A stretch of 64,000 nucleotides of DNA, from the NCBI RefSeq assembly GCF_023028225.1, contig NZ_CP095482.1, forward strand, positions 62,001 through 126,000. The letters are read 5' to 3'. A model generated the notes under the pieces. The model worked only from the letters and a program-made list of their open reading frames with translations. It searched no databases and was not told the DNA's origin. The position numbers were made by a program, and so were the translations under genes. The DNA is from Halorientalis litorea. GTDB taxonomy: Archaea; Halobacteriota; Halobacteria; Halobacteriales; Haloarculaceae. Of this stretch, positions 1-64,000 are shown in pieces; the first letter of the stretch is position 1; each line of letters begins with the position of its first letter.

Positions 1-1715
1 ACGAGCGAGCCACGGACCAACTCCCCGAGGAAACTGAGGAGATTCGCCCCCACCCCCACGGCGTCGAACTCGGGACGCTCCTGAAGATGCTCGACGCCAC
101 CGATTCCTACTCCGTCTCGGGGTTCCTACAGGAGGAGTTCACCCGCGTCGGAGGCAAGACGGCCACGAAAGTCATCGACAACTTCCGTGACCGCCACTTC
201 GGCCGCGAGATGGCGTGGCGACCGCCCGAAGCGCACGAGGACGCCGACATTAAAGACAGCGTGAGTGCGGCAACGTCGAACAAGAGTAAGGCCGCAACTC
301 GTGACTTCTCGGACAGTATCAAGGCCCAAATTCACGGGGAGGATGGCGTATCACACGCCGAAATCGTCGCCATCGTAGACGAAGCCGCCGAGAACATCGA
401 GGACGAGTACGGCACGACGTTCGGCGACACCGTTCGGGAGAACGCCGTCGCCGCCGCGTGGGAGGCAGTCACCGCCGAGCGGACGGCCGACATCTACGCG
501 CTCGTGGACGAGGCGACGACCAAACGCAAGGACGACGCCCACGTGCAGGGGTTGGCTGAACGCATCGCGGACAAGTTCGGTGCCGAGGACAACCCCCGTG
601 ACAGGGTGACCCGCGACGCGCTCGCGGAGTTCGTCCGGCGCGCGGCCGACGCCGCGGCGGAGTACGACGACGCCACCTTCGGCGAGACGGCACGGGAGAA
701 CGTCGTCGAGACGCTGTGGGCGCGCATGCGGACCGTCCCCGACGACGTGCCGAAGGTGTCGGCCATCGCCGACGACCGGGATACGGCGAGTGAACTCCAC
801 GAGTCGATGCGGGAGACGGACATCATCGCCCCGCCGACGGACTGTCTCTCGCCCATCTCCGAGGAACTCGTCCTCGAAGGGCTGAAAAAGGAGTTCGACG
901 CCGACTTCTATTCGGCCACGACGCGGGACGCCTCTGTCCACGGCGGCGACCCGTTCATCGTCGAGACGGGCATCGCCTACGGGGGCGAGATAGAGGACGG
1001 CGGGAAATCCAACGTGATGCGCTTCGCCAACCGCGTCCCGCTGGTGTATCAGCGTGGAGCCTGTGCCATCACGGACGTGGTCAAGGACATCAACTGGCGC
1101 AACTACAAACTCGACCAGCCGGGTGGCCGTGGCATCCCCAACGGCCCCGCAGTCATCATGGTTCACGTCGCCTCTACGAACGTCCCGTTCACCAGCGAGT
1201 CCAAAGACGCGGTGGCGAACGTCCCCGAGATAGAGGACGAAGTCGAGCGCGCCATCCGGGAGTCAGCCCGCGACCTGAAGTCGTTCCTCAAGAAGCGTCG
1301 CTCGATGCAGAAACGTCAGCGCAAACAGGACAAACTCGCCGACATTCTCCCGGCGATGGCCGAGAAACTCGCGGAGGTGACGGGCGACGGCGAACTCGAC
1401 ATCGACGATTCGCTGGCCCGCATCATGAACAACGTCCTCGTCGAGCGGGCGTACGAGGACGGCACCGTGCGCCTCACGATAGAGAACAACGACAGCACGA
1501 ACGCCGACGTGGACGTGACGGACATCGTGACCGAGGACCCCGGCGACGTGGCCGACGCCACCGTCGTCGAGATGGACGGCGAGTGGTTCGTGAAGTGGTC
1601 GCCGACGATACCGTCCGGTGAGTCGGCCACCTTGGAGTACGAGGTGAACGGTGACGCGTCCTTCGACGTGCAGGTCGAGGGCATCGAAGACGAGAAACTG
1701 ACGGTGAACACATGA
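1..1715 (+). CDS. top6B: DNA topoisomerase VI subunit B (5'-truncated by window edge)
   Basis: ATPase subunit of the type IIB topoisomerase that relaxes and decatenates DNA with Top6A. The open frame enters from the left edge (first full codon at 3), giving about 570 visible residues. The GHKL ATPase domain must lie upstream. Visible parts are the H2TH region (begins near [14 protein letters not shown]), a haloarchaeal-looking acidic insert of about 170 residues, the transducer domain ([50 protein letters not shown], which should include the switch lysine) and a C-terminal beta-rich extension of about 100 residues resembling the Ig-like domain. It overlaps top6A by four bases (ATGA), so translation is probably coupled. 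Identity is certain from the transducer motifs. Confidence 0.96.
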
Positions 1716-2818
1716 GTACCGACAGCGACACCACGGCGGCCGAGGGCGACGCGCGGGAGCGACTCGTCGACCTCGCGGCACAGTTCTACGACCAGTTCGC
1801 ACAGGGCGACGTGCCCACGATGTCGATTCCGACGCGGACCAAGGCCAACATCGAGTACGACGAGGACAAGGACGTGTGGGTGTACGGCGACCGGCAGAGC
1901 ACCCGGACGGCCAAAACCGTCAGCGGCGCGCAGAAACTGCTGAAGGCCATCTACGTCATCGACTTCCTCGCCCAACAACTCGAAGAAGACCGCTCGTCGA
2001 CGCTGCGTGAACTCTACTATCTCAGCGAGTCGTGGGACCTCACCGAGGCACAGTTCAACAGCCAAGACGAGTCGAACCAACTGGTCGAGGACCTCGAAAT
2101 CGTCTCGGACGTTCGCCGCGAGGAGTTCCACATGCGCCCCGAGGAGTCGGGCGCGACGGTGATGGGGCCGCTGTTCATCCGCGAGCAGACCCGGCGTGGC
2201 GAGCGTGAAATCCACTGTCAGAAAGACGTCGGCGAGGGCGGCTACCAGATTCCGAACGACCCCGACACCATCGAGTTCCTCGACAACGACGCGGACTTCG
2301 TGCTGTGTGTCGAGACGGGTGGGATGCGTGACCGCCTCGTGGAGAACGGGTTCGACGAGGAGTACAACGCGCTCATCGTCCACCTCAAGGGACAGCCGGC
2401 ACGGGCGACTCGGCGACTGACGAAACGCCTGCACGACGAACTCGGCCTCCCGGTCACGGTCTTTACCGACGGCGACCCGTGGTCCTACCGCATCTACGGG
2501 TCGGTGGCCTACGGGTCTATCAAGTCCGCCCACCTCTCGGAGTACCTCGCCACCCCCGACGCCCAGTACATCGGCATCCAACCCGCCGACATCGTTGAGT
2601 ACGACCTCCCGACCGACCCGCTCAGCGACTCCGACATCAACGCCCTCGAATCCGAACTGGAGGACCCCCGCTTCCAGACGGACTACTGGCGCGAACAGAT
2701 AGAACTCCAACTGGACATCGGGAAGAAGGCCGAACAGCAGTCGCTCGCCTCCCGCGGTCTGGACTTCGTGACGGATACCTACCTCCCGGAACGACTGACT
2801 GCGATGGGGGTCCTGTAG
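1712..2818 (+). CDS. top6A: DNA topoisomerase VI subunit A
   Basis: DNA-cleaving subunit of topoisomerase VI, homologous to Spo11; 368 aa, the normal family length. The winged-helix (5Y-CAP) domain carries the catalytic tyrosine in [12 protein letters not shown] (Tyr102/Tyr103). The Toprim domain follows with its acidic residues in CVETGGM and [19 protein letters not shown]. It starts inside the stop of top6B (ATGA overlap), the usual haloarchaeal order. The end abuts a convergent gene with no intergenic space. It acts in the cytoplasm as an A2B2 tetramer, introducing ATP-dependent double-strand passage. Confidence 0.97.
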
Positions 2819-3571
2819 TCACGTCGAGTCGTCCAGCGCGACCGGGACGCCACGTCCCGCTACGTCGGCGGCGAACGCGTCGGCATCCGCCTCTATTTCC
2901 TCGAAGGTATCGTAGTGGACCGGGACGACGAGGTCCGGGGTCAGCAGTTCCGCGAGGTCGGCGGCACCCTCGCGGTCCATGGTGTAGGTGCCGCCGATGG
3001 GCGGGAGGAGTACGTCGACGTTCAGCTCCCCGAACCCGTCGAGGACGTCCGTGTCGCCCGGGAAGTACACGCGGGTCCCCTCGATGTCGAGGAGGAAGCC
3101 ACAGCCGAACCCTTCCGGGTGTATCGGCGTCCCGTCCGGCCGGGTGTGCGGGCCGTCGGCGTGGTTGTACGCCTCGATGGGGTGGACGATGACGCCGTCG
3201 ACGACCACGTTCGCCTCCGTGTTCACCCGCCGGGTGTCGAACGGCAGGTCGTGGACGGGCGTCACGTCGCGGTCGGTTTCGCTGTGGTGGACCGCGTCGT
3301 ACACCAGCACCGTCGCGTCCTCGCTCGCGACCCGACGGATACCCTCCGGGTCGTAGTGATGGGCGTGGGAGACACAGACCAAATCGCCGTCGGACCACTG
3401 GCCCGACGAGGCCCCACTCGCTTCGCTCGTAGGACCCTCGTCCCGTGCGTCGTCGTCCAAGACACCGTAGCGACCGGGGTCGACGTAGACGACGGTGCCG
3501 TCGGAGGACTGGAGTCGGACCGTCGCGTACCCCAACCACTCCACCTGCAATCCATCGTAGTGAACTGTCAT
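2819..3571 (-). CDS. Metallo-beta-lactamase-fold metal-dependent hydrolase
   Basis: 250 aa. An N-terminal beta-sandwich (VEWLGYATVRLQSSDGTVVYVDP) is followed by a metal motif variant HAHHYDPEG (HxHxxD with Tyr-Asp), then FPGDTDVLDGF and a C-terminal VPVHYDTF. This pattern matches the UPF0173/L-ascorbate-lactonase-like branch of the MBL superfamily. Substrate is unknown. A second, clearer UPF0173 relative lies at 53038-53760 and shares the HYDTF ending. A 20-residue loop of Ser/Gly/Asp between the second strand and the HxH motif is unusual. The gene is convergent with top6A, stop to stop. Confidence 0.8.
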   Translation of the reverse strand: MTVHYDGLQVEWLGYATVRLQSSDGTVVYVDPGRYGVLDDDARDEGPTSEASGASSGQWSDGDLVCVSHAHHYDPEGIRRVASEDATVLVYDAVHHSETDRDVTPVHDLPFDTRRVNTEANVVVDGVIVHPIEAYNHADGPHTRPDGTPIHPEGFGCGFLLDIEGTRVYFPGDTDVLDGFGELNVDVLLPPIGGTYTMDREGAADLAELLTPDLVVPVHYDTFEEIEADADAFAADVAGRGVPVALDDST

Positions 3572-3609
3572 GGACGCGCGTAGCGTCGCCGAGTGAAAGT
3601 CCCTATCGG

Positions 3610-5274
3610 TCAGTCGCTGCCGGTCGCTGCGTGGTCGGCCAGTCGTTCGACGCGTGCGAGCGAGTCGGCGTCCTCGAGGTCTTTGTCCGCACGGACGCCG
3701 AGGAACCGGGGGAAGCGGAGCGCGAACCCCGAGGAGTACGTCGGGGAGGTCTGAATCTCCTCGTACCCCACCTCGAAGACGACGGCGGGGGCGACGTCGA
3801 CCGTCTGCCCGTCCTCGCTTCGGACGTGTGGTTCGAGGAGGTCGGTCAGGTCGGCCAACTCCTCGTCGGTGATGCCCGTCGCGACGTTCCCGATGGTCTC
3901 GAACCCGTCGGGTGTTCGGACCGACAGCTCGAACGTGCCGAGGAACTCGGCACGCCGCCCCTCACCCCACTCCGCACCCGTGGCCACGAGGTCGAGGGTC
4001 TCCACGTCGGGTTTGCGCTTGAGCCAGTGTTTGCCCCGTCGTCCCGGCGAGTACGTCGACTCCGGGTCTTTGAGCATGATACCTTCGTGTCCGGCGTCGA
4101 GTGCCGCGGTCTCCACCGCGGCCACCTCGTCGGGGTCGTCGGTGACGGCCACCTCGGCGACGCCCGCCGACAGCAGCGAGCCGAGTCGGTCGTGGCGGTC
4201 GGTCAGTGGCGTGTCCAGCAGGTCCTCGCCGTCGGCGTGGAGACAGTCGAACGCCCGCAACTCGACTTCGACCTCTTCCCGGGCCTTCGCCACGTCGTGT
4301 TTCCGCCGGAACCGACGCAGGACCGCCTGAAACGGCAACGGGTCGCCGTCGTCGTCCACGGCGACCACCTCGCCGTCGAGAATGGCCGGAGCGCCGAGGT
4401 TCGTCTCGACGAAGGAGACGATTTCCGGGAGCGGGTCGGTCACGTCCTCCATGTTCCGGGAGTACAGCGAGACGGAGTCGCCGTCGTAGTGGACCTGTAC
4501 CCGCGCGCCGTCGTACTTCCACTCGACGGCGGCCCGGCCCCAGTCCCCGAGTGCCTCGCTCACGGTTCCCGCTTGTGCGAGCATCGCCTGAACCGGACGA
4601 CCGATTTCGAGGTGGATGTCGTCGAGTCCGTCTTCGCCCTCGTCTCGGGCGACTGTCGCGACGAGGCCGTAGTCGTTCGAGACGTGGAGGGCGCGTTCGA
4701 CCGCCTCAATCGGCACGTCGAACGCCGCCGCGATGGCGTCCCTGACGGTGCCCTCGCCCACGCCGATGCGCATCTCCGAGAGAACGATGCGGGCCAGATA
4801 GCGCGCTTCGTCCGGGTCGGTCCGGTTGAACAGGCCGAACAGCACGTCGAGTTTGCGGTCCTGACTGCCACTGCCGTCGAGGGTAGCCAGCGTGTCGAGT
4901 TCGGCCGCCACCTCGCCGACGGTGAGGGCTTCGCGGCCGCCGCCGCCGAACGACCCGAGTCCGCGCTGTCCGCCGAACTCGTAGTCGGCCGCGACTTCGC
5001 CTACGTCACCGACGGTCGCGACTCGGGACTCGACATCGGCGGCGGAGACGTTCTGCCCGGCGGCGCGGGCGATGGCCTCGTAACACAGTGCCGGTCCGAT
5101 GTCGAGCGTCGTCGACTCGTGTGCCGGGAACACCCGGCCCTGCACGAAGCGGGTGACCGTCGGCAGGTCTTCGCCCGCCGCCTCGAAGAGGTCTCTCACC
5201 GACTCGACGATGGCGAGGTCCGCGGACTCCGCCTCGATGGCGGCGGCGTCCTCGGCGAAGGCGGCGAACTCCAT
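3610..5274 (-). CDS. lig: ATP-dependent DNA ligase
   Basis: Seals nicks in replication and repair; 554 aa, typical of archaeal/eukaryotic ligase-I-type enzymes. An N-terminal DNA-binding domain (about 1-230) is followed by the adenylation domain with motif I EWKYDGARVQ (catalytic Lys253, KxDG). Downstream are LDGEVVAVDD, EGIMLKDPESTYSPGRRGKHWLKRKP (motifs IV and V) and the C-terminal OB-fold with FEVGYEEIQTSPTYSSGFALRFPRF. The start at 5274 follows an upstream A/T-rich stretch and gives the expected MEFAAFAE N-terminus. An unrelated 58-aa membrane-protein gene lies just upstream on the same strand. Confidence 0.97.
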   Translation of the reverse strand: MEFAAFAEDAAAIEAESADLAIVESVRDLFEAAGEDLPTVTRFVQGRVFPAHESTTLDIGPALCYEAIARAAGQNVSAADVESRVATVGDVGEVAADYEFGGQRGLGSFGGGGREALTVGEVAAELDTLATLDGSGSQDRKLDVLFGLFNRTDPDEARYLARIVLSEMRIGVGEGTVRDAIAAAFDVPIEAVERALHVSNDYGLVATVARDEGEDGLDDIHLEIGRPVQAMLAQAGTVSEALGDWGRAAVEWKYDGARVQVHYDGDSVSLYSRNMEDVTDPLPEIVSFVETNLGAPAILDGEVVAVDDDGDPLPFQAVLRRFRRKHDVAKAREEVEVELRAFDCLHADGEDLLDTPLTDRHDRLGSLLSAGVAEVAVTDDPDEVAAVETAALDAGHEGIMLKDPESTYSPGRRGKHWLKRKPDVETLDLVATGAEWGEGRRAEFLGTFELSVRTPDGFETIGNVATGITDEELADLTDLLEPHVRSEDGQTVDVAPAVVFEVGYEEIQTSPTYSSGFALRFPRFLGVRADKDLEDADSLARVERLADHAATGSD

Positions 5275-5339
5275 CGGCGGCGGCTACTCTCTCGGGTGGA
5301 ATAAATCGCCCGAAGAACGAGTCCGTCGCTACTGTGCGG

Positions 5340-5516
5340 TTAGCGGCTGTCCGCCGTCGCCTCGTAGGCGTCTCCGAAACGCTCGACTGCCCGGTGGATG
5401 GGGAGCGTGATTCCGGCACGCCGGGCCACGAGTGCCACGGGCAACAGCATGATGGCGAGCATGAGGCTCAACTGGTACAGTGCGAACACCGCGCCGCGGT
5501 ACAGGCGAGTTGCCAT
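5340..5516 (-). CDS. Small single-pass membrane protein (58 aa)
   Basis: A short reading frame beginning MATRLYRGAVFALYQ with one strong hydrophobic helix (roughly residues 10-32, QLSLMLAIMLLPVALVARR) followed by a basic/acidic tail ending EATADSR. A TATA-like tttaaat on the minus strand about 30 bases upstream fits a leaderless transcript. It lies 65 bases upstream of the ligase gene and could be cotranscribed with it. Function unknown; I recognise no domain. Support comes from the hydrophobic segment, promoter spacing and haloarchaeal codon use. Confidence 0.6.
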   Translation of the reverse strand: MATRLYRGAVFALYQLSLMLAIMLLPVALVARRAGITLPIHRAVERFGDAYEATADSR

Positions 5517-5553
5517 TGTCTTCGGCTAACCACGGACGACACCAGTATTTAAA

Positions 5554-5573
5554 ATTTCTCATAGCTAAGAAAT
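5554..5573. promoter_or_regulatory. Inverted repeat in an A/T-rich intergenic patch
   Basis: Perfect 6-bp arms atttct (5554-5559) and agaaat (5568-5573) with an 8-base centre, lying on the promoter side of the 58-aa membrane-protein gene. The rest of 5517-5799 is non-coding, with an A/T-rich first part and no convincing ORF. It could be an operator or chance in A/T-rich DNA. Confidence 0.3.
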
Positions 5574-5670
5574 CATAATGTTCTTTTTATCGGTTAAGGG
5601 GTGCCGCTGTCTGGTGGTTTCGTTCGAGGTTGGGCTATGACAGTTCTCGGAGGGTATCGGGCGCGCCGAT

Positions 5671-5688
5671 GGTAATCGGTGGGTAATC
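5671..5688. promoter_or_regulatory. Tandem ggtaatc half-sites, 11 bp apart
   Basis: Two copies of ggtaatc (5671-5677 and 5682-5688) are spaced exactly one helical turn apart upstream of the UPF0212 gene. The same half-site forms the palindrome in front of the helix-turn-helix/CBS gene at 6206, so both may be bound by that regulator. This is inference from sequence similarity only. Confidence 0.4.
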
Positions 5689-5799
5689 AACGCCCGTGGG
5701 AGCCATAAGTTATGACCAACATCGGCGTGACGTGCGCACGGGGCGACGGCGGCGACGGAAATCACAAGACACGATAGGCTGGGGGCTGGAAGGGGTAGT

Positions 5800-6168
5800 A
5801 TGAACTATCTCGTGGCGATGGAGGCGGCGTGGTTGGTTCGGGACGTAGACGACATCGACGACGCCATCGGCGTGGCCGTCAGCGAGGCGGGGAAGCGGCT
5901 CAACGACCAGGACCTCGACTACGTCGAGGTGGAAGTCGGAGCGACCGGCTGTCCCGCCTGTGGGGAGCCGTTCGACTCCGCGTTCGTCGCCGCCGACACC
6001 GCGCTGGTCGGCCTCGTCTTGGAGATGAAAGTCTTCAACGCCGAGAGTACCGAACACGCCCAGCGCATCGCCAAGAGTGAAGTCGGCGGCGCGCTCCGCG
6101 ATGTCCCGTTGAAAGTCGTCGAAACCGTCGAGTTCGCCGAGGAAGACGAACCGAACGCCGACGCCTGA
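5800..6168 (+). CDS. UPF0212 (DUF555) family protein
   Basis: 122 aa, beginning MNYLVAMEAAWLVRDVDDIDDA. It carries a single CPACGEPF zinc-ribbon-like half motif near residue 50 and the typical ending KVVETVEFAEE. This matches the archaeal UPF0212/DUF555 family, for which I know no established function. Length is normal for the family. It is followed 37 bases later by a helix-turn-helix/CBS regulator on the same strand, and tandem ggtaatc sites lie about 110 bases upstream. Confidence 0.85.
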   Translation: MNYLVAMEAAWLVRDVDDIDDAIGVAVSEAGKRLNDQDLDYVEVEVGATGCPACGEPFDSAFVAADTALVGLVLEMKVFNAESTEHAQRIAKSEVGGALRDVPLKVVETVEFAEEDEPNADA

Positions 6169-6182
6169 CCGAAGCTTTTTGT

Positions 6183-6197
6183 ATTACCTCTGGTAAT
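6183..6197. promoter_or_regulatory. Palindromic operator candidate attacc-N3-ggtaat
   Basis: Perfect inverted repeat attacc (6183-6188), tct, ggtaat (6192-6197), centred about 16 bases before the ATG of the HTH/CBS gene and overlapping where the TATA/initiator region should sit. The position suggests autoregulation by the downstream XRE-type protein. Confidence 0.55.
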
Positions 6198-6205
6198 CCG
6201 GCAGT

Positions 6206-6748
6206 ATGGAACTGCCGACGCCCGCCGATTTACGTGAGCGGCGGACGGAACTCGAACTGACCCAGAGCGAACTCGCCGACCGGGCGGACGTGTCACAACC
6301 CCTCATCGCTCGCATCGAGGGCGAAGACGTGGACCCGCGGCTCTCGACGCTCCGGCGCATCGTCAACGCCCTCGAAGAGGCCGAGAGCGGAATTCTCCGC
6401 GCGTCTGATTTGATGCACAGTCCGGTCTACAGCGTCGAACCCGACGACAGCGTCAACACAGCCATCGAAATCATGGACCAAGAGGGGTACTCACAGTTGC
6501 CCGTCGTCCGGGACAACTACCCCGTCGGCATCGTCGGCCACAGCGACATCCGCCACGCCGACGACGACGACCCGGGTGACCTCCCCATCGCCGACGTGAT
6601 GCGTGAGTCTATCACGACCGTGACTGCCGACGCCACTGTGGACGAGGTGGACACCCACCTCGACCACCACGAGGCGGTCATCGTCATCGAGAACGGCGAC
6701 ATGGCGGGTATCATCACCGACGCGGACGTGGCGGCGAACCTCTCGTAA
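6206..6748 (+). CDS. XRE-type helix-turn-helix protein with two CBS domains
   Basis: 180 aa. An N-terminal XRE/Cro-type HTH (about 5-60: LRERRTELELTQSELADRADVSQPLIARIEGEDVDPRLSTLRRIV) is joined to a CBS pair (about 66-180: LMHSPVYSVEPDDSVNTAIEIMDQEGYSQLPVV and VMRESITTVTADATVDEVDTHLDHHEAVIVIE). CBS pairs usually sense adenine nucleotides or SAM, so this is probably a ligand-responsive DNA-binding regulator. A palindrome directly in front of the ATG suggests it controls itself. The target and ligand are unknown. A 59-aa membrane protein starts 4 bases after the stop. Confidence 0.88.
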   Translation: MELPTPADLRERRTELELTQSELADRADVSQPLIARIEGEDVDPRLSTLRRIVNALEEAESGILRASDLMHSPVYSVEPDDSVNTAIEIMDQEGYSQLPVVRDNYPVGIVGHSDIRHADDDDPGDLPIADVMRESITTVTADATVDEVDTHLDHHEAVIVIENGDMAGIITDADVAANLS

Positions 6749-6752
6749 GCAA

Positions 6753-6932
6753 ATGCGGAACCCGCTTACCTTCTACGGCGGTATCGGCTGGATACTCGTC
6801 GGCCTGACCCTCCTCGGCGGTGTGCTGGCGGTCGATTCGGTAGCGTCACGCGTGATTCTGGCTGCTCTCGGTCTCGGCTGTGGGATGTTCGGCCTGCAGT
6901 TCTTCCGAGATGACGACGAGAACTCGGGCTGA
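6753..6932 (+). CDS. Small two-helix membrane protein (59 aa)
   Basis: Begins MRNPLTFYGGIGWILVG and has two hydrophobic helices (about 6-27 and 32-50) separated by VDSVASR, with an acidic C-terminus FFRDDDENSG. It starts 4 bases after the HTH/CBS stop, so it is almost certainly in the same transcript. Convergent with purM, whose stop lies 4 bases beyond. Function unknown; it could be a membrane partner of the regulator. Confidence 0.65.
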   Translation: MRNPLTFYGGIGWILVGLTLLGGVLAVDSVASRVILAALGLGCGMFGLQFFRDDDENSG

Positions 6933-6936
6933 CGGC

Positions 6937-7923
6937 TCAGGCCAGTTCTAACCCACGAACCGCGACGCATTCCTCACCCCCCCGGACTTCGCCGATGAGA
7001 CGGCCGTCAGTCGCCGCGGCGACTGCCTCGGCGTCGTCCGGTGCCAGTGCCGCCACGAACCCGGTCCCCATGTTGAACGTCCGGTGCATCTCCTCGTCGG
7101 CGACGTTCCCCTCCGCCTGCACGAACTCGAACACTGGCTGGGCGTCGAACGGGTCGGTGATGTCGTAGTGGAACGCGCCCATCCGCGAGAGGTTCGTCCA
7201 CCCGCCACCGGTGACGTGGGCCGCGGCGTGTGTGTCGTGTTCTCTGAGCGTGTCGAGCAAGTCCGTGTAGATGCGCGTCGGTTCGAGGAGTTCCTCGGCG
7301 ATGGTCCGCTCGGAGTTCGGCGGGAACGGGTCGTCGTACTCGTGGTTCCGCGTCACCGCCTCGCGGGCGAGTGTCAGGCCGTTCGAGTGGATGCCACTGG
7401 ACGGAAAGCCCACGAGCGCGTCGCCGGGGTCGGCCTCACCGGGGAACAGCGCGCCCTTCTCCGCGAGACCGGCGCAGGTTCCCGCGATGTCCAACCCCTT
7501 GATGACGTCGGGCATGACCGCCGTCTCGCCGCCGACCAGTGCCACGTCCGCCCGCTCTGCACCCGCGGCCAGTCCGTCGCCAATTTCCTCGCTCGTCCGT
7601 TCGTCGGGTTTCTCGACGGCGAGGTAGTCGACGAAGGCGACCGGTCGGACCCCTGCTGCCACGAGGTCGTTGACGTTCATCGCGATGCAGTCGATACCGA
7701 TGGTCGAGTAGTCGTCGGCGGCTTCGGCCACGAGGAGTTTCGTCCCGACGCCGTCGGCGGCCAGCGCGAGGTAGCGGTCGCCGATGTCGAGCAGGCCCGC
7801 GAAGTCACCCTCGAAACCCTCCGTCGCACCGATGAGTGCCGCCGTCGCCGCCTCGCTGGCGTCGATGTCCACGCCGCTCTCGGCGTAGGTCAGCCCCTCC
7901 TCGTCGTCGGTGTCCTCGGTCAT
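6937..7923 (-). CDS. purM: Phosphoribosylformylglycinamidine cyclo-ligase (AIR synthetase)
   Basis: Converts FGAM plus ATP to AIR, the fifth step of purine synthesis. 328 aa from the chosen start MTEDTDDEEGLTYAESGVDIDA; the in-frame extension upstream adds nine non-conserved residues and is rejected. Signature segments are YAESGVDI, ALAADGVGTKLLVA, DCIAMNVNDLVAAGVRPVAF, VGGETAVMPDV, GFPSSGIHSNGLTLAR and VTGGGWTNLSRM, all classic PurM. Length and motifs are complete, so the enzyme should be active. Confidence 0.96.
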   Translation of the reverse strand: MTEDTDDEEGLTYAESGVDIDASEAATAALIGATEGFEGDFAGLLDIGDRYLALAADGVGTKLLVAEAADDYSTIGIDCIAMNVNDLVAAGVRPVAFVDYLAVEKPDERTSEEIGDGLAAGAERADVALVGGETAVMPDVIKGLDIAGTCAGLAEKGALFPGEADPGDALVGFPSSGIHSNGLTLAREAVTRNHEYDDPFPPNSERTIAEELLEPTRIYTDLLDTLREHDTHAAAHVTGGGWTNLSRMGAFHYDITDPFDAQPVFEFVQAEGNVADEEMHRTFNMGTGFVAALAPDDAEAVAAATDGRLIGEVRGGEECVAVRGLELA

Positions 7924-7964
7924 GTCCGAGTGGGGGCGTGGCGGGCGCAAAAGCGCGTCGGTCC

Positions 7965-8564
7965 TCAGAGGAAAACCTGCCAGAGGATGTACACCGACAG
8001 CCCCGCGGAAGGGGCGAAGATGGCGAGAAAGACTGGCTTACTCCACGACAGAACCGTCTTGCCGTCCAGCGGACCGAACGGAATCATATTGAAGCCGGCG
8101 AGGAAGACGTTGATACCGACGCCGAACAGACCGACGGTTCCGACGAAGCCGCTGGCGAGGAACGCGAGCGGTGCGAACACCACGGCGAGGGCGATGTTCG
8201 TCACCGGACCGGCCAGCGCGATGAGGCCGTTTTGTCGCTCCGTCGAGTACCCGGCGTGATACACCGCGCCCGGTGCGGCGAAGAAGAAACCGGCGAGCGC
8301 GGCGGCCACGGCGACGAACAACATCCCGTAGTCCGCCCGGAACTCGGCGCGCTTGCCGAAGCGGATGGCGACGACCTTGTGTGCGAGTTCGTGCAGCAGG
8401 AAGCCGACGCCGACGGTGAGCAGCGAGAGCGTGACCCACCGAACCGCCACCGCGGAGAGGAACACGCTCGGGCCGCCGCCGATGAGCAATGCGAAGGCGG
8501 CACTGAGTGCGACCCACGCCGCGGCCAAATCGAGCAGTTCCCGCCCGCTGAACGTGACGTTCAC
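7965..8564 (-). CDS. Site-2-type membrane metalloprotease (peptidase M50-like)
   Basis: 199 aa from a GTG start (VNVTFSGREL). It is strongly hydrophobic with about five or six helices. The zinc motif HELAH (His58, Glu59, His62) sits in an early transmembrane helix, and the second conserved motif NMIPFGPLDG supplies the third metal ligand (Asp), as in the S2P/M50 family. The GTG overlaps the TGA of the upstream TraB-family gene (GTGA), which fixes this start and implies coupled translation. It probably cleaves membrane-anchored substrates; the target is unknown. Confidence 0.88.
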   Translation of the reverse strand: MNVTFSGRELLDLAAAWVALSAAFALLIGGGPSVFLSAVAVRWVTLSLLTVGVGFLLHELAHKVVAIRFGKRAEFRADYGMLFVAVAAALAGFFFAAPGAVYHAGYSTERQNGLIALAGPVTNIALAVVFAPLAFLASGFVGTVGLFGVGINVFLAGFNMIPFGPLDGKTVLSWSKPVFLAIFAPSAGLSVYILWQVFL

Positions 8565-10120
8565 GTCACGAGCCCCCAGATGAGCGTCGCGCTGTTCTGG
8601 GCACCCTGTACCATCAGTCGCACGACACCCTCGATGCCACCCACGTCGGCCGCGATAATCGGCAGCAGAACCGCCGCGAACATCGCGCTCGCGATGATGC
8701 TCCCGATGTTCGTCATAGCGACGATGAGGATGAGCCGAAACAGCGGGACCGCTCGCAGTCGCGAGACTAGCTCGCCGATGGGAGCCTCCTCGTCGCTCAG
8801 AATCTCGTTGAGCGTCTTGATGTCGCCGACGTTGACCGTCGTGTACCGCAACTCCACGTAGCCCGCGAACCACCCGGGCGCGAGCAGCGGGTTGACGCTC
8901 GTCAGCCACGCGACGGCCCCGCCGACAGTCGCGCTGGACCAGCGTGCCCCCGCGAGTTTCGCCAGCGAGAACGAGACGATACCGTTGATGAGGAACCACG
9001 CCCCGAACAGGCGAACGAGAAAGCCGGTCGAGGCCCCTTCGACGCCCGTCGCGACGGCGATAGCGAGCAACACGAAGAAGACACCGAACCCGACCGTGAA
9101 CAGGTAGCCGAACAGTTTGAACAGGGAGAAGCGACTCCCTTGTTCTGTCCCGACCAGAGACTCCATCGGGGGCAGGCTGTCGGGGTCGTCGAGGTAGCGT
9201 TGAATCCCCTCGCGGTGGCCCGCGCCGACGACGGCCAACACGTCGTAGCCCGCAGACCGGAGGCGGACGAGGTTGTGTGCGATGTAGGCGTCACGCTCGT
9301 CGATGAGTGCCTCGGCTCCGCCCGGCGAGAACCGACGGAACTCCTCCATCATCGCCGTCACCACGTCCGCGTCGGTCAACTCTTCGAGGTCGAGTTCTGC
9401 CGGGTCCGTCCCCTCCGTCGAAACCGCCAACGCGGCGGCCAACGGGACTCCCACGAGGGCCCCGATGCCCACGGCCACGATGAGGCCGTCGAGGACGGTG
9501 AGTACCACGCCAGCCACGCCACCGAGGACGCCGAGGCTGCCGGGGACGGTCACCGCACCCGTCACCAGCGGGCCAGCCAGAATCTCGACGGGGATGGCTA
9601 GAATCAGGCCCAGCGACATCCCGAGCGTCAGCCCCGCGACGGCGGGGTCAGCTGCACCAGTCAGGAGGCCGCCGACCAGTTTCAGTTTCTCCAGTCCCGA
9701 GAGACGTTTCCAGAACCGCTGGATGGTCGTCTGGATGTCCCGGTCGACCAACGCGATGCCGAGGCCGTGTTCCTCGGCGGCGTCGACTGCGGCCATCATG
9801 TCCGCACCGGGTTTGATGTCGAAGCGGTCGCCGAGTCGCGCCTGCACGTACGAGAGCAACCAGTACGCGAGGAACTGAAAGACCGTGTTGCCTTCGAGCA
9901 GGTCGCTCGCCTCGATGTCGTCGGGCGTCTCGCCCTTGAGTTGACGGTACCGCCCCTCGTCGAGTTCGACGGCGACGACATCCGGCCGTTGTTCCTCGAT
10001 AGTCCGCTCGACTTCATCCACACTGTCCTGTGAGACGTGTGCCGTCCCGAGGACAGTCACGTCCCCTTCCCCCGACGGCTGTCCCGGTGGATTCGGCGTC
10101 GGTGCCGACCGTTCGCTCAT
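8561..10120 (-). CDS. TraB-family membrane protein
   Basis: 519 aa from MSERSAPTPNPPGQ. The N-terminal soluble TraB/GumN-like domain is seen in DVTVLGTAHVSQDSVDEV, DVVAVELDEGRYRQL and LALVDRDIQTTIQRFW-like segments, with a later LAVVGAGHREGIQRYLD. The C-terminal half has about seven hydrophobic helices. Archaeal TraB proteins are widespread but lack a settled function; relatives are proposed metalloprotease-like or pheromone-processing factors. Direct 4-base overlap with a site-2-type protease supports a shared role in membrane proteolysis. The reading frame extends upstream, but that portion runs antisense through the thioesterase gene and is not part of the protein. Confidence 0.86.
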   Translation of the reverse strand: MSERSAPTPNPPGQPSGEGDVTVLGTAHVSQDSVDEVERTIEEQRPDVVAVELDEGRYRQLKGETPDDIEASDLLEGNTVFQFLAYWLLSYVQARLGDRFDIKPGADMMAAVDAAEEHGLGIALVDRDIQTTIQRFWKRLSGLEKLKLVGGLLTGAADPAVAGLTLGMSLGLILAIPVEILAGPLVTGAVTVPGSLGVLGGVAGVVLTVLDGLIVAVGIGALVGVPLAAALAVSTEGTDPAELDLEELTDADVVTAMMEEFRRFSPGGAEALIDERDAYIAHNLVRLRSAGYDVLAVVGAGHREGIQRYLDDPDSLPPMESLVGTEQGSRFSLFKLFGYLFTVGFGVFFVLLAIAVATGVEGASTGFLVRLFGAWFLINGIVSFSLAKLAGARWSSATVGGAVAWLTSVNPLLAPGWFAGYVELRYTTVNVGDIKTLNEILSDEEAPIGELVSRLRAVPLFRLILIVAMTNIGSIIASAMFAAVLLPIIAADVGGIEGVVRLMVQGAQNSATLIWGLVT

Positions 10121-10213
10121 TGGGGGCTTGTAGACAACCGCCCGGTTTACGATTGTCGGCACACTCCGGGCGGTGTCGGCACCTTCTTTCGCCCCGACAG
10201 TGAAGCCGGTCGC

Positions 10214-10663
10214 ATGGCCGCGCTGATGGACACACACATCGAGAACCGAGAGATCGTACAGCCACACCACGCCAACACCCACGGGACGGTCCACGGGGGG
10301 AACGTCACGAAGTGGATGGACGAGGTGGGCGCGATGGCGGCGATGCGTTTCGCCGGGAGCAACGTCGTCACCGCCCGGATGGAGCAGGTGAACTTCCGCC
10401 GCCCCATCCCCGTGGGCGATACCGCACTTATCGAGAGCTACGTCTACGACGCGGGCGAGACGAGCATCCGCGTCCGGTGTCGGGTGTATCGCGAACACAT
10501 CGAAACCGACGAGACGGAACTGACCACCGAGTCCCACCTCGTGTACGTCGCCGTGGACGAGGACGCCGACTCGGTGCCGGTGCCGGAACTCGAAACCGAG
10601 AGCGAACGCGGGCGTGAACTGTTGGCCGCCGCTCGCGCGAGCGACGAGACGCACTCTGACTGA
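10214..10663 (+). CDS. Hotdog-fold acyl-CoA thioesterase
   Basis: 149 aa from MAALMDTHIENREIV; a start four codons later is also possible. The segments HHANTHGTVHGGNVTKWMDEVGAMAAMRF and EQVNFRRPIPVGDTALIESYV are the typical single hotdog domain of the YciA/ACOT (4HBT) family, with the catalytic Asp in WMDEVG. It hydrolyses acyl-CoA thioesters; the specific chain length cannot be inferred. Divergent from the TraB-family gene, with 93 bases between starts. Confidence 0.88.
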   Translation: MAALMDTHIENREIVQPHHANTHGTVHGGNVTKWMDEVGAMAAMRFAGSNVVTARMEQVNFRRPIPVGDTALIESYVYDAGETSIRVRCRVYREHIETDETELTTESHLVYVAVDEDADSVPVPELETESERGRELLAAARASDETHSD

Positions 10664-10682
10664 CGGTGCCCACCGGCGAGGC

Positions 10683-11138
10683 TCAGAAGTCCGGCAAGTC
10701 GTCCGGCGGTTCGTAGTCCGTCTCCCAGTCGATGTACTCCTCTTTCAGCACCTCACAGACGAGTTGACCCAACTCAGTCAGTCCCGCGTTGATGGCCGAG
10801 GTGGTCCCCCACGAATCGATATCCGGGTGGATGTCGCGCTCTTTCCAGTCCTGTGGGAGTCCCGGCGCGTGGTAGCCGACGCGGTCGGCGTGTGAATCCC
10901 AGAAGAAATCGAACTGTGAGAGCAACTCGAGGTCACGGACGATTTCGAACTCCTCGTCGGTCACCTCCGTCCGTGCGGCCCACTCCTCGAAGGCCGACCG
11001 CCACGCCCCGTCCCGGAGAAACGCCTCTATCTCGTCGCGCCGGTAGTCCGTATCACCGACGACCTCCGCGTCCTCGTACTCGTTGGGGTCGAATGCCTCT
11101 AACGTCGGCGGTTGCGGCACGTCTGCCGATATACCCAT
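10683..11138 (-). CDS. Conserved haloarchaeal protein of unknown function
   Basis: 151 aa, very acidic, soluble, no signal peptide or membrane helix. It starts MGISADVPQPPTLEAF and contains Trp-rich stretches (AWRSAFEEWAARTEVTDEEF, FDFFWDSHADRVGYHAPGLP) and an acidic Pro-rich tail. I do not recognise a named family. Codon usage and composition match the neighbourhood, so it is likely a real protein. A methyltransferase gene on the same strand lies 46 bases upstream of it in genome coordinates terms (11185 onward). Confidence 0.7.
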   Translation of the reverse strand: MGISADVPQPPTLEAFDPNEYEDAEVVGDTDYRRDEIEAFLRDGAWRSAFEEWAARTEVTDEEFEIVRDLELLSQFDFFWDSHADRVGYHAPGLPQDWKERDIHPDIDSWGTTSAINAGLTELGQLVCEVLKEEYIDWETDYEPPDDLPDF

Positions 11139-11184
11139 ACCGGAGATGGGTGCCTACAGAAGCAAAACTGTTTGTGACTGCCGA

Positions 11185-11739
11185 CTACACGCTGGCCGCC
11201 AGCACGAACGTCTCGCGCCGGTCCGTCGCCCGTTCGACGGTGAACCCGGCGGCTTCGAGGTGGTCGGCGGCCGTCGCGGCGTCGTACCGCTCGGCGACCG
11301 GTGGCCCGTCCGCGCCGGTGCCGGCCGCACTCCAGTCCGCGATGGCGAGACGACCGTCCGGCGCGAGGACGCGGGCCAGTTCCGCACTCGCCGCCTCGCC
11401 CGCGAACTCGTGGTAGGTCATGGTCGAGAAGACGGCGTCGAGTGCCCCGTCCCGGACCGGGAGCGCGTCGCCGACGGCGGTGAGCGGGTGGACGTTCTCC
11501 GGGACGCCCTTCGTCCGGTATCGGTCGTGCATGGCTCGCTGAACGTCGATAGCGAGGACACGACCGACGTGCGGTGCCACGTCGTCGGTGTAAAATCCCG
11601 TCCCGCTCCCGAGGTCCGCCACTACGTCCTCGGGGTCCGGTGCGAGCAGTCCGAGCAATTCGTCCACGGAGAGATGCTCGTAGCGTGACCGGTCTTCGAG
11701 CGCGTCGGCGCGTTCGACCGGGAACGTGTGAAAGCCCAT
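11185..11739 (-). CDS. SAM-dependent methyltransferase (class I)
   Basis: 184 aa from MGFHTFPVERADALED. Motif I is VADLGSGTGFYTDDVAP, motif II VLAIDVQRAM, and LDAVFSTMTYHEF and VLAPDGRLAIADW follow in the class I Rossmann order (Methyltransf_11-like). The acceptor is unknown. The open frame runs far upstream, but that part overlaps the neighbouring lipoprotein gene antisense in phase and lacks family similarity, so the ATG at 11739 is chosen; DLEDRSRYEH-type N-termini are common in this family. Confidence 0.87.
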   Translation of the reverse strand: MGFHTFPVERADALEDRSRYEHLSVDELLGLLAPDPEDVVADLGSGTGFYTDDVAPHVGRVLAIDVQRAMHDRYRTKGVPENVHPLTAVGDALPVRDGALDAVFSTMTYHEFAGEAASAELARVLAPDGRLAIADWSAAGTGADGPPVAERYDAATAADHLEAAGFTVERATDRRETFVLAASV

Positions 11740-11788
11740 ACTCGGTACGACGTGCCCGACCCGCTTAACGCTACGGCGGGCCGTCGTT

Positions 11789-12385
11789 TCACCGCTCGTA
11801 GGTTCCCGTGAGTCGGGCAGTGGCGACGACGGACTCCGCCATGGCATTCGACAGTGCCCGGCGTCGCGCGCCGGCCTGTACGTTGACGGTCGAGTCGAGG
11901 GCGTAGAGGGTGAACCGGTACGTGTGTGGTCCGTCCCCCTCCGGCGGCCGGGGACCGCGGTAGCCGAGCTCGCCGAACCCGTTCGTCCCCTGTCGGGCGT
12001 CACCGAGCGACGGGACGCGCCGGGCCTGCGGGACGTGTTCGGGAATCTCCCTCGTCTCGGGCGGAAGTCCCCAGAGGAGCCAGTGGACGAACGTTCCGTC
12101 GGGTGCGTCCGGGTCGTCGACGACGAGGGCCAGCGACGCGATGGCCCCGGGAACGCCAGCGAGCGACAGCGGCGGCGACACGTCCGCCCCGTCGCCAGTG
12201 TGTTTCGTCGGTATCGTCTCTCCGTTCGCGAACGCCGACGAGGTGAGGCGCGTGTCCGACCCCGAATCGACGGTTGTCGCCGGGTCAGCGGTGTCCACGC
12301 CGTCACCACCGTCGAGCGTGGTACACCCGGCGAGCGTGCAGAGAGCACCCGTGACGCAGCCGAAAACTGCACGACGAGTCGGCAT
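11789..12385 (-). CDS. YbhB/YbcL (PEBP) family lipoprotein
   Basis: 198 aa from MPTRRAVFGCVTGALCTLAGC. The N-terminus is a lipoprotein signal with an RR pair (Tat-like) and a lipobox LAGC, so it is probably exported and anchored outside. The mature part after a Ser/Thr/Asp linker has the phosphatidylethanolamine-binding fold: IPTKHTGDGADVSPPLSL, LALVVDDPDAPDGTFVHWLLWGLPP, and GYRGPRPPEGDGPHTYRFTLYALD. Bacterial and archaeal members (YbhB-like) have no firmly known ligand. Confidence 0.9.
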   Translation of the reverse strand: MPTRRAVFGCVTGALCTLAGCTTLDGGDGVDTADPATTVDSGSDTRLTSSAFANGETIPTKHTGDGADVSPPLSLAGVPGAIASLALVVDDPDAPDGTFVHWLLWGLPPETREIPEHVPQARRVPSLGDARQGTNGFGELGYRGPRPPEGDGPHTYRFTLYALDSTVNVQAGARRRALSNAMAESVVATARLTGTYER

Positions 12386-12472
12386 GGATTCGGATTCGCT
12401 GCCGCGACACCTCAAGGTACGGGTCGCGAGGAGTCGGGAGGTTCATTACGCCTGCCGGGCCAACGTGTTGGT

Positions 12473-12652
12473 ATGGCAGAGGTCATTCCTCCCGGCGAGC
12501 GCGTCTGCGAACGGTGCGGTCGGCACGACGTGTGGGACGCCGATACGTGTGCGTGGGTCATCGCTACCGAGGACGGTGAGAAAGCGGTCGGCAACCCCCA
12601 CTGCCTCCACGAGTGGGACATCAACGGCAACTACAACCCCTTCGAGGGGTGA
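12473..12652 (+). CDS. HEWD-family small Cys-rich protein
   Basis: 59 aa, MAEVIPPGERVCERCG at the start. Two Cys in CERC, a third in DTCAW, and NPHCLHEWDINGNYNPF near the C-terminus could bind one zinc. The HEWD signature is that of a small haloarchaeal family carrying this name. No function is known. Divergent from the PEBP lipoprotein, with 87 bases between starts. Confidence 0.8.
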   Translation: MAEVIPPGERVCERCGRHDVWDADTCAWVIATEDGEKAVGNPHCLHEWDINGNYNPFEG

Positions 12653-12731
12653 CGGGACTCGGCGGCAGTCCGTTCGCCGTTTCGGTTCCCGTGCTGTTCG
12701 AACGGGAACATCTCCCGTCATCGCCAATACG

Positions 12732-12738
12732 ACTTATG
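12732..12738 (+). promoter_or_regulatory. TATA-like box of the 53-aa Cys-rich protein
   Basis: acttatg centred about 27 bases before the ATG at 12763, the spacing expected of a leaderless haloarchaeal transcript. Confidence 0.5.
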
Positions 12739-12762
12739 CCCCTTTAGCCGAGACAGCGGCGT

Positions 12763-12924
12763 ATGCGGAGTCGATGCAAACTCTGCCGGGGGCGACTCAC
12801 CGACCGGTCACAGGACCAGAACTGTTCGTGTGGGTGGGTACTCGATGCAAACTGTGCCCACAATCACCGTCACTGGTGCCCGGACGACGGCCGGGACAAC
12901 TGGGTCGGCGCGGTCGAACTCTGA
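12763..12924 (+). CDS. 53-aa zinc-finger-like microprotein
   Basis: MRSRCKLCRGRLTDRSQDQN begins a protein with two CxxC/CxC clusters (CKLC, CSC) and a further Cys/His set in DANCAHNHRHWCPDDG. Six Cys and three clustered His in 53 residues point to one or two zinc sites. The internal TATA box at 12732 and a clear stop 49 bases before the cutA start support it as an independent gene. Such small zinc-finger proteins are common in haloarchaea, mostly without assigned function. Confidence 0.72.
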   Translation: MRSRCKLCRGRLTDRSQDQNCSCGWVLDANCAHNHRHWCPDDGRDNWVGAVEL

Positions 12925-12973
12925 CCGGGCGGCAACCACAACGCGTTTTTTCCGACGACGCGACGACTACGGC

Positions 12974-13276
12974 GTGCCCACAGTGTACATCACCGCACCC
13001 CGTGACCACGCCGAAAGACTCGCGCGGACCCTCGTCGAGGAGCGACTCGCCGCCTGCGTGAACCGCGTGGCGTGCCAGTCAGTCTATCGCTGGGAGGGAA
13101 CCGTCCACGAGGACCCGGAAACCGTGTTGCTCGCCAAGACGACTGCGGACCGCTACGAGGAACTCGTCGCCCGCGTCCGTGACCTGCATCCACACGACGT
13201 GCCCTGTATCGAACGGTTCGAGGAGGCCGACATCGCCGACGCCTTCGCCGACTGGCGCGCCCGTGCCACCGAGTAA
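12974..13276 (+). CDS. cutA: Divalent-cation tolerance protein CutA
   Basis: 100 aa from a GTG start, VPTVYITAPRDHAERLARTL. Family signatures are VEERLAACVNRV, SVYRWEGTVHEDPETVLLAKTT and LHPHDVPCI, so the CutA1 trimeric ferredoxin-like fold is clear. CutA proteins bind divalent metals such as copper; the physiological role in archaea is not settled. No ATG is available at the conserved N-terminus; an upstream in-frame ATG would add non-conserved residues overlapping the microprotein gene, so GTG at 12974 is preferred. Confidence 0.92.
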   Translation: MPTVYITAPRDHAERLARTLVEERLAACVNRVACQSVYRWEGTVHEDPETVLLAKTTADRYEELVARVRDLHPHDVPCIERFEEADIADAFADWRARATE

Positions 13277-13303
13277 CCGGCGTGTGACACCGCGCGCACC
13301 CCC

Positions 13304-13831
13304 TCACTCGTCCGTCTCGGGGATGTGGTCCTGCGCGACGACCTCGTCGGAGTCGGCGTGTTCCCGGGACAGTTGCACGTAGCGGTCGCCCGCGTAGGCC
13401 CACGGCGAGTCCTCGACCTCCTTGACGACTTCGGCGGGCGTCCCGGCGACGAGCACGGACTCGGGAACGTCCGTCCCCTCGGTGACGAGGCTGTTCGCGC
13501 CGACGAGGCTCTCGGCCCCGATGGTCGAGCGGTCGAGGACGATGGCCCCCATCCCGACCATCGCGCGCTCACCGACCGTCGCCGCGTGGACGATGGCGTT
13601 GTGGCCGACCGTCACGTACGGGCCGAGTTCGACGCCCTCGTGGAGCGTCGCGTTGTCTTGGACGTTCGCGCCCTCGCGGAGGACGATTTCCCCGTGATCT
13701 CCCCGGAGAACTGCCCCGGGCCAGACGCTCGCCTCCGCCGCTATCGTGACATTGCCGATAACCGTCGCCTCGGGGTCGACGTAAGCTGAGTCGGCGATGT
13801 CGGGTTCGACGCCGTCGAAAGACCGTATCAT
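13304..13831 (-). CDS. Gamma-carbonic-anhydrase-like left-handed beta-helix protein
   Basis: 175 aa built of hexapeptide repeats (IADSAYVDPEATVIGNVTIA, VWPGAVLRGDHGEIVLREGANVQDNATLHEG). His residues at VTVGHNAIVHAATVG match the metal ligands of the gamma-CA/PaaY/YrdA group. A C-terminal helix ends the fold. Either a carbonic anhydrase or a related acyl-transfer protein without catalysis is possible. It is convergent with cutA, and a GT2 gene lies upstream on the same strand. Confidence 0.9.
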   Translation of the reverse strand: MIRSFDGVEPDIADSAYVDPEATVIGNVTIAAEASVWPGAVLRGDHGEIVLREGANVQDNATLHEGVELGPYVTVGHNAIVHAATVGERAMVGMGAIVLDRSTIGAESLVGANSLVTEGTDVPESVLVAGTPAEVVKEVEDSPWAYAGDRYVQLSREHADSDEVVAQDHIPETDE

Positions 13832-13873
13832 CTCGTGGTCGGGACTCGCGGCGACGGCATAAAACTGCGTGTC

Positions 13874-15160
13874 TCAAGCCCCCTTCTCGACCTGATACCA
13901 GTCGCCGTCCCACGAGAGGGCGTACTCGCTGAGTGCCTTGATTGCCGTCAAGCTGTACAGCGGGAGGACCAAGGGGACGACGAGCCACGCCCACCCGAGT
14001 TTGTTGACGGTGTCGTGGTACCAGTCGTGGACTCGGACGACGGCCGTCGACGCGACGACGACGACCAGCGGGAGCAACGCGAGTTTGCGCGCGCCCACGA
14101 GGACGAGGACGCCGAACTTCGAGATGAGGGACAGCATCAACAGGCTTCCCACGAGGGTGCCGGCACAGATGGCCGCCGAGGTGAGGTTCCGGTAGTCCGT
14201 CAGCGGCCGGGCGGTTGCGAGTAGCTTGTGGAGTACCTGCGCGTAGCCGGTCATCCAGCGTTTGCGCTGGCCCCACCAGTCCGACAGCGTGTGTGCCGCC
14301 TCGATGCGCGACGGGCAGGTCAACTGCTCGCGAACGTCCAACCGCGCCTTGTAGCAATCGTAGGCGAAGTCGAAGTCTTCGGTTAGCATCGCCGTGTCGT
14401 AACCGCCGACACGCTCGATGGCCGCCCGACGCATCACGACCGACCGGCTGGCAGCCATTCGGAAGTCCGTCACGAGGTACAGCAACCGTCGGCTGACGTA
14501 ACTCAACAGGACCGATTCGTAGTATGCTAGCTCTTCCACCACGCCGTCAGGTTCTGGGACCGTCCGTCCCTGCACCACGTCGCACTCGCCCAGTCGCTCG
14601 ACGGCCGTCCCGACGAACTCGGGGTGAACGCGCTCGTCGGCGTCGAAGACGGCCACGTGGTCGCTGTCTGTCTCCTCGACAGCGTAGTTGATCGCACCCG
14701 CCTTCGACCCGGGGTAGCGTGTGTTCACGAGGCGTGAGACGCGTGGGTGCGAAGCGAGTTCGCTCGCACGCCGCTTGCTCGCCTCGTCGTCCGGTTCACA
14801 GACGATACACACGTCGAGGTCCTCGTACGAGGTTGCGAGCAGACTTTCGACGCTTCGGTCGAGGACGTTCGCGTCACCGTACACCGGGACGATGGCGGTG
14901 ACCGAGGGGCCGACACGGGAGGGCGGAGACCGGTCTTCCGACCGGAGGGTCCACAGGAACGCGGCCGTCGACGTCGAGATGAACCCAGCGAACATGAGAC
15001 TCGACACGACGGCCTGCAACAGGACGACACCGAGGACGATGAACGCGAGGTCGAGACGGAACGTCAGGGGGTAAGTCCCCTGGACGAAGCCGAACACGAA
15101 CACGCCGCTGGAAACGCCCAGAAACCCCAGACGGTCCAGCCATCGCCGTATGACTCTCAT
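13874..15160 (-). CDS. Processive membrane glycosyltransferase, family 2
   Basis: 428 aa. Two N-terminal membrane helices (about 10-70) precede a cytoplasmic GT-A domain: SVTAIVPVYGDANVLDRSVES, AVFDADERVHPEF (DxD-like), MLTEDFDFAYD (catalytic TED) and the QRKRW motif near residue 300 (GQRKRWMTGY). Three or four helices follow. The QxxRW pattern is typical of processive or lipid-linked enzymes such as cellulose- and hyaluronan-synthase relatives. It probably helps make a surface polysaccharide or glycan and sits at the left edge of the glycosylation island. A minus-strand TATA-like sequence lies in the A/T-rich spacer upstream. Confidence 0.9.
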   Translation of the reverse strand: MRVIRRWLDRLGFLGVSSGVFVFGFVQGTYPLTFRLDLAFIVLGVVLLQAVVSSLMFAGFISTSTAAFLWTLRSEDRSPPSRVGPSVTAIVPVYGDANVLDRSVESLLATSYEDLDVCIVCEPDDEASKRRASELASHPRVSRLVNTRYPGSKAGAINYAVEETDSDHVAVFDADERVHPEFVGTAVERLGECDVVQGRTVPEPDGVVEELAYYESVLLSYVSRRLLYLVTDFRMAASRSVVMRRAAIERVGGYDTAMLTEDFDFAYDCYKARLDVREQLTCPSRIEAAHTLSDWWGQRKRWMTGYAQVLHKLLATARPLTDYRNLTSAAICAGTLVGSLLMLSLISKFGVLVLVGARKLALLPLVVVVASTAVVRVHDWYHDTVNKLGWAWLVVPLVLPLYSLTAIKALSEYALSWDGDWYQVEKGA

Positions 15161-15419
15161 CGATACAACGCCTCCGGTGCGAAGTGTCGAGAGAACGCTA
15201 AATGTATTTACCGATTGACCATCCCGACACCGCCGCCTCGTACCGGCGAATGGCCCCTGCCGTTGTGAACCGTATCGGACGCTTAATTATCGGCTTTGAT
15301 TCCCTATTGATAACGCTTAGCACGCTTTTTGAGGATGATTGGTGGAATTATTCGGCTAAATTATTTCATATGATAACTGCGGAGTATGGTTTATCTATCG
15401 CCTCCACGTCCCGTTAGAT
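15161..15419. other. A/T-rich divergent promoter spacer at the edge of the glycan island
   Basis: No gene is seen. The stretch about 15285-15400 is visibly much richer in A and T than the rest of the window. It holds a minus-strand TATA-like aaatacatttag for the GT2 gene and a plus-strand tttatct about 27 bases before the ATG at 15420. A 71-codon open frame in it has unusual composition and no support. Confidence 0.6.
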
Positions 15420-15668
15420 ATGAACCCCTCGCTGGACGACATCGCAACGTTCTTCAGCCATCTTGTGGTGGCTGGGGCGGTGCCAGTCGTTCTCCTTCCC
15501 GGGATGAGCATCTCGTCGCTCCTCGGGACGGCACAGACAGCGGTCGGTACCCTCCCACTGGAACACGTCGGCTTCGCCGTCCTCCTCGGTATCCTCGCCG
15601 CGGCGTGGTTCAGCACCACCGAGTCACCGCCAGCGCGGACCGAGACGAGCATCGAACGAGCGGATTGA
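15420..15668 (+). CDS. Small membrane protein (82 aa)
   Basis: MNPSLDDIATFFSHLVVAG opens a protein with two hydrophobic segments (about 11-35 and 47-67) and a short polar Ser/Thr/Glu C-terminus. A TATA-like tttatct 27 bases upstream suits a leaderless start. Function is unknown. It lies between a processive GT2 and aglB, so a role in surface-glycan assembly is possible but unproven. Confidence 0.55.
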   Translation: MNPSLDDIATFFSHLVVAGAVPVVLLPGMSISSLLGTAQTAVGTLPLEHVGFAVLLGILAAAWFSTTESPPARTETSIERAD

Positions 15669-15778
15669 CCGTCGGTCTCGGCACTCGTCGAGTGCCAGCT
15701 TGTCGGTCGAACCCGGCCGACACGCGGGATGCCTCTCACTGACCCGTCGACTCGAATCAGAAAATATCACCGAGCAGC

Positions 15779-18769
15779 CTACGGCGTCGCCACGGTCCGC
15801 TCCGGCCCGGCGACGCGTGACTGCTCGCTCGTCGAGTTACCGTCTGTTCCCGAGTCCGTGGAACCGCCGTCTTCGGACGGTTCTCGGAGCACTTCTTCGG
15901 ACAGTTCGACCTGTACCGTACTGTCGTCTTCGCCGATGACCTGCGCCTCGCTGACGCTCGCACTATCGGTGTACCGGACGACAGACCCGTCGTCAGCCCG
16001 CTGAATACCCGTGGTGAACTGGTAGTCACCCGTCGCGCGGGTGCTGACGTTCGTGTGCCCGTTCTCCGGCCCCCACTGGTCGTACCCGGTGGTGGAGTAC
16101 GGGACGGTCATCGTGAACGTCCCGTCCTCACCGGTTTCGGCACGCTGGGTGTAGGTGAACGTCTCGTTGTTCGTCGGTGCGTTCATCTCCACCCTCGCGG
16201 TGACCGTCGTGTTCGTCGGTGCCGTTCCTTCGATGGTGGCACCGTCCACGCGCTCGAACACCTTCACCCACGGCGGGGACGCACCGGTGGGGAGCAGCAG
16301 CGACTGAATCTGTCCCTGGGTCTGTGCCAACTCCTGCTGGCTCATCTGCTGGGTGTTTCCGGCGAGTCCCGTCAGCGTCCGCCTGAGCGAGAGGAGGTAC
16401 GGACTCCCGCGCTGAATCGCCGAGGTGTTCGAGTTGTGGACCAGCCGGTAGTGTTCGAGCGCGTCGACGTACTCCGGCGGGTTCGGGCCGATTCCGCCCA
16501 CCTGCGCCGAGCCGTCCTCCTCGACGAACTCCCGTGCCTGTTGGACCGATTGCTGTGGCGACTGGAGGGGATTGCCGAACACCCGGTACCGGGACTGGTT
16601 GCCGGTCGGAGTCGTCAGGAACCGCTGGCCCCGGACGACCCGCTCGTCGTAGTTGGCGACGACTGGCGTCGGCTGTCGGGCACTCCCGTGGAAGTACCAC
16701 AGCCGGTTGACCATGCTCTCGTAGTACCGCTGACTTCGGAGGTAGTAGGCCTTCTGTGCCTGTTGGCCCTGTATCTGGAGCACGCGGCTGAAGAAGTCAC
16801 CGCGGTCGATGTCCGCCTCGTCGTAGAAGATGATGGGTGCGAAGAACTTCCCGTTGGCCTCCGGCCACTCGTTGACCATCTTCCAGTCGACCATGACGTA
16901 CTGTGGCTGGCTGTCGTTCTCGCTCATCTCCCCGACGACGCGCTCTGCCTGCGTCTCGTTGGGTGCGAGCAGGAAGTTCGCCGCGTCGGTGGCTCCCTGC
17001 TGGAACGGGTTGGCCGTCGGTATCCGGCCGCTGCGACTCGTAATCCAGTGCCCGTAGTCCCACCACGAAATGACGCCGTACGCCCCCGGCGCGTAGTCGT
17101 AGTCGTCGGTCCGTTCGTTGGTGCCGTACAGCTCCATCGCGTTGTCTTCACCGCCGTACGTGCCCGGTGTCGGTGTGTTGTCGCCCATCCAATCGAGGCC
17201 GCTATCCCAGCCGACCACGCCGGAACTCGGCGCGTTCGCGCCACCGCGCTCCCACGCCGTCGTGGGCCGGTCCGGGGCACCGACGGCCAGCGGCGCGACG
17301 AGGATGATGAGGACGGTGAGAACTGCGAGGACTTGGAACGTCTGGACGCCTTCGGTCCCTTCACCGGGAGAGATGTACGTGAGAACTAGTCTGACCACGT
17401 ACGCGTTGACTAGTGCTATCGGGAGGACGAGGTAGTAACTGAACCGCTGTTGGGTGAGCGTCGCCAGCAGAATGATGACACTCCAGATGACGACGAGGAA
17501 CCACTCGGACGAGGCGTCACGCCGACGGAGGTACGCCCCGAGCATCAGCAACGCGCCGACCCCGGCACTGACGAACGCCAGCCCGTAACTCGAAAACAGC
17601 GTTACGAACGGCCGCGGGAGGGGCTGTGCCTCACCGATAGTGCCTGACTGTGCCCCGCCGCCGAGGCCGACGACCCGGCCCGTGTTCTTCACGATGTACT
17701 GGAGGAAATCCGGGACGAGAACGGCCGCCACCAGCGCGACGGCGGCGATAGCACCGAGTACCGCGAACGGGTACGTGCGCGGGTCGAGGTCCCTGTCGTC
17801 GAACTCCCGTGCGAGGTAGGCCATGAACACACACCCACCAGCGATACCGAACGTGAGGAACGGTTGGAGCAGCGAGAAGTCCGTCGCCGTGAACGCGAAG
17901 GAGTTGAGCGGCAGGAGCATCAGCACACCAGTCACGCCCAAGGCGACGGCACCGACGAAGGCGACCGGTTCGGGACTGGCACCGCGGACGTAGTCGAGCG
18001 TAATCTGGAGGAGGAAGAAGATACCGAGAATCCCGACCAGCAGGACGCCCGGCGGCCACGTCCAGAGATACAGCGCGAGTGCGACGCCCGCGAGTGCCGC
18101 CCACCCGGCGGACTTCCTGAGGGCACCCCACTCGCGGTTCGCGACGAGTTCCCAGACGGGGTACTCGGACTCGGCGACGCCGAGCGCGGTCATGAACGCG
18201 ACGACGGCCATCATCTGCAAGAACACCTCCGCGATGTGGTGGTCGGAGAAGCCGACTAGCCCACGGCCGAGGAACCCGCCCGTCGAAAGCGCGAGGACCA
18301 GTACCCCCAACACCCCGCCGAAGCGACCGCCGAGACGCTTGCCGCCGAGGTAGACGGGGATAGCGACGAGCGTCCCGATGACTGCGGGCGCGAACAGGAG
18401 CGTCATCGCGATGGTCTGTTGACTCGGGTCGCCGAGGCCGACGACGAGAGCAGCGGTGGCGACGACTTGGTCGAACAGCGTCCCGAACTGGCTGTTGGCC
18501 GTCCCGTACGGGAAGTACGTGTGCGCGTCGAACGGCATCGTCTGTGGCCAGTTCTGGACCGTGTAGGTCGTCTGTCGAAGGTGATACCACGGGTCGTTCC
18601 CGGAGAAGAGTACCTGTCCGTCGCGGACGAAGTTCCCCCAACTCCGGGCCCTGACCCAGAACATGAACGCCATCAACACGAGGAGTGACGGGACGTGGTA
18701 CCAGTCCCGCAGGTCCTCGAGTGCGGCGTCGAAGTCGTACTCTGTGAGTCGCCCCCTACGCTGGCTCAT
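15779..18769 (-). CDS. aglB: Archaeal oligosaccharyltransferase AglB (STT3 family)
   Basis: 996 aa from MSQRRGRLTEYDFD; a TTG four codons upstream is less likely. It transfers a lipid-linked glycan to Asn of exported proteins. The N-terminal half is polytopic (about 13 helices) with GNDPWYHLRQTTY in the first outer loop (catalytic Asp) and GFSDHHIAEV (second acidic motif). The soluble C-terminal domain begins near residue 500 and has the sequon-binding WWDYG motif at about 569-573 (ISWWDYGHWITS). It is the anchor gene of the island; the rest of the pathway lies to its right on both strands. The start follows a region with no obvious gene. Confidence 0.96.
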   Translation of the reverse strand: MSQRRGRLTEYDFDAALEDLRDWYHVPSLLVLMAFMFWVRARSWGNFVRDGQVLFSGNDPWYHLRQTTYTVQNWPQTMPFDAHTYFPYGTANSQFGTLFDQVVATAALVVGLGDPSQQTIAMTLLFAPAVIGTLVAIPVYLGGKRLGGRFGGVLGVLVLALSTGGFLGRGLVGFSDHHIAEVFLQMMAVVAFMTALGVAESEYPVWELVANREWGALRKSAGWAALAGVALALYLWTWPPGVLLVGILGIFFLLQITLDYVRGASPEPVAFVGAVALGVTGVLMLLPLNSFAFTATDFSLLQPFLTFGIAGGCVFMAYLAREFDDRDLDPRTYPFAVLGAIAAVALVAAVLVPDFLQYIVKNTGRVVGLGGGAQSGTIGEAQPLPRPFVTLFSSYGLAFVSAGVGALLMLGAYLRRRDASSEWFLVVIWSVIILLATLTQQRFSYYLVLPIALVNAYVVRLVLTYISPGEGTEGVQTFQVLAVLTVLIILVAPLAVGAPDRPTTAWERGGANAPSSGVVGWDSGLDWMGDNTPTPGTYGGEDNAMELYGTNERTDDYDYAPGAYGVISWWDYGHWITSRSGRIPTANPFQQGATDAANFLLAPNETQAERVVGEMSENDSQPQYVMVDWKMVNEWPEANGKFFAPIIFYDEADIDRGDFFSRVLQIQGQQAQKAYYLRSQRYYESMVNRLWYFHGSARQPTPVVANYDERVVRGQRFLTTPTGNQSRYRVFGNPLQSPQQSVQQAREFVEEDGSAQVGGIGPNPPEYVDALEHYRLVHNSNTSAIQRGSPYLLSLRRTLTGLAGNTQQMSQQELAQTQGQIQSLLLPTGASPPWVKVFERVDGATIEGTAPTNTTVTARVEMNAPTNNETFTYTQRAETGEDGTFTMTVPYSTTGYDQWGPENGHTNVSTRATGDYQFTTGIQRADDGSVVRYTDSASVSEAQVIGEDDSTVQVELSEEVLREPSEDGGSTDSGTDGNSTSEQSRVAGPERTVATP

Positions 18770-18889
18770 TGGGCGGGACAAAAACTATTGGCCGCATAAA
18801 CTTTGTCAAATTACGCCACCCAGAGCGTCGTCTGGCACCGAGGGATGGGAAGGAAAACGACTATCCCCGACGGCCGCACAGCCCTGCGT

Positions 18890-19810
18890 ATGCGGGTCTC
18901 GGTCGTCCTCTGTACTCACACGCTCGACCGGTACGACGTGTTCACGGAGGCAGTCGAGAGCATCCGCGACCAGACCCACGACGATACCGAACTCGTCCTC
19001 GTCAGCGACGGCTCACAGGCCGTCTGCGACCGTCTCCGGGCGGATTGGGGAAGCCGAGACGACGTTCTCGTTCACTGTAACGACGCGAACGTGGGCCTGT
19101 TGGAGAGCCGAAACAACGGCGCGCGCGCCGCGACGGGTGAGGTGGTCGCCTTCATCGACGACGACGCGGTTGCAGACGCCGAGTGGGTCGAACGCCTCGT
19201 CAGAGCCTACGAGGAGGAGGACGCGCTCGCGGCCGGCGGCAAGATGGCACCCGAGTGGGTGGCGGGCCGCCCCGCGTTCCTCCCGGCGGAGTTCTACTGG
19301 CTGGTCGGCGTCACCCAGCGCGGGTTCGCCGACGGCCCCGGCGAAGTCCGCAACACCTTCGGCTCGAACATTTCCTTCCGGCGGGACGTGTTCCTCGAAC
19401 TCGGCGGGTTCGACACGGAAATCGGGGGCCGCCAAGGCGACGCGAACCTCCAGGGCGGCGAGACGGAACTCGCCGCACGACTGCAGGCCGAGTACGGCCA
19501 CGGCGTCTACTACGACCCGGACGCCGTCGTCGCTCACAAGGTGTTCGACTTCAGGACTCGGCCGCGCTGGCTGTTGGACCGGGCCTTCTGGCAGGGGTAC
19601 TCCAAACGAGGAATGGAGGTGTTGACGCCCGAGTCCTCCGACGAAGAGTTCGATTTCCTCGGCCGCCTTCTCACCGAGTTCGCGCCTGCACGTGCGAAGA
19701 ACCTCATAATCAACCCGTCGGTGGAGCGGTTCCTCCAGTTCGTGATGCTGTTCGTGTTCACCGGCGTCGTCGGGGCAGGGTATCTCTACGGGATGACGAA
19801 GTGGCGGTGA
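18890..19810 (+). CDS. AglG-like family 2 glycosyltransferase
   Basis: 306 aa from MRVSVVLCTHTLDRYDVF. GT-A motifs are SVVLCTHTLDRYD, ELVLVSDGSQAV, NNGARAATGEVVAFIDDDAV (metal-binding DDD near residue 90) and RGGFDTEIG-type acceptor region (LGGFDTEIGGRQGDANLQGGETELAARL). A C-terminal hydrophobic helix (about 280-300) tethers it to the membrane. The layout resembles AglG/AglI-type hexuronosyltransferases of the Haloferax N-glycan pathway. The sugar it adds cannot be read from sequence. Divergent from aglB. Confidence 0.85.
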   Translation: MRVSVVLCTHTLDRYDVFTEAVESIRDQTHDDTELVLVSDGSQAVCDRLRADWGSRDDVLVHCNDANVGLLESRNNGARAATGEVVAFIDDDAVADAEWVERLVRAYEEEDALAAGGKMAPEWVAGRPAFLPAEFYWLVGVTQRGFADGPGEVRNTFGSNISFRRDVFLELGGFDTEIGGRQGDANLQGGETELAARLQAEYGHGVYYDPDAVVAHKVFDFRTRPRWLLDRAFWQGYSKRGMEVLTPESSDEEFDFLGRLLTEFAPARAKNLIINPSVERFLQFVMLFVFTGVVGAGYLYGMTKWR

Positions 19811-19847
19811 CGGTAGCGGCGGGGTTCGGGACACCCACGGCGACACG

Positions 19848-19853
19848 CTTATA
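19848..19853 (+). promoter_or_regulatory. TATA-like box of the GT4 gene
   Basis: cttata lies about 27 bases before the ATG at 19878, indicating a leaderless transcript for the following glycosyltransferase independent of the upstream gene. Confidence 0.55.
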
Positions 19854-19877
19854 CCGCCGCCGTCGGTCGGACAGATC

Positions 19878-21020
19878 ATGACAGGGGCGGGGCCTGAGGA
19901 CGGGGTGGAACTCGCTGACCTCGACGTAGCCGTCGCTCACTGGCACGTCAACGCCTGGGGTGGAGCCGAGTATCTCGTGACCAGACTGGCCGAGGCACTC
20001 GACTGTGGGCAGGTGTACACCGTCGGGTCGCCGGACCCGGACGACCCCAACCCCTACGGAGACGTGGCGTTCGTCGACGTGACCGATGGCTTGTCGCCGC
20101 GGCCGCTCCGGAAACTGCAGGCCCGCGCCGGCCGGGTGTTCGAGTACGCGCTCTGGGAGGACGTGGACTGGCGCGACTACGGCCACCCGGACGTACTCGT
20201 CACCTCGGGCGCGACGACGCGGGCGGTCATCACGCCAGACGACACGCTCCACGTCAACTACTGTCACTCTCCGCCACGGTGGTTCTACGACCTCTATCAC
20301 GACCGGAAGGACTCGCTGACGGGGATACTCGCGCGGCCGCTGGTTCGGTACCTGCGTCTCCGAGACGCCACCGTCGACCGCAGAGTGGACCGTTACTTCG
20401 CGAACAGCCCCGTCATCGCCCGCCGGATTCGGAAGTACTACCAGCGGGAGTCCGAAGTGCTGTACCCGCCCGTCGATATCGACGCCTACGACGATGCAGG
20501 CGACGACGGGTTCTACCTGCACCTCGGCCGTCTCGACGAAGAGAAGGGCGTGCCGGCCATCGTCGACGCCTTCGCGGAGTCCGACCACGAGTTGGTCCTC
20601 GCGGGCGGCCGCGGCGACGTGAGCGAGGCCGTGATGGACCGGATTCGCAGGAGCGAGACCATCGACTACCGTGGGTTCGTCTCGGAGGGCGAAAAGCGGG
20701 CGTTGCTCGGGACGTGTCGTGCCGTGGTGTTCAACGGCCGCAACGAGGACTTCGGTATCGTCCCCGTCGAGGCGAACGCGAGCGGGAAGGCCTGTCTGAC
20801 ACGCGACGAGGGGTTCCCCGGCCAGTTCGTCACGGACGGCGAGAACGGGTACTGTCACGACGGGTCGCCGGACGATATCACGGCCGCAGTCGAGCGGTTC
20901 GAGGGTCAGGGAATTGCCGGTAGTCCGCGGGAACACGTCGAGACGTTCGCGTTCGACGCGTTCCGCGAGCAGTTGGGGTCACGGGTCACCGCGTGGTACG
21001 ACGAGTTCAGTCTCGTGTGA
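19878..21020 (+). CDS. Family 4 glycosyltransferase
   Basis: 380 aa, GT-B fold. N-terminal domain begins AVAHWHVNAWGGAEYLVTRLAEAL, with a GGAE sugar-nucleotide loop. The C-terminal domain has FYLHLGRLDEEKGVPAIVDAF, RAVVFNGRNEDFGIVPVEANASGKACLT (E-x7-E region: EDFGIVPVE). This is a retaining GT4 transferase acting on lipid-linked intermediates in the cytoplasm. It has its own TATA box at 19848 and is followed 65 bases later by an AP-superfamily gene. Confidence 0.9.
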   Translation: MTGAGPEDGVELADLDVAVAHWHVNAWGGAEYLVTRLAEALDCGQVYTVGSPDPDDPNPYGDVAFVDVTDGLSPRPLRKLQARAGRVFEYALWEDVDWRDYGHPDVLVTSGATTRAVITPDDTLHVNYCHSPPRWFYDLYHDRKDSLTGILARPLVRYLRLRDATVDRRVDRYFANSPVIARRIRKYYQRESEVLYPPVDIDAYDDAGDDGFYLHLGRLDEEKGVPAIVDAFAESDHELVLAGGRGDVSEAVMDRIRRSETIDYRGFVSEGEKRALLGTCRAVVFNGRNEDFGIVPVEANASGKACLTRDEGFPGQFVTDGENGYCHDGSPDDITAAVERFEGQGIAGSPREHVETFAFDAFREQLGSRVTAWYDEFSLV

Positions 21021-21085
21021 GCCGTCGGACTGTCCGGTGAAACGGAAAGTATTTGCGGGAGAGTTGGGTTGTCACGGCAAAGGGT

Positions 21086-22618
21086 ATGTCGAACGACGTG
21101 ATTCTGGTCGGCGTCGACGGCGCGACCTACGACCTGCTCGACGACTGGGTGGCTTCGGGGGTACTACCCAACTTCGCGGCCATCGCCGAGAGCGGCGTCT
21201 CGCACACACTCGAATCCGTCGTCCCGACGCAATCCGTTCCCGCGTGGCCGTCGTTCAACTCCGGCAAGAACCCGGCCAAACACGGCCTGTTCGCGTTCAA
21301 CGAGGACGTGAAGGGGGACGGCGACGTACTCGTGGACTCCCGACGGCTCCACAGCCCACGGTTCTGGGACTACCTCGCCGACGACGGAATGGCTCCGGGC
21401 GTCGTCGGGTCCGTACTCACGTACCCGCCCCGTCACCTCGCGCACGGTTTCGAGATTGCGGGACCGCTGACACCGAGCGATGCCACGGAGTTCACCGCAC
21501 CGTCGTCGCTCGGTGAAGAGCTCCGGGCAGAGGTGCCGGACTACTCCTTCGGGCCGGACCTCGGGGGGTCACGCGAAGACATCCAGCGAGCGTGCATAGA
21601 CAGCGTCGACCACCGTGCAACGGCGAGCAAGCACCTCATGACGGAGAAGGAGTGGGACTTCTACTCGGTGCTGTTCATCGCCACCGACCGCGTCCAGCAC
21701 AAACTCTGGGACACACCCGAGATGATACGGCCCGTCTACGAGCGTGTCGACGAGTTCTTGGGCTGGGTCCGCGCGGAGTTCCCGGACGCGAACCTGCTCG
21801 TCGTCTCGGACCACGGGTTCACCGCACCGCCCGAACGGGACTTTTTCCTCGATACGTGGCTGGCCGAACGCGGGGACGACGACGCCGGGGCGGGTGCCAG
21901 CCGAAAGTACGCGCTGGCAAAGCGCGTCTACTCGACAGTTCGGCAGTCGACGGGCATCAACCTCCGTGGCGTCCTCCCGGCGGCAGTCGAGTCGTGGCTC
22001 ACCGACTCGGGCGACGGCGGGGGCGACGAGCCATCCATTCGGGCCGCGAGTAACACGCACTTCGACGGCGTGTTCGTCTCCGACGCGCGCGACGATTACG
22101 AGCAGGTCCGGGAAGAACTCATCGAGGACTTGCTCGCGTTGCGGCACCCGCAGACTGGCGACCCGGTGGTCAGCGAGGCGTGGAAACGCGAGGAGCGATA
22201 CAGCGGGGAGTACCTTCACCTCGTCCCGGACGTGGTGGTCTTGCCACACCCGAACTACAACGTCAACGCCAACCCGTACACCGACACGTTCGGTCAGTTC
22301 CCCGGCATGGAGAACGAAGGGACCCACGACGCGGCTCCCGACGGAATCCTCCTCGGTGCCGGACCGGACATCGCGGCGACGGACGAACGTGGCCGGGTGT
22401 CTCTTCTCGACGTGCCGCCGACGATACTCCACCTCCTCGGGTCGGCCGTTCCCGAGGACGTAGACGGCACCGTACTGACGGATGCCCTCGCTGGAGGACC
22501 GGCCGACCGGTCGGTGGAGTATCGGGAGCCACTCGCGTACACGCCCGAGAGCGACGAGGGCGACTTGGACGAACGGAACGACGTGGAAGACAGACTGGAG
22601 GACCTTGGATACCTGTGA
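21086..22618 (+). CDS. Alkaline-phosphatase-superfamily phosphodiesterase/phosphotransferase-like protein
   Basis: 510 aa from MSNDVILVGVDGATYDLLDD. Metal-binding Asp11 in VGVDGAT, the nucleophile region VPTQSVPAWPSFNSGKNPAKHG (Ser50 at the nucleophile position), and VVSDHGFTAPPERDFFLDTWL carry the two-metal alkaline phosphatase core. The shape is like type I phosphodiesterase/nucleotide pyrophosphatase relatives. No signal peptide, so it is likely cytoplasmic. It ends RLEDLGYL, a tail shared by the two other superfamily members in this island. Overlaps the HprK-like gene by GTGA. Substrate unknown; modification of a glycan or its donor is a plausible role. Confidence 0.82.
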   Translation: MSNDVILVGVDGATYDLLDDWVASGVLPNFAAIAESGVSHTLESVVPTQSVPAWPSFNSGKNPAKHGLFAFNEDVKGDGDVLVDSRRLHSPRFWDYLADDGMAPGVVGSVLTYPPRHLAHGFEIAGPLTPSDATEFTAPSSLGEELRAEVPDYSFGPDLGGSREDIQRACIDSVDHRATASKHLMTEKEWDFYSVLFIATDRVQHKLWDTPEMIRPVYERVDEFLGWVRAEFPDANLLVVSDHGFTAPPERDFFLDTWLAERGDDDAGAGASRKYALAKRVYSTVRQSTGINLRGVLPAAVESWLTDSGDGGGDEPSIRAASNTHFDGVFVSDARDDYEQVREELIEDLLALRHPQTGDPVVSEAWKREERYSGEYLHLVPDVVVLPHPNYNVNANPYTDTFGQFPGMENEGTHDAAPDGILLGAGPDIAATDERGRVSLLDVPPTILHLLGSAVPEDVDGTVLTDALAGGPADRSVEYREPLAYTPESDEGDLDERNDVEDRLEDLGYL

Positions 22619-23616
22619 CGAACTATCGTATCAACGACCTGTTGTCGATAGCGACAGACACGAACGTACCGGTTCCCGAATACTACGAAGTCCCGCAACT
22701 GGAGGAGCACCCCGACGTGCGGTTCGTCGTCGGTGACCTCGACGGCTGGGACGCCGAGGCGGCACCGCGGCGAATCGGCTCGCGCTACCGCTGGGACCCC
22801 GACGGCACGCTGTATCTGGAGTGGAACCTGCCACTCGACCTGCGTGCGTCCATCACCGGCCTCGGCGACGCCGACAGCCAGACCGTCGTCAAAATGACCG
22901 AACAGTACGAGAAACGCGGGGACATCGGTTCGCTGTTCACCTCCGTCCTCGCAGTCGAGCTGTTGGCCCGCGACGCGACGCTCGTCCACGGTGGGTGTGG
23001 CTCCCGACCCGACGGCGGCGCGCTCATCACCGGCTGGGACGACATGGGCAAGACGTCGACCTGTCTCTCCGTCCACGACCGGGGCGGCTTCTCGTTCATG
23101 GGCGACGACGCCGTGTTGCTCACAGCCGACGGACAGGCTCACGCGTGGGACTACGCCGTCGGCATCAGCCCGTACACGTCGATGGGGAACATCCCGATGT
23201 CACGGAAAAAACGCCTCCGTATCGTGGCGAAACGACTCGCCAAGGGCGTGCCCGGTCTCGGCGTCCTCCACTCGGCCCGCGAGAAAGTCGACGTGACCGG
23301 CATCATCGGCGACCGGCGCACCACCTGTCCGCTCGAGACGGTGTACTTCCTCGAAGGCGGAGAGGCGGGCCCGCGAGAGATTTCGGCCACGGAGGCAGGG
23401 CGACGACTCGCGGAGACGACCACCGCGGACAAGGAGATGGTCACCCACGATGCCATCGAGACGTACGCGTACCTCGACCCCACGGTCTCCGGCGTCACCG
23501 CGGCCCGACGCGAGGTTATGGAGGCGGCAATGTCCGAACTGGAAACCGTCGAACTCTGCTCCGAGGACAAGGACGTCTACCCCGACTGGATAGTCGAGAC
23601 GTATCCGGAACCCTAA
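22615..23616 (+). CDS. HPr-kinase-like P-loop protein
   Basis: 333 aa from a GTG start that overlaps the preceding stop (GTGA). A P-loop GWDDMGKTS at residues 140-148 is followed by FMGDDAVLL (Asp164/Asp165), the arrangement of the HPr kinase/PEPCK-like fold rather than a standard Walker ATPase. There is no sign of a phosphocarrier HPr partner or PTS nearby. A nucleotidyltransferase of PF14907 type lies on the opposite strand about 260 bases away. In bacteria HprK-related kinases and such nucleotidyltransferases are found together in extracellular-polysaccharide clusters, so a glycan-linked role is likely. True substrate unknown. Confidence 0.75.
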   Translation: MTNYRINDLLSIATDTNVPVPEYYEVPQLEEHPDVRFVVGDLDGWDAEAAPRRIGSRYRWDPDGTLYLEWNLPLDLRASITGLGDADSQTVVKMTEQYEKRGDIGSLFTSVLAVELLARDATLVHGGCGSRPDGGALITGWDDMGKTSTCLSVHDRGGFSFMGDDAVLLTADGQAHAWDYAVGISPYTSMGNIPMSRKKRLRIVAKRLAKGVPGLGVLHSAREKVDVTGIIGDRRTTCPLETVYFLEGGEAGPREISATEAGRRLAETTTADKEMVTHDAIETYAYLDPTVSGVTAARREVMEAAMSELETVELCSEDKDVYPDWIVETYPEP

Positions 23617-23876
23617 GCCAGCCCCAGCCGCTCCCAGAGCCGGTACCACCGGGCGTTCTCGCGGAGTTTTTCCAGCGTAATCTCACGGCGTGGCGGGTAC
23701 GCCCTGAGCTTTCGGCCCGCGCTCATCGCCAGCACGGCGGGCACGACGACGAGGAGGCCCAGCACGACGCCGAGCGGTTTGGACCACGTTCGATACACCA
23801 GTACCGGCACAGCCAGCGCGAGCGCGCCGCCCACGAACAGCCCTGCACCGACCAGTCGCTCCGTGTCTCGTCCCAT
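23613..23876 (-). CDS. Two-helix membrane protein (87 aa)
   Basis: MGRDTERLVGAGLFVGGALALAVPVLVYRTWS then a second helix VVLGLLVVVPAVLAMSAGRKL and a basic/aromatic tail ending RLWERLGLA. It overlaps the convergent HprK-like gene by 4 bases and abuts the nucleotidyltransferase gene upstream on its own strand with no gap, so it is very likely co-transcribed with it. No recognised domain. Confidence 0.65.
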   Translation of the reverse strand: MGRDTERLVGAGLFVGGALALAVPVLVYRTWSKPLGVVLGLLVVVPAVLAMSAGRKLRAYPPRREITLEKLRENARWYRLWERLGLA

Positions 23877-24926
23877 CTATATCACCTGATTCGCGAGGAT
23901 GACGTAGTGAGTCAGCGTGCCGTACAGCGTGTCCGCCGGCGACATCGACCCGAGCGACCGCCGGAGGTAGTGCCCCGAGGAGGAGACGCAGGCGATTCGG
24001 CGCGGCACCTGCAACGGCAACACGAACGGGTCGGCCGCCGTCTCGAACCACGCCTCGAGTTTCTTCGAGGGGCGTGACGCCCGGAGGTCCGAGAGTACCC
24101 ACTCTGGCACCGGGTTCTCGGCGCGGTACGCCTCGGCGTAGGCGTCCATCGCGCGCACGAACAGGTAGACGCTGTCCATCGACCCGTAGGTCCGGGCCAT
24201 CCCGACGACGCGCTCCCAGTCGAAGTCCGCATCGACCATCTCGAAGCCGTGGAGTACCTCCGCGAGCGTGAGTCGCATGTGGGCGTAGGCGTGGGTAGCG
24301 ACGAGGTGGAAACTGTCCTCGGGGTCCGGAACGGGGACCGTCCGCCCGCCGAACTCGGTCGTCTCGCCTCTGTCGAGTACCGCTTGGCCCTCACAGACCT
24401 TCTTGCGTACCCAAATCGCGTCGGGGTAGATGTCGACCGGGTTGTTCTGCCCGTCGACGTACTTGTGTGCGTTGACCTTCAGCGGGTGACAGAGCAGGCG
24501 AGACTGCTTGAGCGTGAACTCCTCGGCGACGAGTTTCTCCGACATCTCGACCACGTCGTCGGCGTCGGTGACGAGCAGGTCGATGTCCGCCATCACGCTG
24601 TAGGGGTTCCTGAGTTTCTTGATGTGGAGATACTCCCACCCCTCGCCGTCGAGGAGGTCCTCGACGACGCCGATACGGTCCTCGTGGATTTCGAGTTGGC
24701 GCGCGTGGGCAGACATCGACTCGGCCAGCGGTTCCTGATTGGCCAGCGAGGTGGTCACGTCGGCGTCGGCCAACGCGGATGTCGCGAGTTTGTTCTTGCG
24801 GAATCCCCGGTCGAGCCCCTCGGCGGTGACGCCGTCCGCGACGTGCGGGTCGAGCGTCGCCGCCGAATCAGTAAGAGATAAAACACTCCGAAATGCCCCT
24901 TGAGACACGCTGGTCGGGTCGGCCAT
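23877..24926 (-). CDS. Nucleotidyltransferase-fold protein (PF14907-like)
   Basis: 349 aa. The core has a helical N-terminus, then SVMADIDLLVTDADDV (Asp114 and Asp116, DxD of the nucleotidyltransferase fold) and NPVDIYPD (Asp165, third acidic residue), with an all-helical C-terminal part. This matches the uncharacterised nucleotidyltransferase family PF14907, seen by me from pattern rather than search. Neighbours are an HprK-like protein and glycosyltransferases. It may transfer a nucleotide to a sugar or protein; the acceptor is unknown. The start at 24926 is 31 bases from the divergent GT4 gene. Confidence 0.72.
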   Translation of the reverse strand: MADPTSVSQGAFRSVLSLTDSAATLDPHVADGVTAEGLDRGFRKNKLATSALADADVTTSLANQEPLAESMSAHARQLEIHEDRIGVVEDLLDGEGWEYLHIKKLRNPYSVMADIDLLVTDADDVVEMSEKLVAEEFTLKQSRLLCHPLKVNAHKYVDGQNNPVDIYPDAIWVRKKVCEGQAVLDRGETTEFGGRTVPVPDPEDSFHLVATHAYAHMRLTLAEVLHGFEMVDADFDWERVVGMARTYGSMDSVYLFVRAMDAYAEAYRAENPVPEWVLSDLRASRPSKKLEAWFETAADPFVLPLQVPRRIACVSSSGHYLRRSLGSMSPADTLYGTLTHYVILANQVI

Positions 24927-24957
24927 AGTCGGCCATCACCCGGCATGGATAAATAAA

Positions 24958-26097
24958 ATGCGCATCGGGGTCTACAATCCCGCAGTCGGGACACGGTACT
25001 CGGGTGGCACGGAGACGTTCCTCCGAGAGATGATTCGTCGCCTCCAGACCGACCACGAGGTGGTCCTCTACACCGGGGACGGGGATATCCTCCCCGAACT
25101 GGACTTGCCGAACGTCGACGTGACGGGCCTGCCGTGGCTGGACAAGTCCCGCCGGGCGACGGACCTCCTGCGGACGGCGACGGCAGGACAGATGCTCCCG
25201 GCGGAGGTGGAGTCGCTGTCGCTGTTCGGCGGCGCGCGCTTCGGCCGGCGTATCGACGCCGACGGCATCGACGTCCTCTCGACGCACTACTACCTCGACA
25301 ACCTCCTCGTCTCACGGGCAGTCGACGTGCCGACGCTCTTTCGCTTCCCGGGCATCCGGTCGCCGTCGATTCGCTGGCGCGTGATGGCGCGCCACGCGGA
25401 CCCGTCGCTGTACGTGAGCAACAGCGAGACGACGGCCGGGCGCGTGGAGACGTGGCTGGACCTCGATATCGCGGGGACGGTGTACGCGGGCGTCGACACG
25501 GACAGGTTCCACCCGGACGTGTCCCCCGCCATCGACCGCGACGAGTTTACAGTGCTGTTCGTCGGCCGTCTAGACGCCGGGAAGGGGCTGGCAGAACTCG
25601 TCGACGCCGTGGCGCGCCTCCGCGAGTCGACGCCGGCGCGTCTCCTCCTCGTCGGCGACGGGACGCTCCGCTCGGACCTCGAAGCCCGCGCCGAAAAGCG
25701 CGGCATCCGCGACGCGGTGACCTTCGCCGGGGAAGTCGAACACGGGGAGATACACCACTACTACGCCTCGTGTGACGCGTTCTGTCTCCCCTCCGAACAC
25801 GAGGGGTTCCCGGTGGTCAACGTGGAGGCGATGGCCAGCGGGAAACCGGTCGTCAGCACGCACATCCCGGCAGTCGAGGAGCAAATCGTCCACGAGGAGG
25901 ACGGCCTGCTGGTCGACGTTGGCGATGTCGACGCGCTCGCGGCCGCACTCGAACGCCTCGCCACGAACCCCGGACTGCGGGAGCGACTGGGCGAGGCCGC
26001 CCGCGAGAAGGCCGTCGCCGAGTTCACGTGGGGCGTGCAGGCCGACCGGATGGCGACACTCTACGAACGCGCCCGGGACGAGGGGACGCGACGATGA
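24958..26097 (+). CDS. Family 4 glycosyltransferase
   Basis: 379 aa, GT-B. MRIGVYNPAVGTRYSGGTETFLREM (N-terminal GGTE loop), SLYVSNSETTAGRVE, FTVLFVGRLDAGKGLAEL, and the C-terminal CDAFCLPSEHEGFPVVNVEAMASGKPVV with the E-x7-E motif (EHEGFPVVNVE) define a retaining GT4. It overlaps the next GT2 gene by four bases (ATGA), so the two are translationally coupled and probably act consecutively. Sugar specificity unknown. Confidence 0.92.
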   Translation: MRIGVYNPAVGTRYSGGTETFLREMIRRLQTDHEVVLYTGDGDILPELDLPNVDVTGLPWLDKSRRATDLLRTATAGQMLPAEVESLSLFGGARFGRRIDADGIDVLSTHYYLDNLLVSRAVDVPTLFRFPGIRSPSIRWRVMARHADPSLYVSNSETTAGRVETWLDLDIAGTVYAGVDTDRFHPDVSPAIDRDEFTVLFVGRLDAGKGLAELVDAVARLRESTPARLLLVGDGTLRSDLEARAEKRGIRDAVTFAGEVEHGEIHHYYASCDAFCLPSEHEGFPVVNVEAMASGKPVVSTHIPAVEEQIVHEEDGLLVDVGDVDALAAALERLATNPGLRERLGEAAREKAVAEFTWGVQADRMATLYERARDEGTRR

Positions 26098-26954
26098 CCG
26101 CCGACCCGGCCGTGGACGTGGTCATCTGCACGATGGACCGCCGGGAGAAGTTGGAGACGTGTCTCTCTCGTCTCTCGGAACTCGCCTACGACGACTACCG
26201 GGTCGTCCTCGTGGACTCGGGCGACGACGCCGACGTGGTCGAGACGGTGCCGGGCCTCCCAGTCACGTACGTCAGCGCGCCGCCGGAGGGGTTGCCGAAC
26301 GCACGGAACCGCGCGCTGGAACGCTGTGAGGGGAACATCGTCGCGTTCCTCGACGACGACGCCTACGTCGACCCGGGGTGGCTCCGCGCAATCGTCGCCG
26401 AGTTCGAGGACGACGGCGTGGGCGGCGTCGGCGGGCCTGTCCTCGACCCGGGCGAAGACCTCCGTGCGGTGACGCCGGTGGCGGAACTCCGGGCGAACGG
26501 CGAGGTCATCGACAACTTCGACTCCTCAGTCCGGGCGTCCGTCGACCACCTCCGCGGTGCGAACATGAGTTTCCGGGGGTCGGTTCTCGAAGACATCGGT
26601 GGCTTCGACGAAGGCTTCGGCCGACGAGGTGAGGGTCGGGCACACTTCGAGGACACCGACGTGAGCCACCGCGTCAAGCGGGCCGGCTACGACCTAGTGT
26701 ACACGCCCGCCGCGCCGGTGGTCCACGACCACGGTTTCCGCGGGAGTGACAGTTATCACGAGTGGCGACTGCGCAACTGGCTCCGCCTCTACCGGCGCGT
26801 CGACCACGGCACGCTCGACGCCGTAGACTTTCTCTGGCGGTACCTCGCCCGCTGTGGGTACTTCAGCGTGCAGGCCCGTCGCCCTCTCGTCGGGAACGTT
26901 CTGTCTCTTCTCTCCGGGCAACCGCCGGTCGAAAACTCCGTCCGAGAGCGGTAG
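26094..26954 (+). CDS. Family 2 glycosyltransferase
   Basis: 286 aa from MTADPAVDVVICTMDRREKL, starting within the stop of the GT4 gene. GT-A motifs: VVICTMDRREKLETCLSRL, RVVLVDSGDD, NARNRALERCEGNIVAFLDDDAYVDP (DDD metal site), GANMSFRGSVLEDIGGFDEGF and HFEDTDVSHRVKRAGYDLVYTP. The C-terminus is partly amphipathic with no clear helix. A soluble or peripheral enzyme that adds a sugar to the growing lipid-linked glycan. Confidence 0.9.
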   Translation: MTADPAVDVVICTMDRREKLETCLSRLSELAYDDYRVVLVDSGDDADVVETVPGLPVTYVSAPPEGLPNARNRALERCEGNIVAFLDDDAYVDPGWLRAIVAEFEDDGVGGVGGPVLDPGEDLRAVTPVAELRANGEVIDNFDSSVRASVDHLRGANMSFRGSVLEDIGGFDEGFGRRGEGRAHFEDTDVSHRVKRAGYDLVYTPAAPVVHDHGFRGSDSYHEWRLRNWLRLYRRVDHGTLDAVDFLWRYLARCGYFSVQARRPLVGNVLSLLSGQPPVENSVRER

Positions 26955-26998
26955 CGAACCCGAAAGCGTATGTAGAGCCGTGCCCCAGCCATCGGGCA

Positions 26999-28561
26999 AT
27001 GAGACCTGTCGTCATTCTCGGCCTCGACGGTGCGGCCATCGACGTTATCGACGGGTGGGTGGACGACGGCGAACTCCCGAACCTCCGCCGCGTTCGCGAG
27101 GAGGGGGTCTACGAACCGATGCACGCCTGCCTGCCGCCGGTCACCTCTCCGAACTGGAAATGCTACGCGACTGGCCGCAACCCCGGAGAGTTCGGCATCT
27201 TCTGGTGGCAGAACGTCGACTTCGAGGGCGAGCGCATCCACTACCCGAACGACCGGAAGTTCATCACGCCGGAGATTTGGGACTATCTCAACGAGAACGA
27301 CCAGTCCGCCGGTGTGGTGAACCTCCCCATCCAGTACCCGCCGCGGGAGGTAGACGAGTTCATGATAGCCGGCGGCCCCGACGCCGAGAACGAGGGGTAC
27401 ACCAACCCTGCGACCCTCGAAGACCGCCTCGAATCCGAGTACGACTGGAAGGTGCGCGCCGACACGTCCATCAACGAGCAGGGGATGGACGCAGTCGACG
27501 AGATAATCGACCTCATCGGCCTCCGCTTTTCGGTCGCGGCCGACCTGTTCGAGGAACGTGACCTCGATTTCCTCCACGTCACGACGTTCCACATCAACCA
27601 ACTCCAGCACTTCCTCGGCGACCACGAGAAGACGCTGGAAGGCTGGAAGCGAATCGACGACGCGCTCGGACGATTTCTGGAACAGGACGTGAACGTGCTG
27701 TTGATGAGTGACCACGGGTCCGCACCCATCGAGAAGATATTCCACGTCAACACGTGGCTCGAACGGAACGGCTTCCTCGAACTCGACATGAACGAAGCCG
27801 TCACTGGCTTCTTCGAGCGAGTCGGCCTCACGCGGACACGGGTCCGAGCCGTCGTCAACACGCTCGGCATCGCCGACGCGCTCAAGCGGGTGACGCCGGA
27901 TTCGATGGTCAACAGCCTCCCCGAGGAGACCGGTGCCATCAACCAAGCGTACGCGACGGACTTGATAGATTGGGACGCCTCGGTGGCGGTAGCGAGCGGA
28001 CAAGGCCCCATCTATCTCAACCCACAACTGAGTGACTCCGGACGGGAACGAGCGATCACGGAGATTACCGAGGGGCTCGAATCGCTGACGCTCCCCGGGT
28101 CGGACGCGCCGACGGTCCGGGAGGTTCGACGTGGTGACGAGGTGTACAGCGGTCGGTTCGCGGCGGAGGCACCCGACCTCGTATTGGACCAAGGTCCGGG
28201 CGTCCACGTCGACGGCGACTTCGGCGGTGAGGACCTCTACCGTGACCTCGGCGAGTGGAGTATGCTGAACGCCCGCGACGGCATCTTCATGGGCCACGGT
28301 CCGGACGTTCAGTCGGCATCGCTGGACGACCACGCCGAGATTCTGGACCTCGCCCCGACGATTCTCCACTTACTCGACTGTCCGGTACCCGAGACGTTGG
28401 AGGGGCGAGTCGTCACGGAGATGTTCGCCGAGGGGAGCGACCCCGCCGAGCGTCCCGTCGAGCGAGTCGAACCGGGTCACTACGACATCGCCGCCAGCGG
28501 GCGCGGCGACGGACAGGCACTCGAAGAGCGCCTGCAAGACTTGGGCTACCTCGACCAGTAA
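26999..28561 (+). CDS. Alkaline-phosphatase-superfamily enzyme (second copy)
   Basis: 520 aa from MRPVVILGLDGAAIDVIDGW. Metal Asp10 in LGLDGAA, nucleophile region LPPVTSPNWKCYATGRNPGEFG (Thr49 at the nucleophile position), and LLMSDHGSAPIEKIFHVNTWL. It resembles the 510-aa protein at 21086 in order and length and ends RLQDLGYLDQ. A TATA-like agcgtatgtag about 27-30 bases upstream supports a leaderless start. No signal peptide. The flippase gene follows 2 bases after the stop. Likely phosphodiesterase or phosphotransferase; substrate unknown. Confidence 0.82.
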   Translation: MRPVVILGLDGAAIDVIDGWVDDGELPNLRRVREEGVYEPMHACLPPVTSPNWKCYATGRNPGEFGIFWWQNVDFEGERIHYPNDRKFITPEIWDYLNENDQSAGVVNLPIQYPPREVDEFMIAGGPDAENEGYTNPATLEDRLESEYDWKVRADTSINEQGMDAVDEIIDLIGLRFSVAADLFEERDLDFLHVTTFHINQLQHFLGDHEKTLEGWKRIDDALGRFLEQDVNVLLMSDHGSAPIEKIFHVNTWLERNGFLELDMNEAVTGFFERVGLTRTRVRAVVNTLGIADALKRVTPDSMVNSLPEETGAINQAYATDLIDWDASVAVASGQGPIYLNPQLSDSGRERAITEITEGLESLTLPGSDAPTVREVRRGDEVYSGRFAAEAPDLVLDQGPGVHVDGDFGGEDLYRDLGEWSMLNARDGIFMGHGPDVQSASLDDHAEILDLAPTILHLLDCPVPETLEGRVVTEMFAEGSDPAERPVERVEPGHYDIAASGRGDGQALEERLQDLGYLDQ

Positions 28562-28563
28562 CC

Positions 28564-30099
28564 GTGGCGAGCAGAGAGTCTCTGCGGACGCTCGTCAAGG
28601 GTGCCGGGTTCAGCCTGTTCGGGTCGGTGTTCTCGAAGGTCAGTCACTTCGCGTTCTACTGGGTCATCGCCCGCGTCGCCGGTGCCGACGGGTTCGGGGT
28701 GTTCTCCGTCGCACTCGCAGTGCTGGGCTTCTCGCAAATCGTCTCTCTCCTCGGCCTCCGTGGCGGCGTCAACCGCTACGTCGCGTACTATCGTGGCCAA
28801 GACGACGAGGCACGCGCCCGTGGCACAGTCCGTATCGCCGTCGTCGCAGTCCTCGTATCGAGTCTCCTCGTCGCCGTCGTCGTCGCTGCAGGCCACGAGT
28901 ACCTCGCGGACCTGCTTCTGGACCCCGGCACACCCTCGCGTGTCCTCTACCTGATTGCGTTCGTCGTCCCCTTGGAGGCCCTTTCGTCGGTATTTATGGC
29001 GACGCTCCGGGGACTCAAGCGCATCGACTTTCAGGTCGCCGCACAGAACATCCTGCAGGGCATCCTCAAGATAACCGGATTTCTCGCCTTCTACTTGGCA
29101 GGGTTCGACACGCTGGTCAGTCTCGTCTTCGGGTACGCGACGGCGATGGTCGGCACACTGCTCGTCGGTCTCTACTTCGTCGAGGGTCGAGAATTCCCCG
29201 TGCTACGCGGTGGGGCACGCTACGAGCCACGGGAACTGTTGGTGTTCTCGATTCCGTTGTTGTTCACGGGCGCGCTCAACCTCGTGGTGGACTGGACGGA
29301 CGTGTTGATGCTCGGGTACTTCGGCGTCAACGCCGACGTCGGTATCTACAACATCGCGTTGCAGGTGGCGATGGTGATGCAAATCGGGTTCACGGCGTTC
29401 GGAGCAATCACGGGACCCGTCCTCTCGGAACTCGTCGGGAAGGACGAACTCGGAGAACTCGAATCGGTGTTGAAAATATCGAACAAGTGGGTGCTGGTCC
29501 TGACAGTCCCGATGGTGGCGTTCGTCTTCCCGTTCGCCTCCGATGTCGTGCGACTGTTCGGGACGGAGTTCCGACAAGGCGCGAGCGTGGTGGTACTCAT
29601 CGGCATCGCGATGCTTGTCAAGACGACGTTCAGCATGAGTGGCACGGTCATCAAGAGTATGGGGCACTCGAACATCATCCTCGCGAACCACGCCGTCGCT
29701 GGCGTGTTGAATTTCCTGATGAACCTCGTCCTCATCCCGCAGCTCGGCATCGTCGGCGCGGCCATCGCAACCAGCGTCGCAATCGGATTAGACGGCATAC
29801 TTCCGGGCGTCGAACTGTACCTCTGGAAGCGTATCTCGCCACTCAGGCCGGACTTCGTGGAACCGGTCGCCGCCGCCGCCGTGTCGACGGTAGCAATCTT
29901 CGTCGGTCTCGGGTGGGCGACTGACATCCACTACCTGATGATTCTCCCCGTCGGGACGGTCTATCTTTTCGTCTACGGGTTCGTTCTGATGAGCATCGGT
30001 GGCCTCAAAGAGGAAGACGTGTACATTCTCGAAGCGATGCGGGACCGAACGGGCTTCGAGAGTCCACGTATCGAGCGGTTCGTCCGCCGCTTCGTCTGA
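28564..30099 (+). CDS. Polysaccharide/oligosaccharide flippase (MOP superfamily)
   Basis: 511 aa from a GTG start 3 bases after the previous stop. About 14 hydrophobic helices, with the N-terminal FSLFGSVFSKVSHFAFYWVIARV and GADGFGVFSVALAVLGFSQI typical of Wzx-like and AglR-type transporters. Such proteins move lipid-linked glycans across the membrane, and here would pass the finished glycan to AglB. The upstream in-frame extension overlaps the AP gene and is not part of the protein. AglR function in Haloferax is flippase or closely associated with it. Confidence 0.88.
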   Translation: MASRESLRTLVKGAGFSLFGSVFSKVSHFAFYWVIARVAGADGFGVFSVALAVLGFSQIVSLLGLRGGVNRYVAYYRGQDDEARARGTVRIAVVAVLVSSLLVAVVVAAGHEYLADLLLDPGTPSRVLYLIAFVVPLEALSSVFMATLRGLKRIDFQVAAQNILQGILKITGFLAFYLAGFDTLVSLVFGYATAMVGTLLVGLYFVEGREFPVLRGGARYEPRELLVFSIPLLFTGALNLVVDWTDVLMLGYFGVNADVGIYNIALQVAMVMQIGFTAFGAITGPVLSELVGKDELGELESVLKISNKWVLVLTVPMVAFVFPFASDVVRLFGTEFRQGASVVVLIGIAMLVKTTFSMSGTVIKSMGHSNIILANHAVAGVLNFLMNLVLIPQLGIVGAAIATSVAIGLDGILPGVELYLWKRISPLRPDFVEPVAAAAVSTVAIFVGLGWATDIHYLMILPVGTVYLFVYGFVLMSIGGLKEEDVYILEAMRDRTGFESPRIERFVRRFV

Positions 30100-30109
30100 G
30101 CGTGCGGTG

Positions 30110-30940
30110 TCACCGCAGTCCTGCTGGGGCGGGGACGCCCGTCAACTCCGAGACGGCTTCCGTGAGCGTCATGAACTCGTATCCCTCAGCACGGAGACGG
30201 TCGACTGCCTCCGCGAGGTGGTCGTACTCCATCATGGCCTGTCGCTTGGGGTGCATCTGGAAGACGACCGGTTCCGCGCGGTCACTCGCGCGCTCGACGT
30301 GTTCGAAGAACTGTCGCCGATACGCCTCGTTGTCGCCGTCCGGGCTGACCATCTCGTCGGTGGGACCGACGATGGTCGCTTGCCAAAGGTCGCCAGTCTG
30401 TCGATACACGTCGAACTCGTCGGCGCGCACGTCGCTGACGGCGAAGAAGCCGTGATGGTCGAGTGCCTCGAAGGTGATGTCACCGCTGTCGTACCCGTGC
30501 GTCCGCCACGCGGTCGGTTCGACGCCGGCCTCTCTGAGCGCGCGGACCGTCCGGCCCACGTTCCACTTCTGATACCACAGCGGGCCGTAGAACGACCCCC
30601 AGATGGCCCACATCAGGTAGTGGTGCCCCTGTCTGAGGTCGATGTTCCACGTCTTCCCGTTGTAGTCAACCGGGTACCCGCCGCGCGGTAGTATCGTCGG
30701 TGCGATTTTGAACGCTTGATAGGTGTGGGCACCGACCTCCATGCAGTCCATCGCGGCGATTTCGCCGATGGTTTCGGCACTCCGGCGGGCGCACTTGCCG
30801 GTGACGAACACCGTTCCCTTCGCGTCCTTTCTGTCGAGGAGGCGAGCGTATTCGAGTGCGTGTTCGGGCTCGTCGCTGTCCCACGGGGTATTCCCGAGGT
30901 CGTGGTGAACGTCGCCGGTGATGCAGGCGATTTTACTCAT
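30110..30940 (-). CDS. Polysaccharide-deacetylase-like protein (NodB fold)
   Basis: 276 aa. MSKIACITGDVHHDLGN gives the first NodB motif as GDVHHD rather than TFDDG, and VGAHTYQAF aligns with the HTxxH motif but lacks the second His. RTHGYDSGDITF and PVVFQMHPKRQAM follow. The NodB-type barrel is likely, but metal binding may be altered, so activity is uncertain. Last gene of the minus-strand amino-sugar set, 33 bases after the SDR epimerase. It may be a de-N-acetylase on a nucleotide- or lipid-linked sugar or a scaffold. Confidence 0.72.
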   Translation of the reverse strand: MSKIACITGDVHHDLGNTPWDSDEPEHALEYARLLDRKDAKGTVFVTGKCARRSAETIGEIAAMDCMEVGAHTYQAFKIAPTILPRGGYPVDYNGKTWNIDLRQGHHYLMWAIWGSFYGPLWYQKWNVGRTVRALREAGVEPTAWRTHGYDSGDITFEALDHHGFFAVSDVRADEFDVYRQTGDLWQATIVGPTDEMVSPDGDNEAYRRQFFEHVERASDRAEPVVFQMHPKRQAMMEYDHLAEAVDRLRAEGYEFMTLTEAVSELTGVPAPAGLR

Positions 30941-30973
30941 GACGAAGCTCCGCGCGCGTCTCCACCGTCGACA

Positions 30974-31939
30974 TCAGCCATCCAGCGAGTACTGTGTCCG
31001 GTCGTCCGCCACAAACCGGTTGACGAGGTCGTTGACCCCCTCACGGACGGACCATTCCGGCTGAAAGCCCGTCTGCTTGACCTTGTCGAAGTTGACGTTG
31101 TAGGACGGTCCGGGGTTCTTGTCGCCGAGATAGGTTATCTCCACGTCGCCGACCTCTTCACGGACGATTTCCGCGATTTCCTCGACACGGTAGTTCTGGT
31201 CGTTCAGACCGACGTTGTACACGTCGTCGTCCCATTTCTCGGGGTTTAGCACGGCGTGTTTGTACGCCCGGGCCGCGTCTCGGACGTGGATGTAGGGTCG
31301 CCAGTTGCTCCCGTCGCCGTACACGGTCAGCGGTTCCCCTGTGAGAGCCCGGAAGACGAAGTAGTTGATGACGAGGTTGAACCGGATGCCGGGCGCGTAG
31401 CCGTAGTTCGTACTCATCCGGAGAGAAATCCCGTTGAAGCCGTGTTCTTCGGCGCGTTCACGGACCAACTGCTCGGATTCGTACTTCGTCTCGGCGTACG
31501 GGCTAAGTGGGTCAGGCTCTATCGTCTCGTCGAGGTTGTCGCTGGCTGCCCGCCCGTAGAGGTTACAAGTCGAGGCGAACACCACGTTGTCGAGGTCGTT
31601 CTTGGCCGCGGCCGCGAGGACGTTCTCCGTTCCCTCGTAGTTGACTGCTCGTGTCTCGTCGGGTCGGTCGTGGGTACTCGGCGCGCCCGTGATGGCCGCG
31701 AGGTGAATGACACCGTCGGCGCCGGCGAGGCCGTTCTCGACCTCACCGTAATCCCGGACGTCGACCTCTCGGAAATTGAAATTGTCGCTGAGCGCGACCG
31801 CTTCGAGGTTCGTCCGCGACCCCGAAGAGAGGTCGTCGAGAACGGTCACTTGCGATACGTCGTCGTCGTCCTGGAGTAGCGGCAGCAAGGCACTCCCGAT
31901 GTAGCCGGCCGCACCAGTGACTGCGATGTGTTCTGTCAT
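30974..31939 (-). CDS. NAD-dependent sugar epimerase/dehydratase (extended SDR)
   Basis: 321 aa. The Rossmann motif is TGAAGYIG (residues 8-15), VIHLAAITG follows, and the catalytic set is FASTCNLYGR (Ser123/Thr124) with YAETK (Tyr148, Lys152). GNWRPYIHVRD-type segment (SNWRPYIHVRDAA) is the typical extended-SDR substrate loop. It likely modifies a nucleotide sugar in the amino-sugar branch. Its start overlaps the end of the DegT gene (ATGA), a strong sign of a shared pathway. Confidence 0.9.
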   Translation of the reverse strand: MTEHIAVTGAAGYIGSALLPLLQDDDDVSQVTVLDDLSSGSRTNLEAVALSDNFNFREVDVRDYGEVENGLAGADGVIHLAAITGAPSTHDRPDETRAVNYEGTENVLAAAAKNDLDNVVFASTCNLYGRAASDNLDETIEPDPLSPYAETKYESEQLVRERAEEHGFNGISLRMSTNYGYAPGIRFNLVINYFVFRALTGEPLTVYGDGSNWRPYIHVRDAARAYKHAVLNPEKWDDDVYNVGLNDQNYRVEEIAEIVREEVGDVEITYLGDKNPGPSYNVNFDKVKQTGFQPEWSVREGVNDLVNRFVADDRTQYSLDG

Positions 31940-33090
31940 TTATCTGTCTCCGTATCGATTAGTTCGATTACGTGTTCGGCTTCTGCCTTCGTCAACCTTG
32001 GATGCATCGGTAGCGTCAATAGCTCGTCGGCCAACTGCTCAGAGACGGGGAGCGTCGGCGTGGGGCCCTGCTCGTCGAACAGTTGGTGGTGGTGGAGTGC
32101 CGGGTCCCAGTGGACGCTGATACCGACATCCGCGTCCATGAGTTTGTGCGCGAGTTCGTCCCGGGAGAGAGGATACTCGTCGGTGACGCGGACAACGTAG
32201 TAGAGATACGTATGCCGCCGATTGTCGGTTACTGGCGGCGTCTCGATGCCGTCGACATCGTCGAAGGCCGCAGTGTACTCGGCGGCACGCTGGCGGCGGT
32301 GAGCGATGAAGTCCTCGACTTTCTCCAGTTGTGCCAGCCCCATCCCGGATGCAACGTCCGAGAGGCGGTAGTTGTGGCCCAGTTGTGGGATGGAGTACTG
32401 CCACGGCTTCGGGTCCTCTTCGCGGTTCCACGCGTCGGTGTCCATCCCGTACGACCGCAGCGTCTCGACGTTGTCCGCGACATCCTCGTGTGGTGTCGTC
32501 ACCATCCCACCCATCCCGGTCGTTATCATCTTGAGTGGGCCGAAACTGAACACCGTCGCGTCCCCGTGAACACCGATTTTCTCGCCTTCGTACTCGCTCC
32601 CGAGTGCGTGAGCGGCGTCCTCGACGACCCGGAGGTCGTACTCGTCCGCAACGTCCATGATAGCGTCCATGTCACAGGGATAGCCGCCGTGGTGTATCAA
32701 CAGAACAGCGTCCGCCTCCGCCCCGCGTTCGGCGATGGCGTCGGCAGTGATGTTGTACGTCTCCGGGTCGACATCGACGAACAACGGTTCGAAACCGTTC
32801 TGTCCGATGGCGATACCGTTGGCGATGAACGCCTGTCCGGGGACGATAACCGTCGCGTCCTCGGGGAGGTCCAGTGCGTTCAGTGCCATGTCCATTCCCG
32901 CCGTACAGTTGACGACGCTGACAGCGTGTTCCGCACCGACGTACTCCGCGAATTCATCCTCGAATTCACGAGTCGTCGGACCGTTCAGGACCCAGCCCGT
33001 CTCGAACACGTCCGCGATAGCGTCGAGTTCGTCTTCGCCGACAACGGGCGTGCCGAGTTCGACTTGGCCCAGTTCGTTCGACCCAGTCAT
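31936..33090 (-). CDS. DegT/DnrJ/EryC1-family sugar aminotransferase
   Basis: 384 aa from MTGSNELGQVELGTPVVGED. PLP enzyme that aminates a keto-sugar nucleotide. Key features: VVEDAAHALG (Asp158 binds the PLP ring), FSFGPLKMITTGMGGM (Lys187 forms the internal aldimine), and GHNYRLSDVASGMGLAQLEK. An in-frame extension of 57 codons upstream has no family similarity. A minus-strand TATA-like tttttatg lies near 33230, followed by an inverted repeat, giving a leader of roughly 115 bases. Downstream SDR overlaps it by four bases. Confidence 0.92.
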   Translation of the reverse strand: MTGSNELGQVELGTPVVGEDELDAIADVFETGWVLNGPTTREFEDEFAEYVGAEHAVSVVNCTAGMDMALNALDLPEDATVIVPGQAFIANGIAIGQNGFEPLFVDVDPETYNITADAIAERGAEADAVLLIHHGGYPCDMDAIMDVADEYDLRVVEDAAHALGSEYEGEKIGVHGDATVFSFGPLKMITTGMGGMVTTPHEDVADNVETLRSYGMDTDAWNREEDPKPWQYSIPQLGHNYRLSDVASGMGLAQLEKVEDFIAHRRQRAAEYTAAFDDVDGIETPPVTDNRRHTYLYYVVRVTDEYPLSRDELAHKLMDADVGISVHWDPALHHHQLFDEQGPTPTLPVSEQLADELLTLPMHPRLTKAEAEHVIELIDTETDK

Positions 33091-33193
33091 CGGTACCCCT
33101 CTGACGCGACACGACTGTTCGACCGTGACCAGAAAACCAGACCCCGGACAGTGTCGCCCCCCGGCACACTGCCGATGAGAGTTCGAACACGGG

Positions 33194-33215
33194 AATACGA
33201 CATTACTATCGTATT
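33194..33215. promoter_or_regulatory. 7-bp inverted repeat in the DegT leader/promoter
   Basis: aatacga (33194-33200) and tcgtatt (33209-33215) are perfect arms separated by 8 bases, between the TATA-like sequence and the DegT start. It could be an operator or a hairpin in the 5' leader. The rest of 33091-33257 shows no gene. Confidence 0.45.
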
Positions 33216-33257
33216 GCCACACAACTACATAAAAACATTCAAATCCCGACCGGCCAC

Positions 33258-33692
33258 TCACTCCGTGGCGTCACGGACCGCCGTCTCGTAGTATCCCTCC
33301 TCCACCGTTCCGTCGACGACGAGCGAGTACGGCGGGATGTCACCCGAGACAACTTCACCGGCACCGACGACGCTGTGGTGGCCGATGGTCGTACCGGGTT
33401 TCACGACCGTCTGTGTCCCGATGAAGACGTTGTGTTCGAGTTCGATGGCAGACCTGTCCACCTCCTCGGTCAGTCCGAGACACTTGCGGTGGGAGTCGGC
33501 ACAGTTGAGCGAGACGAACGGCGCGATATCACACCCATCTCCGATGCGTATCTCCGAGTCTTTCGCGTTGACGACGCTGAAGAATCCGAGGTAGACTCCC
33601 TCCCCGATGTCCGGGTCCCCGTTCAACCAGACCAACGGATGGAACCGGTTTTCCTCGAAGTCGATCCACTCCAAGAACTCGGCCTTGTCCAT
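33258..33692 (-). CDS. Hexapeptide-repeat acyltransferase
   Basis: 144 aa. Left-handed beta-helix repeats: GDPDIGEGVYLGFFSVVNAK, IRIGDGCDIAPFVSLNCADS, LEHNVFIGTQTVVKPGTTIGHHSVVGAGEVVSG. It resembles WbbJ/sugar O- or N-acyltransferases of the maltose acetyltransferase-like group; His68 region (NCADSHRK) is in the position of the catalytic His. Probably acylates the amino group placed by the DegT enzyme. A minus-strand A-rich TATA-like sequence lies about 27 bases upstream. Confidence 0.85.
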   Translation of the reverse strand: MDKAEFLEWIDFEENRFHPLVWLNGDPDIGEGVYLGFFSVVNAKDSEIRIGDGCDIAPFVSLNCADSHRKCLGLTEEVDRSAIELEHNVFIGTQTVVKPGTTIGHHSVVGAGEVVSGDIPPYSLVVDGTVEEGYYETAVRDATE

Positions 33693-33729
33693 GGCGGTTC
33701 AACCGAACGACTCCTCTTATTTTTTCCCC

Positions 33730-34725
33730 TCAATTCTCCGGCGAACGGTCCGACAACGACCACTTCCGTGCGAGAATGTCGACCAGCGCGTCGGCACGCC
33801 GCCAGATGCCCGCAGTTCTGGCGAGACCGGAACCGGACTTGTACAGGGGGTAGAGCAAATAAAACGACTCCCGGTCGGAAATATCGACGGCGAGCGGTGC
33901 ATCGCGGCCGTACTGTAGGAGGGGGATACACAACAGGAGTGCCGCGAGGGACCGAAGTTTCGAGAACCTGAGGGACGCCACTGCCACGGCAGCGAAGACG
34001 GTCCAGAACAGCGGTCCGCGCATCTCTGACAACGAGAAGTTCTCTGGGCTGTGTCGACACTCGACGATGTACAACGTCCCTGACTCGTACTTGCGACGGA
34101 GAACTCCTTGCAAGTCGGTCGGAAAGTTAGAGTAGACGCCCACGTCTTCGAGTGTCGTCACGTCGACGTCGAGTGCTTCGACTTGGTGCTTGGGCCCGAG
34201 GTACTTCATCTTCGGCCCGATACCGTCCACCTCCTCGGTGCCGTCCGACAGCAACCCCCGCCGCACACCCATGCAGGCCCCACCCCACCACGTCGCGCGG
34301 CCCTGTTCTTTCCCGACTTGCGAGGCTGCCGGGTGGAGCGACTGGGTGTTTGCCACGTCGATTTTCCCGTAGACGATGTCCGCACCGGCGTCGAAAGCCT
34401 CCGACAGTGCCTGTACGGTTCCCGGCTTCATGTACGAGTCGGCGTCCATTCGGACGATTCGGTCGCTCTCTGCTGCGTTGACCAACCGTTCCGAAGTGGG
34501 GAACATCCCCCGGTTCTCGTCGTTTTCGAGGACCCTCAGGGCGTCGTACTCCGATTCGAGCGACCGGAGAATCGAGCGCGTCTCGTCGGCTGACGCGTCG
34601 TCACAGACGACCATCTCGAAGGGCACGGACGCCTCCTGTTCGAGGACGGACCGGACACACTGTTCGATGTAGTCGGCCTCGTTGTAGGCGGGGACGACCA
34701 CCGACACTTGCGGCGACTCACTCAT
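33730..34725 (-). CDS. Family 2 glycosyltransferase with C-terminal membrane helices
   Basis: 331 aa. GT-A core: SVVVPAYNEADYIEQCVRSVLEQ, EMVVCDDASADETRSIL, DRIVRMDADSYMKPGTV (DxD: MDADS). A WWGGACMGVRRGLL segment follows, and one or two hydrophobic helices near residues 230-265 (GPLFWTVFAAVAVASLRF, SLAALLLCIPLL). It probably adds the modified amino sugar or a neighbouring residue to the lipid-linked glycan, given its place among the amino-sugar genes. Confidence 0.88.
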   Translation of the reverse strand: MSESPQVSVVVPAYNEADYIEQCVRSVLEQEASVPFEMVVCDDASADETRSILRSLESEYDALRVLENDENRGMFPTSERLVNAAESDRIVRMDADSYMKPGTVQALSEAFDAGADIVYGKIDVANTQSLHPAASQVGKEQGRATWWGGACMGVRRGLLSDGTEEVDGIGPKMKYLGPKHQVEALDVDVTTLEDVGVYSNFPTDLQGVLRRKYESGTLYIVECRHSPENFSLSEMRGPLFWTVFAAVAVASLRFSKLRSLAALLLCIPLLQYGRDAPLAVDISDRESFYLLYPLYKSGSGLARTAGIWRRADALVDILARKWSLSDRSPEN

Positions 34726-34783
34726 TCGGGTTCGGATGGACAGTCCCGGGGCTTCAATCCTCGGGTCCGTGACTCACGGAGTA

Positions 34784-35602
34784 CTACCGTCGGCCTCGAA
34801 GCCGGAACGCAAGCAGTTGCCCGAGCGAGGGGGGCGTGTTGACGGGGCGTTTCTCGCCGTCCCAGTCTCTGGGTTCAAGCGACCCGTCGGCCAATCCGCG
34901 GACGGAATCGACTACGAGGTCGGCCGTGATTCCGTGCTGTTTCGCACGCACGTCCGCGAGTGTGTCGCCGGGGTCGATGGCGACCGTCTCCTGTTTGACT
35001 ATCTGTCCGGCGTCGAGTTCCTCGTTCAACTTCTGGACCGTCACGCCCGCCTCGTCCTCGCCGTAGTAGAGTTCCCAGAAGCCGGCGGGGCCGCCACGGT
35101 ACTCCGGTATCTTCCCCGCGTGGACGCCGATGGAGCCGTCGGTCGGAATGTCGAAGATACGCCGTGGCAGAATGCGCGTCCCCCAGACGATGGCGAGGTC
35201 GGGGTCCATCGCCCGTATCTCGCTCGCCGCACGGTCGCTCAGCATGTCGGAGACTTCGCGGACAGGGACATCGGCGAGCGGGTCGTCGTCCGGGTCCGTG
35301 TCGCCGTCGCCATCGCTCTCGGTCGGTGAGAGCCGACTACGGACCGTCTTGGCGATGTCCCGAGCGGCGTTGAAGCCACGAACTGGGTACCCACTGCCAC
35401 GACGGCGAATCACCTTCCGCAGAAGGTCCGTGACGTACTCCGGGAGCGACCCGTGTATCATGTCTTCGACGACGACACCGGCGACGGTGATGCCGTCAGT
35501 GTCCGCCAATCGCGCCAGCGTCTCCCGCTTCCCCCCACCTACCCCTGCCTTAGAGAGGAGGACGACGCCGTACTCGTCGTCCGACTGGCCCGCACCGCTC
35601 AT
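34784..35602 (-). CDS. Formyltransferase-family protein with altered catalytic motif
   Basis: 272 aa from MSGAGQSDDE; ATG overlaps the stop of the upstream deacetylase-like gene (ATGA). Formyl_trans_N-type features: SIGVHAGKIPEYRGGPAGFWELYYGEDEAGVTVQKL and ELDAGQIV. Family consensus is N-x-H-...LPxYRG with a catalytic Asp; here His161 and Asp197 are present but the Asn position is Gly159. A Lys/Arg-rich helix and an Asp-rich linker (about 93-112) precede the core. It may N-formylate an amino sugar nucleotide using 10-formyl-THF, or the substitution may mean a different acyl donor or loss of activity. Confidence 0.78.
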   Translation of the reverse strand: MSGAGQSDDEYGVVLLSKAGVGGGKRETLARLADTDGITVAGVVVEDMIHGSLPEYVTDLLRKVIRRRGSGYPVRGFNAARDIAKTVRSRLSPTESDGDGDTDPDDDPLADVPVREVSDMLSDRAASEIRAMDPDLAIVWGTRILPRRIFDIPTDGSIGVHAGKIPEYRGGPAGFWELYYGEDEAGVTVQKLNEELDAGQIVKQETVAIDPGDTLADVRAKQHGITADLVVDSVRGLADGSLEPRDWDGEKRPVNTPPSLGQLLAFRLRGRR

Positions 35603-36435
35603 GGGTGTGTCGCTGCGTTCTCGACGACATCGTCGACCCCGTCGCCGAGTCGGTGAGTACACCGCGAAAGATACTGTTCCAGCCGTCTGTAGTCGTCGTC
35701 GAGGTCTAGGTTCTCGTTCCCGAAGACCATCGGGTGGAGGTTGAGCGTGCCGCCGAACGCCGCACTGAAGACGTGATGGTACGGTTTCAGCCGGTTGTGT
35801 TCCGCGCGGTGGATGTACGCGGGGTTGAGGACGACCGGCGTCTCTCGGAGGCCGAGGCGGCGAACGCGGAGGTACAGGGGAATCTTCGCCACGTCCTTGG
35901 CGATGGCCATCCGAATCGAGTGGTCGTGTGTGAGTCCGAGGGCTTTCAACTGTCTGGCGATATCGAGGGAGAAACTGAGGTTCCCGGCCCTGAAGTGGTC
36001 CGTATCGACCCCCGCCTCCCGGAGCATATCGTAGTCACGGCCAATCATCGTGTGGATGTCCGGACTGTCGTAGTCGGCCAGCATTCCGGCGTCGAGGTCG
36101 TTAACGTGGTCTCCCTCGAAGGCAGGATGTAACTGTGGGTGCGTGTGGACTCCGAGGTCGTGGCCCGCCGCGTCGATGTCACCGACCAGCCCTGGGTTGT
36201 ACTCACAGAATTCGCCGGTCACGAAGAAAATCGCTTTGACGTCGTGTGTCCCGAGGAGGTCGAGTAACTGCGGCAGTGCGCGCTGGTCCATCTCGTAGGA
36301 CGGCGACCCGGATTTGGGAAAGTCGGGGCCTCTGCGCCGCTCTTTCTCCGCCTGCGAGAACTCGTGGGCGCGCCAGTCCCGTTCCGTGTCGAACGTCGGG
36401 TAGATGGAGATACCGTCGGCCCAAGGCGTATTCAT
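35599..36435 (-). CDS. Polysaccharide-deacetylase-superfamily protein
   Basis: 278 aa from MNTPWADGISIYPTFDTERDW; a TATA-like tttatacc about 27 bases upstream supports this start. Motifs: PTFDTERDW (first Asp), IFFVTGEFCEYNP, GHDLGVHTHPQLHPAFEG (His cluster of motif 2), and FRAGNLSFSLDIARQLKALG. This is the long-spaced deacetylase branch acting on surface polysaccharides or sugar nucleotides. First gene of the minus-strand amino-sugar set and translationally coupled to the formyltransferase-like gene. Confidence 0.82.
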   Translation of the reverse strand: MNTPWADGISIYPTFDTERDWRAHEFSQAEKERRRGPDFPKSGSPSYEMDQRALPQLLDLLGTHDVKAIFFVTGEFCEYNPGLVGDIDAAGHDLGVHTHPQLHPAFEGDHVNDLDAGMLADYDSPDIHTMIGRDYDMLREAGVDTDHFRAGNLSFSLDIARQLKALGLTHDHSIRMAIAKDVAKIPLYLRVRRLGLRETPVVLNPAYIHRAEHNRLKPYHHVFSAAFGGTLNLHPMVFGNENLDLDDDYRRLEQYLSRCTHRLGDGVDDVVENAATHP

Positions 36436-36586
36436 TACCTTACGGGTGACGTGGCACGGGTATAAATCTTCCAACCTCTTCGCCGGACGGTGTCACGTGG
36501 CTGTGCCCACTCGGTCGGCCTTCGACGTTGCTGTCGTGCCTACCGACAACGAAAGGTATAGACCGGCTTTCCTCGAAGCGGTACGC

Positions 36587-38038
36587 ATGTCTGAGCGCCC
36601 GGACATCGTCGTCCTGATGCTGGACTCGGTGCGAGCGGACGCGCTCTCCTGTTACGCCGGCGGTGACTTGACGCCGAACATCGACGCCATCGCCGATGAC
36701 GGCCTCCTGTTCGAGAATGCGTTCGCCCCAGCGACGTGGACGGTGCCGACGCACGCGTCGCTGTTTACAGGTGCCTACCCCGGTGAACACGGTACCGACA
36801 AGGGAAACTCCTATCTCAACCCCTCGTACACGACGCTCGCCGAACGCCTCTCGGGTGCGGGGTACGAGACGGTGCTGTACTCGAACAACGTCCACCTCAC
36901 CGACGAGTTCGGGTTCACCCGCGGCTTCGACGTAGCGGAGAGCAGTCACGCCGTCTCCGACGACGAGAACGTTATCGACTGGAACGAGTTCATCGCCGGC
37001 CGAGACCACGACTCCGGCCCGCGGAAGTACCTCGAAATCCTCGGCCACGTCTGGAAGAACCGCGACAAAGACGTAGTGCAGTCGCTTCGCAACGCCTCAC
37101 AACTCAAGTACAACTACCACTTCGGCGACAACGGCGCACGGGCCACGAACCGCTTTCTTACGGACTACGAGTTCGACAGCCCCTCGTTCGTGTTCGTCAA
37201 CTACATGGAGGCCCACAATCCCTTCGAGCCGCCGGATGGGTACGGCACGGACGAGGGTTCACCGGACGTGGAAGGGTGGAAATACGACAGCGGGATGCCC
37301 GGTGCGGACCTCACCGACGAGCAGAAAGAGACGCTGAAGGAGAACTACCGCGGCGAGATAGCCTACTTGGACGAGCGAATCGGCGACGTGTACGACGAAC
37401 TCGTGGACGAGAATACGGTGTTCGTCGTCACGGCGGACCACGGCGTCGCCATCGCCGATCACGGCTACCTCTACCACGGGACAGGGCTGTACAATCCCGT
37501 GACGAAGGTGCCGCTCGTGGTCGCTGGGACCGACCGGAGTGGCCGTATCGACCACTCCGTCGGCCTCATCGGACTGTACCGGACGGTCTGCCAGCTAGCG
37601 GGCATCGACCCAGAGGAAGGCGTCGACTCCACGATACGCGGGTCGGACTGGCTCTCGGTCGATGCGAACCGAGACGTATACATGGAGCGACAGGGACAGG
37701 CGGCGGATTTCGTCGAGCAGGTCCGGGCGGTGCAGGGTAACCGCGCGGCAGCGGAAGCCGACAAGTACGAACGCGCGCTCGTCCGCGGCCGCCACAAGTA
37801 CATCAGAGAGTGGGACCCCGAAACGGAGTCGTGGGCGACAGAAGGCGGCGAACTCTACGACTACGTCGAGACACCGGACGAGTCGACGGAACTAGACGAC
37901 GAGGACGTGCGGGCGACGATGCGAGCGGCACTCGACGATGTCGCCGACTCGCTCGAACCGCGAGAGAACACTGGGGGCGTCTCTGACCTCGATTCCGACG
38001 TCGAGGACCGCCTGCAGGAACTGGGGTACATCACCTGA
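36587..38038 (+). CDS. Alkaline-phosphatase-superfamily (sulfatase-fold) enzyme with a Thr nucleophile
   Basis: 483 aa from MSERPDIVVLMLDSVRADAL; TATA-like aggtatag 27 bases upstream fits a leaderless start. Asp13 (MLDS), then FAPATWTVPTHASLFTGAYPGEHG, VVTADHGVAIADHGYLYHGTG and GGELYDYVETP. The position of the sulfatase formylglycine (CxPxR) reads T52-V-P-T-H, so it should not be a classical sulfatase; a phospho- or phosphoethanolamine-type transferase or phosphodiesterase is more likely. Ends RLQELGYIT, the same tail motif as the other two AP enzymes. It overlaps the TrmB regulator gene convergently by 8 bases. Confidence 0.84.
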   Translation: MSERPDIVVLMLDSVRADALSCYAGGDLTPNIDAIADDGLLFENAFAPATWTVPTHASLFTGAYPGEHGTDKGNSYLNPSYTTLAERLSGAGYETVLYSNNVHLTDEFGFTRGFDVAESSHAVSDDENVIDWNEFIAGRDHDSGPRKYLEILGHVWKNRDKDVVQSLRNASQLKYNYHFGDNGARATNRFLTDYEFDSPSFVFVNYMEAHNPFEPPDGYGTDEGSPDVEGWKYDSGMPGADLTDEQKETLKENYRGEIAYLDERIGDVYDELVDENTVFVVTADHGVAIADHGYLYHGTGLYNPVTKVPLVVAGTDRSGRIDHSVGLIGLYRTVCQLAGIDPEEGVDSTIRGSDWLSVDANRDVYMERQGQAADFVEQVRAVQGNRAAAEADKYERALVRGRHKYIREWDPETESWATEGGELYDYVETPDESTELDDEDVRATMRAALDDVADSLEPRENTGGVSDLDSDVEDRLQELGYIT

Positions 38039-38873
38039 CGGGGTCGCTCTCGTACTCCCACGTCAGTTGGAAGTACCGCCACAACCCGGCCACGAAGGAC
38101 CCGTTGTCGGTGATGGCTGCCTGCCGCATGTGGAGGGGCACGTCCTTCTCCTCGACGAGGAAGATGGCCCGCCCCGTCTCGTAGTCCATGCTCGGGTCGA
38201 CGACGGTGCCGCGCCACGGGAGTTTCGCCGCGCTGAACCGCAGGTCGACGGACGGATACTGTTCGGTGAGTCGGTCGACCATCCGCTCCTGTACCGGTCG
38301 GTTCTCGGCACTCAGGTGGTCGGGGTCGAGCAGCAGCACGTCTACGTCAACGCCCCGGTCCAGCGCGTCCTCGAAGGCAGGGCGGACGGCGTCGAAGTAC
38401 TCGAAGCTCTTGGTGATGACGCGGACCCGCTCTCGGGCGTCGTGGTACAGTTCCGTCGTCTCGCGCTCGCTCGGCCCGCCCACGTCGACGACGTGGAACA
38501 GTTCCTCGGTCGGCGTGATGTCCTCGCTCGCCCGCTCGAACCGGGGGCCGAACTCCGCGAGGAACTGTTCGCGGACGTCCTCCAGGTCCTGCCGGAACTG
38601 CTCGTAGTCCTGTCGGCGGTTCTGGACGGCCCTGTCGAGGATTTCTTCGGGGGCTTTCGGCTGGTACTCCTTGGGCCGGCCCGGAATCATCTTGATGTAC
38701 CCGCGGTCCGAGAGCGATTCGAGGACGCCGTAGATACGCGCCTTCGGGATGCCCGTCGCCTCCGCGAGGTTCGGGGCCGTCGTGCGCCCGAGCGTCAGCA
38801 GGTTCGTCAGTGCCGTCGCCTCGTACTCCGTCAGTCCGAGGTGGTCGAACACGTCGGGCACGTCCTCTGCCAT
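38031..38873 (-). CDS. TrmB-family transcriptional regulator
   Basis: 280 aa. N-terminal winged helix (about 10-75: LGLTEYEATALTNLLTLGRTTAPNLAEATGIPKARIYGVLESLSDRGYI), a coiled segment (VQNRRQDYEQFRQDLEDV) and a C-terminal TrmB-like ligand domain. TrmB proteins control sugar or osmolyte genes in archaea by binding sugars. Convergent with the AP-superfamily gene; its own promoter faces the small CGC gene. It is the only classical regulator inside the glycan island, so it may control island genes. Confidence 0.88.
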   Translation of the reverse strand: MAEDVPDVFDHLGLTEYEATALTNLLTLGRTTAPNLAEATGIPKARIYGVLESLSDRGYIKMIPGRPKEYQPKAPEEILDRAVQNRRQDYEQFRQDLEDVREQFLAEFGPRFERASEDITPTEELFHVVDVGGPSERETTELYHDARERVRVITKSFEYFDAVRPAFEDALDRGVDVDVLLLDPDHLSAENRPVQERMVDRLTEQYPSVDLRFSAAKLPWRGTVVDPSMDYETGRAIFLVEEKDVPLHMRQAAITDNGSFVAGLWRYFQLTWEYESDPVR

Positions 38874-38919
38874 ACCCGCAGCTATCGGTGTGGGGGTTTG
38901 TAAACGGGTGGCCTCTCCG

Positions 38920-39030
38920 GACGCGTGTCAGTCGCCGTCTGTGCCGCGGGGTGGCGCCGAGGAGACCACCAGCGGCCACGGAGGTGGCGAGGAACGTCCG
39001 TCGGCCGAACCCCGTCCGTCCGGTTCACAA
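38920..39030 (-). pseudogene. Possible Tat-signal remnant
   Basis: On the minus strand one frame reads GFGRRTFLATSVAAGGLLGA, very like a haloarchaeal twin-arginine signal peptide, but a TGA lies just before it, no start codon is available and the downstream residues are unrelated basic sequence. It may be the stump of a deleted exported protein or chance. The rest of 38874-39153 holds only the promoter of the small gene at 39154 and shows no gene. Confidence 0.25.
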
Positions 39031-39108
39031 CGTCGGTCGGTCACACCAACACGTCCGGTGTCGTGGCTGTAAGTGCTTTCGAGACTGGCAGGCGGCATTG
39101 GAAAATCT

Positions 39109-39116
39109 ATTTATAC
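39109..39116 (+). promoter_or_regulatory. TATA-like box of the 37-aa Cys-rich protein
   Basis: atttatac lies about 40 bases before the ATG at 39154, in a locally A/T-rich stretch; it implies a leader of roughly 14 bases. Confidence 0.5.
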
Positions 39117-39153
39117 GAGGAAGCCACTACAGTTACTCAGGAACCGAGTAACC

Positions 39154-39267
39154 ATGTCCGACGAACACTCTCAGGAACCCGTGGACGCGCATCTCGAAGA
39201 CGTCGAAGACGGTTGTGGGTGTGCCGAGATGTGGGAACACACCAGTGACCAGCGGGCCGACGACTGA
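39154..39267 (+). CDS. 37-aa acidic Cys-motif microprotein
   Basis: MSDEHSQEPVDAHLEDVEDG leads to a CGCAEMWEHTSDQRADD ending. The paired CGC and conserved-looking WEH suggest metal or redox binding. An upstream TATA-like box and A/T-rich promoter support expression. Function unknown; it lies just in front of the aglJ-like gene in the same direction. Confidence 0.6.
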   Translation: MSDEHSQEPVDAHLEDVEDGCGCAEMWEHTSDQRADD

Positions 39268-39344
39268 CGGCTGGCCCGAACCCCCGGTGTAATCGGACCA
39301 CGGGAACCGTACCTTTTTGCGCGCGTGGTGACCATACAGCCACG

Positions 39345-40388
39345 ATGCCCGACCGCTCGGACGTGTGTGTCCTCATTCCAACGCTCAACGAGGCCGAGAC
39401 CATCGGGTCCGTCATCGAGGACTTCACCGACCACGGCTTCGAGAACATCCTCGTCGTGGACGGCGATTCGACCGACGGAACGGCCGCTATCGCCGAGGAC
39501 CGTGGTGCGCGCGTGGTCACACAGTCCGGCCAAGGCAAGGGCCAAGCCGTCAGGGAGGCGATGGACTACGTGGACGTCCCGTACGTTCTGATGCTCGACG
39601 GCGACGCGACGTACCGGGCGGCGGACGCGGACGCGATGCTCTACCCGCTGTTCGCCGGACGGGCCGAACACGTCATCGGCGACCGGTTCGCGGACATGGA
39701 GGACGGAGCGATGAGTCGCCTCAACCGCTTCGGCAACCGCATCATCAACGGCGGGTTCCGCTGGATTCACGGCCGTGAACTCGGCGACATCCTCAGCGGC
39801 TACCGGGCGTTCACCCGGGAGTCGATGGAACGCCTCAACCTCGACGCCACCGGCTTCGGCATCGAGACGGAGTTGGCCGTCGAGTGTGTCAAACACGGCG
39901 TCCCGACCGAAGTGGTGCCGATAACCTACAAGGCGCGCCCGGACGAGTCCGAGACGAACCTCAGCCCGTTCCGGGACGGGGGTGTCATCATCCTGACGCT
40001 CTACCGGATGGCGAAGACGAACAATCCGCTGTTCTACTTCGGGAGCGTCGGGGGGTTGAGCACTCTCGCAGGCCTGTTGCTCGGGACGTACGTCGCTGTC
40101 GACTGGCTGACACGTGGCGTGTCACACGAGGTCATCGCCGTCGTCAGCACGCTCGGTATCATCTTCGGCGTCCAGCTGTTGATGTTCGGCGTCCTCTCGG
40201 ACATGATAGTGACACTCAACCGGGAACAGACCCACCGGCTCGAAGACCTCGCGGAACAACTTCACCGCGGGAACCCACCGGGAGAGGACGGCGGTCCCGG
40301 GACCGGCCCGGCACCCCACGACACTACGACAGAGCGACGCGAGCAGTCGGACCCGAGCGTGACCGCACGCGGCGACACCGAAGACTAG
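39345..40388 (+). CDS. aglJ: AglJ-like dolichol-phosphate glycosyltransferase (GT2)
   Basis: 347 aa. DPMS-like GT-A core: VLIPTLNEAETIGSVIEDF, NILVVDGDSTDGT, YVLMLDGDATYRAADADAM (DGD metal site near residue 84), GDILSGYRAFTRESMERLN and FGIETELAVECVKHG. Two C-terminal membrane helices (about 230-290) are followed by a polar tail of about 60 residues. In Haloferax, AglJ loads the first sugar on dolichol phosphate in N-glycosylation; this protein matches that layout well. It marks the right edge of the island opposite aglB. Confidence 0.88.
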   Translation: MPDRSDVCVLIPTLNEAETIGSVIEDFTDHGFENILVVDGDSTDGTAAIAEDRGARVVTQSGQGKGQAVREAMDYVDVPYVLMLDGDATYRAADADAMLYPLFAGRAEHVIGDRFADMEDGAMSRLNRFGNRIINGGFRWIHGRELGDILSGYRAFTRESMERLNLDATGFGIETELAVECVKHGVPTEVVPITYKARPDESETNLSPFRDGGVIILTLYRMAKTNNPLFYFGSVGGLSTLAGLLLGTYVAVDWLTRGVSHEVIAVVSTLGIIFGVQLLMFGVLSDMIVTLNREQTHRLEDLAEQLHRGNPPGEDGGPGTGPAPHDTTTERREQSDPSVTARGDTED

Positions 40389-40711
40389 AACGGGACCAAC
40401 GCGCGCAACTGCATGAGGATGCTGGAGGACGCCGACTCGCGCATCTCCTCGAAGATGGGGTGCAGCGTGTTCAGGAGGTCCTGTTCGGACTCGAACTGTG
40501 ACCGTCCCGCCCTGTCGATGGCCTCACCGATGGCGACGGTGTTTCCGGCGGCGTTGTAGGGGATTTCGGTCCCGCCGAGTGCGGTCACGAGTGTCTCTCT
40601 GTCCGCGGGGTACCGCACGTCCGCCTCGGAGAGACGGGCGTCCAGTGCCGCGATGCCGAACTCGATGGCATCGGGTTCGTCGTCGTCCTGTTGCGGTGGC
40701 CGAACTCCCAT
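40385..40711 (-). CDS. DUF5789-like small protein
   Basis: 108 aa from MGVRPPQQDDDEPDAIEFG. Core ADVRYPADRETLVTALGGTEIPYNAAGNTVAIGEAIDR resembles the DUF2795/DUF5789 domain of small haloarchaeal proteins, likely helical. Start is supported by a minus-strand TATA-like ggtattt about 27 bases upstream. Overlaps the end of the aglJ-like gene by 4 bases convergently and is divergent from the ribbon-helix-helix gene. Function unknown. Confidence 0.68.
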   Translation of the reverse strand: MGVRPPQQDDDEPDAIEFGIAALDARLSEADVRYPADRETLVTALGGTEIPYNAAGNTVAIGEAIDRAGRSQFESEQDLLNTLHPIFEEMRESASSSILMQLRALVPF

Positions 40712-40740
40712 CGTACTCGTGTTTCGTCTCTTGCCGGGAA

Positions 40741-40785
40741 AATACCTATCCCTTCGCGCCGGCCCTGTAGACACAATACCTATCC
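40741..40785. promoter_or_regulatory. Divergent promoter with two perfect 11-bp direct repeats
   Basis: aatacctatcc occurs at 40741-40751 and 40775-40785. Read on the minus strand the first copy provides the TATA-like ggtatt of the DUF5789-like gene; the second lies at TATA distance from the ATG at 40809. A repressor such as the adjacent RHH protein could cover both promoters. Confidence 0.5.
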
Positions 40786-40808
40786 GCCGGCCTCGCCTTG
40801 CTTGGACC

Positions 40809-41018
40809 ATGACAGATTACACGACAGTCTCGATTCCGACGGACCTCGCGGACCGCGTCGAGGACACCATCGAGGGCACGAGTTTCTCCAGTACGAGCGA
40901 CCTCGTCCGATTTCTCCTACGGAGTATCGTCATCCAACACCAACAGCGGGGCGAACTCACCGAGTCGGAGTTCGCGTCGATAGCCGAGCAACTGCAGGAC
41001 CTGGGTTATCTGGAGTAG
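40809..41018 (+). CDS. Ribbon-helix-helix (CopG-like) DNA-binding protein
   Basis: 69 aa. MTDYTTVSIPTDLADRVEDT begins a MetJ/CopG-type fold: the beta-strand TTVSIP, then helix LADRVEDTIEG, turn FSSTSDLVRFLLRSIVIQ. The size and composition suit a dimeric repressor. It sits behind perfect repeats in the divergent promoter shared with the DUF5789-like gene, suggesting autoregulation. The C-terminal LQDLGYLE resembles the AP-enzyme tails, probably by chance. Confidence 0.8.
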   Translation: MTDYTTVSIPTDLADRVEDTIEGTSFSSTSDLVRFLLRSIVIQHQQRGELTESEFASIAEQLQDLGYLE

Positions 41019-41022
41019 GGCC

Positions 41023-41436
41023 TCAGAACGAGACGGACTCCTCGGGCGGCGCGGCGTCGACCAGCGTCAGGTCCTTCCGGCGGCCGCTCCGGTCGAACGC
41101 TGCGAGGTCCGAAACCTCCCACGGCGGGACGCCGACGAACACGACTTCGTGCAGGTCGTCCGTAATGGACACCGAGAGGTCCCCCTCGGGGTGTGAGACG
41201 AACCGACCCTCGGTCTGACCGACCGGCGTCCCGAGGTCCATCCCGAACACTGCTTTCACCGAGCCACCGGCGTCCGGCAGGTAGAAGTCGCTGAACACGG
41301 GGGTATCGTCCGGGAGCGTCGTCCGGTCGAGTTCGGCCGCTCGGACCACTGAGAGCGGCACCGTCACCGTGTCGGGGTCACGCTCCGACCCGAACCGGAG
41401 CAACGTCTCGGCCAGACCGCGAGTGATGTGAACCAC
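41023..41436 (-). CDS. Conserved haloarchaeal protein of unknown function
   Basis: 137 aa from a GTG start (VVHITRGLAETLLRFGSERD); a minus-strand TATA-like gttatacc about 25 bases upstream makes this start leaderless and credible. Conserved-looking segments are VFSDFYLPDAGGSVKAVFGMDLGTPVGQTEGRFVSHP and DLHEVVFVGVPPWEVSDLAAFDRSGRR. No cofactor motif is obvious. Convergent with the ribbon-helix-helix gene; divergent from PadR. Confidence 0.65.
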   Translation of the reverse strand: MVHITRGLAETLLRFGSERDPDTVTVPLSVVRAAELDRTTLPDDTPVFSDFYLPDAGGSVKAVFGMDLGTPVGQTEGRFVSHPEGDLSVSITDDLHEVVFVGVPPWEVSDLAAFDRSGRRKDLTLVDAAPPEESVSF

Positions 41437-41575
41437 GGTCAGGTTTGGGGGCTGACTGGTATAACAGCACCGCCGTGGGCCGCCACCGAACCGGAGGAAC
41501 TGGCCGGTTATTGAGTGGCATCTACCCGAAAACGAAGGGATTCTGCCAATACTGCTATCCTTGTCAAAACACGAC

Positions 41576-41881
41576 ATGTATCATACGATGCACGACCTCA
41601 GTGCGTTCCAGCGTGACGTTCTCTACGTCCTCGCGGGACTCGAAACCCCGTACGGGCTCGCTGTCAAGTCCGAACTCGAAACCTACTACGAAGGCGAGGT
41701 GAACCATGGCCGACTCTACCCGAACCTCGACGAACTCGTGGAGCGCGGCTACGTGGAGAAAGGCGAGATAGACCGCCGAACGAACTCCTACGACTTGACC
41801 GACGAGGGGTGGCAGCTGCTCGCCGACCGTCGCCGGTGGGAGACGGGGAACCTCGAAAACGAGGAGCGCGCGGCCGTCTAA
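41576..41881 (+). CDS. PadR-family transcriptional regulator
   Basis: 101 aa from MYHTMHDLSAFQRDVLYVL. A PadR-type winged helix: DLSAFQRDVLYVLAGLETPYGLAVKSELETYYEGEVNHGRLYPNLDELVERGYVEKG and a C-terminal dimerisation helix LTDEGWQLLADRRRWE. No effector domain, as in short PadR-s1 members. Target unknown; nearby candidates are the 137-aa protein and the MBL-like gene downstream. Confidence 0.85.
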   Translation: MYHTMHDLSAFQRDVLYVLAGLETPYGLAVKSELETYYEGEVNHGRLYPNLDELVERGYVEKGEIDRRTNSYDLTDEGWQLLADRRRWETGNLENEERAAV

Positions 41882-41882
41882 G

Positions 41883-42563
41883 TCACCCGAGGACGAACTC
41901 TTTGAGCGTCTTCGCGTACAGCCCCGGTGACTTCGTCCGCGACCCGCGGAGTGCCGTTTCGAGTGCCCGCGTCGCGTCCTCGTGGACGCCCGCGCCGTGT
42001 CCAACCAGCACACGGTCCGGCGAGAACTGGCGGAGTTTCTTCGGCGGAATCAGGCGCAACATCGGGTGGACGCCGAGACGTTCGCTGGCCGCTCGGAAGT
42101 ACGACGCCGTCCCGACTGACTCGGGGACGACGAGCGTGTTCCGGTCCTCTATCAGCAGGGCCGCCTCCTGCCAGAACGCGTTGTCGACGAGTTTGTGGAC
42201 GCCGACGCCCGTGTCACCGAGTTCCCGGTACACGCGCTCGACGGGCGCGTCGAGTTTCCCCGCTACGCCGTCCATCCACTCCGGGACGTACACGGACACG
42301 TCGTGGCGGTTGGCCACCGTGTCGGCGTCGCGCTTGTGCCGGTCCAACAGCGTCACGACGCCGGCCACGTCGCCGAACTCGGCGAGCAAATCGTCCAGTC
42401 CGTCCACGTCGACGGGGTCGACGACCCACACCTCGCCGTCGACGGCGAACGCGTGACTCGCACGCTGCATCCGCTCGTCGGGGTAGGCTATCCAGCCCAC
42501 GCCCTCGTCACGCCGGTCGATTTCCTCGAAGTCCGTCGCTGGGCCGGAACCTTTCATCGGCAT
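41883..42563 (-). CDS. MBL-fold-like protein lacking a clear metal motif
   Basis: 226 aa from MPMKGSGPATDFEEIDRRDEG. The layout AFAVDGEVWVVDPVDVDGLDDLLAEFGDVAGVVTLLDRHKRDADTVANRHDVSVYVPEWM recalls the metallo-beta-lactamase core with HKRDAD in place of HxHxDH, and GHGAGVHEDA later. Possibly a divergent member that kept the fold; enzymatic function is doubtful. Convergent with PadR and divergent from the VOC protein. Confidence 0.62.
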   Translation of the reverse strand: MPMKGSGPATDFEEIDRRDEGVGWIAYPDERMQRASHAFAVDGEVWVVDPVDVDGLDDLLAEFGDVAGVVTLLDRHKRDADTVANRHDVSVYVPEWMDGVAGKLDAPVERVYRELGDTGVGVHKLVDNAFWQEAALLIEDRNTLVVPESVGTASYFRAASERLGVHPMLRLIPPKKLRQFSPDRVLVGHGAGVHEDATRALETALRGSRTKSPGLYAKTLKEFVLG

Positions 42564-42653
42564 ACCCCGAGACACGGGGGCCGCAACCAAAAAGACACAC
42601 ATCCTACGTCGCGACGGCAGGAGAGCTAAGGCCGACCGCATCGAAGTCGGGGT

Positions 42654-43343
42654 ATGCTCGGTGGCCCACGCTGGTTGGCACTCGAAGTGAAGTACCTCGA
42701 CCGTGCCCGGTCGTTCTACGAGACGTTTCTCGGCCTCGAACCGGTGCGGGAGACGGACACGGAGGTGGCGTTCGCGGCGGGCGAGACGGACCTGATTCTC
42801 CGCCGCCCCAGCACGGTCCCACGGGGCGGCCTCCACACCCACTACGCGCTTGCGACGCCGTTCGAGGCGTACGACGGCTGGGTCGACCGACTCTCCGAGC
42901 GGTTCGACCTCGTGGAAGAGCAGTTCGGGTCGGCGAAGTCCCTGTACTTCTACGACACGGAGGGCAACTGCGTCGAAATCGGCCAGCGCGAGGGTGAGGG
43001 CGACGGCATCACCGGCCTGTTCGAGGTCGTGCTAGAGGTCACCGACCTCGACCGGGCGGAGTCGTTCTACCGCGCGCTCGGGTTGGACGTGATGGGACGG
43101 GGCGACGAACGGCGCCGGGTCAGACTCACCGCTGGGGCGTTCGACCTCGAACTCTGGGAGCCACAACTTGGCCTCGCGGACGGGCGCGGCGGGGTCCACG
43201 TCGACCTCGGGGTGACGGCTGACGACCCGGCGGCGGCCGCGGACGCGGTCGCTGAGGACGCTCGCTCGGTGACGACGCTCGCGGAGGGCGTCCGGGTGAC
43301 GGACCGGGACGGACACTGCCTGACGTTCGTCTCGCCCGAGTAA
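42654..43343 (+). CDS. Two-domain VOC (glyoxalase/dioxygenase-like) protein
   Basis: 229 aa with two VOC modules: LALEVKYLDRARSFYETFLGLEPVRETD, LYFYDTEGNCVEIGQRE in the first, and FEVVLEVTDLDRAESFYRALGLDVMGRGDERR, GVRVTDRDGHCLTFVSPE in the second. Glu and His metal ligands are partly preserved (VEIGQ, DLEL). It resembles glyoxalase or catechol-dioxygenase-type VOC proteins of unknown substrate. Ends 19 bases before a convergent gene. Confidence 0.87.
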   Translation: MLGGPRWLALEVKYLDRARSFYETFLGLEPVRETDTEVAFAAGETDLILRRPSTVPRGGLHTHYALATPFEAYDGWVDRLSERFDLVEEQFGSAKSLYFYDTEGNCVEIGQREGEGDGITGLFEVVLEVTDLDRAESFYRALGLDVMGRGDERRRVRLTAGAFDLELWEPQLGLADGRGGVHVDLGVTADDPAAAADAVAEDARSVTTLAEGVRVTDRDGHCLTFVSPE

Positions 43344-43362
43344 CACTCCGCCGACCGACGGC

Positions 43363-43653
43363 CTACAGCCGGTCGGTGTCGATGACGACGCCGGGCGGCG
43401 TGACGAGGAGGAAATCGCGGAACTTCATCAGCGTGCCCCCCGCGTCGGAAATATCGCGGGCGAACCCGGCGGCGAGTTCGTTCACGTCGCCCTCCACTGC
43501 GAGGACGAGCACCGCACCGCCGTCGACCTCCGCCAGCCACTCTTCGTCGGCCGTCGTCCCGTCGAGAACGCCGAGGACGATGCGGCTCCCCTCGCCTCCT
43601 TCGCTCTCCATCTGGTCCTCGACTGCCTGCAAGTCGAGGTCGATGTCGACCAT
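43363..43653 (-). CDS. DUF5779-like small protein
   Basis: 96 aa from MVDIDLDLQAVEDQMESEGG. Central EGSRIVLGVLDGTTADEEWLAEVDGGAVLVLAVEGDVNELAAGFARDISDAGG and MKFRDFLLVTPPGVVIDTDRL are what I recall of a haloarchaeal DUF5779-type family. Soluble, no signal. Function unknown. Confidence 0.7.
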   Translation of the reverse strand: MVDIDLDLQAVEDQMESEGGEGSRIVLGVLDGTTADEEWLAEVDGGAVLVLAVEGDVNELAAGFARDISDAGGTLMKFRDFLLVTPPGVVIDTDRL

Positions 43654-43757
43654 AGCGGTACCTCGGCGGGACACCGCAAAAACCCTCGCCTCTCGGGCGT
43701 CGAACTCCCCTCGGACGGGCCGTGTTCGGCTGTCCGTCCCGGAGACCGACGGACAGG

Positions 43758-43765
43758 TTTATATA
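43758..43765 (+). promoter_or_regulatory. TATA-box of leuA
   Basis: tttatata ahead of an ATG at 43795; predicted start of transcription about 43788-43790, giving a leader of only a few bases. It therefore points to 43795 as the intended leuA start. Confidence 0.65.
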
Positions 43766-43794
43766 CTGTGCCCGGACTTGATACAGACGCAATA

Positions 43795-45016
43795 ATGTCC
43801 AACAGTAACGAGGGCACGTCGGAATCTCCGGCGGATCGAGTTCTTCCAGGGCACACTGGATTCCACTTCTGAGATACAAGAAGCACGGATTTTCGACACC
43901 ACGCTCCGCGACGGGGAGCAGTCACCACGCACGTCGTTCTCGTACGACGACAAACGCGAGATAGCGACGGTGCTGGACGACATGGGGACCCACGTCATCG
44001 AGGCGGGGTTCCCGGTCAACTCCGACGCGGAGTTCGAGGCTGTCCGCGACATCGCGGCGGACGCCACCCGCAGTACCGTCTGTGGGTTGGCGCGTGTTGT
44101 CGAAGCAGACGTAGAGGCGGCGCTCGACTCGGGGGTCGACATGGTACACGTCTTCGTGTCCACCAGCGACGTCCAACTGCAGGACTCCATGCACGCCACC
44201 CGCGAGGAGGCGAAGGAGGCCGCAGTCGAGTCAGTCGAGCGCGTGAACGAGGCCGGTGTCGAGTGCATGTTCTCGCCCATGGACGCGACCCGGACCGACG
44301 AGCAGTTCCTCGTCGACGTGGTGCAGGCGGCCGACGAGGCCGGTGCGGACTGGGTGAACATCCCCGACACCGTCGGGGTGGCCACGCCGCGGCGGTTCTA
44401 CGACATGGTCGGGAAAGTCGTCGACGCCATCGACGCGCGCGTCGACGTTCACACCCACGACGACTTCGGACTGGCGGGGGCGAACGCCCTGTCGGGCTAC
44501 GAAGCGGGCGCGAGTCAGGCCCAGGTGTCGGTCAACGGCATCGGCGAGCGGGCCGGCAACGCGGCCTACGAAGAGGTCGTGATGGCCCTCGAGAGTCTCT
44601 ACGATGTCGACACAAAAATCGACACGACCCGCATCACGGAGCTGTCGCGGCTGGTCGAGGACCGCTCGACGATTCCGGTCCCCGCGAACAAGCCCGTGGT
44701 CGGCGAGAACGCCTTCTCACACGAGAGCGGCATCCACGCCGCGGGTATCATCGAGAACTCCGATACCTTCGAGCCGGGCGTCATGACGCCGGACATGGTC
44801 GGGGCCGAACGCGAGTTGGTCCTCGGCAAGCACACCGGGCACCACTCCGTGCGCGAACGGCTCGTCGACGCCGGGTTCGACCCGACGGACGAGGAAGTCC
44901 GGGAAGTGACCCGCCGCGTCAAGGACTACGGTGCCGAGAAACAGCGGGTGACGATGGACGTGCTGGAGAAGTTCGCCCGCGAAGTCGGCGTCAAAGAAGA
45001 GGAGGTACGGGTCTGA
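43795..45016 (+). CDS. leuA: 2-isopropylmalate synthase, apparent +1 frameshift near the 5' end
   Basis: First committed step of leucine synthesis: acetyl-CoA plus 2-oxoisovalerate. The body has RIFDTTLRDGEQSPRTSFSYDDK, THVIEAGFPVNSDAEF, CMFSPMDATRTDEQFLVDV, VDVHTHDDFGLAGANAL (metal His) and SVNGIGERAGNAAYEE. It ends EEEVRV without the allosteric LeuA dimer domain, a short type. The only start behind the TATA box is ATG 43795, but its frame ends at TGA 43870; the body frame has no ATG/GTG/TTG between the stop at 43793 and GTG 43970, after the catalytic N-terminus. Deleting one G of ccggcgg near 43829 joins both into one protein. Confidence 0.82.
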
Positions 45017-45085
45017 GATGACCCTCCCCTCGGTCGCAGTGACCCCCGAGCCACGGGTAAACCGGACGCGTAAGACTCGGAACAG

Positions 45086-45090
45086 TTATA
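45086..45090 (+). promoter_or_regulatory. TATA-like box in front of the ilvB leader ORF
   Basis: ttata about 27-30 bases before ATG 45118, so transcription of the ilvB operon could start here with the leader ORF leaderless. Confidence 0.5.
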
Positions 45091-45117
45091 CTGCTCCGCA
45101 GTCCTACGTTCGACTCG

Positions 45118-45201
45118 ATGACACCACGGAGCGGGTTCGCGGACGCACCAACGACCAGCCCCGTGGCTGCACTTCTCGCGGGTATCGTAGGGGCCCAATA
45201 G
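45118..45201 (+). CDS. Putative 27-codon leader peptide ahead of ilvB
   Basis: Reads MTPRSGFADAPTTSPVAALL then AGIVGAQ and a TAG. Five of the last twelve residues are Val, Leu, Leu, Ile and Val (V16, L19, L20, I23, V24), and two codons (ctt, gta) are rare in such G+C-rich DNA. A TATA-like box at the right distance suggests it is translated from a leaderless RNA 91 bases upstream of ilvB. A GGGGC/GCCCC hairpin covers its stop. It may be a regulatory leader for branched-chain amino-acid supply, or chance; no conservation data are available here. Confidence 0.5.
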   Translation: MTPRSGFADAPTTSPVAALLAGIVGAQ

Positions 45202-45205
45202 CCCC
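45190..45205 (+). promoter_or_regulatory. GC hairpin at the leader stop codon
   Basis: Arms ggggc (45190-45194) and gcccc (45201-45205) with loop ccaata. It spans the TAG of the leader ORF. No T-tract follows, so it is not an intrinsic terminator by itself; a ribosome at the end of the leader would melt it. Confidence 0.4.
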
Positions 45206-45292
45206 GCACACCTCTCACACCGACGGTTTCCCGGGAGCGTTCACAGACCGAGTACGGAGCGTATCAGACATGCACACAATGGAGACAGGACA

Positions 45293-47086
45293 ATGAGCGA
45301 ACAGGCAAAGAAGCCACACGCGGACGAAGTCGAGACGGAAGCGACCAGAGAGTCACGCACCCAACCGGAGGGCGAGAGCCACGTCGAACCCGTCGAGACG
45401 GGTGCCGACGCCGTCGTCAAGGCGTTGAAGACGGCGGGCGTCGAGTACCTCTTCGGCGTTCAGGGTGGGGCTATCATGCCCGTCTACGACGCACTCTATC
45501 AAGAAACTGATATGAAACACATCACGATGGCCCACGAGCAGGGGGCGGTCCACGCGGCCGACGCCTACGGCATCGTGACGGGCGACCCCGGCGTCTGTAT
45601 GGCGACGTCCGGCCCCGGGGCGACGAACCTCGTCACCGGCATCGCCGACGCCAACATGGACTCGGACCCGCTCATCGCGCTGACGGGGCAAGTGCCGACG
45701 GACTTGGTGGGCAACGACGCCTTCCAAGAGACAGACACTATCGGCGTCACACAGCCGATAACGAAGTTCAACCACTTCGCCGCCTCGCCGGACGAGGTGG
45801 GCGACGACGTGGGTACCGCGTTCGCGCTGGCGAACGAGGGCCGGCAGGGGCCGACGCTGGTCGACCTACCCAAGGACGTGACCCAACCGGAGACGGACGT
45901 GGAACCGGGCAAGCCGGAAACCCCGGACACGTACAACCCGCCCGAGGAAGCCGACGAGGAGAGCGTCGAGGCCGCCGCCGAGACGCTGATGGACGCCGAC
46001 CGCCCGCTGATTCTGGCGGGCGGGGGCGTCATCAAGGGCGAGGCCAGCCACGAACTCACCGAGTTCGCCACCGAGTACGGCATCCCCGTGGTCACGACGA
46101 TGCCGGGCACGGGCGCGTTCCCCGAGACGAACGACCTGAGCCTCGAAATCGTCGGGATGCACGGCACCGGCTACGGGAACCTCGCAATCACGATGACCGA
46201 CTGCCTGCTGGCGGTCGGGACGCGCTTCGACGACCGCTTGACCGGCGGCGTCGATTCGTTCGCGCCGGACGCGGGGGTCATCCACGTCGACATCGACCCC
46301 GCCGAAATCAGCAAGAACGTCCACGCGGACTACCCGCTGTTGGGCGACGCGGGAACGGTCATCGAGCAGTTGGACGACGAGATGACCCGGGACCCGCCCG
46401 CCGAGGCGTGGCGTGAGCAGTGCCAGCAGTGGAAAGACGAGTATCCGATGGACTACGAGATGCCCGAGGACCGACCGCTCAAACCGCAGTACGTCGTCGA
46501 GCGGTACGACGACGTCGCGCCGGCGGACACCATCGTCACGGCCGGCGTGGGCCAACACCAGATGTGGGCGTGGCAGTACTGGACGTGGACCAAGCCCCGG
46601 ACGTGGGTCACCTCCCACGGCCTCGGGACGATGGGGTACGGCTTCCCGGCGGCCATCGGCGCGAAGATAGCCGAACCGGACCGCGAAGTCGTCGCCTTCG
46701 AGGGTGACGGCTCGTTCCTGATGACGAGTCAGGAACTGTCCGTGGCCGTGCGGGAGAACCTCGATATCGTCATCGTCGTCCTGAACAACGAGGCGGTCGG
46801 GATGGTCCGCCAGTGGCAGGACGGCTTCTACGAGGGCCGTCGGATGGCCTCGGAGTATCCGTGGGTTCCCGAGTTCGACAAACTCGCGGAGGCGTACGGT
46901 GCCAAGGGCTTCCGACTGGAAGACGAGGAGAACGTCGACGACGTCATCGAACAGGCACGGGAGTACGACGGGCCGGCAGTCATCGACGCCATCATCGACC
47001 CCGCGGAGAACGTCTACCCGATGGTGCCAAGCGGCGGTGACAACGGCCTGTTCGCGCTCTCCGAGGACCAACTGGACGATATCTAA
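45293..47086 (+). CDS. ilvB: Acetolactate synthase large (catalytic) subunit
   Basis: 597 aa. ThDP- and FAD-dependent enzyme making acetolactate or acetohydroxybutyrate for valine, leucine and isoleucine. Motifs: TAGVEYLFGVQGGAIMP, MAHEQGAVHAADAY (catalytic Glu), GPGATNLVTGIADANMDS, and the ThDP motif FEGDGSFLMTSQELSVAVRENLDIVIVVLNN. A 25-residue acidic N-terminal extension is haloarchaeal. A ggag sequence 8 bases before the ATG gives a Shine-Dalgarno-like site, consistent with a leadered message. IlvN follows 2 bases after the stop. Confidence 0.96.
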   Translation: MSEQAKKPHADEVETEATRESRTQPEGESHVEPVETGADAVVKALKTAGVEYLFGVQGGAIMPVYDALYQETDMKHITMAHEQGAVHAADAYGIVTGDPGVCMATSGPGATNLVTGIADANMDSDPLIALTGQVPTDLVGNDAFQETDTIGVTQPITKFNHFAASPDEVGDDVGTAFALANEGRQGPTLVDLPKDVTQPETDVEPGKPETPDTYNPPEEADEESVEAAAETLMDADRPLILAGGGVIKGEASHELTEFATEYGIPVVTTMPGTGAFPETNDLSLEIVGMHGTGYGNLAITMTDCLLAVGTRFDDRLTGGVDSFAPDAGVIHVDIDPAEISKNVHADYPLLGDAGTVIEQLDDEMTRDPPAEAWREQCQQWKDEYPMDYEMPEDRPLKPQYVVERYDDVAPADTIVTAGVGQHQMWAWQYWTWTKPRTWVTSHGLGTMGYGFPAAIGAKIAEPDREVVAFEGDGSFLMTSQELSVAVRENLDIVIVVLNNEAVGMVRQWQDGFYEGRRMASEYPWVPEFDKLAEAYGAKGFRLEDEENVDDVIEQAREYDGPAVIDAIIDPAENVYPMVPSGGDNGLFALSEDQLDDI

Positions 47087-47088
47087 CA

Positions 47089-47739
47089 ATGACAGGAAAA
47101 CTCCCCGGCCCGGCCCCCGACGAGCGAGCACGACCGGAGGGGCGGCGCAACGACCAAGGGATTCGCATCGACCCGGAAGCCGAAGCCGAACACGAACCGC
47201 GCATGGCGGTGCTGTCGGCACTCGTCGAACACCGCCCCGGCGTCCTCGCCGAGGTGTCCGGCCTGTTCAGCCGTCGGCAGTTCAACATCGAGAGTCTCAC
47301 CGTCGGCACGACTGTCGACGACGAGCGGGCACGGATGACCATCGTCATCGAGGAGCCGGAACCCGGCATCGAGCAGGCGAAAAAGCAACTCCGAAAGCTC
47401 GTGCCGGTCGTCTCGGTGCGGGAACTCGACCCCGACGCCATCGAGCGCGAACTGGTCATCCTCAAGGTGAACGGCGAGGACCCGGACAAGGTCCAAGCCA
47501 TCACTGAGATGTACGACGGTGACACTCTGGACGCCGGACCGCGCACCATCACCGTCGAGATAACCGGCGACGACCAGAAGATAGACGACGCCATCGACGC
47601 GTACAAGCAGTTCGGCATCCGGGAAATCGTCCGAACCGGCTACGCGGCACTGGCGCGTGGCGAACAGCCGACGGCCGAGATAGAGGAGACGGTGAAGCTA
47701 ACTGCGGACAGCAAGGAGGTTCCAGCGGACGATGACTGA
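47089..47739 (+). CDS. ilvN: Acetolactate synthase small (regulatory) subunit
   Basis: 216 aa. The N-terminal 40 acidic residues precede an ACT domain ([51 protein letters not shown]) that binds valine for feedback inhibition, and a C-terminal ferredoxin-like domain ([47 protein letters not shown]). It overlaps ilvC by 8 bases. Complex with IlvB in the cytoplasm. Confidence 0.95.
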
Positions 47740-48727
47740 CGAATTTACCACCGAGATTTACTACGACGAGAACGCGGACGTATCGCACATCGAAGACAAG
47801 ACAGTCGCCGTGCTCGGCTACGGGAGTCAGGGCCACGCACACGCCCTCAACCTCTCCGACAGCGGCGTCGACGTGCTCGTCGGCCTCCGCAAGTCGTCGT
47901 CCTCCCGGGGGGCCGCCGAGGACGAAGGGCTGACCGTCACGACGCCCGCGGAGGCCGCCGCCGAGGCGGACGTGGTGATGCTGCTGGTGCCGGACACGGT
48001 CCAGCCAGCCGTCTACGACGACATCCGCGATGGTCTCGACGCGGGTGACACGCTGATGTTCGCCCACGGGTTCAACATCCACTACGGCCAGATAGAACCA
48101 CCCGAGGACGTGGACGTGTCGATGGTCGCCCCCAAGTCCCCGGGCCACCTCGTCCGCCGGAACTACGAGAAGGGCGAGGGGACGCCGGGCCTGCTCGCCG
48201 TCTATCAGGACACGACCGGCGAGGTGAAACAGGAAGGCCTCGCTTACGCGAAGGCCATCGGCTGTACCCGGGCGGGCGTCATCGAGACGACGTTCCGCGA
48301 GGAAGTCGAGACGGACCTGTTCGGCGAGCAGGCGGTGCTGTGTGGCGGCGTGACCGAGATGGTCAAGACCGGCTTCGAGACGCTGGTCGACGCCGGCTAC
48401 AGCCCCGAGATGGCGTACTTCGAGTGCCTGAACGAACTCAAACTCATCGTGGACCTGATGTACGAGGGCGGCCACATGGAGATGTGGAACTCCGTCTCCG
48501 ACACCGCCGAGTACGGCGGCCTGACCCGCGGCGAGGAGGTCATCGACCGCGAGGGCATGGAGGAGATTCTGGAGGGCGTGCAGAACGGCGAGTTCGCACG
48601 CGAGTGGATTTCCGAAAATCAGGCTCACCGGCCATCCTACAAGCAGTACCGGCAGGCCGAACAGGACCACCAGATAGAGGCAGTCGGGTCGCGACTGCGC
48701 GAGTTGTTCGCGTGGGAGGCAGAATGA
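47732..48727 (+). CDS. ilvC: Ketol-acid reductoisomerase
   Basis: 331 aa, class I. Rossmann motif [28 protein letters not shown] binds [18 protein letters not shown] and [30 protein letters not shown] supply the Mg ligands (Asp and Glu), and [19 protein letters not shown] completes the knotted domain. Second step of Val/Leu/Ile synthesis. The start overlaps ilvN and the end overlaps the 40-aa gene. Confidence 0.96.
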
Positions 48728-48846
48728 CCGACGACGCGACCGACGAGACGGAGCAGATGGCGGACGTAGACCACACACCACCCCACGGCGAGGGCGTCAA
48801 CCGCGCCTTCGAGCGGGGCACCGAAGGGAAGAACGAGACGACATGA
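48724..48846 (+). CDS. 40-aa microprotein between ilvC and leuC
   Basis: [20 protein letters not shown] then [20 protein letters not shown]. It overlaps ilvC by 4 bases at its start and leuC by 4 at its end, so it is translationally locked into the operon. The [16 protein letters not shown] part looks conserved-type and unlike random acidic sequence. No function known; a regulator of, or subunit for, ilvC or leuCD is possible. Confidence 0.7.
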
Positions 48847-50264
48847 GCGAGAACACACTGTACGACAAAGTCTGGGACAGGCACAAGGTGACGACACTCC
48901 CGAACGGGCAGGACCAACTGTTCATCGGTCTCCACCTCATCCACGAGGTGACGAGTCCGCAGGCGTTCGGGATGCTGAAAGAGCGTGACCTCGACGTCGC
49001 GCGTCCGGACCTGACGCTGGCGACGGTCGACCACATCGTGCCGACGGCGGACCAGTCGCGGCCGTACAGCGACGACGCCGCCGAAGAGATGATGTCCGAA
49101 CTGGAGGAGAACGTCCGCGACGCGGACATCGAGTTCCTCTCGCCCGAGACCGGTGACCAGGGCATCGTCCACGTCATCGGTCCGGAGCAGGGACTGACTC
49201 AACCCGGCAAGACAATCGTCTGTGGCGACAGCCACACGTCGACCCACGGGGCCTTCGGCGCGCTCGCGTTCGGTATCGGGACCAGCCAGATTCGGGACGT
49301 GCTGGCGACCCAGACCATCGCGATGGAGAAACAGAAGGTCCGGAAGATTCAGGTCGACGGTGAACTCGAGGAGGGTGTCGAGGCGAAAGACATCATCCTC
49401 GAAATCATCCGCCGGCTCGGAACCGAGGGCGGCGTCGGCTACGTCTACGAGTACGCCGGCGAAGCCATCGAGGACCTCGGCATGGAGGGCCGGATGTCTA
49501 TTTGCAACATGTCCATCGAGGGCGGTGCCCGTGCGGGCTACGTCAACCCCGACGAGACCACCTACGACTGGTTGCAGGAGACGGACCACTTCCAAGAGAA
49601 CCCCGAGGAGTTCGAGAAACTGAAGCCCTACTGGGAGTCCATCCGCAGCGACGAGGACGCGGAGTACGACGACGTTGTTACCATCGACGCGAGCGAACTG
49701 GAGCCCGTCGTCACGTGGGGTACCACCCCGGGACAGGGCGTCGGCATCACTGACCCGATTCCCGCGCCCGAGGACCTGCCCGCGGAGAAACAGGACACGG
49801 CCCGCCGCGCACAGGAACACATGCAGGTCGAACCGGGCGACACGATGGAGGGCTACGACATCGACGTGGCCTTCCTCGGGTCCTGTACGAACGCCCGACT
49901 GCCGGACCTGCGCCGCGCGGCGACGATTGTCGAGGGTCGCGAGGTTCCCGACGACGTGCGCGCGTTCGTCGTGCCGGGGAGCCAGCGCGTCCAGAGGGCC
50001 GCCGAGGAAGAGGGTCTGAAGGACGTGTTCGAGGCCGCCGGGTTCGACTGGCGTAACGCCGGCTGTTCGATGTGTCTGGGTATGAACGAGGACCAGCTAG
50101 AGGGTGACGAGGCGTGCGCCTCCTCCTCGAACCGGAACTTCATCGGTCGACAGGGGAGTAAGGACGGGCGGACCGTCCTGATGAACCCCCAGATGGTCGC
50201 CGCGGCGGCCATCAACGGCGAGGTCACTGACGTTCGCGAACTGGAGGAGGTGGTCTCGGTATGA
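48843..50264 (+). CDS. leuC: 3-isopropylmalate dehydratase large subunit
   Basis: 473 aa. Aconitase-fold [4Fe-4S] enzyme isomerising 2- to 3-isopropylmalate. Motifs: [51 protein letters not shown], and cysteines of the cluster in [13 protein letters not shown] and [18 protein letters not shown]. Later [29 protein letters not shown]. Overlaps leuD by four bases. Confidence 0.96.
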
Positions 50265-50878
50265 CTGGCGACTCCGAGGACGCCGAAATTCCGGAAGTCG
50301 AGCGGGTCACCGGTACCGGCATCCCGATTCGCGGGAACGACATCGACACCGACCAGATAATCCCGGCGCGGTTCATGAAGGTCGTTACCTTCGACGGCCT
50401 CGGGCAGTTCTCCTTCTTCGACCTCCGGTTCGACGAGGACGACAACGAGAAGGACCACCCGATGAACGAGGACCGGTTCCGGGACGCCAACGTGATGGTC
50501 GTCAACCAGAACTTCGGCTGTGGGTCCTCGCGCGAACACGCCCCGCAGGCACTGATGCGGTGGGGCATCGACGCGTTCATCGGCGAGTCCTTCGCCGAAA
50601 TCTTCGCCGGCAACTGTCTCGCGCTCGGGTTACCGACCGTGACGGCCGACCGAGAGACCGTCGAGGACATCCAGAACTTCGTCGAGGAGAACCCCGACGC
50701 CGAACTCGACATCGACATCGCGGCGGAAACCGTCACCTACGACGACACGACTGTCGACGTGACCGTCGACGAGGGCCAGCGGAAGGCACTCGTCGAGGGG
50801 ATTTGGGACACGACGGCACTGATGAAGTCGAACCAGACGGCGATTCAGGAGACGGCCGACTCCCTGCCGTACGTGTAG
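50261..50878 (+). CDS. leuD: 3-isopropylmalate dehydratase small subunit
   Basis: 205 aa. [21 protein letters not shown] and [41 protein letters not shown] are the LeuD swivel-domain signatures. It forms a heterodimer with LeuC. A gap of 153 bases to leuB contains no gene. Confidence 0.96.
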
Positions 50879-51031
50879 TCACGCGGCGTTTCACGCTCGT
50901 TTTCGTTGTTCCGTACGCGTCCTGCTCGGGGCTTGGCGACAGGCCCGCGTACCGTGTGGTGGCGAGTGGGTCGAGCGTGCCGCTCCAGAGAAACCGTAAC
51001 CCTATTCGCCCGCGGGGCCACCTGCAGAGGT

Positions 51032-52012
51032 ATGTCAGAACGAATCGCGGTTATCCCCGGCGACGGCATCGGTGCCGAAGTCGTTCCGGCAGCACTCGAC
51101 GTGTTGGACGCGCTCGAACTCGGATTCGAGTTCGTGGAGGGCGAGGCGGGCGACCACGTCCTCGACGAACGTGGCGAGGCACTCCCGGAAGAGACCTACG
51201 ACCTCGCGGCCGAGGCCGACGCGACGCTGTTCGGCGCGGCGGGCGAGACGGCCGCCGACGTAATTCTTCCGCTCCGGGAAGCCGTCGGGTCCTTCGCCAA
51301 CGTCCGCCCTGCTCGGGCGTATCCGGGTGTCGACGCGGTCAAACCCGACACCGACCTCGTGTTCGTCCGCGAGAACACCGAGGGGGTCTACACCGGCATC
51401 GAGAGCGAGCTAACCGACGACGTGACCACGCTGACGCGTGTCATCACGGAGGACGCGTCCCGACGTATCGCCGAGTACGGCTTCGAGTACGCCGCCGAGA
51501 ACGGCTACGACGACGTGACAGTCGCGCACAAGGCGAACGTGATGCGGACGACGGACGGCAAGTTCCTCGACGCGTGTCGCGCCGTCGCCGACGACGGCGG
51601 GTACGACCACGACGAGGCACTGATGGACGCGCTGGCGATGCACCTCATCATGCGACCCGAGGAGTACAGCGTCGTCATCTGCCCGAACCTCGCGGGCGAC
51701 ATGCTCTCGGACCTCGCCGCGGGCCTCGTCGGCGGTCTCGGCCTGCTCCCGAGCGCGAACGTCGGGGCAGACAACGCCCTGTTCGAACCGGTCCACGGGT
51801 CCGCACCGGACATCGCGGGCGAGGGAATCGCCAACCCCGCGGCGACGGTTCTGAGCGCGGCCATGTTACTGGAACATCTCGACTACGGGGCCGAGGCCGA
51901 ACGCGTCCGCGACGCGGTGGAGTCGGTCCTCGCAGACGGTCCCCGGACCCCGGACCTCGGTGGCGACGCCACTACCGACGACGTGACCGAGGCAATTATC
52001 GACCGGCTCTGA
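51032..52012 (+). CDS. leuB: 3-isopropylmalate dehydrogenase
   Basis: 326 aa from [23 protein letters not shown]-dependent beta-decarboxylating dehydrogenase: [74 protein letters not shown] and [18 protein letters not shown] complete the set. Slightly short, as in haloarchaeal members. It is set apart from leuD by 153 bases, so it may have its own promoter as well as read-through. Confidence 0.95.
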
Positions 52013-52075
52013 GCCGGGAACCACGGGAACGCGCCAGTCCCGGGACTTAAGTTCTCCCCCAGTGACGCTGTTCAC

Positions 52076-52228
52076 ATGGCAACCATAGAACTCGACGACG
52101 AGACAGTCGAACGTCTTGACGGCCTGCGCATCGAAGACGAGAGCTACGACGAAATCGTCAACGAACTCATCAACATCTACCAAGCAGAGGAGTTGACGCT
52201 GTTCCGCGGCGGCGACGAGGATTACTGA
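52076..52228 (+). CDS. 50-aa antitoxin-like (VapB/DUF7557-type) protein
   Basis: MATIELDDETVERLDGLRIE then DESYDEIVNELINIYQAEEL and an acidic tail. Beta-strand plus helices in the order of ribbon-helix-helix antitoxin N-termini; TATA-like acttaagt about 27 bases upstream. No PIN or other toxin gene follows, so it may be an orphan small regulator. Confidence 0.68.
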   Translation: MATIELDDETVERLDGLRIEDESYDEIVNELINIYQAEELTLFRGGDEDY

Positions 52229-52267
52229 ACAGGCGGTTCGGTGGCGGTGTCTCGCGCGGCGCGTGGC

Positions 52268-52723
52268 CTACTGGTCGGCCGCGGCGGCACGAACGTCGGC
52301 CCACTTCCCCCGCTCTTCGAGGTGCGTCTGTAACGTGTCGGCGTACTCTCCGACCAGTTGCTCGGCCGCGTCGAGTTTTTCCTCGTCGACGCTGTCTCCG
52401 CCGTCACCGCCCAAGCCGAGGGCGTTCGTGAGCGTGTCCACGATACCCCCGTTGTCGTTGCGCCCACCGCCCGGCCCCCCCGCAATTCCCGCCGGTCCCT
52501 GACCGAGGTTCTCCAGTTCCGGGAGGACGCTCGGGAGGTCGCTAGTGTCTGCGACCAGGGTCGCCCTGTCGGGGTCGTCCGGGTGTTCTATCTCGAACTC
52601 GACTGCCGTCATGACGAGGCCCCACTGCTGGTTGTCGAACCGTGACTGTGTGACGCGCTCGGCGAACTCTTGGTCGACGGTCATTCGGTCGCCGACGATG
52701 CGGTCGGTCCAGCGGTCGGTCAT
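52268..52723 (-). CDS. DUF5799-like haloarchaeal protein
   Basis: 151 aa from MTDRWTDRIVGDRMTVDQEF. Segments QSRFDNQQWGLVMTAVEFEIEHPDDPDRATLVADTSDLPSVLPELE, a Gly/Asn-rich linker (GGPGGGRNDNGG) and a helical C-terminus (LDAAEQLVGEYADTLQTHLEERGKWADVRAAAA). This matches what I recall of DUF5799. Function unknown. The upstream 39 in-frame residues are basic and not conserved-looking. Confidence 0.72.
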   Translation of the reverse strand: MTDRWTDRIVGDRMTVDQEFAERVTQSRFDNQQWGLVMTAVEFEIEHPDDPDRATLVADTSDLPSVLPELENLGQGPAGIAGGPGGGRNDNGGIVDTLTNALGLGGDGGDSVDEEKLDAAEQLVGEYADTLQTHLEERGKWADVRAAAADQ

Positions 52724-53037
52724 ACGTCGGCGTAGGTACCCCTCCGGTATCAGCGTTGTCCGAGAACGAAACGACGATAGACGGCGAGACGTGCCACCCC
52801 CAGTGGCATGGGTCCCCACCCATAGTCGCGTCCCCACGTCGCGGCCCGCAATGCACCTCGGTTCTGAGCCCCACCCCAGTACCGAAGTAGCGAATAGTTG
52901 TAATCACCCCTAGGGGGCTGATGTTTTCGCCGGTCATTCACGGTTGTTTAAGACAGATACTGCTGTCGACCGTCACGAGCTTACACACGGACCGGCGAGA
53001 AACTGGGTTTTCAGGTCGACAAAAAACAGATGGCGGG
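52724..53037. other. Intergenic region with no gene seen
   Basis: 314 bases between a divergent-facing start (52723, minus) and the stop of the UPF0173 gene (minus). The left part should hold the promoter of the DUF5799-like gene; the right part holds a T-rich terminator for the UPF0173 gene. No convincing reading frame or RNA. Confidence 0.6.
53021..53026 (-). terminator. Oligo-T terminator candidate of the UPF0173 gene
   Basis: A run of six A on the plus strand (six T in the transcript) starts 12 bases after the minus-strand stop. Archaeal RNA polymerase terminates on such T-tracts without needing a hairpin. Confidence 0.5.
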
Positions 53038-53760
53038 TTACAGTTCGCCGAGGTCGACGGACTCGTCGCCGTCCAGCACGTGTACGTCGGCGTCGCTTCC
53101 GGTTCCAGCGACTTCGTTCACGAAGTCCTGCACGTCGATTTCGATGGGCGGGAACGTGTCGTAGTGCATCGGGAACGCGTGGTCGGCGTCGACCCAGTCG
53201 ACGGCGATAGCCGCCTGCATCGGCCCCATCGTGAAGTGGTCACCACAGGGGACGGCGACGGCGTCGGGTTCGAGGTACGGGCCGATGACGTCGCGCATCT
53301 CGGTCATCAGGCTCGTGTCGCCCGCGTGGTAGAACGCCGTCGAGTCCTCGTCGCTGACCTGCGTGGGCTTGGTGTCGCTGATGACGTAGCCAGCGGGGAC
53401 GCCGGCGTCGTGTTCGTAGCCCGTGTTGATGCCGTTGGTGTGCTGGGCCTGATGCATCGTCACGTAGGCGTCGCCACACTCGATGGTCCCGCCGAGGTTC
53501 ATCCCGATGGTGTCGTCGGCACCGTGTTCGTCCTCGATGAATCCGGTCAACTCGGGTGTGCCGACGATGGTCGCGTCGGTGAACTCGCCGGCGTGGGCGA
53601 TGTGGTCGGCGTGCCCGTGTGTCAACAGCACGTAGTCCGGGGCGTCCACGTCACTCGGGTCCAGCGACGTGTGTGGGTTGTCGAAGAATGGGTCGATGAG
53701 CAGGTCCGTGTCGCCGACTGTGACGTACCACGTCGAGTGGCCGTGCCAAGTGAGTTCCAT
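53038..53760 (-). CDS. UPF0173 metallo-beta-lactamase-fold hydrolase
   Basis: 240 aa. [29 protein letters not shown] is the canonical UPF0173 N-terminus; the metal motif is [15 protein letters not shown] (HxHxDH), followed by [24 protein letters not shown] and [10 protein letters not shown]. Zinc ligands are complete, so it is probably active, on an unknown ester or lactone. A second, diverged member lies at 2819-3571. Confidence 0.92.
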
Positions 53761-53904
53761 AGCATCCCGTGGTTCGTCCGTGGACCACTTAATGATACGT
53801 GGACAGCGTGACCCGATGGGTACCCGTCAGGTCTGTCAAACTGCCGTACGGAGATGATAGGAGACGTGTAAACGCTTATCCGTATCCGTCGTGTCCCGAA
53901 GGTC

Positions 53905-54678
53905 ATGAAGCGAGTTCGGTTCCGCGACACGGCCGGGAACGTCCGCGGCGGCCGCTGGACCGTCGAGGACGGCGAGGAACGCGTCACTGCGGCGGCAGGT
54001 CCCTACGGGCGCATCTCCTTCGGTGACGAGACGTTCTCACCGGCGGAAGTCGAGATTCTGCCACCGTGTGAACCCACGAAAATCGTCTGCGTCGGCCTGA
54101 ACTACGCGGACCACGCCGACGAGCAAGGCAAGGAGATACCGGACCGCCCCCTCCTGTTCCTGAAGCCGCCGAACACCGTCGCCAGCCACGGCCAACACGT
54201 CACCCTCCCTGCGGGCAAGGAGCGACTCGACCACGAGGCGGAACTGGGCGTCGTCATCGGCGAGCGGTGTAAGGACGTGAGCGCGTCGGCCGCCACCGAC
54301 GTCATCTCGGGGTACACCTGTGTCAACGACCTCTCGAACCGCGACGACCAGCGCGTCGAACAAAACTGGGTCCGCGGCAAGGCCTTCGACAACGCCGCCC
54401 CCATCGGCCCGCTCATCGCCACGCCGGAACACGTCCCCGAGGACGCGACCATCGAGTGCCGAGTCAACGGCGAGACCACCCAGTCGTCGTCCCGCGACCA
54501 ATTCATCTTCTCGGTGCCGGAACTCATCGAAGAGATTACGACGTACATGACCCTCGAACCCGGCGACATCGTATCGACGGGGACACCCGCCGGCGTCAGC
54601 CCCCTCTCAGACGGCGACGAAGTGGAAGTCGAAATCGAAGGCATCGGCACGCTCCGCCACACCGTCGAGATTCCCTGA
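53905..54678 (+). CDS. Fumarylacetoacetate hydrolase (FAH)-family protein
   Basis: 257 aa, TATA-like gcttatcc about 27 bases upstream (leaderless). FAH core: ILPPCEPTKIVCVGLNYADHADEQGKEIPDRPLLFLKPPNTVASHGQHV, DHEAELGVVIGERCKDVSA, YTCVNDLSNRDDQ, WVRGKAFDNAAPIGPLI and EPGDIVSTGTPAGVSPLSDGDEVEVEIEGIG. It probably hydrolyses or decarboxylates a beta-dicarbonyl acid such as acylpyruvate or oxaloacetate. Confidence 0.93.
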   Translation: MKRVRFRDTAGNVRGGRWTVEDGEERVTAAAGPYGRISFGDETFSPAEVEILPPCEPTKIVCVGLNYADHADEQGKEIPDRPLLFLKPPNTVASHGQHVTLPAGKERLDHEAELGVVIGERCKDVSASAATDVISGYTCVNDLSNRDDQRVEQNWVRGKAFDNAAPIGPLIATPEHVPEDATIECRVNGETTQSSSRDQFIFSVPELIEEITTYMTLEPGDIVSTGTPAGVSPLSDGDEVEVEIEGIGTLRHTVEIP

Positions 54679-54736
54679 CTGGCTCCGTCCCCGGACAGCA
54701 AGACATAAGTTTAGGTTCACCTAATCCCGGACAACC

Positions 54737-55273
54737 ATGGAGTTGTCCCGCCGGGACGCGCTCGTCGCGCTGGCCAGCGCGGGCATCGCCGTCGGTGGCA
54801 TCGCCACGCTGTCGGCCGACCGGGACCCCCCTGCCGTCGCGGACGATGGTCCCGACGCCGAGGCGATTCTCTCGACGCTCACCACGGTCGCAGGCGTCGT
54901 CTACCCCTCCGCTGTCGCGAACGTGGACACGTTCGTCGAGTCCTACGCGGCCGAACGGCTCCGTCGCCGTCCCGCGTACCGCGAAGGGGCACGGGCGACC
55001 GTTTCGGACCTCGACGACTACGTCGCCGTCCACACCGACAGCGAGCGGTACGCCGACTTGGACACAGCCACCGCAGAAGCCATCCTCCACCGCCTCGGCG
55101 TCGATTCGGCCGCCCCGGAGCGGGCGGGGTCGATTTCCGGTCGCGTCCGTTACTATCTGGTCAACGACTTGCTGTTCGCGCTCTACGCCTCGCCGACCGG
55201 CGGCGAACTCGTCGGCATCGAGAACCCACAGGGCCACCCCGGCGGGCGGACCCACAGTAGGAGGCCGGAATGA
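54737..55273 (+). CDS. Gluconate 2-dehydrogenase subunit 3-family protein with Tat signal
   Basis: 178 aa. MELSRRDALVALASAGIAVGG is a Tat-type signal (RR then hydrophobic). The mature part (ILSTLTTVAGVVYPSAVANVDTFVESYAAERL, YYLVNDLLFALYASPTGGELVGIENPQGHPGG) matches the small subunit of membrane GMC-type sugar dehydrogenases. It overlaps the GMC gene by four bases and, since the GMC protein has no signal, may carry it through Tat as a hitchhiker. Confidence 0.87.
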   Translation: MELSRRDALVALASAGIAVGGIATLSADRDPPAVADDGPDAEAILSTLTTVAGVVYPSAVANVDTFVESYAAERLRRRPAYREGARATVSDLDDYVAVHTDSERYADLDTATAEAILHRLGVDSAAPERAGSISGRVRYYLVNDLLFALYASPTGGELVGIENPQGHPGGRTHSRRPE

Positions 55274-56895
55274 CCGACCGCACGCCGAGCGAGCGCGCGG
55301 ACGCTTGCGTGGTCGGGTCGGGACCGGCGGGCGCGCTCGTCGCCCACCGACTCGCCAGCGATGGCTACGACGTGGTGGTCCTCGAAGCGGGGCCGCGCTT
55401 CTCCCGTGACAGCCGCGAGGAGCGGATGGAGCGTGCCGTCCGGCCGGTCGACGGCGACCCCGACGTGTGGGACGTCGGCGGCGAACGCGACGCCTACAGG
55501 TCGACCGGCCGTCGGTTCTACCCGCTGAACGCCGCCCGCGTCAAGGGCGTCGGCGGGACGACGCTCCACTGGCAGGGGATGGTGATGCGGTACCACGAGG
55601 CCGACTTCGAGCGGACGACGCCCGACGGCGCGACGTGGCCCATCGACTACGCCGACCTCAGGCCGTACTACGCCGAGGCGGAGGCGGCGTTGGGCGTCGC
55701 TGGGGCGAGCGACAACCCGTTCGCGCCGCCCCGCGAGGAGCCGTACCCGCTCCCGCCGTTCGAGCCGTCGTACAGCGACTCCCTGTTCGCCGAGGCCTGC
55801 GAGCGACTGGGGGTCGTGACCCACTCCGTCCCCAACGCCCGCAACTCTGAGGGCTACGACGGCCGGTCGGCCTGCGTCGGCTACGGCACCTGCCAACCGG
55901 TCTGTCCCTCCGGCGCGAAGTACGACGCGAGCGTCCACGTTCGGAAGGCCGAGAACGAGGGTGCCCGGGTCGTCGACCGAGCGCCCGTCCAGCGACTCGA
56001 AACCGACGGTGACGGCCGCGTCGAGACGGCCGTCTACGCCACGCCGGACGGGGCCGAACACCGCCAGACGGCACGCCAGTTCGTGCTGGCCTGTGGCGGC
56101 GTCGAGACGCCGCGGCTCCTCCTGCTCTCACAGTCGTCGGACCACCCCGACGGCCTCGCCAACTCCTCGGGTGCGGTGGGCCGGTACTTCATGGACCACT
56201 GCTATGCGGGTGCGGACGGCCGACTGGACGAGGAGACACGGCAGAACCACGTCGGGTTCATCACGACCGAATGCCACCAGTTCTACGACGACCCCGGCCG
56301 GGCCACGCAGGGCACCGACGGGTCGGTGCCGAGAAGCGACGCCGACCTCTCGCCCATCAAACTGGAGTTCCTGAACTACGCCGGTCCCTCGCCCGTCGAA
56401 ATGGCTCTGTCGGGCGAGGAGTGGGGCGACGACCTGCGGGACACGTTAGAAGCGGCCTACGGCGACCACGTGGGGATGGGCGGCCTCGTCGGGCAGACGC
56501 CGCGACCGGAGAACCGCGTCACGCTCGATACCTCGACGACCGACGACCACGGGAACCCCGTCCCGGACGTGCAGTGGTCACTCGACGCCCGGACCCGCCG
56601 GAGCATCGAGCGGGCCAACGAGATACAGACGCGCGTCTTGACGGAGATGGGCGCGCGGGCGGTCAGCACCGTCGGTCCCGACGAAACAGGGCCGGCGTAC
56701 CACCACATGGGGACGACGCGGATGGGCGAGGACCCCGAGAAGAGCGTCGTGGACGCGCGCCTCCGGACCCACGACGTGGCGAACCTCTCCATCGCGTCCA
56801 GCAGCGTGTTCGTCACGAGCGGCGCGCTGAACCCGACGCTGACCATCGCGGCACTTGCGTTGAAAACGGCCGACCACGTCCGTGCGGACCTCTAG
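55270..56895 (+). CDS. GMC-type FAD oxidoreductase (gluconate-dehydrogenase-like large subunit)
   Basis: 541 aa. FAD-binding motif DACVVGSGPAGALVAHRLASDGYDVVVLEAGPR; GMC features KGVGGTTLHWQGMVMRYHEADFE, FVLACGGVETPRLLLLSQSSDHPDGLAN and the C-terminal ARLRTHDVANLSIASSSVFVTSGALNPTLTIAALALKTADHV with the catalytic His region (AYHHMGTTRMGEDP). Ferredoxin-like Cys pair in CVGYGTCQPVCPSGAKYDAS is typical of this gluconate-dehydrogenase branch. No cytochrome c subunit is nearby. Ends overlapping a convergent gene by 4 bases. Confidence 0.9.
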   Translation: MTDRTPSERADACVVGSGPAGALVAHRLASDGYDVVVLEAGPRFSRDSREERMERAVRPVDGDPDVWDVGGERDAYRSTGRRFYPLNAARVKGVGGTTLHWQGMVMRYHEADFERTTPDGATWPIDYADLRPYYAEAEAALGVAGASDNPFAPPREEPYPLPPFEPSYSDSLFAEACERLGVVTHSVPNARNSEGYDGRSACVGYGTCQPVCPSGAKYDASVHVRKAENEGARVVDRAPVQRLETDGDGRVETAVYATPDGAEHRQTARQFVLACGGVETPRLLLLSQSSDHPDGLANSSGAVGRYFMDHCYAGADGRLDEETRQNHVGFITTECHQFYDDPGRATQGTDGSVPRSDADLSPIKLEFLNYAGPSPVEMALSGEEWGDDLRDTLEAAYGDHVGMGGLVGQTPRPENRVTLDTSTTDDHGNPVPDVQWSLDARTRRSIERANEIQTRVLTEMGARAVSTVGPDETGPAYHHMGTTRMGEDPEKSVVDARLRTHDVANLSIASSSVFVTSGALNPTLTIAALALKTADHVRADL

Positions 56896-57347
56896 ACGCC
56901 CGACAGCAGGAGACCGGCGTCCACGAGCAGGAGGAGCGCGAGGCCGGACGCGGCGAGGAAGAACGGGCGGCCCTTCCGTGCGGGTTCGCGGAGTTTCCGC
57001 TCGGCGAGGCCGTCGCTGATTTTGCTGGTGCCCACCTCGATGACGCCCGCGAGGAGGAACCAGATGACGAGCATCGCGATGACCAGATAGCCGCGTGTCG
57101 ACCCGGTGAGAGACTCGACGGTGTAGAGGTTCCCCGCGAGGTGCCCACCGGTCAGGAAGAGGACGAGCGCGCTGACCCGCGAGAGCGTCAAGAATCGGCT
57201 CACGATGTGGGCGAACGGTTCGTTATCGATGTCGCCACTCCGGGCGATGGGGAGGACACCGTAGGTCACGAACAGGACGCCGCCGGTCCAGACGGCGGCG
57301 AACAGCATGTGTACGACGTAGCCGATGGTGATGTCGACCGAAGCCAT
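56892..57347 (-). CDS. CopD-like membrane protein
   Basis: 151 aa with four hydrophobic helices, MASVDITIGYVVHMLFAAVW at the start (His in helix 1), VSRFLTLSRVSALVLFLTGGHLAGN, RGYLVIAMLVIWFLLAGVIEVGTSK and a C-terminal helix. It resembles the CopD/DUF2269-type integral membrane family, possibly heme- or copper-linked. The very long minus-strand frame running upstream is antisense to hisC and is not coding. Confidence 0.8.
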   Translation of the reverse strand: MASVDITIGYVVHMLFAAVWTGGVLFVTYGVLPIARSGDIDNEPFAHIVSRFLTLSRVSALVLFLTGGHLAGNLYTVESLTGSTRGYLVIAMLVIWFLLAGVIEVGTSKISDGLAERKLREPARKGRPFFLAASGLALLLLVDAGLLLSGV

Positions 57348-57409
57348 TGGCGAGTGGTCGGGTGTCCGGGTCTTGAAACGTTCGACTCGTGGTAGCCGTA
57401 CCGTGTGGG

Positions 57410-57417
57410 CACGCTTA
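57410..57417 (+). promoter_or_regulatory. TATA-like box of hisC
   Basis: cgcttaag about 27 bases before the ATG at 57444; it implies a leaderless hisC transcript. Confidence 0.5.
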
Positions 57418-57443
57418 AGAAGCGCGCGCGGTTTTCCCCGTAC

Positions 57444-58517
57444 ATGCAACCACGGGACCTCTCCGCCCACACCGTCTATCGCGCAGGCCGTGGCGTCGAG
57501 GAGGTCGCCCGCGACCTCGACCTCGACCCCGACGACCTCGTGAAACTCTCCTCGAACGAGAACGTCCTCGGTCCGAGTCCGAAGGCGGTCGACGCCATCC
57601 GCGACCACGCCGACACGGTCCACGTCTACCCGAAGGCCTCTCACACGGACCTCATCGAAGGCCTCGCAGACCGTTGGGACCTCGCGCCCGAGCAGGTCTG
57701 GGCCGCCAACGGCGGCGACGGCGTCCTCGACTGTCTCTCCCGCGCACTCCTCCACCCGGAGGAACGCGTCCTCATCCCGAACCCGGGGTTCGCCTACTAC
57801 GGGATGAGTGCCCGCTACCACCACGGCGAGGTCAGCGAGTACACGCTCGACCGTGCGGACGGGTTCACACAGACGGCCGCGAACGTCCTCGACGAGTACG
57901 ACGGTGAGCGAATCGTCGTCGTCACCAGCCCCCACAACCCCACCGGGTCCGTGATGCCCCTCGACGAGGTAGAAGCCCTCGCCGAGGCCACCGACGAGGA
58001 GACGCTCGTCCTCGTCGACGAAGCGTACGGCGAGTTCACGGACGTGCCGAGCGCGGTGTCGCTCGTCCGCGAACGCGACGACGTGGCCGTCCTGCGAACG
58101 TTCTCGAAGGCCTACGGGCTGGCAGGGATGCGGCTCGGCTACGGCCTGATTCCCGCGGACTGGGCCGACGCCTACGGCCGGGTCCACACGCCGTTCGACA
58201 CGGGGGAACTCGCCTGTCGGGCGGGGCTGGCGGCACTGGCGGACGACGACCACCTCGAACGGAGCGTCGAGATGGTCGAGCGCGCTCGGGAGTACCTCTA
58301 CGAGGCACTCGACGCGCCGACGTGGGAGAGCCACGGGAACTTCGTCCTCGCAGATGTCGGGGACGGGAGTGCGGTCGCCGAGGCCGCCCAACGCGAGGGC
58401 GTCATCGTCCGCGACTGCGGGAGTTTCGGCCTGCCGGACTGCATCCGGGTTACCTGCGGAACCGACGAACAGATGGAACGCGCGGTGTCAGTCCTCAACG
58501 AGGTGACCGACGGGTGA
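57444..58517 (+). CDS. hisC: Histidinol-phosphate aminotransferase
   Basis: 357 aa from MQPRDLSAHTVYRAGRGVEE. PLP enzyme transaminating imidazoleacetol phosphate to histidinol phosphate. VKLSSNENVLGPSPKAVDAIRDH, WAANGGDGVLDCLSRALL, VTSPHNPTGSVMPLDEVEAL, LVDEAYGEF and RTFSKAYGLAGMRLGYGL (catalytic Lys) are diagnostic. The end overlaps the next gene by GTGA. Confidence 0.95.
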   Translation: MQPRDLSAHTVYRAGRGVEEVARDLDLDPDDLVKLSSNENVLGPSPKAVDAIRDHADTVHVYPKASHTDLIEGLADRWDLAPEQVWAANGGDGVLDCLSRALLHPEERVLIPNPGFAYYGMSARYHHGEVSEYTLDRADGFTQTAANVLDEYDGERIVVVTSPHNPTGSVMPLDEVEALAEATDEETLVLVDEAYGEFTDVPSAVSLVRERDDVAVLRTFSKAYGLAGMRLGYGLIPADWADAYGRVHTPFDTGELACRAGLAALADDDHLERSVEMVERAREYLYEALDAPTWESHGNFVLADVGDGSAVAEAAQREGVIVRDCGSFGLPDCIRVTCGTDEQMERAVSVLNEVTDG

Positions 58518-59020
58518 GAGTCGCCGTCACCGGGACGCCCGGCACGGGCAAGACCACCGCCACGGACCGCGTCGAGACGGCCCTCAACGTGGTTCACCTC
58601 TCGGACGTCATCGACCGCGAGGGCTTGGTCACCGGCACCGACGAGGAACGCGACACCCAAGTCGTCGACGTGGACGCCCTCCGGGAGTGGTTCGAGGGAC
58701 AGACCGACGTCCTCGTCGAGTCACACCTCGCCCACGAACTCCCGGTCGACCGGGTCGTCGTCCTGCGCTGTCACCCCGAGGAGTTGGAGCGACGCCTCCG
58801 AGAGCGCGACGAACCCGCGGCGACGGTCACGGAGAACGCCGAGAGTGAGGCCTTGGACGTGATTCTCTCGGCGGCCGTCGACCGGCACGGACTGGAGCAC
58901 GTCTACGAAGTGGACGCGACTGACCGCACGCCCGACGAGGTGGCCGCCGAGATAGCGCGTGTGGTCGCGGGCGAGCGCGAACCGAGTGCCGGCGACGTTT
59001 CCTACATCGACTACCTATGA
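58514..59020 (+). CDS. AK6/Fap7-like nucleoside monophosphate kinase
   Basis: 168 aa from a GTG start overlapping the hisC stop. RVAVTGTPGTGKTTATDRVE is the P-loop; VVDVDALREWFEGQTDVLVESHLAHELPVDRVVVLRCHPEELERRLRERD follows the adenylate-kinase-isoenzyme-6 pattern. In eukaryotes and archaea this protein acts in small-ribosomal-subunit maturation as well as AMP phosphorylation. It overlaps the CDP-alcohol transferase by 4 bases. Confidence 0.88.
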   Translation: MRVAVTGTPGTGKTTATDRVETALNVVHLSDVIDREGLVTGTDEERDTQVVDVDALREWFEGQTDVLVESHLAHELPVDRVVVLRCHPEELERRLRERDEPAATVTENAESEALDVILSAAVDRHGLEHVYEVDATDRTPDEVAAEIARVVAGEREPSAGDVSYIDYL

Positions 59021-59625
59021 CGCTCGACCGGTTGCGGCCGCTGGCCGACAAGATGCTCGCGCCGTTCGTGACCGCCGCGGCCCGTCTCGGTCTGACGCCC
59101 AACGCGGTGAGCGTCGTCGCGTTCCTGTTGGCAGTCGGCGCGGGCGTCGCGTTCGGGTTCGCGGGCGACGCCGTCGTCTACTACGCCGTCGGTGCCTTCC
59201 TCGTGTTCTGTAACGGCTGGTTGGACCTCGTGGACGGCGCGCTGGCCCGACGGTTGGAAATCGAGTCCGACGCCGGTGACCTCCTCGACCACGCGCTGGA
59301 CCGCTACGCGGACATCGCCATCATCGTCGGTCTCGCGGCCGGTATCGGTCGGTACCCCCTCGGCCTCGCGGCGGTGACGGGCGTGTTGATGACCTCGTAT
59401 CTCGGCACCCAGTCACAGGCCGTTGGACTGGACCGCGTGTACGGGGGGGTACTCGGCCGTGCGGACAGGCTGGCACTCACGGGGCTGGCGGCCGTCCTCG
59501 CGGCGGCGGCCCCCGGCAGCGTGTACGGACTGACCGTCGTCGGGTGGTTGCTCGTCGTGTTCGCCGTCGTCGGGCACCTCACCGCGCTCCAGCGGTTCCG
59601 TGGCGCGTTCCGGGCACTCTCCTGA
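59017..59625 (+). CDS. CDP-alcohol phosphatidyltransferase (archaeal phospholipid synthase)
   Basis: 202 aa with about six helices. The signature is DLVDGALAR at the start and GDLLDHALD at the end of one stretch (D-x2-D-G-x2-A-R-x8-G-x3-D-x3-D). Family members attach a head group such as inositol phosphate or glycerol phosphate to CDP-archaeol. The head group is not predictable from sequence. ATGA overlap with the kinase. Confidence 0.92.
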   Translation: MTLDRLRPLADKMLAPFVTAAARLGLTPNAVSVVAFLLAVGAGVAFGFAGDAVVYYAVGAFLVFCNGWLDLVDGALARRLEIESDAGDLLDHALDRYADIAIIVGLAAGIGRYPLGLAAVTGVLMTSYLGTQSQAVGLDRVYGGVLGRADRLALTGLAAVLAAAAPGSVYGLTVVGWLLVVFAVVGHLTALQRFRGAFRALS

Positions 59626-59642
59626 CGGCCGACTGGCGTACG

Positions 59643-59649
59643 ATTTATG
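59643..59649 (+). promoter_or_regulatory. TATA-like box of the MBF1 gene
   Basis: atttatg 24-30 bases before the ATG at 59673; supports a leaderless transcript. Confidence 0.5.
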
Positions 59650-59672
59650 CCCGGGCGTGGTCAAACGACGGT

Positions 59673-60218
59673 ATGGTCCAGTGTGAGATGTGCGGAGCCG
59701 ATACGGCCTCGCCGAACACCGTGAAAGTCGAGGGAGCCGAACTCGACGTGTGCGACGACTGTGCCGACTTCGGCACGGAGGTCCGCACCGAGAGCAGTTC
59801 GAGTTCCTCGACGAAGTACTCCACGGGCAGTTCCTCCGGGAGCAGTTCGGGGTCAGGGTCGTCCGGGTCCGCGAGTGGGGGGACGAGTTCGGGGTCCGGC
59901 GGCGGCCGCCGCAGGGACATGTTCGACGAGATGGACGAAGTCGCTCAAGACTACGACCAGCGCATCCGGACGGCCCGCGAGAGCCGCGGGCTGAGTCAGG
60001 AGGAACTCGCCAAGGAACTCAACGAGAAGGCGAGCCTCATCCGGAAACTCGAACAGGGAGACACCCTCCCGAGCGACGGCGTCCAGCAGAAGCTAGAGAG
60101 CGAACTCGGCATCACCCTCACCGAGGGTGGGGGCTCCGCGGACGACACGGAGTGGAGCGGCGGCTCCTCGGACGGCGAGTACACGCTCGGCGACGTGGTC
60201 CAGCGCAAGGACTCCTGA
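59673..60218 (+). CDS. Multiprotein bridging factor type 1 (MBF1) homologue
   Basis: 181 aa. An N-terminal zinc ribbon (QCEMCGADTASPNTVKVEGAELDVCDDCADFG) is joined through a striking low-complexity Ser/Gly/Thr linker (about residues 43-82) to an XRE-type HTH (YDQRIRTARESRGLSQEELAKELNEKASLIRKLEQGDTLPSDGVQQKLESELGI). Archaeal MBF1 is a ribosome- or transcription-associated protein. The C-terminus again turns Gly/Ser/Asp-rich. Leaderless promoter at 59643. Confidence 0.92.
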   Translation: MVQCEMCGADTASPNTVKVEGAELDVCDDCADFGTEVRTESSSSSSTKYSTGSSSGSSSGSGSSGSASGGTSSGSGGGRRRDMFDEMDEVAQDYDQRIRTARESRGLSQEELAKELNEKASLIRKLEQGDTLPSDGVQQKLESELGITLTEGGGSADDTEWSGGSSDGEYTLGDVVQRKDS

Positions 60219-60263
60219 CTCCGTCTCGCAATCTATTTTGCCCGCGGGCGTCGCTCTTCCAGC

Positions 60264-60911
60264 ATGTTCGTTCTCGTCAACCTGAAGGCCTACCCGTGTG
60301 ACCCGGTCGCCGTCGCGAAAGCGGCCCACGCCGTCGGCGAAGCGACGGGCGTCCGCATCGCCATCGCCCCGCAGGCGGCCCACCTCGCCGCCGTCGCCGA
60401 GACCGGCGTCGAGACGTGGGCCCAACACGTCAGTCCCGTCGACCACGGAAGCCACACCGGGTCGACCCTCGCAGAGGCGGCCGCCGACGCCGGTGCGACC
60501 GGGACGCTCCTGAACCACTCGGAGAACCGACTCAAACTGGCCGACATCGACGGGAGTCTGGCGGCCGCCGACCGCGCCGGCCTCGAAACGGTCGTGTGTG
60601 CGAACAACCCCGCACAGGTCGGTGCCGCCGCGGCACTCGGCCCCGACGCCGTCGCCGTCGAACCCCCCGAACTCATCGGAACCGGGACGCCGGTCAGCAA
60701 GGCGGACCCGGACGTGGTTCGAGACGCCGTCGACGCGGCGGCGGCCGCCGACGAGTCCGTCGACGTGTTCTGCGGCGCGGGCATCTCGACCGGTGCGGAC
60801 GTGACAGCGGCAGAGGAGTTGGGTGCCGGCGGGGTCCTCCTGGCCAGCGGTGTCGCGAAGGCCGAGGACCCGCGGGCGGCACTGGAGAATCTGGTCGAAC
60901 CGCTCGTCTGA
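60264..60911 (+). CDS. tpiA: Triosephosphate isomerase
   Basis: 215 aa, the short archaeal type. [54 protein letters not shown] (catalytic His), [20 protein letters not shown] (catalytic Glu) and [37 protein letters not shown] (phosphate loop). Interconverts DHAP and GAP. A TATA-like tctatttt about 30 bases upstream suits a leaderless start. Confidence 0.96.
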
Positions 60912-60942
60912 GGAGACGACGACGAGAGCGCGACGGAGAACG

Positions 60943-62598
60943 CTACTCCTTGACGAACGCCGTCTCGATGTCGGTGACGAGCGCGTCCAGCACCGCGTCG
61001 TCGGGCGTCTCCGCGCACTCCTCGGCGACGAGGTCGGCGAGACGGTACTCGTAGTGGCCGCGGCCCACGTGTTCGACGAAGCCGTGCGTGCGGAGCGTCC
61101 GGTTGTGGGCGTAGGCCTTCGTCCGGTCGCCCTTGCCGCCGCCGGCGAAGTGGGCGTCGAGTGGTTTCGCCGGCCCTTCCGAGCGGTAGTACCGGAGCAT
61201 CCCCTGCTCGCGTGGTTGCATCGACTCGACGACACTGCGGAGTTGCTCGGCCACCTCGCGCTGTGCTTCGGTCGGGATGGCGGGTTCGGTCGGCGGGTCC
61301 ACCGCCTCGGCGACCGTCGCCTCGCCGACGCCGTCGCCCTCGGCGGTGACCGTCGCCATCGCCGCCATCATCTCGTCGTCGCTCGCCGCGTCGTCCTCGG
61401 GAGCGGTGCCGTTGCCCGCGTTCGGGGGCGGTGCTGTCTCGCCTCCGGTGACCGCTACATCGTCGGTCTCGGCCGGCGCGTCGTCACGACGGGTCCGCTG
61501 GCGTCGCTCGCGCATCCGCTCCTGTTCGGTCTTGCCGGGGTTCGTGCCGTCGACGGTATCGAGCAGGGCGTCGACGAACTGGTCGGCCATCCGACTCATG
61601 TCGCGGGCGTCCTGCAGTTCCGTCTCCAACTCCGCGATGCGGGAGTTCTTCTCGTCCAACTGTTCGCGGAGTTCCTGAATCCGGTCCTCGGTCCGCTGTT
61701 TCTCGTCGCTTATCTCCTCCAGTTCCGAGACGAGGTCGGAACTGACGGACTTGAGGTCCGGGCGGTCCACGTCTTCGAGGCCGGGTGTCGCGCCGGCGTC
61801 GAACGTCTGCTTGCGCTGGAACTTGACCCGCCGGACGCTCTCGGACCAGTCGGTCATCATGAACGCCTCACCGTCGTCCAAGTCCTCGACGGCGTCGGCG
61901 TACGTGCCGTCGAGGATGCGTCTGACGACCTTGGTGTCGTTGTTCCACGTCAGTCTGTGCCACACCAACCAGTCGCACTGCGTGATGAAGTCCTTCTTCA
62001 CGTCGGCGGGTCGCTGGCTGATGCCGACGATGCCGAGGCCGTGTTTGCGCCCGCGCTTCCCGATTTTGATGAGCATCTTCCCGCACTCGCCGACGCTGCC
62101 CTTCTCGGGTATCCACTCGTGGCACTCCTCGACCAGCATGAGGAACGGCTGTTTCAGTTTCTTCTCCTTGGCGAACAGTTGTTTGGCGGTTTCGGTCAGG
62201 AGTTCGCCAGCCACGTCCTCGTCGAGGAACGAGGACACGTCGAGGATGATGGGGACGTTCTGTTCGAGCGCGAGCGAGGCGATTTTCTCGGCGTGTTCCA
62301 CCGTCACCTGGATGTCACACTCGTCGTCACCGCCGACGTGGAGTATCTCGTACTCCTCTTTGAGCCCGTAGTACTCGCCGTCGATGTCGACGATGAGGAT
62401 GCCAAAGCCCGCATCGAGCAGTTTCTCGGCGACGACGCTCGCGGAGTTGGACTTGCCCGACCCGGACTTTCCGGTGATGAAGCCCCGTCCCGTCAGTATC
62501 TCGACCACCGGTAGGTCGACGGCCGTGTCGGGTTGACTCCCCAGCGGCGGCCCGTCGCTCAGGTTCGCCACAGTGATACGCTCTGTCTCGTCTCCCAT
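60943..62598 (-). CDS. HerA-like ATPase (DUF87-type)
   Basis: 551 aa from MGDETERITVANLSDGPPLG. HAS-barrel-like start and P-loop GFITGKSGSGKSNSASVV; Walker B FLMLVEECHEWIPEKG, then a FtsK/HerA-type RGRKHGLGIVGISQRPADVKKDF. A coiled coil (SELEEISDEKQRTEDRIQEL to ELETELQDARDM) and acidic low-complexity linker precede a winged-helix-like C-terminal domain. It may pump DNA or remodel complexes; no nurA lies nearby, so partner is unknown. Confidence 0.86.
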   Translation of the reverse strand: MGDETERITVANLSDGPPLGSQPDTAVDLPVVEILTGRGFITGKSGSGKSNSASVVAEKLLDAGFGILIVDIDGEYYGLKEEYEILHVGGDDECDIQVTVEHAEKIASLALEQNVPIILDVSSFLDEDVAGELLTETAKQLFAKEKKLKQPFLMLVEECHEWIPEKGSVGECGKMLIKIGKRGRKHGLGIVGISQRPADVKKDFITQCDWLVWHRLTWNNDTKVVRRILDGTYADAVEDLDDGEAFMMTDWSESVRRVKFQRKQTFDAGATPGLEDVDRPDLKSVSSDLVSELEEISDEKQRTEDRIQELREQLDEKNSRIAELETELQDARDMSRMADQFVDALLDTVDGTNPGKTEQERMRERRQRTRRDDAPAETDDVAVTGGETAPPPNAGNGTAPEDDAASDDEMMAAMATVTAEGDGVGEATVAEAVDPPTEPAIPTEAQREVAEQLRSVVESMQPREQGMLRYYRSEGPAKPLDAHFAGGGKGDRTKAYAHNRTLRTHGFVEHVGRGHYEYRLADLVAEECAETPDDAVLDALVTDIETAFVKE

Positions 62599-62713
62599 AC
62601 GTGGCCCAAAGAGGTACCTCTGCACACATAATCGTCAGTCAGCCACCTGTCAGACGAACGGTGACGAACTCGCCCGAACCGATTTGTCCGTCGGCGTCCA
62701 AGTCGAAGGCGGA

Positions 62714-63064
62714 ATGCGCCGCTACGAAACCGTCGTCGAGGACGGCACCATCTACATCGACGCGCCGGACGGGCATCTCCCCGTCGGTGACCTCGACACG
62801 GTTATCGACGCCGTCGGCGGGCACGCGTGGACCATCTCGTATGCCGACTGGGAACGCGAGCGATACGAGAACATGGACACCTCCGACGCCGGACTGACCG
62901 TCGACGTGGTGGACATGATGGAGGCGATGACCCACACCGAGGCGTTCGTCGAGGCACTCGAGACACACCCGGCGGACGCACCCGAGGGAACGGACACGCT
63001 CTCGCCGCGACTCGGTCTGTTCGTGGGGAAACTGCTGTCGAACCTCGAAAACGGTCTCGACTGA
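62714..63064 (+). CDS. Conserved haloarchaeal protein of unknown function
   Basis: 116 aa from MRRYETVVEDGTIYIDAPDG. Acidic, soluble, with DWERERYENMDTSDAGLTVDVVDMMEAMTHTEAFVEALETHP and LGLFVGKLLSNLENG. It abuts the convergent dinB stop. Divergent from the HerA-like gene, with 115 bases between starts. No family recognised. Confidence 0.7.
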   Translation: MRRYETVVEDGTIYIDAPDGHLPVGDLDTVIDAVGGHAWTISYADWERERYENMDTSDAGLTVDVVDMMEAMTHTEAFVEALETHPADAPEGTDTLSPRLGLFVGKLLSNLENGLD

Positions 63065-64000
63065 CTACTCGAAGTCGGTGAGGGCCGTCTGACCGGACCG
63101 CTCGTCGGTCGTCCGTTCCTGCCCACCGTCCGCGAACTCTCCGAGCGAGCGGTTCTCCCGCGGTTCGTCGCGCCCCCAGCCGTCGAGGTCCGTCTGTTCG
63201 CCCGCCGGGAACGAGAGGTTCGACACGCGGACGCCGAGTTTCCGCACCTCTGCCTCCCGGAACTCTTCGAGCAAGTCGAGCGTCACCTCCCGCACGAGGG
63301 CAGGGTCCGAGACGGGGCCGGGTAGGGAGTCTGCGCGCGTGTTCACGTCGAACGGCGGCGTCACGACTTTGACGCCGATGGTGCGGTAAATCGCGCCCTC
63401 GCGCTCGGCCCGCTCTGCCACGTCCGCGGCGAGTGCCCGAACTCGGTCACGCTTGCGCTCGTGGTCGTCGGTCGCCTCGGTGAATGCCGACTCCCGCGAG
63501 AGGCTCTTCGGTTGCCCTTTCGGTTCGACCGACCGGTCGTCCTCGCCGCGGGCGTAGTTCCAGATTTCGCGGCCACGCTCGCCGAACCGCGATTCGAGGG
63601 TTTCGGGGTCGGCCGCGGCGAGGTCCCCGGCCGTCTCGATGTCCATCTCCCGGAGTTCGCGGGCCGTCACCGGGCCGACGTTGTGGACCTCGGACACGTC
63701 GAGCGGCGCGAGGAAACCGCGTACGTCGCCGGGTTCGACGACCACGAGGCCGTCGGGTTTGTCGTGGTCGCTGGCTATCTTGGCCGCACTCATCGTCGGC
63801 GCGACGCCGACGCTGACGGGGATGCCCACCTCGGCACGGATGCGGTCTTTGAGCGTCGCGGCGAATGACTCGGGGTCATCCCACCCGACAGTGTCCGTCA
63901 CGTCCAGATACGCCTCGTCCACGCTCACCTCGCGGACGGTGTCGGCCGTGTCGTGGAGAATCGCCTTCACCTCGGCGGCGACGGACTCGTAGTAGTCCAT
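63065..64000 (-). CDS. dinB: DNA polymerase IV (Y family), N-terminus beyond window
   Basis: Translesion polymerase; the visible 311 residues are the C-terminal part. REVSVDEAYLDVTDTVG holds the catalytic Asp-Glu; ISVGVAPTMSAAKIASDHDKPDG (VSVGVAPTMSAAKIA), NVGPVTARELREMDIETAGDL (thumb HhH) and a little-finger domain follow. The C-terminal end reads QTALTDFE, a PIP-box-like sequence for binding PCNA. The first metal Asp (near residue 10 of the full protein) must lie beyond 64000. The Met at the edge is probably internal. Confidence 0.95.
   Translation of the reverse strand: MDYYESVAAEVKAILHDTADTVREVSVDEAYLDVTDTVGWDDPESFAATLKDRIRAEVGIPVSVGVAPTMSAAKIASDHDKPDGLVVVEPGDVRGFLAPLDVSEVHNVGPVTARELREMDIETAGDLAAADPETLESRFGERGREIWNYARGEDDRSVEPKGQPKSLSRESAFTEATDDHERKRDRVRALAADVAERAEREGAIYRTIGVKVVTPPFDVNTRADSLPGPVSDPALVREVTLDLLEEFREAEVRKLGVRVSNLSFPAGEQTDLDGWGRDEPRENRSLGEFADGGQERTTDERSGQTALTDFE

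Follow-up and report, generated by a model that had tools for sequence, protein, structure and literature searches.

Kinase-like and PF14907 nucleotidyltransferase-fold proteins in a haloarchaeal N-glycosylation island: remote homologues of lasso-peptide tailoring enzymes and a possible route to phosphate-linked surface sugars

The window (the whole stretch of 64,000 nucleotides from Halorientalis litorea that we analysed) contains a gene for a P-loop kinase-like protein, here called K, and a gene for a nucleotidyltransferase-fold protein, here called N. K (333 aa) occupies 22615..23616 on the + strand, from a GTG start at 22615 to a TAA stop ending at 23616, in a run of genes headed by a GT2 glycosyltransferase (PF00535; 18803..19810, + strand) and continued by a GT4-type glycosyltransferase (PF00534; 19878..21020, + strand) and an AP-superfamily gene (PF01663, 133.5 bits; 21053..22618, + strand), giving the order GT4-AP-K. 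The TGA stop of the AP gene overlaps the start codon of K (GTGA), which is consistent with translational coupling of the two genes. N (349 aa; NTP_transf_5, PF14907) lies on the - strand at 23877..24926, and the start codon of an 87-aa protein with two hydrophobic segments (23613..23876, - strand) follows at 23876, directly after the TAG stop of N. The stop codons of the convergent genes for K and the 87-aa protein overlap, so that K and N, although adjacent, lie on opposite strands and do not form one operon. Transmembrane segments were predicted in none of K, N and the AP protein. The 87-aa protein has a weak match to Phage_holin_3_6 (below cut-off); homologues of it were absent from the related loci, and it is therefore given no role in our model.

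Further genes in the window include a GT4 glycosyltransferase divergent from N (24958..26097, + strand), a polysaccharide flippase (PF01943/MatE; 28555..30099, + strand) and the oligosaccharyltransferase AglB (15779..18781, - strand), for which the STT3, AglB_core-like and AglB_L1 models all score above their cut-offs. With AglB as the marker, and with profile matches placing AglB, glycosyltransferases and the flippase all near K and N, the region is an archaeal N-glycosylation island. The sequence-only reading had proposed this setting, which AglB supports, and had listed a P-loop protein, an AP-superfamily gene, an opposite-strand DxD protein and an abutting 87-aa two-helix protein, all of which are found where it placed them.

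K carries H125, a Walker A motif (GWDDMGKTS) and a Walker B-like motif (FMGDDAVLL), which give a catalytic core of H125, G145-K146-T147 and D164-D165, i.e. H-x(n)-GxxxxGK[ST]-x(n)-DD. As a single sequence, K matches Hpr_kinase_C of Pfam weakly (E 0.014, 15.4 bits, cut-off 33.3; about 50 of the 171 positions of the HprK catalytic domain are covered), scores 10.7 bits against the hpr-ser model (cut-off 240) and 11.0 bits against HprK_rel_B (cut-off 200), and has no match to HprK_rel_A among the NCBIfam models; every curated HprK cut-off is missed. The weak Hpr_kinase_C match is nevertheless above chance, because relatives of K from other archaea keep the H, GK[ST] and DD residues and score better against this model than K does, and because a profile of the K family retrieves HprK structures first from the PDB (1jb1/2qmh at 1.1e-6, 1ko7 at 4.6e-5, 1knx at 8.1e-5), followed by PEPCK (1.6e-3). 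At the level of the superfamily, and judged from its sequence, K is a member of the HprK/PEPCK P-loop superfamily, and the HprK-like fold that had been suggested for it is borne out at the sequence-profile level. AlphaFold2 models of the window protein made with one or two sequences had mean pLDDT values of 32 and 31.

N passes the PF14907 cut-off narrowly (31.8 against 31.2 bits, a margin of 0.6 bit) and has a DxD motif in MADIDLLV (DID at 114-116), with a third acidic residue in PVDIYPD. Profile-profile comparison with strong PF14907 members and haloarchaeal lasso-type partners gave an E value of 1e-16, and a profile search of the PDB gave no convincing relatives. By the gathering cut-off, although narrowly, and by its DxD motif, N is classified as a PF14907 protein, in line with the fold assigned to it earlier.

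Genes for K, N and PqqD occur together in lasso-type clusters of many haloarchaea, with B2 and a cyclase in several of them. The lasso-type kinases of these clusters align with K over residues 1-271, i.e. over the N-terminal domain and the P-loop core (hhalign E 9.6e-15), and in a tree a 100/99 branch separates the lasso-type from the window-type K proteins. K and N are remote homologues of the lasso-type kinase and nucleotidyltransferase (profile-profile E 1e-14 and 1e-16). The nearest relatives of known chemistry for the K and N pair are paeninodin/pseudomycoidin-type lasso enzymes and not HPr regulation, and the link drawn earlier to systems of HprK-related kinase, PF14907 protein and PqqD is supported. 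The chemistry of the bacterial lasso systems is partly known: in the pseudomycoidin system the kinase PsmK acts on a Ser hydroxyl, and the addition of hexose to the resulting phosphate requires PsmN (PMC9266682, PMC8498205), which may or may not itself be a glycosyltransferase (PMC9266682); LppN of the LPP system is inactive in its host (PMC13381572). These best-understood relatives (lasso, LPP) covalently modify a substrate rather than regulate.

Since K and N are homologous to enzymes of lasso clusters, they might modify a small ribosomal peptide, with lasso genes that are divergent or located elsewhere; LPP clusters, which often lack a cyclase and are located in capsule loci, offer a precedent (PMC13381572). 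We consider this very improbable, since even an LPP cluster depends on an RRE, and PqqD is absent genome-wide from the window's genome in a search whose controls were positive. Profiles built from the haloarchaeal lasso clusters found no PqqD/RRE (B1), B2 or cyclase in the window, and the ORFs from all six frames of 14 loci, window-type or related, included no homologue of PqqD or B2. A hidden lasso or LPP system was rejected on the lack of PqqD genome-wide and of B2 in the loci. A complete peptide system does exist in archaea, and the window represents a distinct, peptide-less branch.

HPr (PF00381) is also missing from the window's genome, whereas seven controls, including Haloferax volcanii, were positive; HPr-type regulation was rejected on this basis. 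The observation that neither a PqqD-like nor an HPr gene is visible therefore holds for the whole genome, and of the earlier suggestion that the system regulates or modifies glycan assembly, regulation of the HPr kind is not supported, while modification agrees with the best-understood relatives. K could still be a regulatory protein kinase that, in the manner of HprK, phosphorylates a serine on a glycosyltransferase, AglB or an S-layer precursor and thereby adjusts glycan assembly, with N as a separate enzyme. For HprK, lasso and LPP kinases alike, the acceptor is a serine hydroxyl on a protein or peptide (PMC8498205, PMC13381572), and K is found without N in four genomes; we regard such a role as unlikely, given the genome without HPr, the lack of a conserved protein-substrate gene adjoining K, the limited stretch of the HprK catalytic domain that K matches, and paired duplications of K and N (both genes are present twice, close to each other, in loci L036 and L038), which suggest a two-step pathway.

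The gene neighbourhoods of K relatives bear on whether K and N belong together. All six informative haloarchaeal genomes of the close group have a PF14907 gene at a distance of 0.3-10.4 kb from K (at most 0.6 kb in four of them), whereas none of the 18 haloarchaeal genomes of the sister K group has such a gene near K. The gene next to K in locus L048 encodes an N to which a thymidylate-kinase-like domain is fused. K is present without any PF14907 gene in four other archaeal genomes, so N is not obligatory and K is less bound to N than to glycosyltransferases; the co-occurrence expected earlier held in the informative close-group genomes but not in these four. A GT4 gene is immediately 5' of K in eight loci, the order GT4-AP-K is repeated in L047, and a PF01663 homologue is next to K in both L040 and L047. 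The GT4 genes of the window and L047 are not orthologous, and one orthologous GT4 as the constant companion of K was ruled out by GT4 scores and a tree. AglB is found in L036, L037, L038, L041 and L045 as well as in the window. A peptide-pattern scan of genomes and viral contigs gave a single named relative, in an Archaeoglobi MAG (L056), whose locus appears to be identical with L046.

Genes of both kinds tend to occur in glycan islands, and their co-location is for that reason not fully independent evidence. K and N might be chance neighbours, accessory genes with no link other than the variable island they share: such islands are mosaic, the two genes are on opposite strands, some genomes, Archaeoglobi-like ones among them, have K without N, and the 87-aa gene is unconserved. 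We give this little credence in view of the difference between the close and sister groups, the paired duplicates and the fusion of N to a kinase domain next to K.

The presence of relatives of lasso tailoring enzymes in a glycosylation island without peptide-making genes suggests that a phosphate-linked group is added to surface sugars. Our preferred reading, with a probability of roughly 0.45, is that K and N are cytoplasmic enzymes that phosphorylate a hydroxyl of a lipid-linked N-glycan and then cap it through a phosphodiester, i.e. a pair of the lasso-tailoring type that would act on an N-glycan precursor without the peptide machinery. The sequences show membership at superfamily level, conservation of the catalytic motifs, the gene contexts and the co-location, whereas the substrate, the product, the sequence of reactions and the function of the AP enzyme are inferred. 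K, as a soluble, cytoplasmic, ATP-using enzyme, would phosphorylate a hydroxyl of a sugar residue that its partner glycosyltransferase had added to the lipid-linked oligosaccharide. N would take the phosphate made by K as its acceptor and attach a nucleotide-activated group, most likely a sugar, and the coupled AP-superfamily enzyme would take part in this step by hydrolysing or transferring a phosphoester. The phosphodiester-linked decoration would be complete before flipping, and would then be transferred by AglB. In favour of this reading are the conserved motifs and HprK profile hits of K, the alignments with lasso-cluster enzymes and the partly known chemistry of the Psm system, the closeness of K to N, GT4 and AglB genes, the paired duplicates and the L048 fusion, the absence of PqqD, B2 and HPr, and the lack of transmembrane segments. 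Against it stand the opposite strands of K and N in the window, the four genomes with K alone, the shared preference for glycan islands, the non-orthologous GT4 neighbours, the missed HprK cut-offs and the narrow PF14907 score, the failure to find a phosphorylated haloarchaeal N-glycan in the literature searched, and the findings on PsmN and LppN.

An alternative with the same two enzymes is that the substrate of K is a free sugar or alcohol, and that N couples the phosphorylated product to a nucleotide, so that the neighbouring glycosyltransferases are supplied with an activated donor. This would fit the GT4 genes adjoining K and, in L046, the presence close to K of CMP-sugar-type (CTP_transf_3) and epimerase-like genes. 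It seems to us quite improbable, as the PF14907 proteins of lasso clusters act after the kinase and on a large acceptor, and the kinases to which K is related phosphorylate macromolecules. Sugar nucleotidylyltransferases normally come from families other than PF14907, the family of N.

As to the proposed modification of lipid-linked N-glycans, we found no phosphorylated haloarchaeal or other archaeal N-glycan and nothing on HprK-like kinases in archaeal glycosylation in the literature searched. That the module is a glycan-modifying archaeal form of a peptide-modifying one, with K as the kinase for a sugar of the lipid-linked N-glycan and N as the enzyme that adds the cap via a phosphodiester, and for which no published pathway was found in that literature, is a tentative proposal, well short of even odds. 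If true, ribosomal peptides and the surface glycans of archaea would be modified by one and the same kinase-nucleotidyltransferase chemistry, and a phosphate-bridged group, which ordinary glycan analysis may miss, would be expected on haloarchaeal N-glycans. It would also provide candidate genes for a glycan phosphorylation step in archaea and open PF14907, a poorly understood family, to tests in genetically tractable organisms, with the sister lasso-type clusters of the same archaeal order as a built-in comparison for substrate switching.

Compared with known systems, K shares with HprK the H, GK[ST] and DD core, and HprK provides its closest solved structures by profile, but only about 50 of 171 catalytic-domain positions are matched and the genome has no HPr. 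HprK-related kinases A and B (TIGR04352/TIGR04355, with PqqD TIGR04353) belong to the same P-loop superfamily and are among the best NCBIfam matches for K and its relatives; K differs in its scores (11.0 against 200 bits for HprK_rel_B, no HprK_rel_A match) and in having no PqqD. The LPP system (LppK, LppN; PMC13381572) likewise combines an HprK-like kinase with an NTP transferase within polysaccharide loci, often without a lasso cyclase, but it requires an RRE protein, a SipW-like peptidase and a transporter, whereas the window's genome lacks the PqqD family; LPP is from Bacillota and K and N are from an archaeon. PadeK and PsmK/PsmN, compared here via haloarchaeal lasso-cluster homologues, resemble K and N in pairing an HprK-like kinase that has an N-terminal domain with a nucleotidyltransferase partner, whereas the window-type loci are without PqqD/RRE and B2, have a K that is strongly divergent and set apart in the tree (100/99), and are placed among AglB and glycosyltransferases.

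The HprK-like kinase gene K (22615–23616, + strand, 333 aa, GTG start) follows the AP-superfamily gene AP on the same strand (21053–22618; PF01663, 133.5 bits in Pfam), whose TGA stop shares bases with the start of K (GTGA). On the - strand, N (23877–24926) matches the nucleotidyltransferase family PF14907 (31.8 bits; Pfam cut-off 31.2), and the gene of an 87-aa two-helix protein begins directly after the N stop (TAG) and converges tail to tail with K, their stop codons overlapping. The K–AP coupling and the abutting opposite-strand pair described in the sequence-only reading are borne out by these coordinates and the GTGA overlap. A second PF14907 match in this genome, on another contig (G000:C3:36522-36845; L055:8352-9209), is weak (20.9 bits, below cut-off).

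K matches Hpr_kinase_C below the Pfam cut-off (15.4 vs 33.3 bits), and its NCBIfam matches are HprK-type, all weak. Among 392 genomes from the order and 247 from the phylum, full-length relatives are scarce (20–31% identity), and H125, G145-K146-T147 and D164 are kept nearly everywhere in their alignment. Searched against all PDB sequences, an 18-relative profile ranked HprK top (1jb1, 2qmh 1.1e-6; 1ko7 4.6e-5; 1knx 8.1e-5) and PEPCK next (1j3b 1.6e-3); a tighter 11-sequence profile also placed HprK top, with E just 0.2–0.8, and two structure predictions were too low in quality for use. Given the conserved residues and the PDB ranking, K is, as judged from sequence, an HprK/PEPCK superfamily member with an intact catalytic core. 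By the same kind of evidence it is not HprK itself, because the rest of the HprK domain, unlike the shared core, is unmatched and no HPr was found genome-wide, which extends the absence noted earlier. One rival reading takes K as a protein kinase regulating glycan assembly.

We scanned 392 haloarchaeal genomes with a wide kinase profile and set the hits against PF14907 positions. In the close group (the haloarchaeal K genes nearest to that of the window) the K–PF14907 distances are 540 bp (G000, the window's genome), 273 bp (G018), 270 bp (G032 and G042), 8.3 kb (G109) and 10.4 kb (G003); G001, with a contig of only 5.4 kb, is uninformative. The pairing recurs beyond the window's genome; these six genomes amount to about four lineages, since G018, G032 and G042 are one genus. 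In another branch (G087) the distance is 6.9 kb, and lasso-type kinases (those of lasso-peptide clusters) and PF14907 genes are no more than 10 kb apart in 26 of the 392 genomes. Two K and two N genes form a single run near AglB in L036 and L038. These figures bear on the rival that K and N are chance neighbours: equally well-matching kinases in 18 haloarchaeal genomes have no PF14907 nearby (e.g. G227 C8, G157 C2, G198 C8), so the association is not automatic for this kind of kinase. Since K-type and PF14907 genes both tend to lie in glycan islands, the null for co-location is weaker.

The N-glycosylation setting proposed earlier holds: the window encodes AglB along with GT2 and GT4 glycosyltransferases and a flippase. 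Besides AP, the island carries another phosphodiesterase-like PF01663 gene (26762–28561) and a sulfatase (PF00884; 36404–38038), so several AP-superfamily enzymes appear to serve the island. The order GT4 (19878–21020), AP, K is found again in L047; K lies directly 3' of a same-strand GT4 gene in L039, L040, L041, L045, L046, L048, L049 and L103, the preceding GT4 genes falling into different groups. L036, L037, L038, L041 and L045 likewise have AglB near K. Divergent K-type genes form a tandem pair flanked on either side by GT4 genes in L049:8835-11046, in a genome without PF14907. Most likely, K would phosphorylate a sugar hydroxyl on the lipid-linked N-glycan in the cytoplasm, N would cap that phosphate, and a phosphoester in that product would be the target of AP; we infer substrate, product, step order and AP role from the families, motifs, contexts and distances observed. 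Precursor activation is a rival reading of the same genes in the same island, and a cryptic peptide system is another.

Strong haloarchaeal PF14907 genes sit in clusters with PqqD (67 bits, cut-off 23.4), lasso B2 (90.5, cut-off 33), lasso cyclase (611, cut-off 525), an ABC transporter and an HprK-like kinase, not all at each locus; these are paeninodin-type lasso clusters. Such clusters are common in haloarchaea (L087–L102, e.g. L088:2240-10013, L090:8438-13667), with kinase, PF14907 and PqqD, and often B2, cyclase and an ABC exporter. K residues 1–271, including the N-terminal domain, align with their kinases (E 9.6e-15), and N with their PF14907 proteins (E 1e-16). Window-type loci, in contrast, lack both PqqD and the often present B2: profiles from haloarchaeal lasso genes, run on all six-frame ORFs in the window and 13 related loci, found neither; among these loci an asparagine-synthase-like gene occurs only in L045 and L046. 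PqqD, already noted as missing from the window, is absent from the whole genome. In the tree, a 100/99 branch divides lasso-type from window-type kinases; a single close-group clade is not rejected (p-AU 0.388), though the tree itself does not show it.

Outside haloarchaea, K adjoins N fused to a thymidylate-kinase-like domain in G518, and G560, G483, G496 and G509 have K and no PF14907 gene; L056 is an Archaeoglobi MAG locus. Gene calls in compared loci came from a simple script. Thymidylate-kinase-like P-loop proteins, fused to a PF14907-type protein (L048:7152-8876), overlapping one (L103:8624-10365) or, for a similar protein, a few genes away (L105:6358-10210), suggest that N has kinase partners of a second type. 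Another context is that of a further haloarchaeal HprK-like kinase clade (L042:9558-14170, L044:8693-13650, L053:9088-13844), upstream of two large proteins, in L042 matching a calcineurin-like phosphoesterase with dockerin domain and a CARDB/Ig-like protein, with no PF14907 near these kinases.

For the lasso link, our own sequence comparisons of K and N were with haloarchaeal lasso-cluster proteins; likeness to the bacterial kinase–nucleotidyltransferase pairs is drawn from publications. In the best-studied bacterial case, pseudomycoidin, which has a kinase–nucleotidyltransferase pair as in the window, PsmK phosphorylates the C-terminal Ser of the peptide, and PsmN is required for this phosphate to receive one or two hexoses (PMC9266682; PMC8498205), whether PsmN is itself the glycosyltransferase being left undecided (PMC9266682). 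In LPP clusters, LppK puts several phosphates on one Ser and LppN had no activity in the host used; in these clusters the HprK-like kinase and NTP transferase lie within capsule loci, though of Bacillota, unlike the archaeal window (PMC13381572).
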